From a virus: DNA of 21,522 bases. Below the pieces are notes generated by a model, which was not told the DNA's origin, searched no databases, and worked only from the letters and a program-made list of their open reading frames with translations. The stretch spans positions 1 to 21,522 of IMG/VR virus record IMGVR_UViG_3300032313_000359; one strand, 5' to 3'. Shown here one piece after another: positions 1 to 21,522 of this stretch (its first letter is position 1; each line of letters begins with the position of its first letter). A program made the position numbers and the translations under genes.

Positions 1-3000
1 GGAGATTTAGACCAAATAAAATCAGGTTCGGCAATTGCAAATATTTCACCAAATAGAGGCTTGGTAGTAAATGTACCAACTTCAATAAGTGGTGGTTTAG
101 CAGTTAATGGTAATTCAAATATAACTGGTTCAGTTGTAATAACACAAAACTTAAATGTAGGTGGTAGAATTACATCAACTGAATTACATACAACATTTAT
201 TTCATCATCAGTAATATTTGCATCTGGTTCAAATAAATTTGGAGATAATGTTGTTGATAGACAAGAAATAACTGGTAGCTTATCCGTTAGTGGTAGTATA
301 GGAATTACTGGAAATACACTACCAACCGATGATACTACAAATGAAGTACTTGTTATAAATTTAGCAACAGGTAGAATTGGTAGAAGATTTGCAGCAGCAA
401 CTTCTGGTACATCGGGAACATCTGGTTCTTCTGGAAGTAGTGGTAGTGGTGGTTCTTCTGGTTCATCTGGTAGTGGAGGTAGCTCGGGTACATCTGGAAG
501 TAGTGGTAGTGGTGGTACATCTGGTTCTTCTGGAACTAGGGGTACAAGTGGCTCATCTGGTTCAACGGGTTCTGCTGGAACTTCTGGTAGTGGTGGTTCT
601 TCTGGAACATCTGGTTCTTCTGGAAGTAGTGGTAGCGGAGGAACTTCAGGAACAAGCGGAAGTGGTGGTTCATCTGGTTCTTCTGGAAGCGGAGGAACAT
701 CGGGAACTTCTGGTACGAATGGTTCATCCGGAAGTGGTGGTACATCTGGTTCAAGTGGTAGTGGTGGAAGTAGTGGTAGCGGTGGCACATCAGGAACATC
801 TGGTTCAACGGGTTCGGCTGGTACAACGGGTTCGGCAGGTACAACAGGTTCGGCAGGTACATCTGGTACAACTGGTTCTAGTGGTACTTCTGGATTAACA
901 GGTTCATCTGGTTCTTCTGGTTCGAATGGTTCATCGGGAATAAATGGAACGTCTGGTAGTGGTGGTACAAGTGGTAGTGCTGGTAGTGGTGGTATAAGTG
1001 GAGCTGGTGGTTCATCTGGTACAAGTGGAACGGGTGGTACAAGTGGTACATCAGGAACTTCTGGTTCAACTGGAACTGGAGGTTCATCGGGCTCTTCTGG
1101 TATAGGTGGAGCGGGTGGTACGGGTGGTACATCTGGAAGTGGAGGTACTTCAGGAACTTCTGGAACATCTGGTTCAAGTGGTAGTAGTGGAAGTGGTGGA
1201 AGTAGTGGTTCAACTGGCTCAACCGGTTCAGCTGGAACTGCTGGTTCATCTGGTACTTCTGGTACTTCTGGGTCAACGGGTTCTGCTGGTTCATCCGGTT
1301 CAACGGGAACTTCTGGAAGTGCAGGTACATCTGGTACGACTGGTACTTCTGGAACTGGTGGTACTAGCGGACAGAGTGGTGGAATAAAATATGATTTTTC
1401 AACAACAATAACTGATTCCGATCCTGGTAGTGGTAGAGTTCAATATAATAACGCAACAATTGCATCGGTAACTTTCCTATACATTGATATTTTAGACCAA
1501 AGTGGTAATAACCAATTAGCATGGTTTAATAGTTGGGATGATAGTAATACACCAAATAATAGAGGTACTCTTATACTATCATCAAGAGATAGTGGTACGG
1601 TAAATAACATATTCACAATTACAGGTAACGTAACAAATGCATCTGGATATTTTAAAATACCTGTAACTTATGTTAGTGGTACGATTCCAACTAATAACGC
1701 ACAATTGGTAGTTGGATTTGCACGAACAGGTGATAGTGGTACTTCTGGAACATCTGGCACAACAGGTACAAGCGGTAGTGCTGGTACTTCTGGGTCAGCA
1801 GGAACTTCTGGAACTACGGGTACTTCTGGTTCAGCCGGAACATCTGGGTCTGCTGGAACATCTGGTTCAGCAGGTACATCAGGAACAACAGGAACCTCTG
1901 GAAGTGGAGGTACATCAGGAACAACAGGAACCTCTGGAAGTGGAGGTTCATCAGGAACAACTGGTACATCTGGTAGTGGTGGAACGTCTGGGTCATCTGG
2001 TTCAGCTGGAAGTGGAGGAACTTCTGGAACTAGAGGAACTTCTGGAAGTGGTGGTTCATCTGGAAGTGGGGGCACATCGGGAACTACTGGAAGTGCTGGT
2101 ACATCTGGAAGCGGAGGAACTTCGGGAACTTCTGGTTCGGCTGGTTCATCTGGTAGTGGAGGTACATCCGGTTTATTATCATTAACTGGTACAACTGATA
2201 ATGGTGTAATCACCCTAAATGGAACTGCACCAAACGGAACGGTTGAAAGTAATTTAACTTTCGATGGTACATTATTAACGGTTACTGGTAACGCCACAAT
2301 TACAGGAAATTTAACTGTGAGTGGTACAACAACTACAATTAATACTGAAACAATCCTATTAGCGGATAATATAATAACTCTTAATTCAAACTTCACATCT
2401 GGAGCACCAACTGAAAACGCTGGTATAGAAGTTAGGAGAGGTTCATCATCAACGGTATCATTCTATTGGGATGAAAGTACTGATAGATGGACAGCAGATA
2501 ATACTTTATCAGTAAGTGGTAACGTAGTTCTTAGTGGTACGATAGATACCGGACAAGGAGCAACTGAAGTTTATTTAATGAATCAGAATGTTCGTACAAC
2601 TGATAACGTTCAACATGCAACAATTACAGCAACTAATGGTGTTAGTGTAACCGGAGGAAACCTTTCAGTAAGTGCTGGTAATATAACTATAAGTGGTACA
2701 ATTGATACTGGACAGGGAGCAACTGAAGTTTATTTAATGAATCAGAATGTTCGTACAACCGATGCAGTAACATTCGCAACCGTTAATACTGGGCAAGGGG
2801 CTAACGAATTATACGCAATGGACCAAAACGTAAGAACTACGGATGGTGTAACATTTGCAACCGTTAATACTGGACAAGGTGCTAACGAACTTTATGCGAT
2901 GGACCAAAACGTAAGAACTACGGATGGTGTAACATTTGCTACGGTAAATACTGGACAAGGTGCTAACGAATTGTACGCAATGAATCAAAATGTTCGTACA

Positions 3001-6000
3001 ACTGATAGTGTAACTTTTGCAAATATATCATCGACTGGATATGTTGATGGACAATTTAATAGTGGATTTAGATTAAGAAATGCAGCAAACACAGCAAATA
3101 TTGGTGGATTTACTCGTAGAGGATTATGGGAAGGTAATGCAAATATAGACCCAGCACTATGGGCCGAAACTGGATATGGTCTTTATTTTTATACTAATGG
3201 AAGTGCTACTATAAAAAGTTATATAGATACAAATGGTACAGTATTTGCACTAAACGATTTCAGAGCACCAATATTTTATGATTCCGATAACACTGGATAT
3301 TATATAAATGGAGCAAGTAATTCAAATCTAAATACATTACAAGCATATTCATATCAAGGTAATTCAAACGTAGCTGGTACTGGTAATGCATCATATCATC
3401 CTTCTGGTATTTATTCAACTGGTACAAACTGGTTGTATGGTACAATGTATCTGAATGTAAATTCAATAAATGATGCAGCTGATATTAGATTATATAATTC
3501 ATCATATCATTTCAGAGCAAGATACACCGCAGGTTCTGATATATATCATGCATCTCTTAATTGGTATGGTTTACAATTGGGTAATAATGGAGATAACTTT
3601 ATTATAGCAGGTAGAACAAACGTTGGTGGTAGATTACGATTCTATGTAAATAATACATCGGATTTTACATCAATCAACGGAACGGAGGGTATGCGTTTGG
3701 ATAATGATGGTAGACTATATTCTTATGTAGATACTCGTTCACCATTATTCTACGATAACAATAACACTGGGTATTATGGAGATTTTGCATCAACATCTCG
3801 TTTCAATACAACGATAACTGATACAACATATTTTGGTTCGGATACAAATAAAGGATATGCACAGGGATATGGTACTTACTCATCTGCATTATTTAGGATT
3901 GCATATATGTCATTTGATTGGAATGCAAACTATAACACTTATTCTAATCATGGTATAGCATCTACTGATTTAAACGGTAGTTTTAGTGATTCAATGAGTA
4001 TTAACTCATTCAATGATATTGTTTTAAGAGTAGACTCAAACGATAATAACAATAATTCGTATGTTCGTTTTATGGATAATACCACTGGAAATAACCAATT
4101 TGCATATATTGGTAGAGAAAGTGGAAATTCGATTGCATATTTTGATAATAGAGTATATGGTGCAATATTTTACGATTCCAATGATAGTGGATATTACATA
4201 GACCCTAACTCAACATCAATGACCGCCCTAAGAATGAGAGGTGGTGCATTATTTGGACCAAATAACACTTGGGGAGCATATCTTTTAGTTGGTGGTGATG
4301 GTAGAAACGGATATATTGATAGTGCGTTTGCATCGGTAGCAACTACAAATGGTAACTTACACTTAGATGCAGGTAGTGGATATGGATTGTATCTAAACCA
4401 CTATGATGGTAGTGTAATATACTTTGGTGCTGGTAATAATAGTAACTGGGGTGAATTTAGTGGTGGTATTTTCTACGCATATAATCAGATGCGTTCACCA
4501 ATATTCTATGATTATAACGATACTGGATATTATGTAGACCCTAATGCTACTTCAAACATCCGTTATCTTAAAATGAATACAACGGGGACTTCATCGGCAA
4601 CCAGAGCACTTACAATTAAGCAAGATGGTTTTGGTGAGTACAACTATGGTTCATACCCTGGAGCTTGGACATCCGCATTACAAATCCAAAACAATGATAA
4701 TACCAAAATGATTTGGATATCACCATTGGATAGTTCAAACTGGGCAAACTTTAGAGTAAATGGTTCAACCGCTGGATTACACTTTAATATGGGTGGTGGT
4801 ATAAACGCAAGTGGTACTACAACTTGGGAAATTTATAGTTCTTATGTTTATAGTGGATATCCTATATATGGTACTATATTCTATGATGCTAACAATAGTG
4901 CATATTATGTAGACCCTAATGGATATAGTGAATTTGGTAATAGTGGTCTTGTTGCAACATTTACAAAATTAGGAACAGGTCCTAATAGTAGAGCAATTCA
5001 ATTTGCAAACAATCAGGGTGATAACTCTTGGGGTATTGTTGCTGAATTTAGAGTTAATGGTTCTCCTGGTACGGATAGACCTTCGATATTATTCTCTAAC
5101 GGATTTGATAGTCAAACATGGTCTTGTGGATATGGATATGCAGATTCTGGATACTTTAGAGTTAATTATGACCACGGACACAGAAATGGTTCATGGGGTT
5201 CAACCGCTTTTTATATTGATAGAGGTAGTAACTCATACTCAAATGGTTCATCTCGTGCACCAATTTTTTATGATTTAAACAATACTGCATTCTTTTGTGA
5301 CCCTGCTGGCCGCTCTCGTTTATCAACAATCGATTATGGAGATGGTAGTTATTATTGGAGAGGTGGTAGTTGGGGATGGAGACATCAAACTCCTTCTGGA
5401 TATATTGAATTTGGACCTGCAAATACATCACATGCTCACATTTATACTGATAGAAGTAACTTCTATTTCAACGTATATGAAATGTACCTTAATGGGTATA
5501 GAGTAGCAATGTACAACTATTGGGTTGGAAATATGTACTTAGGAAGTGGTGGTGATTTTTACGCAACTATTTTCTATGATACAAATAATACTGGATATTA
5601 TTGTGACCCTGCTTCAACAAACCGATTAAATTTTGTAAACGCTAATAACATTTACATCAACGCTGGTCACATGTTATATAGTGACAGTGGTGGTTGGACA
5701 GGTGAATATAATAAAATACAATGGCATAGTTCCCACATGTATTTCCAAAAAATGCAAGAGGGATATTGGATATTCAGAAGACCTTCTGGTTCAGAACCGC
5801 ATCAATTTGCAGTAGATGGTAACCATTACACTGCTTATTTAGGTTGGTTATCTAACTGGGCTAACCAAAACGTTAGAACTGATGCCGGACCTACATTCCA
5901 AGAGGTTTATGTAAACGGATGGTTTAGAAATAATACATCTGGGCATGGTTTATATAACCAAAATAGAGGTATGCACTGGTATTCTAATAACGGATATTGG

Positions 6001-7425
6001 AAATCAGCTGGTGGTGGATATGGATATGGTGGAGTTGTAATGTACAATAACTACGAATCTGATTTAAGAGGATACTCTGGATACTGGGATGGTAGTGGAT
6101 TTGGTATGTTGAATAGTTCTGGTAACTGGCAGATTCGTATTGAATATGGTAACGCTCACATGGAGTTGTATCGTATTACATATATGAACGATGCTAGAGC
6201 ATACATTTATTATGATAGAAATGATACCGGTTACTATATGGACCCGAATGCTCGTTCTCAATGGTTGGGATTAGAAGATAGAGGTAAAGGTAACATATCA
6301 ATCACAGGTAAATCAAACTGGAGAAGACCGCAAGATTATACTGGAGATAGAAACTATTGGACAGGTGCAATGGGTTGGGGTACTACGGACTTCAACTGGG
6401 TAATGGATTGGGGTGGTGGTGATATTGATACTTGGTCAAATCCGGCTAACCAACCTCCTGGCACTTCGCATTGGGTGGGTGTTCAATCATATCACTATGT
6501 AAACTCTTATAATAGTGGATATGGATGGCAATTAGTTGGTGGACCTGTTGATAGATTATGGTTTAGAAACTCTTGGTCTGGTAATACTGGTTGGAAAGCA
6601 CAAATTGACTCTAATAACAGAGCAGAATATTGTTTACCAACATACGATTTTACTACAACATCAAGATTATACTTCTTATACAATAGAGGATATTATGCTA
6701 CACAAACCGATTCGGCAATGTGTCAACCATACTCTACTGGTAATAACGGAGCATTCATGTCATTCCATAAATCTGGATACTACGCTATTAACTTAGGTTT
6801 GGATGGTGATAACCTTATACGTTGGGGTGGTTGGTCTTCAAGATGGCAGAGATATTATTTGAACGATGATACATTGGGTACTCCTTATGTACTCCGTTCA
6901 AACTTTGATAACTATGGTGGTGGTGGTGTTTGGGTATCTGATGATGGTGACCTTTGTGATTTGAACGATGGCTATTTAGCATTAAGAGCTTCGTATGGTT
7001 TGAGAATTCACACTGGTAATAGAGGTGGTGGTGCTACAATTGCATTAAGATATGATGGACAGATTATAGCATCAAACAACATCATTGCGTATGGTTCTCC
7101 TTCGGATAGACGATTAAAAGATAATGTAATACCTTTAGAAAATTCATTAGAAAAAATAATGAAAATGAGAGGGGTTGAGTTTGATTGGAGAGAAGGTACT
7201 GATGAATACGAAACAACAGGATTAAGACATGATATTGGATTTATCGCTCAAGAAGTTGAAGATATAGTTCCTGATTTGGTTAGGGAGGGTGCTGATGGAT
7301 ATTTGGCAATTAGAGATAGAGGTATTCCAGCATTACTATTGGAAGCTATTAAAGAACTGAAAAATGAATTAGATGAAACTAAAAAAGAATTAAAAAATTT
7401 AAAAGAAAAAATAGGTTTTGAGTAA
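1..7425 (+). CDS. Giant tail fibre / adhesin with collagen-like blocks and S74 self-cleaving chaperone (5' partial)
   Basis: The frame is open from base 1, so the gene begins upstream of the window; 2474 codons are visible. Order in visible residues: an N-terminal beta-rich segment; Gly-X-Y block 1 (about 136-459); a globular insert (about 460-576); Gly-X-Y block 2 (about 577-723); a segment of the GNLTVSGTTTTINTET type common in phage fibres; repeats with QNVRTTD (about 850-1010); a long Asn/Tyr/Gly-rich shaft with eight IFYDxNxTGYY motifs; and from residue 2368 SDRRLKDN, the start of an intramolecular chaperone (Peptidase S74). In that family cleavage occurs just before the Ser, using a Ser/Lys dyad, and the C-terminal part is released after trimerisation. 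The protein ends in a Lys/Glu-rich coiled coil (LLEAIKELKNELDETKKELK). Its likely role is host recognition at the tail tip. It is followed after 36 bases by a small unknown gene. The domain calls are strong; the receptor is unknown. Confidence 0.93.
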   Translation, partial: GDLDQIKSGSAIANISPNRGLVVNVPTSISGGLAVNGNSNITGSVVITQNLNVGGRITSTELHTTFISSSVIFASGSNKFGDNVVDRQEITGSLSVSGSIGITGNTLPTDDTTNEVLVINLATGRIGRRFAAATSGTSGTSGSSGSSGSGGSSGSSGSGGSSGTSGSSGSGGTSGSSGTRGTSGSSGSTGSAGTSGSGGSSGTSGSSGSSGSGGTSGTSGSGGSSGSSGSGGTSGTSGTNGSSGSGGTSGSSGSGGSSGSGGTSGTSGSTGSAGTTGSAGTTGSAGTSGTTGSSGTSGLTGSSGSSGSNGSSGINGTSGSGGTSGSAGSGGISGAGGSSGTSGTGGTSGTSGTSGSTGTGGSSGSSGIGGAGGTGGTSGSGGTSGTSGTSGSSGSSGSGGSSGSTGSTGSAGTAGSSGTSGTSGSTGSAGSSGSTGTSGSAGTSGTTGTSGTGGTSGQSGGIKYDFSTTITDSDPGSGRVQYNNATIASVTFLYIDILDQSGNNQLAWFNSWDDSNTPNNRGTLILSSRDSGTVNNIFTITGNVTNASGYFKIPVTYVSGTIPTNNAQLVVGFARTGDSGTSGTSGTTGTSGSAGTSGSAGTSGTTGTSGSAGTSGSAGTSGSAGTSGTTGTSGSGGTSGTTGTSGSGGSSGTTGTSGSGGTSGSSGSAGSGGTSGTRGTSGSGGSSGSGGTSGTTGSAGTSGSGGTSGTSGSAGSSGSGGTSGLLSLTGTTDNGVITLNGTAPNGTVESNLTFDGTLLTVTGNATITGNLTVSGTTTTINTETILLADNIITLNSNFTSGAPTENAGIEVRRGSSSTVSFYWDESTDRWTADNTLSVSGNVVLSGTIDTGQGATEVYLMNQNVRTTDNVQHATITATNGVSVTGGNLSVSAGNITISGTIDTGQGATEVYLMNQNVRTTDAVTFATVNTGQGANELYAMDQNVRTTDGVTFATVNTGQGANELYAMDQNVRTTDGVTFATVNTGQGANELYAMNQNVRTTDSVTFANISSTGYVDGQFNSGFRLRNAANTANIGGFTRRGLWEGNANIDPALWAETGYGLYFYTNGSATIKSYIDTNGTVFALNDFRAPIFYDSDNTGYYINGASNSNLNTLQAYSYQGNSNVAGTGNASYHPSGIYSTGTNWLYGTMYLNVNSINDAADIRLYNSSYHFRARYTAGSDIYHASLNWYGLQLGNNGDNFIIAGRTNVGGRLRFYVNNTSDFTSINGTEGMRLDNDGRLYSYVDTRSPLFYDNNNTGYYGDFASTSRFNTTITDTTYFGSDTNKGYAQGYGTYSSALFRIAYMSFDWNANYNTYSNHGIASTDLNGSFSDSMSINSFNDIVLRVDSNDNNNNSYVRFMDNTTGNNQFAYIGRESGNSIAYFDNRVYGAIFYDSNDSGYYIDPNSTSMTALRMRGGALFGPNNTWGAYLLVGGDGRNGYIDSAFASVATTNGNLHLDAGSGYGLYLNHYDGSVIYFGAGNNSNWGEFSGGIFYAYNQMRSPIFYDYNDTGYYVDPNATSNIRYLKMNTTGTSSATRALTIKQDGFGEYNYGSYPGAWTSALQIQNNDNTKMIWISPLDSSNWANFRVNGSTAGLHFNMGGGINASGTTTWEIYSSYVYSGYPIYGTIFYDANNSAYYVDPNGYSEFGNSGLVATFTKLGTGPNSRAIQFANNQGDNSWGIVAEFRVNGSPGTDRPSILFSNGFDSQTWSCGYGYADSGYFRVNYDHGHRNGSWGSTAFYIDRGSNSYSNGSSRAPIFYDLNNTAFFCDPAGRSRLSTIDYGDGSYYWRGGSWGWRHQTPSGYIEFGPANTSHAHIYTDRSNFYFNVYEMYLNGYRVAMYNYWVGNMYLGSGGDFYATIFYDTNNTGYYCDPASTNRLNFVNANNIYINAGHMLYSDSGGWTGEYNKIQWHSSHMYFQKMQEGYWIFRRPSGSEPHQFAVDGNHYTAYLGWLSNWANQNVRTDAGPTFQEVYVNGWFRNNTSGHGLYNQNRGMHWYSNNGYWKSAGGGYGYGGVVMYNNYESDLRGYSGYWDGSGFGMLNSSGNWQIRIEYGNAHMELYRITYMNDARAYIYYDRNDTGYYMDPNARSQWLGLEDRGKGNISITGKSNWRRPQDYTGDRNYWTGAMGWGTTDFNWVMDWGGGDIDTWSNPANQPPGTSHWVGVQSYHYVNSYNSGYGWQLVGGPVDRLWFRNSWSGNTGWKAQIDSNNRAEYCLPTYDFTTTSRLYFLYNRGYYATQTDSAMCQPYSTGNNGAFMSFHKSGYYAINLGLDGDNLIRWGGWSSRWQRYYLNDDTLGTPYVLRSNFDNYGGGGVWVSDDGDLCDLNDGYLALRASYGLRIHTGNRGGGATIALRYDGQIIASNNIIAYGSPSDRRLKDNVIPLENSLEKIMKMRGVEFDWREGTDEYETTGLRHDIGFIAQEVEDIVPDLVREGADGYLAIRDRGIPALLLEAIKELKNELDETKKELKNLKEKIGFE
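406..1377 (+). repeat. Collagen-like Gly-X-Y block 1 in the fibre gene
   Basis: This stretch encodes 108 uninterrupted Gly-X-Y triplets made almost only of Gly, Ser, Thr and Ala (GTS, GSS, GSG, GSA, GTT). Rare Asn, Ile, Leu, Arg and Gln occur, and there is no proline. Synonymous codons (tct, tca, tcg, agt, agc) are mixed, so the protein repeat is nearly perfect while the DNA repeat is scrambled. It probably forms a flexible or triple-helical stalk in a trimeric fibre. Confidence 0.95.
1729..2169 (+). repeat. Collagen-like Gly-X-Y block 2 in the fibre gene
   Basis: A second run of 49 Gly-X-Y triplets has the same Ser/Thr/Ala/Gly composition. It is separated from block 1 by a globular insert of about 117 residues (1378-1728) with beta-strand character. 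A near-identical 25-base unit (ggaacaacaggaacctctgg and flanks) repeats around 1881-1947, which shows recent local duplication. Confidence 0.94.
2548..3030 (+). repeat. 27-residue (81-bp) QNVRTTD repeats in the fibre gene
   Basis: Five copies of a unit reading TGQGA(T/N)E(V/L)Y(L/A)M(N/D)QNVRTTD begin at 2548, 2707, 2788, 2869 and 2950. The last four are in exact 81-base tandem. Copies at 2548 and 2707 are almost identical in DNA, as are those at 2788 and 2869, so these are recent duplications. A diverged copy (NQNVRTDAGPTF) lies near 5863. Confidence 0.9.
3271..6246 (+). repeat. Eight spaced IFYDxNxTGYYxDP shaft repeats in the fibre gene
   Basis: The motif (R/G)(S/A)(P/T)IFYD-x-N-(D/N)-T-G-Y-Y-x-D-P begins at 3271, 3745, 4165, 4501, 4876, 5263, 5569 and 6205. 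Spacing is 102-212 residues. Each copy closes a module rich in Asn, Tyr, Trp and Gly. The same motif is known from long tail fibres of T4-like phages. The array probably forms a stacked-module shaft ahead of the S74 domain. Confidence 0.85.
7102..7425 (+). other. S74 intramolecular chaperone region of the fibre protein
   Basis: The region opens with SDRRLKDN at visible residue 2368, the hallmark of Peptidase S74 domains. The conserved Ser (codon at 7102) and the Lys of RLK are the family's catalytic dyad. It continues through GFIAQEVEDIVPDLV and ALLLEAIKEL, typical of the helical chaperone, and ends in a coiled coil. The mature fibre would end at about residue 2367 of the visible part, and this roughly 107-residue piece would be released. 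Confidence 0.9.
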
Positions 7426-7434
7426 AAATCTATA

Positions 7435-7442
7435 TATTTATA
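7435..7442 (+). promoter_or_regulatory. TATTTATA motif, candidate phage promoter
   Basis: An exact TATTTATA lies in the 36-base gap after the fibre gene, ending 19 bases before the ATG at 7462. It matches the motif in the other gene-leading gaps. No -33 or -35 element is evident. Confidence 0.55.
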
Positions 7443-7461
7443 TATATAAAAGAAAACAATT

Positions 7462-7887
7462 ATGGCAATTAAAATAGCAGCACAAATAGGAACATCGCAA
7501 GGTATAACCGATGAAGCTTATGTAAGAATATATCGCTATGTGGTGGATAGAAATAAAGGTGCATTGGAATTATATGTGAGTGTTTTTAAAGATGAAGAAA
7601 CGGCACGATTATTAGAAACAAACATTTCCAATCGTATGGGTGCACCTATTCAAGAAAGATTTCTTGCAAAAGTAGATGCAATACCACATTGGCATTCAAT
7701 AGAAATGTCTAGAATTGAGGAAGAAGTTATTGATGGTAGAGTATATCAAAAAAAAGTTCCTGATTTTAGTTCATTAGAAGGAGATAATATATTCGCAAAA
7801 GCATATCCTTTGTTAAAAGCAAAGATAGCAGCAGATTTAATAGAAAGAAACGTAATCCAATCAGCAACAGTATTACAAGACGTATAA
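7462..7887 (+). CDS. Hypothetical protein, 141 aa, downstream of the tail fibre
   Basis: I do not recognise the family. The protein is soluble-looking, mixed alpha/beta, with no signal peptide or membrane segment. It starts MAIKIAAQIGTSQGITDEAYVRIYRYVVDR; an early beta-rich part is followed by a middle section with acidic EEVIDGRVYQKKVPDF, and a helical C-terminal end (AYPLLKAKIAADLIERN). The ATG is preceded by A-rich sequence (agaaaacaatt), usual for Bacteroidetes-type genes. It lies between fibre and sheath genes and has its own TATTTATA motif, so it is probably expressed late. A virion component or fibre accessory protein is an inference from position only. Confidence 0.8.
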   Translation: MAIKIAAQIGTSQGITDEAYVRIYRYVVDRNKGALELYVSVFKDEETARLLETNISNRMGAPIQERFLAKVDAIPHWHSIEMSRIEEEVIDGRVYQKKVPDFSSLEGDNIFAKAYPLLKAKIAADLIERNVIQSATVLQDV

Positions 7888-7898
7888 AACAAAATAAA

Positions 7899-8186
7899 AT
7901 GACAACACATATAGAAGATAAAATTATATTTGGAAAAACAATTAATACTGTTTTTACTAATTTATTAAGATACGATTTAGAATACGATGATTGTGTACTT
8001 AGATATGAATTAAAGTATCGAAATCCTAATAGAGAATCAGTAGCAATTCCAGATGTTATTATAACAAATGGAGAATGGAAAGTTCCTGAAACGGTATTAA
8101 ATGCATGGAGTGGTAGTAATTATTTTTTAGCAGAGAAATTATGTGAAGATTTTAATTTTACAGTAATAAGACATGATAATAGTTAA
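7899..8186 (+). CDS. Hypothetical protein, 95 aa
   Basis: No family is recognised. The protein is acidic and soluble, with alternating polar and hydrophobic stretches (DDCVLRYELKYRNP, IPDVIITNGEWKVP) that suggest beta strands, then a helical end (VLNAWSGSNYFLAEKLCEDF). It starts 11 bases after the previous stop without a separate promoter motif, so it is probably cotranscribed with the 141-aa gene. The ATG follows an A-rich leader (aaaacaaaataaa). Function is unknown; the late structural context is the only clue. Confidence 0.75.
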   Translation: MTTHIEDKIIFGKTINTVFTNLLRYDLEYDDCVLRYELKYRNPNRESVAIPDVIITNGEWKVPETVLNAWSGSNYFLAEKLCEDFNFTVIRHDNS

Positions 8187-8200
8187 TTTATAATTTAATA

Positions 8201-8208
8201 TATTTATA
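8201..8208 (+). promoter_or_regulatory. TATTTATA motif, candidate phage promoter
   Basis: An exact copy lies in the 37-base gap before the gene at 8224, ending 15 bases before its ATG. The surrounding sequence is almost wholly A and T. Confidence 0.55.
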
Positions 8209-8223
8209 CTAAACAATAACAAA

Positions 8224-8613
8224 ATGGCAATTAATTATACTTGGAAAATAACATCCTTAAAAAAAGCAAATAATAACGATTTAGAAAATGTTATTATTGG
8301 AACAAGATGGGAATGCGTTGGTACAGATGATTCTGATGGAGTATCTGGTACATTTGTGGGAGCAACCCCATTTTCATTAAATTCGGTAAATCCTGATAAC
8401 TTTATAGAGTATTCATCTTTAACCGAAACTGAAGTTTTAGGTTGGATTAAAAATCACGTTAGTGGTTCTACCCCAACAAACTATTGGCCTCATATTAGTG
8501 AAAGAATCGAAAAAGCAATTGAAGCTAGTAGAGGAGTTGTTCAAGATGTAAACGAAATAGATTTACCTTGGTCACCTACATCTGGTTCTAATTCTGGTTC
8601 AATAGCACGTTAA
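8224..8613 (+). CDS. Small uncharacterised phage structural-type protein, 129 aa
   Basis: The N-terminus MAINYTWKITSLKKANNNDLENVIIGTRWECVG followed by a GTFVGATPFSL turn, then FIEYSSLTETEVLGWIKNHV, resembles from memory a family of short, uncharacterised proteins found near structural genes in T4-like cyanophages. It looks beta-rich, with an amphipathic helix (ERIEKAIEASR) and a Ser/Gly-rich tail. There is no signal peptide or membrane segment. It has its own TATTTATA motif and is followed by a strong hairpin, so it seems to be a monocistronic unit just ahead of the sheath gene. The family match could not be checked; function is unknown. Confidence 0.75.
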   Translation: MAINYTWKITSLKKANNNDLENVIIGTRWECVGTDDSDGVSGTFVGATPFSLNSVNPDNFIEYSSLTETEVLGWIKNHVSGSTPTNYWPHISERIEKAIEASRGVVQDVNEIDLPWSPTSGSNSGSIAR

Positions 8614-8636
8614 TAATATAAAAAATGGTATAGTTT

Positions 8637-8672
8637 AAATATCCAAAGCATTATATTATGTTTTGGATATTT
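8637..8672 (+). terminator. 15-bp hairpin, probable terminator before the sheath gene
   Basis: AAATATCCAAAGCAT pairs with ATGTTTTGGATATTT (one G.U pair) around a 6-base loop, TATATT. It is followed by a T-rich stretch (tctttatattta). It lies between the 129-aa gene and the sheath promoter motif, fitting an intrinsic terminator that insulates sheath transcription. Confidence 0.75.
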
Positions 8673-8678
8673 TCTTTA

Positions 8679-8686
8679 TATTTATA
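8679..8686 (+). promoter_or_regulatory. TATTTATA motif before the sheath gene
   Basis: An exact copy sits just after the 15-bp hairpin. It ends 54 bases before the sheath ATG, the longest leader in the window. Confidence 0.55.
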
Positions 8687-8707
8687 TCTGTATTTCACAA
8701 CTAGCAA

Positions 8708-8721
8708 ATACAAACTTAAAA
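8708..8721 (+). repeat. 14-base leader repeat ATACAAACTTAAAA, copy 1
   Basis: The sequence ATACAAACTTAAAA is identical at 11718-11731, in the leader of the gp26-like gene. Both copies lie between a TATTTATA motif and the start codon, so both would be in the 5' untranslated RNA. Confidence 0.6.
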
Positions 8722-8729
8722 CACAAATT

Positions 8730-8733
8730 GGAG
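8730..8733 (+). promoter_or_regulatory. Shine-Dalgarno-like GGAG before the sheath ATG
   Basis: GGAG is followed by 7 bases (aaataaa) and then the ATG at 8741. Most other starts in the window have only A-rich leaders, so this G-rich site stands out. It supports the chosen start of the sheath gene. Confidence 0.5.
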
Positions 8734-8740
8734 AAATAAA

Positions 8741-11074
8741 ATGGCAGAAAGAATCGTATCACCTGGCGTATTCACAAGAGAAAATGACCTATCCTTCTTA
8801 GCGCAAGGAATTGGTGAAATTGGAGCAGCATTCATAGGACCTTTTAAGCAAGGACCTGTATTCGTTCCAACCATTGTGAGAACACAATCAGAATTCGAAA
8901 GTATATTCGGAACACCTGATGGGACTTATTATACTGAATATGCAGTACAAAACTACTTAAGAGAAGCTGGAGTAGCAACAATCGTAAGAGTTGGTGGAGT
9001 TGGTGGATACCAACAAACCGCACCTTTAGGAATTTTTGCTAGTGGCTCTGCTGGATTAGGTAGAAAATTAATTGGTGTATTACACTCTACAAAAAATGGA
9101 TTCCAAAACTACGGATTTCAAGGAGCAACTGTAGTTAGTAATGATGCATTGGACGGACAATTTGTAGTATCGGCAAGTGGTGTAGGAATTATATCAGCAT
9201 CTATATTACCAACTGACCCTAATGATTTAGCCGATGTATTTGGCGAATCTCCACTTGGTACTAAAGCAGCTTATGTTTATAATTATTTTGAAAATGTAGC
9301 AGCTAATTACTCAGGTTCAGCAACTGGTTCTATTGCACATAATACTGTAATAGATAGAGTTGTATTACCTCAACAAGATTTTGCATTTGATGCACAAGCG
9401 GCAGAAACTCCGTTTGTTGAATCACAATTAATTAGTGGTGAGAGATATGACCTTTTCAAATTTGTAACTTTAGGACATGGTACATTGTATAATACTAAAT
9501 TTAAAATTGGTATTTCTAATGTAAAGGCAGCTGGTGAAGATGGAGGTACTGATTATTCTACATTTACCGTAACAATCCGTTCATTCGGTGATACTGATAA
9601 GAGAAAGAGTGTTGTTGAAACATATAACAATGTAAACTTAGACCCTGCTTCTCCAAACTATATCGCTAGAAGAATTGGTGATAGATATTTCACAATTGGT
9701 TTAGATGGTAAAATGACAGAATTTGGTGATTATACAAACAAATCACAATATGTGAGAGTTCAAATGGCATCTAATAGTGTAGCAAATCCAATTTCAGCAG
9801 CACCATTCGGACATGGAGCATATACAAACCCAATTAAAGCAACTAATAACGCAGAATCACTTTTAGTACCTGCAGTAACATACCAAACTAACTCAACAGG
9901 TAACACAGCATCATCTCCAATTTATTTTAGTGGATTTGATTTTGAAACTAATGGTGTTAAATTAGATAACGCAAACTACTTAAAACCAATTCCAACAAAC
10001 GCTGAGACTGGTTCTAACGTAGCATTCGCATTTGATGCAAATGGTTTAACTTATGTAATGACTGGTTCAAAATCAGCAGATATGGTTAAAAGACAATTTG
10101 TATTAGGATTCCAAATGGGATTTGATGGTATGAATCCAACTATACCAATATTAAAAGCTGGTGATGATGGATGGGGTGCTGGTAATACGCAAGGATTTAA
10201 TTGTTCTACTTCAACATCATCTGGTTCAGTAGCATATACTAAAGCAATAGCAGCAATTTCAAACGCTGATGAGTATGATATCAATATGGTAGCAACTCCT
10301 GGTATTGTAAGAAGATTACACCCAGCTATTACTACTAGAGTAATTGATATGGTTGAAGAAAGACAAGATGCATTCTATATCGCTGATTTCAACGATTACG
10401 CAGATTCAATAACTCAAGCAACTGAAGAAGCTAACTCTGTTGATTCAAACTATGTTGGTACTTACTATCCTTGGGTTAAAACAATTGATACAAATACTAA
10501 CAAACTTACAACTGTTCCACCATCTACATTGTTACCAGCGGTTTACGCTTCTAACGATAGATTGGCAGCTGAATGGTTCGCACCTGCTGGTTTAAATAGA
10601 GGTGGTATCGTAGGAGCAGTTAGTGTATTGAATAGATTAACACATGCGGAGAGAGACACTCTATATGAGAACAAAGTAAACCCAATCGCAGCATTCCCTG
10701 GACAAGGTATTGTAGCATTTGGACAGAAGACATTGCAAGATAAAGCATCTGCTTTAGATAGAATCAATGTTAGAAGATTACTTATCACTGTTAAGAAGTT
10801 CATCGCATCTACATCTCGTTTCTTAGTGTTCGAACAAAATACTTCAGAAACTAGAGGAAGATTCTTGAACACTGTTAATCCATATTTGGAGACAGTTCAA
10901 CAAAGACAAGGTTTATACGCATTCAAAGTGGTGATGGATGAAACCAACAACACTCCGGATGTAATAGATAGAAATATTATGGCGGGACAAATTTTCTTAC
11001 AACCGGCTAAGACAGCTGAATTCATAGTAATTGATTTCAATATCTTACCTACTGGAGCAAGTTTCTCAGCATAA
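8741..11074 (+). CDS. Contractile tail sheath protein (T4 gp18-like), 777 aa
   Basis: The protein polymerises around the tail tube and contracts on infection. The N-terminus SPGVFTRENDLSFLAQGIGEIGAAFIGPFKQGP is typical of T4-like sheaths, as is the following FESIFGTPDGTYYTEYAVQNYLREAG. The C-terminal third carries the conserved sheath core: RRLLITVKKFIASTSRFLVFEQNT, then NPYLETVQQRQGLYAFKVV, and the closing strands around FIVIDFNILPTGASF. The variable middle (about residues 130-480) is an outer domain. At 777 aa it is somewhat longer than T4 gp18 (about 659). The start is supported by a GGAG at -11. The tube gene follows after 51 bases with its own promoter motif, the usual sheath-tube order. 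Confidence 0.95.
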   Translation: MAERIVSPGVFTRENDLSFLAQGIGEIGAAFIGPFKQGPVFVPTIVRTQSEFESIFGTPDGTYYTEYAVQNYLREAGVATIVRVGGVGGYQQTAPLGIFASGSAGLGRKLIGVLHSTKNGFQNYGFQGATVVSNDALDGQFVVSASGVGIISASILPTDPNDLADVFGESPLGTKAAYVYNYFENVAANYSGSATGSIAHNTVIDRVVLPQQDFAFDAQAAETPFVESQLISGERYDLFKFVTLGHGTLYNTKFKIGISNVKAAGEDGGTDYSTFTVTIRSFGDTDKRKSVVETYNNVNLDPASPNYIARRIGDRYFTIGLDGKMTEFGDYTNKSQYVRVQMASNSVANPISAAPFGHGAYTNPIKATNNAESLLVPAVTYQTNSTGNTASSPIYFSGFDFETNGVKLDNANYLKPIPTNAETGSNVAFAFDANGLTYVMTGSKSADMVKRQFVLGFQMGFDGMNPTIPILKAGDDGWGAGNTQGFNCSTSTSSGSVAYTKAIAAISNADEYDINMVATPGIVRRLHPAITTRVIDMVEERQDAFYIADFNDYADSITQATEEANSVDSNYVGTYYPWVKTIDTNTNKLTTVPPSTLLPAVYASNDRLAAEWFAPAGLNRGGIVGAVSVLNRLTHAERDTLYENKVNPIAAFPGQGIVAFGQKTLQDKASALDRINVRRLLITVKKFIASTSRFLVFEQNTSETRGRFLNTVNPYLETVQQRQGLYAFKVVMDETNNTPDVIDRNIMAGQIFLQPAKTAEFIVIDFNILPTGASFSA

Positions 11075-11095
11075 TATAAAAACAAACAAATTAGA

Positions 11096-11103
11096 TATTT
11101 ATA
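11096..11103 (+). promoter_or_regulatory. TATTTATA motif before the tube gene
   Basis: An exact copy lies in the 51-base sheath-tube gap, ending 22 bases before the ATG. No terminator separates the genes, so the tube could be made both from this site and by read-through from the sheath unit. Confidence 0.55.
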
Positions 11104-11125
11104 ATTAAATAAAAGGGCAATAAAA

Positions 11126-11623
11126 ATGGCAGATATTCTATCCTTCGATAAGATGTTCTATACGAACTTCGAACCAAAAATGAAAAACCGTTATATAATG
11201 GAATTGACCGATACGGCAATCCCATCATTTACGGTAAGTGCGGCTAACCGCCCAACAATTCAGTTTGAAACTGTAAAAATAGACCACATCAACGTTTATA
11301 GAAAGTTGAAAGGTAAAGGTGAGTGGCAAGATTTGGAGATTACTTTGTATGACCCAATCGTACCATCAGCAGCACAAGCAGTAATGGAATGGGTTCGTTT
11401 ATCACACGAATCTATTACTGGTAGAGATGGATATGCAGAAATGTATAAAAAAGATATTGATTTTTACCTATTAGGACCTGTTGGTGATAAGATTGAACAA
11501 TGGAAATTGAAAGGTGCATTTATCTCTCAAGCAAACTTTGGAGATTTAGCATATAGTACAACAAATGAGCCTGTAACAATTACATTAACATTGACTTACG
11601 ATTACGCAGTGTTAGAATTCTAA
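11126..11623 (+). CDS. Tail tube protein (T4 gp19-like), 165 aa
   Basis: This protein forms the stacked inner tube through which DNA passes. Length matches T4 gp19 (163 aa). Motifs typical of T4-like tube proteins are the N-terminal FDKMFYTNFEPKMKNRYIM, the strand pair VKIDHINVYRKLKGKGEWQDLEITLYDP, the helix AAQAVMEWVRLSHESITGRDGYA, and the C-terminal strands EQWKLKGAFISQANFGDLAY and PVTITLTLTYDYAVLEF. An AGGG eight bases before the ATG may act as a Shine-Dalgarno site. It lies directly after the sheath gene and is closed by two tandem hairpins, as expected for a highly expressed monocistronic message. Confidence 0.95.
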   Translation: MADILSFDKMFYTNFEPKMKNRYIMELTDTAIPSFTVSAANRPTIQFETVKIDHINVYRKLKGKGEWQDLEITLYDPIVPSAAQAVMEWVRLSHESITGRDGYAEMYKKDIDFYLLGPVGDKIEQWKLKGAFISQANFGDLAYSTTNEPVTITLTLTYDYAVLEF

Positions 11624-11630
11624 AAAATAT

Positions 11631-11653
11631 TCCTTACGGATGCTACCGAAGGA
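11631..11653 (+). other. Hairpin directly after the tube gene
   Basis: TCCTT-a-CGG pairs with CCG-AAGGA (8 bp with one bulged A) around the loop ATGCTA. It lies 7 bases after the tube stop codon and one base before the terminator hairpin. It may protect the 3' end of the tube message. Confidence 0.6.
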
Positions 11654-11654
11654 C

Positions 11655-11690
11655 AACCCTCATCAGAAATGGTGGGGGTTTTTTATTTTT
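11655..11690 (+). terminator. Intrinsic terminator after the tube gene
   Basis: AACCCTCATC pairs with GGTGGGGGTT (two G.U pairs) around the loop AGAAAT. It is followed by a long T run (ttttttattttt). This is a textbook Rho-independent terminator and the most G+C-rich hairpin in the window. Confidence 0.88.
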
Positions 11691-11708
11691 AAAAATTTTA
11701 ATTTAATG

Positions 11709-11716
11709 TATTTATA
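11709..11716 (+). promoter_or_regulatory. TATTTATA motif before the gp26-like gene
   Basis: An exact copy just downstream of the tube terminator ends 26 bases before the ATG at 11743. Confidence 0.55.
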
Positions 11717-11717
11717 T

Positions 11718-11731
11718 ATACAAACTTAAAA
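11718..11731 (+). repeat. 14-base leader repeat ATACAAACTTAAAA, copy 2
   Basis: It is identical to 8708-8721 in the sheath leader and starts two bases after the TATTTATA motif. Confidence 0.6.
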
Positions 11732-11742
11732 TAAACAAAGTT

Positions 11743-12504
11743 ATGAGCGAAAAGCAATATGATTTTCCAACGGAAGTGTTGGATTTGCCATCGGAAGGTA
11801 AGGTATATCCAAAAGATAATCCATTATCATCTGGAAGAATTACAATAAAATTAATGACAGCAAAGGAAGAAGATATCCTTTCTTCTACAAACCTTATCAA
11901 AAAAGGTGTTGTGTTAGATAAACTATTCGAATCTATTATAGTAGATAAAATTAATCCAAACGATATTATAATTGGTGATAAGAACGCAATCCTTTTAGCA
12001 ACAAGAGTATTAGGTTATGGACCTGAGTATGATTTTAGCTTCTATTCAGCTAAATTAGGAGAAAGTGTTCAAGTAAAATCAGATTTAACACAAGTTAAAA
12101 CTAAAGAAGTTGATATGTCACTTTTTGATAATAAAAATGAATTAGAATATGTAACACCTTATGGAAAAAATAAAATTGTATTTAAATTACTAACACATGG
12201 CGATGAAAGAGAAATTGATAAAGAAATCGAAGCTCTTAAGAAATTAAATAAAGATTTATCATCTGATATTACAACTCGTTTAAGATATATGATTAAATCG
12301 GTGGATGGTAACTCTGAAGTTGGTCATATTACTAGATTTGTTAATAATATGAGAGCGATGGATAGCAGAGCATTTAGAGACTATGTTAAAAATATTTCAC
12401 CGGATATGGATATGAAATTACAATATACCCATATAGATGGTGAGGTGGAGGAGGCGCCTATCTCTTTGGGAGTAAACTTTTTTTGGCCTACCACCGAGTC
12501 ATAG
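11743..12504 (+). CDS. T4 gp26-like baseplate/tail-assembly protein, 253 aa
   Basis: This belongs to the T4 base plate protein family (gp26 type). Diagnostic stretches are VLDLPSEGKVYPKDNPLSSG, ITIKLMTAKEEDILSSTNLI, VLDKLFESIIVDKINPND and IGDKNAILLATRVLGYGPEY, with the C-terminal FFWP. In T4, gp26 is needed for hub assembly. Its position just before the tape measure is that of a tail-assembly chaperone, which binds the tape measure before tube growth. The stop at 12502 is TAG, while every other gene here ends in TAA. Beyond it, related sequence continues in the +1 frame, so part of the product is probably extended by frameshifting. A T7 run (12478-12484) lies near the end. Confidence 0.88.
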   Translation: MSEKQYDFPTEVLDLPSEGKVYPKDNPLSSGRITIKLMTAKEEDILSSTNLIKKGVVLDKLFESIIVDKINPNDIIIGDKNAILLATRVLGYGPEYDFSFYSAKLGESVQVKSDLTQVKTKEVDMSLFDNKNELEYVTPYGKNKIVFKLLTHGDEREIDKEIEALKKLNKDLSSDITTRLRYMIKSVDGNSEVGHITRFVNNMRAMDSRAFRDYVKNISPDMDMKLQYTHIDGEVEEAPISLGVNFFWPTTES

Positions 12505-12694
12505 TATAGATTTACACACTCAAATTTTTGATATGGTACACTATGGTAATGGATTTACTGTTATGGAATTGTACCAAATGCCAACCAGACTAAGAATGTT
12601 TTATTATAATAAATTAGCTGATGCAAAGAAAAAAGAAAATGATGAGGTAGAAAAGGGAAATAAATCAGCATCAAAAGTTAGGGTTAGACGATAA
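12485..12694 (+). CDS. Frameshifted (+1) C-terminal extension, gp51-like assembly chaperone segment
   Basis: In the +1 frame, open from 12476, the reading is SIDLHTQIFDMVHYGNGF, TVMELYQMPTRLRMFYYNKL and a Lys/Glu-rich tail ending KVRVRR at a TAA (12692-12694). The pattern 'IFxMVxYGxGFTxxELYxMPxxLRxFYYxKL' resembles, from memory, T4 gp51-type hub-assembly proteins and the second half of frameshifted tail chaperones. The first ATG (12533) falls inside the conserved part, so independent initiation would cut it. The more likely route is a +1 (or -2) shift within 12478-12504, at the T7 run or at the TAG stop. The coordinate given is the earliest +1 codon after the T run; the true junction is not known. 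Confidence 0.6.
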   Translation, partial: GLPPSHSIDLHTQIFDMVHYGNGFTVMELYQMPTRLRMFYYNKLADAKKKENDEVEKGNKSASKVRVRR

Positions 12695-12706
12695 TCCTAA
12701 CTTTTT
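12673..12706 (+). terminator. Intrinsic terminator overlapping the end of the +1 frame
   Basis: AAAAGTTAGG pairs with CCTAACTTTT (10 bp) around a 13-base loop that contains the TAA of the +1 frame. T residues follow. The U-tract runs into the TATTTATA at 12707, so terminator and next promoter motif abut. Confidence 0.82.
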
Positions 12707-12725
12707 TATTTATAGGATATTTATA
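12707..12725 (+). promoter_or_regulatory. Two TATTTATA motifs, candidate promoter of the tape-measure/baseplate unit
   Basis: Exact copies lie at 12707-12714 and 12718-12725, the second ending 20 bases before the ATG at 12746. This is the only doubled site. It heads the longest unit, which runs without another exact motif to 21263. Confidence 0.57.
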
Positions 12726-12745
12726 GATGTTAAACTATATTAATT

Positions 12746-12982
12746 ATGAAAAAGTATAAAATATCAGAATCCAAATTAAATGAATTTTGGGGTTGGTTTG
12801 GTAAAAAGAAACCACAACCATTACAAAAAGTAATAGATAATGATCCTGTATTGAAAAAAATTGATAAAGAAATGAAAGATTTGGTTGATAGCCAACTTCC
12901 AATTTTATTAAGATTAAAAAAACAACACCCTGACCTTTGGAAAATTGCAGTAGAAAAAGGATTAGTGGGCCCTAATATATAA
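12746..12982 (+). CDS. Hypothetical protein, 78 aa, upstream of the tape measure
   Basis: A small basic protein with Trp/Phe-rich N-terminal ISESKLNEFWGWFGKKKPQP followed by two predicted helices (VIDNDPVLKKIDKEMKDLVD and ILLRLKKQHPDLWKIAVEKG). There is no signal peptide. I do not recognise the family with confidence. It begins the tape-measure unit and ends 6 bases before that gene, so it is probably translationally linked to it. A small assembly factor or minor virion protein is possible, from position only. Confidence 0.75.
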   Translation: MKKYKISESKLNEFWGWFGKKKPQPLQKVIDNDPVLKKIDKEMKDLVDSQLPILLRLKKQHPDLWKIAVEKGLVGPNI

Positions 12983-12988
12983 TTCTAA

Positions 12989-15379
12989 ATGGCTGAAGAT
13001 AACGAAAAACAATTAGATGCTCTTAATAAAATAGAAGATGCTCAAAAACGTATTGATGAGCTTTTGAAAAGACAAGCCGTGTCTAATGAAAAAAATGCAA
13101 AAAAACTTCAAAAACAAATTGATAGTGAGCATGAGCTGATTAAATTAAAAAAACAAGAGCTTACTGAAATTGAAAAGGTAACAAAAGAATTAGAGTATCA
13201 AAAGAAAAAACAAGAAGAAATAGTTGATACTTTAAGTATTTTTGATAAGTTAGAAAAAGATATACAACACGGATTAAAAGGTAATAATAAAGAAATAACC
13301 GCTTTTTCAAGTATAAGCTTTCAAATAGCAGCAAATAAAAAAAAGCAATTAACCGCAACAGATGAAGAGCGAGTAGCTTTACAAAAAATAATTGACCAAC
13401 AAGAAGCTTCTGCAAATAGCCTTGTTAAAATGGTAAATCATCATCATAAAAAGAATGAAGCGGTTTCTATTGAAGAATCTGTAAGAAAAAGAATGAAAGG
13501 TGCCAGCGAGGATGAAATACAAAGTATGATTATTCTCGAAAAGTATCAGGAAAAAGTAGTTAAAAAACATGAAAGAATACATGAATTACAGCATCAAATA
13601 GCACACCAAGCACATCATCTACCAGAAGGTATAAGAAATGCTGTAACTGGTGCTATGGATTTGGGTAAAGCTGTTATGAAAGCTGGTTTTGCATTTGGTG
13701 GAATGATGTTAGTGGTAGCCGCTTTAGGAGCAGGTTTGCATGCATTTATGGAATTAGATGCAGCTGCAGAAGATTACAGAAAAACTACCGGTTTTACTGC
13801 TAAAATGACTAAAGAGATAGATGCAACTGTTCACCATACTGTAGTTGCTTATAGAAAATTAGGCGTTACTGCAAAAGATGCTTATGATGTAATGAATGAA
13901 ATGGCGAACGCACAAAGTGATTTGTTTACCTTTTCTGAAAAAACTGTTAAAGCACTTTCTATACTAAACACAAGAATGGGTATTGCGGCGGGAGATAGCG
14001 CAAAAGTATCATCCATGTTTGAGCAAATCGGAGGATTGAGTGAAGAAACAGCAGCTAATGCAACCTTAACAGCTGCATCACTTGCATCCGAAGCCGGTAT
14101 ATCGGCTAAAGAATTATTTCAGGACATGGCAAAAAGTTCCGGAGTATTATCCAGTCACATGAAGGGTAATGTTCAATTGTTTGTTGCTCAAGCAGCAAAA
14201 GCTAAAATGCTTGGAACTACTCTACAAGATATGGCCAAAACATCTGAACAACTTTTAAATTTTGAAAGTAGTATTGAAGAAGAATTAACGGCAGCAACTT
14301 TTGTAGGAGGACAATTTAATTTAAATAGAGCTAGAGCACTTGCGTATGAAGGAAAAATAGCAGATGCAAATGATGAAATATTAAATCAGATTCAAAGAAG
14401 TGGAGATTTTAGAAAGCAAGATTATTTTACACAACAGCAATTAGCAAAGGCAGCGGGAAAATCCGTTGAAGATATTGTAAGAGAATTGGGAGTTAGAGAT
14501 AAATTGGGTAAATTAAGTGGTGACCAATTAGATAAAGCAAATAAATTAGTAGAAAGTGGTGTAGATATAAGTAAGTTAAGTGATGAGGACCTTAAAAAGA
14601 AAGCAGAGGCTTTGGCAAAAGAACAAAAGATAGCAGGAGTAATGACGGATATTCAAGATAGAATTGCTGGTATTGTTGAATCCGTTGGTGGTAATTTAAC
14701 TCCTATATTTGATGTATTGGGTGGTGTTTTAATTACAATATTAACTGTAATTGGAGAGATTGGTAAGGGATTTAAATTTATGCAAGAAAACGCTGCAGCT
14801 ATGGCAATTGGTATTGGTGCAATAGTTGTTGCATTTGGGTTTTTAATTGCAGCAAAAATTAAAGCCCTTATGCTATCAAGACAACAGGCAGCTGCAACAC
14901 AAAAGGAAGCTATGGTTGAAGGACAAAAAGCTGGTTTTAGTATTTGGGGTTCTTTAGCAAAAATTCCATTTGGTGTGGGTTTAGCACTTGCAGCCGCAAC
15001 AGTTGGATTGATGTTTGCTGGTATTAGTTCATTATTTTCAAAAGGAGATGACGTATTTTCACCTGGTAGTGGTAGTGGTGGATATGGTAGTAGAACTCTA
15101 ATGGGACCTGAAGGTGCGATACAACTTAATAATAAAGACTCGGTAATAGCTGGTACTGATTTATTTTCAAAGTCAACACAATCACAACCAACTCAAACGG
15201 TATCACCTATGGCATCATCTAACAATAGTATGATAAACGCATTGATAAGCGAATTTAGAGGTGTTAGAGCGGATATGGCAAGTGGTAAAATAGGAGTTTA
15301 TATGGATAATGATAAGGTTACTGCAAATGTGACTAGAACTGTGGATAATAGTACTAGAAATAATTTTGCATTACAATAA
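12989..15379 (+). CDS. Tape measure protein (functional counterpart of T4 gp29), 796 aa
   Basis: This protein sets tail length and is packed in the tube. Residues 1-210 are long charged heptad-like helices (coiled coil). A hydrophobic segment follows near 232-255 (FAFGGMMLVVAALGAGLHAF), then a helical Ala-rich body. More hydrophobic segments lie near 577-595, 602-628 (IGIGAIVVAFGFLIAAKI) and 659-682. After about residue 687 come DDVFSPGSGSGGYGSRTLMG and EGAIQLNNKDSVIAGTDLF, a C-terminal signature I know from tape measures of similar phages. At about 0.15 nm per residue, 796 aa would correspond to a tail near 119 nm. It lies after the assembly chaperones and before baseplate genes, the standard place. 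Confidence 0.9.
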   Translation: MAEDNEKQLDALNKIEDAQKRIDELLKRQAVSNEKNAKKLQKQIDSEHELIKLKKQELTEIEKVTKELEYQKKKQEEIVDTLSIFDKLEKDIQHGLKGNNKEITAFSSISFQIAANKKKQLTATDEERVALQKIIDQQEASANSLVKMVNHHHKKNEAVSIEESVRKRMKGASEDEIQSMIILEKYQEKVVKKHERIHELQHQIAHQAHHLPEGIRNAVTGAMDLGKAVMKAGFAFGGMMLVVAALGAGLHAFMELDAAAEDYRKTTGFTAKMTKEIDATVHHTVVAYRKLGVTAKDAYDVMNEMANAQSDLFTFSEKTVKALSILNTRMGIAAGDSAKVSSMFEQIGGLSEETAANATLTAASLASEAGISAKELFQDMAKSSGVLSSHMKGNVQLFVAQAAKAKMLGTTLQDMAKTSEQLLNFESSIEEELTAATFVGGQFNLNRARALAYEGKIADANDEILNQIQRSGDFRKQDYFTQQQLAKAAGKSVEDIVRELGVRDKLGKLSGDQLDKANKLVESGVDISKLSDEDLKKKAEALAKEQKIAGVMTDIQDRIAGIVESVGGNLTPIFDVLGGVLITILTVIGEIGKGFKFMQENAAAMAIGIGAIVVAFGFLIAAKIKALMLSRQQAAATQKEAMVEGQKAGFSIWGSLAKIPFGVGLALAAATVGLMFAGISSLFSKGDDVFSPGSGSGGYGSRTLMGPEGAIQLNNKDSVIAGTDLFSKSTQSQPTQTVSPMASSNNSMINALISEFRGVRADMASGKIGVYMDNDKVTANVTRTVDNSTRNNFALQ

Positions 15380-15390
15380 AAGATAATTAA

Positions 15391-17526
15391 ATGCCAACTT
15401 TAGAAGAATTATTTAGAAACAAAAAATACGATAGACTTGAGGGTAAAACACCACAAGAGGCATTTGCTGTAAGAAATAGTAAAGATATTCAGATATCAAC
15501 AATAAGTCCTTTACTTAATGCTTCATCTGTTAAACTTATAAATAAAATAAGATTAGGGAAAGCTACCGAAAGATTTACAGAAACTAGAGTTGAAAGTGAA
15601 TTGGTTGGATTACTTCCATTTGCTAATTTTTCATCAGCCGTATTATATGGTACTGATATCCTAAGAATTTCATCCCAAAATACATCATTGGGAGAAGCTA
15701 TGAAGGCTGGTACTGGTGGTAGGGGATTGGTAGCAACTGCTGCTAGAGTAGTAGGTGATACTGTTGGGGAAGCCGTACAATTTGGTGGTTCTAGATTATT
15801 AAAAGTACCATCAACATTTAACGCAAAGAGTGCAATAACAAAAGCTGGTGCAGCTATAAAAAATACATTAGGTTCTTTATTTCCGGATGTATTAATCCCA
15901 TCTAAAATAGTTGCAAGTCCAGCATTTACAGCTAAAGTTCCTGGCTTCAATGAAGAATATCGAGTTCATGAAACATTAGCAAATTTAAAAGCATTTTCAT
16001 CTGGAACTAAATTAGCATCATTTTTAGCAAAAAACGCAACTGGTACACCTGACCAAATTAAACAAGCTGTTATTGGGCAAGGATTAAACATAGCACAACA
16101 ACAGGCAAAAAAATTTGTATCAAATCAATTAGTAAAGATTTTATCAAAGGGTGGTGATAAAGCACAACAAATGGCTAAAGAATTACAACAAAGTCAAGTT
16201 GTTTTTCTTAGATACTCATCTTTAAAAAAATATACTGATGTTGTAAAAGGTGTAAGACAGTTTGGAAACCCACCATTAAACTTTGCAAACCAAGAATATA
16301 CAGTAACTGATACTGATATAGAACAAAGAAATGACCTTTCAACTAAATACATAATAGAATTTAGTGGTGAAACAGATGAAAAGAAAAGAGGAAAAGCTAG
16401 ATTTTTAAAAGAAAAAAACCAAGCGGAATCAAATTACATTGATGGTGAAACTAATGGTGTTTGGAAATATTCAAAAGTACCACGTAAAACCGATAGAACA
16501 ACACTTGGAATAGGTACGTTTGGAGACAATAAAAATAGAGCATATCCCTACAATGGAGAAACATCAGATGTAAATAGTGAAAATGATTTTGTACCATTAA
16601 AATTCACGTCAGTAGCCACAGGAACATCTGTAATATTTAGAGGTACTATTACTGGATTGAGTGAACAATTTTCACCATCTTGGGATAGTAGTAGATTTAT
16701 TGGAGCTCCATTTAACTTTTATACATATCAAAGTATTGAGAGAACTGTACAATTTTCATTTAAAGTATTTTCTCTAACTGGATTAGAACATAAAGCATGT
16801 TGGTCTAAGTTAGGTTATTTATCTTCATTATGCTATCCTCAAAGTTATATGTCTGCCACTGGTGCTGTAAGTGCTCCATTTTTGAAATTTACATTGGGTG
16901 ATATGTATAGAAATAAGGAATGTTTTATTGAAAACATGTCTTATAATATAGATGATAACTATCCTTGGGAAGTAGGACTAAATGGTAAAGACCTACAAAA
17001 TTATAGATTACCAACAATTGTTGAAGTTACAATTACATTGAAATTCGTTGAAGCAAAATCAAATACATATAATCAAAAAGTTGATTCCGATGGTAAATTA
17101 GATAATACTGAACTTGGAAGTAAAATGTATGGATTTAAAGAAACTTACAATAATGTTGATAGTAAACAAAATGATAAACAATTCACATCAACAAATAAAC
17201 CCGATGTGGCAGCTGACCCATTAAAACCCGAATCTGAAAAAAATCAACAAGAACAGGGAGACCCATATCCGCAAGATTCAACAGAGGAAGCATTATTTGT
17301 ACAAAAACAATTTAAATTACAAAAAGCAAATATATTCCACACACCACTAGGACAAACCAAATCAAGACCAGTTTATAGACAAAAGAAAACTGGTAAATTG
17401 TATTTTGGAGATGGTACTCCGTATGATGGACTTGGAAAAGAAAAATCAGGACCTGATTTAAGTTTTGTTACTAAAGTGGATGTTGTGGCTAATCCATTTA
17501 CACCTAATATAGATAATATAGGATAA
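15391..17526 (+). CDS. Putative tail-tube initiator / baseplate-proximal tube protein, 711 aa
   Basis: The N-terminal part (about 1-110) is polar with Arg-rich helices. Residues 110-300 are Ala/Lys-rich. The section around residues 420-560 has tube-like strand patterns: FRGTITGLSEQFSPSWDSSR, TVQFSFKVFSLTGLEHKACW, SAPFLKFTLGDMYRNKECFI and PTIVEVTITLKFVEA. This alternation and the IGDMY-type strand resemble proteins that nucleate the tube on the baseplate (T4 gp48/gp54 role). The C-terminal 150 residues are polar and low in complexity. T4 counterparts are about half this length, so extra domains are present. Position between tape measure and LysM protein supports the role, but identity is inferred. 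It starts 11 bases after the tape-measure stop. Confidence 0.6.
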   Translation: MPTLEELFRNKKYDRLEGKTPQEAFAVRNSKDIQISTISPLLNASSVKLINKIRLGKATERFTETRVESELVGLLPFANFSSAVLYGTDILRISSQNTSLGEAMKAGTGGRGLVATAARVVGDTVGEAVQFGGSRLLKVPSTFNAKSAITKAGAAIKNTLGSLFPDVLIPSKIVASPAFTAKVPGFNEEYRVHETLANLKAFSSGTKLASFLAKNATGTPDQIKQAVIGQGLNIAQQQAKKFVSNQLVKILSKGGDKAQQMAKELQQSQVVFLRYSSLKKYTDVVKGVRQFGNPPLNFANQEYTVTDTDIEQRNDLSTKYIIEFSGETDEKKRGKARFLKEKNQAESNYIDGETNGVWKYSKVPRKTDRTTLGIGTFGDNKNRAYPYNGETSDVNSENDFVPLKFTSVATGTSVIFRGTITGLSEQFSPSWDSSRFIGAPFNFYTYQSIERTVQFSFKVFSLTGLEHKACWSKLGYLSSLCYPQSYMSATGAVSAPFLKFTLGDMYRNKECFIENMSYNIDDNYPWEVGLNGKDLQNYRLPTIVEVTITLKFVEAKSNTYNQKVDSDGKLDNTELGSKMYGFKETYNNVDSKQNDKQFTSTNKPDVAADPLKPESEKNQQEQGDPYPQDSTEEALFVQKQFKLQKANIFHTPLGQTKSRPVYRQKKTGKLYFGDGTPYDGLGKEKSGPDLSFVTKVDVVANPFTPNIDNIG

Positions 17527-17527
17527 T

Positions 17528-17821
17528 ATGAGAAGTAGATATGAAACAAATGATACTAAAAAAACTACGGATGGTAGAATTGTATATAAAACTAAAAGAT
17601 ATCCAAACATACCATTAAGAGAAACTGATGTTTATGTTGCTACTGAAACTGGTGATAGATTGGATACACTAGCTAATTATTTTTATGGACATGCATCACT
17701 TTGGTGGATTATAGCAGCAGCAAATAATATACATGATGCAAAGTTTTCTTTTCCTGATGGTACTATACTTAGAATACCGGTACAATATATAGAAATTGTA
17801 AATAATCAAACTAATATATAA
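17528..17821 (+). CDS. LysM-type baseplate protein (T4 gp53-like), 97 aa
   Basis: After a basic N-terminus (KTKRYPNIPLRETDVYVATE), residues about 40-90 form a LysM-like fold: TGDRLDTLANYFYGHASLWW, IIAAANNIHDAKFSFPDGT and LRIPVQY. The pattern GDRLDxLAxxFYGxxxLWWxIAxxN with a closing PxGTxLRIP is diagnostic of phage LysM baseplate proteins, including the gp53 wedge family and the small tail protein X type. It joins neighbouring proteins at the tube-baseplate junction rather than binding cell wall. The ATG begins one base after the previous TAA, and the next gene starts 3 bases after this one, so translation is probably coupled. Confidence 0.85.
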   Translation: MRSRYETNDTKKTTDGRIVYKTKRYPNIPLRETDVYVATETGDRLDTLANYFYGHASLWWIIAAANNIHDAKFSFPDGTILRIPVQYIEIVNNQTNI

Positions 17822-17824
17822 TAG

Positions 17825-20800
17825 ATGTGGCCTCAACTTACTAATATAAATCCTAAAATAGTAGAAAGAATACAGCAAACGGATTCAATTGAAACATCAA
17901 AATTAAATTGTTTTGTTAGGATAATATCTGGTGCTGGTAATGGCTTAGTAATGTCATCAAATCCTGATTGGAAATTGTTTACTGCCGCTGGAGTAGCTCA
18001 AGCATCATTTTACGGAGATTCTACACACAGTGGTGCAATTGGTATGAGTTGGGATGGTAAACCTGTATATGCAATAGACCCAACGGTATTAGATACTCCG
18101 TATAAACCATCACCAATAGTAACGGCTATAAATGTAAAAGAAGGTAAAGACCAAATATCAAGACATTGTGATTTAAAATTAACAGCATTTACTTTAGCAC
18201 AAGTTGAAACATTACAAGCTTATTTAATGGAGCCCGGTTATTCTCTTTTAATAGAATATGGATGGAATACCGATAATGGCGTTAGTGGGTTGATACCATT
18301 AAATGCATCTACTATTGTTTCTGATACTGGTAAATACAATTTGGACCAAGATACATTACATAATAAACGAATTCAATCTAAAGGTGAGTATGATTCATTT
18401 TTTGGATTTATTGTTGGTGGTAGTGTTAGTTCAAATGGAGATGTATTTGATATGTCTATAAAGTTGAGAGGAGCACCGGGCTTACCAACATATTTGCAAT
18501 CACAACATAGTATAGAACCAATTGTAAATGGAAAAGTTTCTAATAAGGCAGCATCACCACCATTTGGTGTATCCGAACTAAATTTGGAAGCAGCTGACCA
18601 AAGAGCGGAAAGACGTTTTAAAAAAATGTATAATGAATTACCAAAGATAAGACAAACTTCTTTTGTAAAAAATATGTTATTTAAAACAAAAGATAACATT
18701 TGGACTAGTGCAGATTTTATAAATTTTGATCCTGTTATTGATAATCAAATATCAAATTGGAGAGATGGTAGAAAGGTTGATGGTACTGAAATAAAAAAAG
18801 AAGAAATTCAACAACCAAAAACAAAAACATCTGGACAGGAACAAAATGCTATAAAAAATGACCCACAAGTACAATGGGAACGATTAAATAAAATAGCAAC
18901 AGATCTTGTAAAAGCTGACACTACAAGAACAAAAGAAGAATTAATAAAGGCAGGATATACTCAAGCTGAAATAGATGAAGCATATAAAACAAGAATTTCA
19001 TACGAATATCTAAAAGATGACAAGGGTAATGAAAGAACTGCAGCTGGTAAACGTGCTACACTTAAGACATTTCCACCACAACCACAACCATCAACACCAC
19101 CAGCTGCAACAGGAACATCAGGAACGGCTGGAACATCTGGAGCAGCAGGAGCCGGTGGGGGGCAGACTGTTTCTAATTTTACAATAGATGCAACTGAAAT
19201 TATGTTGGATGGTGGGTTACCATTACCTAAAGAAAAGTTGTTTTCAAAAAATAGATATGTTAGATTTGGTAAAGTAGTATCAATATTAAACGAAAACTCT
19301 GGAATAGAATCCATTGAGTTGGCGGGTAGAAATGTTAATGTAATAATTGATATTGCAGATGTACATATTGGTGCATTTAAAGGTATATATTCAATTAAAC
19401 CTGAAGCTTTAATAATACCTGGACTTATTCCTGATTTTAGTAAATTCTTTATGGAGCAAAACTTAACGGATTTAAATGAAGATACTACACCTCTTATAAA
19501 TAATTCAATATATTCTATTTCATTTGCACAACCCGAAGCATTAACTGGTAAGTATAGCGAAGAACCATACTATTGGGGTAAGTTAGAAAATTTATATTTA
19601 AATTTTGAATTACTTAAAAAAGAATTATCAGATGCAAATAAAACAATGCGTGATGTATTACAATCATTATTAAATGAAATGAGTGCAGCTGTGGATTCGT
19701 TTTGGAATTTTCAAATAGTTGAGAAAAAAGCAAAAGTAGATGGTAAAGATACAACTGTATATACCATAATTGATGAAAATTGGGTTGGTAAAAATACGTC
19801 TACCCCTGTTCAATTTGTACATAGTGGTGAAAAATCTAAATTTTTACAAGCTGATTTAAGTATCGATATACCGGGTTCTATGACGCAACAAATAATATCA
19901 AAAAGATTATCTTTATCATCAAACCCATCACAAGCAAACATAGAAGTAAGTGCACCTAACTATCCATCTATATTCAATGGTAAGCCTGATAGATTTATGA
20001 CAGGTTATGTAAAACCAAATGGGGTTGCCGAAAATAACGGAGGAACTGGTACATCTGGTACATCGGGAACAAGTGGTACATCTGGCGTTGAGCAAACTGC
20101 AGCTGAAAAAAGATTAAATAAATTTCAAGCATCTACATTAACCCCTGCACAACAAGAGCAAAGGCAGAAATTAATAGACAGAGATAAGGCAAATGCTGAA
20201 TTAATAAAAAAAGGAGAAGGTGGTCCCAATGCAACAGAAGCTGCCGCTTTAAAACTAAATAATGATAAAATTGGAGCTCTTAGACTTAATAATGCAGCTC
20301 AAATAGTTTCATTTGGATTGGCTCCTGGTACTATTGAAGAAAATAATAAACAAATAGATACAATACAAGCCAAATCGGCTGAAATAGAGAAGCGAATAAA
20401 TGCTAGAAAGGCAGGTATTGATGCAGAATCAAAAGCAATTGAAGAAGAAATTAAAGCTTATGAAGACCAAGCCAAACAGCAAGTAGTAGCTAATATATCA
20501 TCTAATTTAGAAAAAATTGATGTAGTTCCGAATCCTGAAGAAAATCTACTTACTGAAGATGTATTTGCAAACTTTTTAAATTCAATGGATGTATTTAAAG
20601 CAAAATTTAAAGTGTATTGTTGTACGGATAAAAAGTTTTTGAATGTACTTAAACAAAACGCAATGAGTAGAAGACTTAGTGGTGGTGGTAGATTATCACA
20701 TCCATTACCTATCAAATATTCGTTTACAATTATCGGAAAGAGTGGTATAAGGAGAGGAGATACTTTTAACATTATTGGAATTCCAAGAAAATATGCAGCT

Positions 20801-20893
20801 TGTGGATTATTCCAAGTAACAGAAGTTGAACAAACTATACAGGATATGAAATGGGTTACTCGTGTTCAAGGAGAATATAGACAACAACAATAA
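17825..20893 (+). CDS. Putative baseplate hub protein with GTSG linkers, 1022 aa
   Basis: N-terminal residues 1-230 look like a hub domain: VTAINVKEGKDQISRHCDLK, LQAYLMEPGYSLLIEYGW and YDSFFGFIVGGSVSSNGDVF. The last 70 residues (LSHPLPIKYSFTIIGKSGIR, GDTFNIIGIPRKYAACGLFQ, VTEVEQTIQDMKWVTRVQGE) match the closing pattern of phage hub proteins (gp27/gpD type). Two insertions break the core: a charged helical and proline-rich stretch leading to GTSGTAGTSGAAGAG (residues 430-444), and GTSGTSGTSGTSG (742-754) followed by about 140 residues of charged coiled coil (to about 893). Both linkers are Gly-X-Y triplets like those of the fibre. It would form the centre of the baseplate. Hub assignment is from pattern and position; exact homology was not testable. 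Confidence 0.65.
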   Translation: MWPQLTNINPKIVERIQQTDSIETSKLNCFVRIISGAGNGLVMSSNPDWKLFTAAGVAQASFYGDSTHSGAIGMSWDGKPVYAIDPTVLDTPYKPSPIVTAINVKEGKDQISRHCDLKLTAFTLAQVETLQAYLMEPGYSLLIEYGWNTDNGVSGLIPLNASTIVSDTGKYNLDQDTLHNKRIQSKGEYDSFFGFIVGGSVSSNGDVFDMSIKLRGAPGLPTYLQSQHSIEPIVNGKVSNKAASPPFGVSELNLEAADQRAERRFKKMYNELPKIRQTSFVKNMLFKTKDNIWTSADFINFDPVIDNQISNWRDGRKVDGTEIKKEEIQQPKTKTSGQEQNAIKNDPQVQWERLNKIATDLVKADTTRTKEELIKAGYTQAEIDEAYKTRISYEYLKDDKGNERTAAGKRATLKTFPPQPQPSTPPAATGTSGTAGTSGAAGAGGGQTVSNFTIDATEIMLDGGLPLPKEKLFSKNRYVRFGKVVSILNENSGIESIELAGRNVNVIIDIADVHIGAFKGIYSIKPEALIIPGLIPDFSKFFMEQNLTDLNEDTTPLINNSIYSISFAQPEALTGKYSEEPYYWGKLENLYLNFELLKKELSDANKTMRDVLQSLLNEMSAAVDSFWNFQIVEKKAKVDGKDTTVYTIIDENWVGKNTSTPVQFVHSGEKSKFLQADLSIDIPGSMTQQIISKRLSLSSNPSQANIEVSAPNYPSIFNGKPDRFMTGYVKPNGVAENNGGTGTSGTSGTSGTSGVEQTAAEKRLNKFQASTLTPAQQEQRQKLIDRDKANAELIKKGEGGPNATEAAALKLNNDKIGALRLNNAAQIVSFGLAPGTIEENNKQIDTIQAKSAEIEKRINARKAGIDAESKAIEEEIKAYEDQAKQQVVANISSNLEKIDVVPNPEENLLTEDVFANFLNSMDVFKAKFKVYCCTDKKFLNVLKQNAMSRRLSGGGRLSHPLPIKYSFTIIGKSGIRRGDTFNIIGIPRKYAACGLFQVTEVEQTIQDMKWVTRVQGEYRQQQ
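19112..19162 (+). repeat. Short Gly-X-Y linker 1 in the hub gene
   Basis: Five Gly-X-Y triplets (GTS GTA GTS GAA GAG) plus extra Gly follow a Pro/Gln-rich stretch (PPQPQPSTPPAA). Composition is that of the fibre's collagen-like blocks. Confidence 0.8.
20039..20086 (+). repeat. Short Gly-X-Y linker 2 in the hub gene
   Basis: Five triplets (GGT then four GTS). Bases 20054-20071 are identical to 403-420 at the start of collagen block 1 of the fibre gene (18 bases). Confidence 0.85.
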
Positions 20894-20897
20894 TATT

Positions 20898-21263
20898 ATG
20901 GGAATTAGTAGAATAGAATATCACGAATTATTAACATCGGAAAACAAACCTTTGATAAAAACTCAAACAATTAAATCTCATATACCAACTCCAAGTTATC
21001 AAGATTATAGACAGGGTTATATTGTTAGATATTTTATTCAAAGAATAAATGATAATGATGCTTTAATATATGAAGTAAACGAAACTGATTATCTAAGATT
21101 TTCGTTAGATGAATTTTATAATGCTGTAAATATAGAATGGAGATTGACTGGTGGAGAAGATGCAATTAAAGACTCAAATTCAAAATCAGTAAAATTAGGT
21201 TCTAAGAAAATGAAAAACTTAATATTCTATTTGGTAAATTATTTACAATTTAGTGGATATTAA
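20898..21263 (+). CDS. Hypothetical baseplate-region protein, 121 aa
   Basis: The ATG at 20898 is preferred over an in-frame GTG at 20862, because the latter overlaps the hub gene and would add an Asn-rich, non-conserved leader. The protein starts MGISRIEYHELLTSENKPLI. It has beta-type stretches (YIVRYFIQRINDNDALIYEV), an acidic centre (NETDYLRFSLDEFYNAVNIEWRL, split by turns) and a basic helical C-terminus (KKMKNLIFYLVNYLQFSGY). No signal peptide or clear membrane helix is seen. I do not recognise the family. It follows the hub gene by 4 bases and ends the tail unit; a small baseplate component is plausible by position. Confidence 0.8.
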   Translation: MGISRIEYHELLTSENKPLIKTQTIKSHIPTPSYQDYRQGYIVRYFIQRINDNDALIYEVNETDYLRFSLDEFYNAVNIEWRLTGGEDAIKDSNSKSVKLGSKKMKNLIFYLVNYLQFSGY

Positions 21264-21295
21264 TTTGGAATTGTTATAAAAGTTTCGTATATTTG
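21264..21295 (+). promoter_or_regulatory. Bacteroidetes-type promoter before the tmRNA gene
   Basis: TTTG at 21264-21267 and TATATTTG at 21288-21295 are separated by 20 bases. This fits the known Bacteroidetes vegetative promoter (-33 TTTG/TTG, -7 TAnnTTTG, spacing about 19-21). The overlapping region also carries TATTTATT (21296-21303), one base from the phage motif, ending 6 bases before the RNA's inferred 5' end. Confidence 0.6.
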
Positions 21296-21355
21296 TATTT
21301 ATTAATATGGGGGTGACTCGGAATTGATTACAATGAGAATTATAGTATCACACGT

Positions 21356-21388
21356 AGACAGAAGTGCTAGATGTCTTTAAATCTGTAC
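21356..21388 (+). other. Pseudoknot 1 of the tmRNA
   Basis: Stem 1: AGACA (21356-21360) with UGUCU (21372-21376). Stem 2: GUGC-u-AGA (21364-21371, one bulged U, one G.U pair) with UCUGUAC (21382-21388). The connecting loops are GAA and UUAAA. This order and size are those of PK1 in bacterial tmRNAs. Confidence 0.8.
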
Positions 21389-21400
21389 AAAACAATAAAT

Positions 21401-21472
21401 GACGAAATGTCAACTATGACCTTCGAAGACCTTATGGCTTTCGTAGGTGCTGATTACGCTGTAGCAGCCTAA
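21401..21472 (+). other. tmRNA tag reading frame (about 23 residues, ends ADYAVAA)
   Basis: The frame is open from 21371 to the TAA at 21470-21472. The likely resume codon is GAC at 21401: it lies 12 bases after PK1 and has U and A at -5 and -4, the positions that set the resume site in E. coli tmRNA. The tag would start DEMSTMTFED and end FVGADYAVAA. The last residues (AVAA) suit recognition by ClpXP-type proteases. An alternative resume at GCT 21449 (also UA at -5/-4) would give only ADYAVAA but lies 60 bases from PK1. Confidence 0.65.
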
Positions 21473-21522
21473 TCACAACAATCGGGTCGGTGCACATACA
21501 ACCTAGGAACAGAAGTGTTTAC

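What the first reader, a model, noticed from the sequence alone, without database searches (positions are those of the whole stretch)
12476..12694. Probable programmed +1 frameshift joining gp26-like and gp51-like tail chaperones
Seen: the gp26-like frame keeps its FFWP end and stops at TAG (12502), while protein-like sequence continues in the +1 frame, with conserved-looking residues before its first ATG (12533). A T7 run (12478-12484) precedes the stop. TAG is used only here; the other 13 protein frames end in TAA. Known: many tailed phages make a longer tail-assembly chaperone by frameshifting just before the tape measure gene. Inference: the same trick operates on a T4-type gp26/gp51 pair, which are separate genes in T4.
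Basis: partly seen in the sequence, partly recalled or inferred. Interest (0 to 1): 0.7.

Follow-up and report, generated by a model that had tools for sequence, protein, structure and literature searches.

The report
+1 frameshift in T4-like tail chaperone
Two overlapping phage tail-assembly reading frames are almost certainly joined by a programmed +1 ribosomal slip on a run of seven Ts, conserved in over a hundred related viruses together with an upstream GGAGG signal whose position fits no known rule.

Summary
The finding holds. The gp26-like ORF (11743-12504) stops at TAG, and a second conserved ORF continues in the +1 frame to 12694. Among 102 distinct related loci, 101 keep TTTTTTT at this spot and one keeps TTCTTTT. 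The stop codon and its position vary. The +1 frame is open in every case; the -1 frame closes after a median of 7 codons. The +1 segment is under purifying selection before its first ATG, and no start codon is conserved. [quoted passage not shown]

Frameshifting in T4-like TACs is already published in outline; a citing paper calls it -1. New here: the +1 direction; a direction code (the base before the T run is almost never T here, but is T in all eight -1 jumbo phages); and a GGAGG 26 nt upstream, outside known internal Shine-Dalgarno spacings. A GGAGG-N26-T7-NNCCT scan of IMG/VR hit TAC-N genes in 77 of 80 loci. "gp51-like" is only partly right: homology of the +1 segment to gp51's 48-residue tail is suggestive, not shown. 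No product has been detected.

The parts
11743..12504 (+). TAC-N: gp26/PF12322-type tail assembly chaperone, 253 aa, 0-frame product ending FFWPTTES-TAG
   Evidence: PF12322 E=3.7e-5 in the window, best 5.2e-22 and 36 of 44 relatives; phrog_150 1.4e-8; AF2 pLDDT 90, best BFVD hits are T4-type baseplate hub proteins
12447..12454 (+). GGAGG element (two overlapping copies, 12447-12451 and 12450-12454), 26 and 23 nt before the T run; putative long-range stimulator
   Evidence: GGAGG at this place in 46/54 representatives under 80% identity; codon -11 ends in G 47/54 against 5.3 expected, codon -10 49/54 against 7.6
12475..12477 (+). AAC codon before the T run; its wobble base is almost never T in the clade
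   Evidence: T in 1/102 against 67.9 expected from codon use; 1/54 representatives against 35.0
12478..12486 (+). Shift site TTT TTT TGG: P-site UUU (12481-12483) re-pairs one base on (12482-12484), next codon GGC (12485-12487)
   Evidence: T7 in 101/102 loci, TTCTTTT in the other; next codon TGG 62, TAC 35, TAT 5
12502..12504 (+). 0-frame stop (TAG); identity and position vary between relatives
   Evidence: TAA 44, TAG 40, TGA 18; 1-4 codons after FFxP
12485..12694 (+). TAC-C: +1-frame segment (69 codons then TAA), giving a 316-aa TAC-NC when joined
   Evidence: open in all loci; A5/A8 alignments with invariant Y, P, R; AF2 three helices, pLDDT 83
12533..12535 (+). First ATG of the +1 frame, the rival start; no SD and lies inside conserved sequence
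   Evidence: ATG at this codon in 53 of 99 loci; SD-like sequence before an in-frame start in 1 of 102
12989..15379 (+). Tape measure protein, 796 aa
   Evidence: BLASTP 3e-20 to the protein annotated tail tape measure in Flavobacterium phage immuto
11126..11623 (+). Tail tube protein (gp19 type)
   Evidence: phrog_4542 2.4e-27; 43% identical to the same-position immuto protein
12746..12982 (+). Small ORF (78 aa) between TAC-C and the tape measure gene, function unknown
   Evidence: no family match

Best explanation
This is a G/GT-type pair of tail assembly chaperones in a T4-like contractile-tailed phage. Most ribosomes read the gp26-type gene to its stop and make TAC-N (253 aa). A minority reach UUU UUU UGG with tRNA-Phe in the P site. 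That tRNA slips one base forward onto an identical UUU, and decoding resumes at GGC. The product is TAC-NC (316 aa), TAC-N carrying a three-helix TAC-C. By analogy with lambda G/GT, TAC-N would coat the adjacent tape measure protein and TAC-C would recruit tail tube subunits. Shown from sequence: overlapping coding frames, the conserved shift site, absence of a conserved start, selection in the +1 frame, and gene order. Inferred: that the shift happens and how often, that it is +1 rather than -2, that the GGAGG 26 nt upstream stimulates it, and the chaperone roles.
For: T7 conserved at 101/102 loci down to 48% TAC-N identity while stop type and position vary, which places the shift at the T run and not at the stop. 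Stops in the +1 frame just before the T run in many loci put the shift after that point. The +1 frame is open in every locus and the -1 frame is closed. Purifying selection acts in the +1 frame before any conserved start. The same +1 arrangement occurs in isolates: Mel-JY01 (T7), immuto (CTT TGG), SP-15, LIS04 and GXN1. All fit a P-site slip on UUU-U, UUU-C or CUU-U; the last is the RF2 shift codon, with UUU_U as its minority form (PMC5009743). L103, L133-L147, immuto and GXN1 lack a long T run, which disfavours polymerase slippage and a -2 slip. In L143 and L148 no UUU codon is left at the site, and there the second segment is in another frame with its own ATG. A pattern-only scan hit TAC genes in 77 of 80 loci. 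The tape measure gene lies just downstream.
Against: No protein, ribosome-profiling or reporter evidence. The 0-frame A-site codon UGG is not rare (8.4 per 1000) and GGC in the new frame is rarer (2.6 per 1000), so no starved codon is evident. No conserved RNA structure was found. In Yersinia yopN, mutating a proposed UUU-UGG site did not stop formation of the hybrid (PMC3789692), so the hexamer alone is not proof. LIS04 must slip at the first Phe codon to fit the rule.
Confidence: 0.88

Rival explanations
1. Separate gene: TAC-C is initiated on its own, at ATG 12533 or by coupling to the TAC-N stop.
For: A start codon exists in the +1 frame of every complete locus, and ATG stands at the window's place in 53/99. 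Related L143, L148 and L050 do have an ATG next to the stop.
Against: The start is not conserved in position or kind, only 1/102 loci has an SD-like sequence before a candidate start, and conserved residues under selection lie upstream of it. It does not explain T7 conservation.
Confidence: 0.05
3. RNA polymerase slippage on T7 makes a minority of mRNAs with one U less or two more.
For: A homopolymer run is strictly conserved in the window clade.
Against: T7 is short for this, and relatives with T3 or T4 interrupted by C keep the +1 arrangement.
Confidence: 0.06
4. Assembly or sequencing indel: the two parts are one frame in reality.
For: A homopolymer run is an error-prone place.
Against: 102 distinct loci from many samples plus sequenced isolates all show it, and relatives lacking the run show the same frame offset.
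Confidence: 0.005

Closest known systems
Lambda G/GT and the general tail-assembly-chaperone frameshift (Xu, Hendrix, Duda 2004; review PMC5009743)
   Same: Short and long chaperone from one locus just before the tape measure gene; [quoted passage not shown] long form is the short form plus a C-terminal domain.
   Different: Lambda shifts -1. Here it is +1 on tandem Phe codons, in a protein of the T4 gp26/PF12322 family.
T4-like TACs (Vladimirov, Gautam, Davidson 2022, Virology 566:9; known here from citing papers, and from memory of its abstract)
   Same: Same protein family. T4 keeps a short (gp26) and a long (gp51) form as two genes; other T4-like groups are said to frameshift.
   Different: A citing paper describes the T4-like poly-T sites as -1 (PMC12846349). 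The window clade shifts +1, guards the base before the run and carries GGAGG. Whether the original paper already lists +1 cases could not be checked.
RF2 (prfB) +1 frameshift
   Same: P-site tRNA slips one base on CUU_U, minority UUU_U; immuto uses CUU_U.
   Different: RF2 needs a UGA in the A site and an SD 3 nt upstream. Here the A site is UGG or UAY and GGAGG is 26 nt upstream.
Yersinia yopN-tyeA proposed +1 at UUU-UGG (PMC3789692)
   Same: Same hexamer proposed for +1.
   Different: There the site could be destroyed without losing the hybrid, and it is not a tail chaperone.
UUU-pyrimidine +1 shift-prone sites in E. coli (Schwartz and Curran 1997, cited in PMC3789692; content from memory)
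   Same: Same P-site behaviour of UUU before U or C.
   Different: Those were error or reporter sites; here it would be a conserved programmed use.

Membership tests
G/GT-type frameshifted tail assembly chaperone | Two overlapping ORFs between tail tube and tape measure genes | tested here: met
   Tail tube 11126-11623, tape measure 12989-15379; one small ORF intervenes
G/GT-type frameshifted tail assembly chaperone | Second ORF open through the first stop, with no conserved start of its own | tested here: met
   102 loci, starts scattered
G/GT-type frameshifted tail assembly chaperone | Conserved slippery sequence before the stop | tested here: met
   T7 101/102
G/GT-type frameshifted tail assembly chaperone | Both products made at a set ratio; bind tape measure and tube | not testable with these tools
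   Needs proteomics and interaction assays
G/GT-type frameshifted tail assembly chaperone | Fold of a known tail assembly chaperone | tested here: inconclusive
   Best PDB hit is the HK97 tail assembly chaperone 2ob9, but E=0.45
T4 gp26 (PF12322 T4_baseplate) | PF12322 domain in TAC-N | tested here: met
   Window 24.0 bits, just under the 24.5 cut-off; 36 of 44 relatives match, best 5.2e-22; BFVD hits to T4-type hub proteins
T4 gp51 | +1 segment homologous to the C-terminal 48 aa of gp51 | tested here: inconclusive
   hhalign places it collinearly at the gp51 C-terminus but P=0.044; phrog_634 in 2/47 members, best E 0.008; an HMM of TAC-C does not rank gp51 above decoys
Canonical -1 X_XXY_YYZ site | Downstream ORF in the -1 frame and T before the tandem Phe codons | tested here: not met
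   -1 frame median 7 codons; base before the run is T in 1/102
RF2-type +1 site | P-site NUU able to re-pair at +1 | tested here: met
   UUU_U, UUU_C or CUU_U
RF2-type +1 site | Stop codon in the A site and SD 3 nt upstream | tested here: not met
   A site UGG or UAY; GGAGG 26 nt upstream
Transcriptional slippage site | Long homopolymer required wherever the frame relation exists | tested here: not met
   L103, L133-L147, immuto, GXN1 lack it

The most novel reading that the evidence does not exclude
The GGAGG 26 nt before the T run is a new kind of frameshift stimulator: a Shine-Dalgarno-like sequence acting at a spacing outside both known classes (3 nt for +1, 9-14 nt for -1). The hosts are probably Bacteroidota, whose ribosomes normally hide the anti-SD behind bS21, so the element could make the TAC-N to TAC-NC ratio depend on ribosomes with an exposed 16S tail, for example lacking bS21 or carrying a phage bS21.
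Probability: 0.2. Interest if true: 0.82.

Novelty: new variant of a known kind. Interest (0 to 1): 0.58.

Why it matters
It adds a +1, UUU-based version to the widespread tail-chaperone frameshift. It also gives a natural series within one protein family: +1, -1, separate gene, duplicated gene. The direction appears to be set by one wobble base before the same tandem Phe codons, which can be tested directly. The conserved GGAGG at an unexpected distance is a new and testable stimulator candidate, in hosts that seem not to use Shine-Dalgarno pairing. Practically, annotation misses the long product in Flavobacterium phage immuto, Microcystis phage Mel-JY01, SP-15 and LIS04, and the PRFect filter (which requires the +1 codon to be commoner than the 0-frame codon) would probably reject the window's site.

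Tried and rejected
Stop-codon recoding of TAG: frame 0 meets another stop (TGA) a few codons after the TAG, and relatives use all three stops. Canonical -1 shift: -1 frame closed. RNA stimulator: mean z-scores -0.4 to -0.8 and an empty RNAalifold consensus for -48..+60 and +12..+100. Pairing of GGAGG with CCUNCC after the T run: looked at by eye, no covariation seen, and NCC is explained by double coding. Internal initiation from GGAGG: no start at normal spacing in the loci read by eye, and +1-frame stops lie before the T run in many loci. TAC-C against T4 gp51: suggestive only. TAC-C found no fold match below E=0.28, although Leptospira phage LE4 gives hits to both TAC-N (A0A343LED6) and TAC-C (A0A343LED7). 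The key papers (Vladimirov 2022; Schwartz and Curran 1997) are not held and were not read.

Full report
Observation. All elements described are present at the stated coordinates. The gp26-like ORF 11743-12504 ends ...GVNFFWPTTES with TAG at 12502. Its codons run AAC TTT TTT TGG CCT, the T7 being 12478-12484. The +1 frame is open from the run to TAA at 12694. The T7 is the only one on the + strand of the 21.5-kb window, against 18 runs of A7. TAG is used only here, but that is incidental: relatives use TAA 44, TAG 40 and TGA 18 times.

Related loci. A protein search of IMG/VR gave 44 loci and an alignment search 80 more. After removing duplicates, 102 distinct loci, the window included, could be read across the junction. 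TAC-N identity to the window falls to 48%. In 101 of 102 the two Phe codons are TTT TTT and the next codon begins with T (TGG 62, TAC 35, TAT 5), so T7 is kept; L103 has TTC TTT TAC. Elsewhere in these genes TTT makes up 81% of Phe codons. In 54 representatives below 80% identity, codon 1 is TTT in 54/54 against 42.4 expected, reached in none of 200,000 simulations. The stop lies 1-4 codons after FFxP and is of all three kinds, so the shift happens at the run and not at the stop. Stops in the +1 frame directly before the run in many loci exclude an earlier shift.

Second segment. In the +1 frame it is 64-101 aa in every complete locus; the -1 frame closes after a median of 7 codons. The first possible start codon is not conserved: ATG, TTG or GTG at many different codons, the commonest (ATG at codon 16) in 53 of 99. 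Only one locus has an SD-like sequence before an in-frame start. For the codons between the 0-frame stop and that ATG, pN/pS is 0.50 in the +1 frame, against 1.88 and 0.95 in the other two (simple counts at high divergence, so a direction and not a precise value). AlphaFold gives TAC-N a confident fold (pLDDT 90) and TAC-C three helices (pLDDT 83).

Identity of the proteins. TAC-N belongs with T4 gp26: PF12322 in 36 of 44 members, best 5.2e-22, phrog_150 'baseplate hub', and BFVD matches to T4-type baseplate hub proteins. The best PDB match is the HK97 tail assembly chaperone 2ob9, but at E=0.45. The 796-aa protein downstream aligns at 3e-20 with the protein annotated as tape measure in Flavobacterium phage immuto. 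T4 gp26 and gp51 both match PF12322 along their length, gp51 having 48 further residues, and they lie on opposite strands. T4 therefore carries a short and a long form as two genes, as PRFect's authors report from Vladimirov et al. 2022. The +1 segment matches the gp51 tail in position, but homology stays unproven.

Wider family. The +1 relation also holds in Mel-JY01 (T7), immuto (TTT CTT TGG), LR756508 (TTT CTA), SP-15, LIS04 and GXN1, L133-L147 (TTC TTT TGG) and L149-L150 (T7). All allow a P-site slip UUU to UUU or UUC, or CUU to UUU; the last is the RF2 shift, with UUU_U a minority form (PMC5009743). By contrast eight jumbo T4-like phages (121Q, RaK2, PA5oct, XacN1, RAS14, Atu_ph07, Phosso, Vibrio 2.275.O) have the second segment in the -1 frame behind T_TTT_TTC or T_TTT_TTT. 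L143 and L148 have no UUU left at the site, and L050 has a TAATG overlap; in these three the second segment has its own ATG next to the stop.

Direction code. In the window clade the base before the T run is C 65, G 34, A 2, T 1. Codon use would give T in 67.9 of 102; in representatives it is 1 of 54 against 35.0 expected, a count as low in none of 200,000 simulations. In the eight -1 phages that base is T in all (read). A T there would create T_TTT_TTT, the -1 heptamer. The simplest reading is that the +1 clade is selected against the wrong-way slip; this is an inference, not a test.

GGAGG. A second constraint lies at -31 to -27 from the run: GGAGG in 89 of 102 loci at exactly that place. 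Codon -11 ends in G in 47/54 representatives against 5.3 expected whatever its amino acid, and codon -10 in 49/54 against 7.6, neither reached in 200,000 simulations; most control codons are near expectation, and two (-25 and -5) show far smaller excesses. These simulations treat representatives as independent, which they are not, so the numbers overstate the significance, but the amino acids around the element vary while the bases do not. It is also in Mel-JY01 (32 nt before the run), immuto (25), LR756508 (26) and L133-L140 (23), but not in SP-15, LIS04, GXN1, L149, L150, nor at such a distance in the -1 phages. A scan of IMG/VR with GGAGG-N26-T7-NNCCT alone listed 80 loci; 77 are in frame in a TAC-N gene and 76 of these have TAC-C in the +1 frame, the last being cut by the contig end. 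The spacing is outside the 3 nt known for +1 and the 9-14 nt known for -1 stimulators (PMC5009743 section 36). No conserved RNA structure was found. Genes of the window mostly lack SD sequences (2 of 11 starts), as expected for a Bacteroidota host, where the anti-SD is hidden by bS21 (PMC9976891); the host itself was not identified. One clade member (L061, 274 kb) encodes bS21. The role of GGAGG is unexplained; L148 keeps it although its frameshift seems lost.

Rivals. Independent initiation, a -2 slip, polymerase slippage and assembly error were each tested against the relatives and are unlikely; the loci without a long T run are the main evidence against the middle two. No product has been observed, so efficiency and even occurrence remain inferences, though strong ones.

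Novelty. Frameshifting in T4-like tail chaperones is published in outline, and a citing paper describes the poly-T sites as -1 (PMC12846349). The +1 direction in this family, the guarded base and the GGAGG were not found in the papers searched here; the original paper could not be read. I therefore call it a new variant of a known kind.

Noticed in passing
window 12447-12454: GGAGG conserved 26 nt before the T run at synonymous level, outside known internal-SD spacings; role unexplained.
   Followed up: partly
L143 and L148 (after TAC-N stop), L050: Relatives in which TAC-C appears as a separate gene with an ATG at or next to the TAC-N stop; in L143 and L148 the UUU codons are gone. Possible natural loss of the frameshift.
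   Followed up: partly
L154-L159, L161, L162 (XacN1, Atu_ph07, RAS14, 121Q, PA5oct, Vibrio 2.275.O, Phosso, RaK2): The same family uses T_TTT_TTY with the second segment in the -1 frame; in some records (e.g. PA5oct, RaK2) the segment has no annotated gene.
   Followed up: partly
window 11637-11695: G+C-rich inverted repeat and T run between tail tube and TAC-N genes, terminator-like by eye; SP-15 has an annotated terminator at the same place.
   Followed up: no
L061 contig (IMGVR_UViG_3300034104_003795), 120216-120359: A 274-kb relative encodes ribosomal protein bS21.
   Followed up: no
window 1-7425: Very long tail-fibre-like ORF with collagen-like GSSGTSG repeats and a C-terminus resembling the S74 self-cleaving chaperone domain (by eye).
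   Followed up: no
BFVD A0A343LED6 and A0A343LED7 (Leptospira phage LE4): Consecutive accessions match the TAC-N and TAC-C models respectively, suggesting adjacent TAC genes in a Leptospira phage.
   Followed up: no
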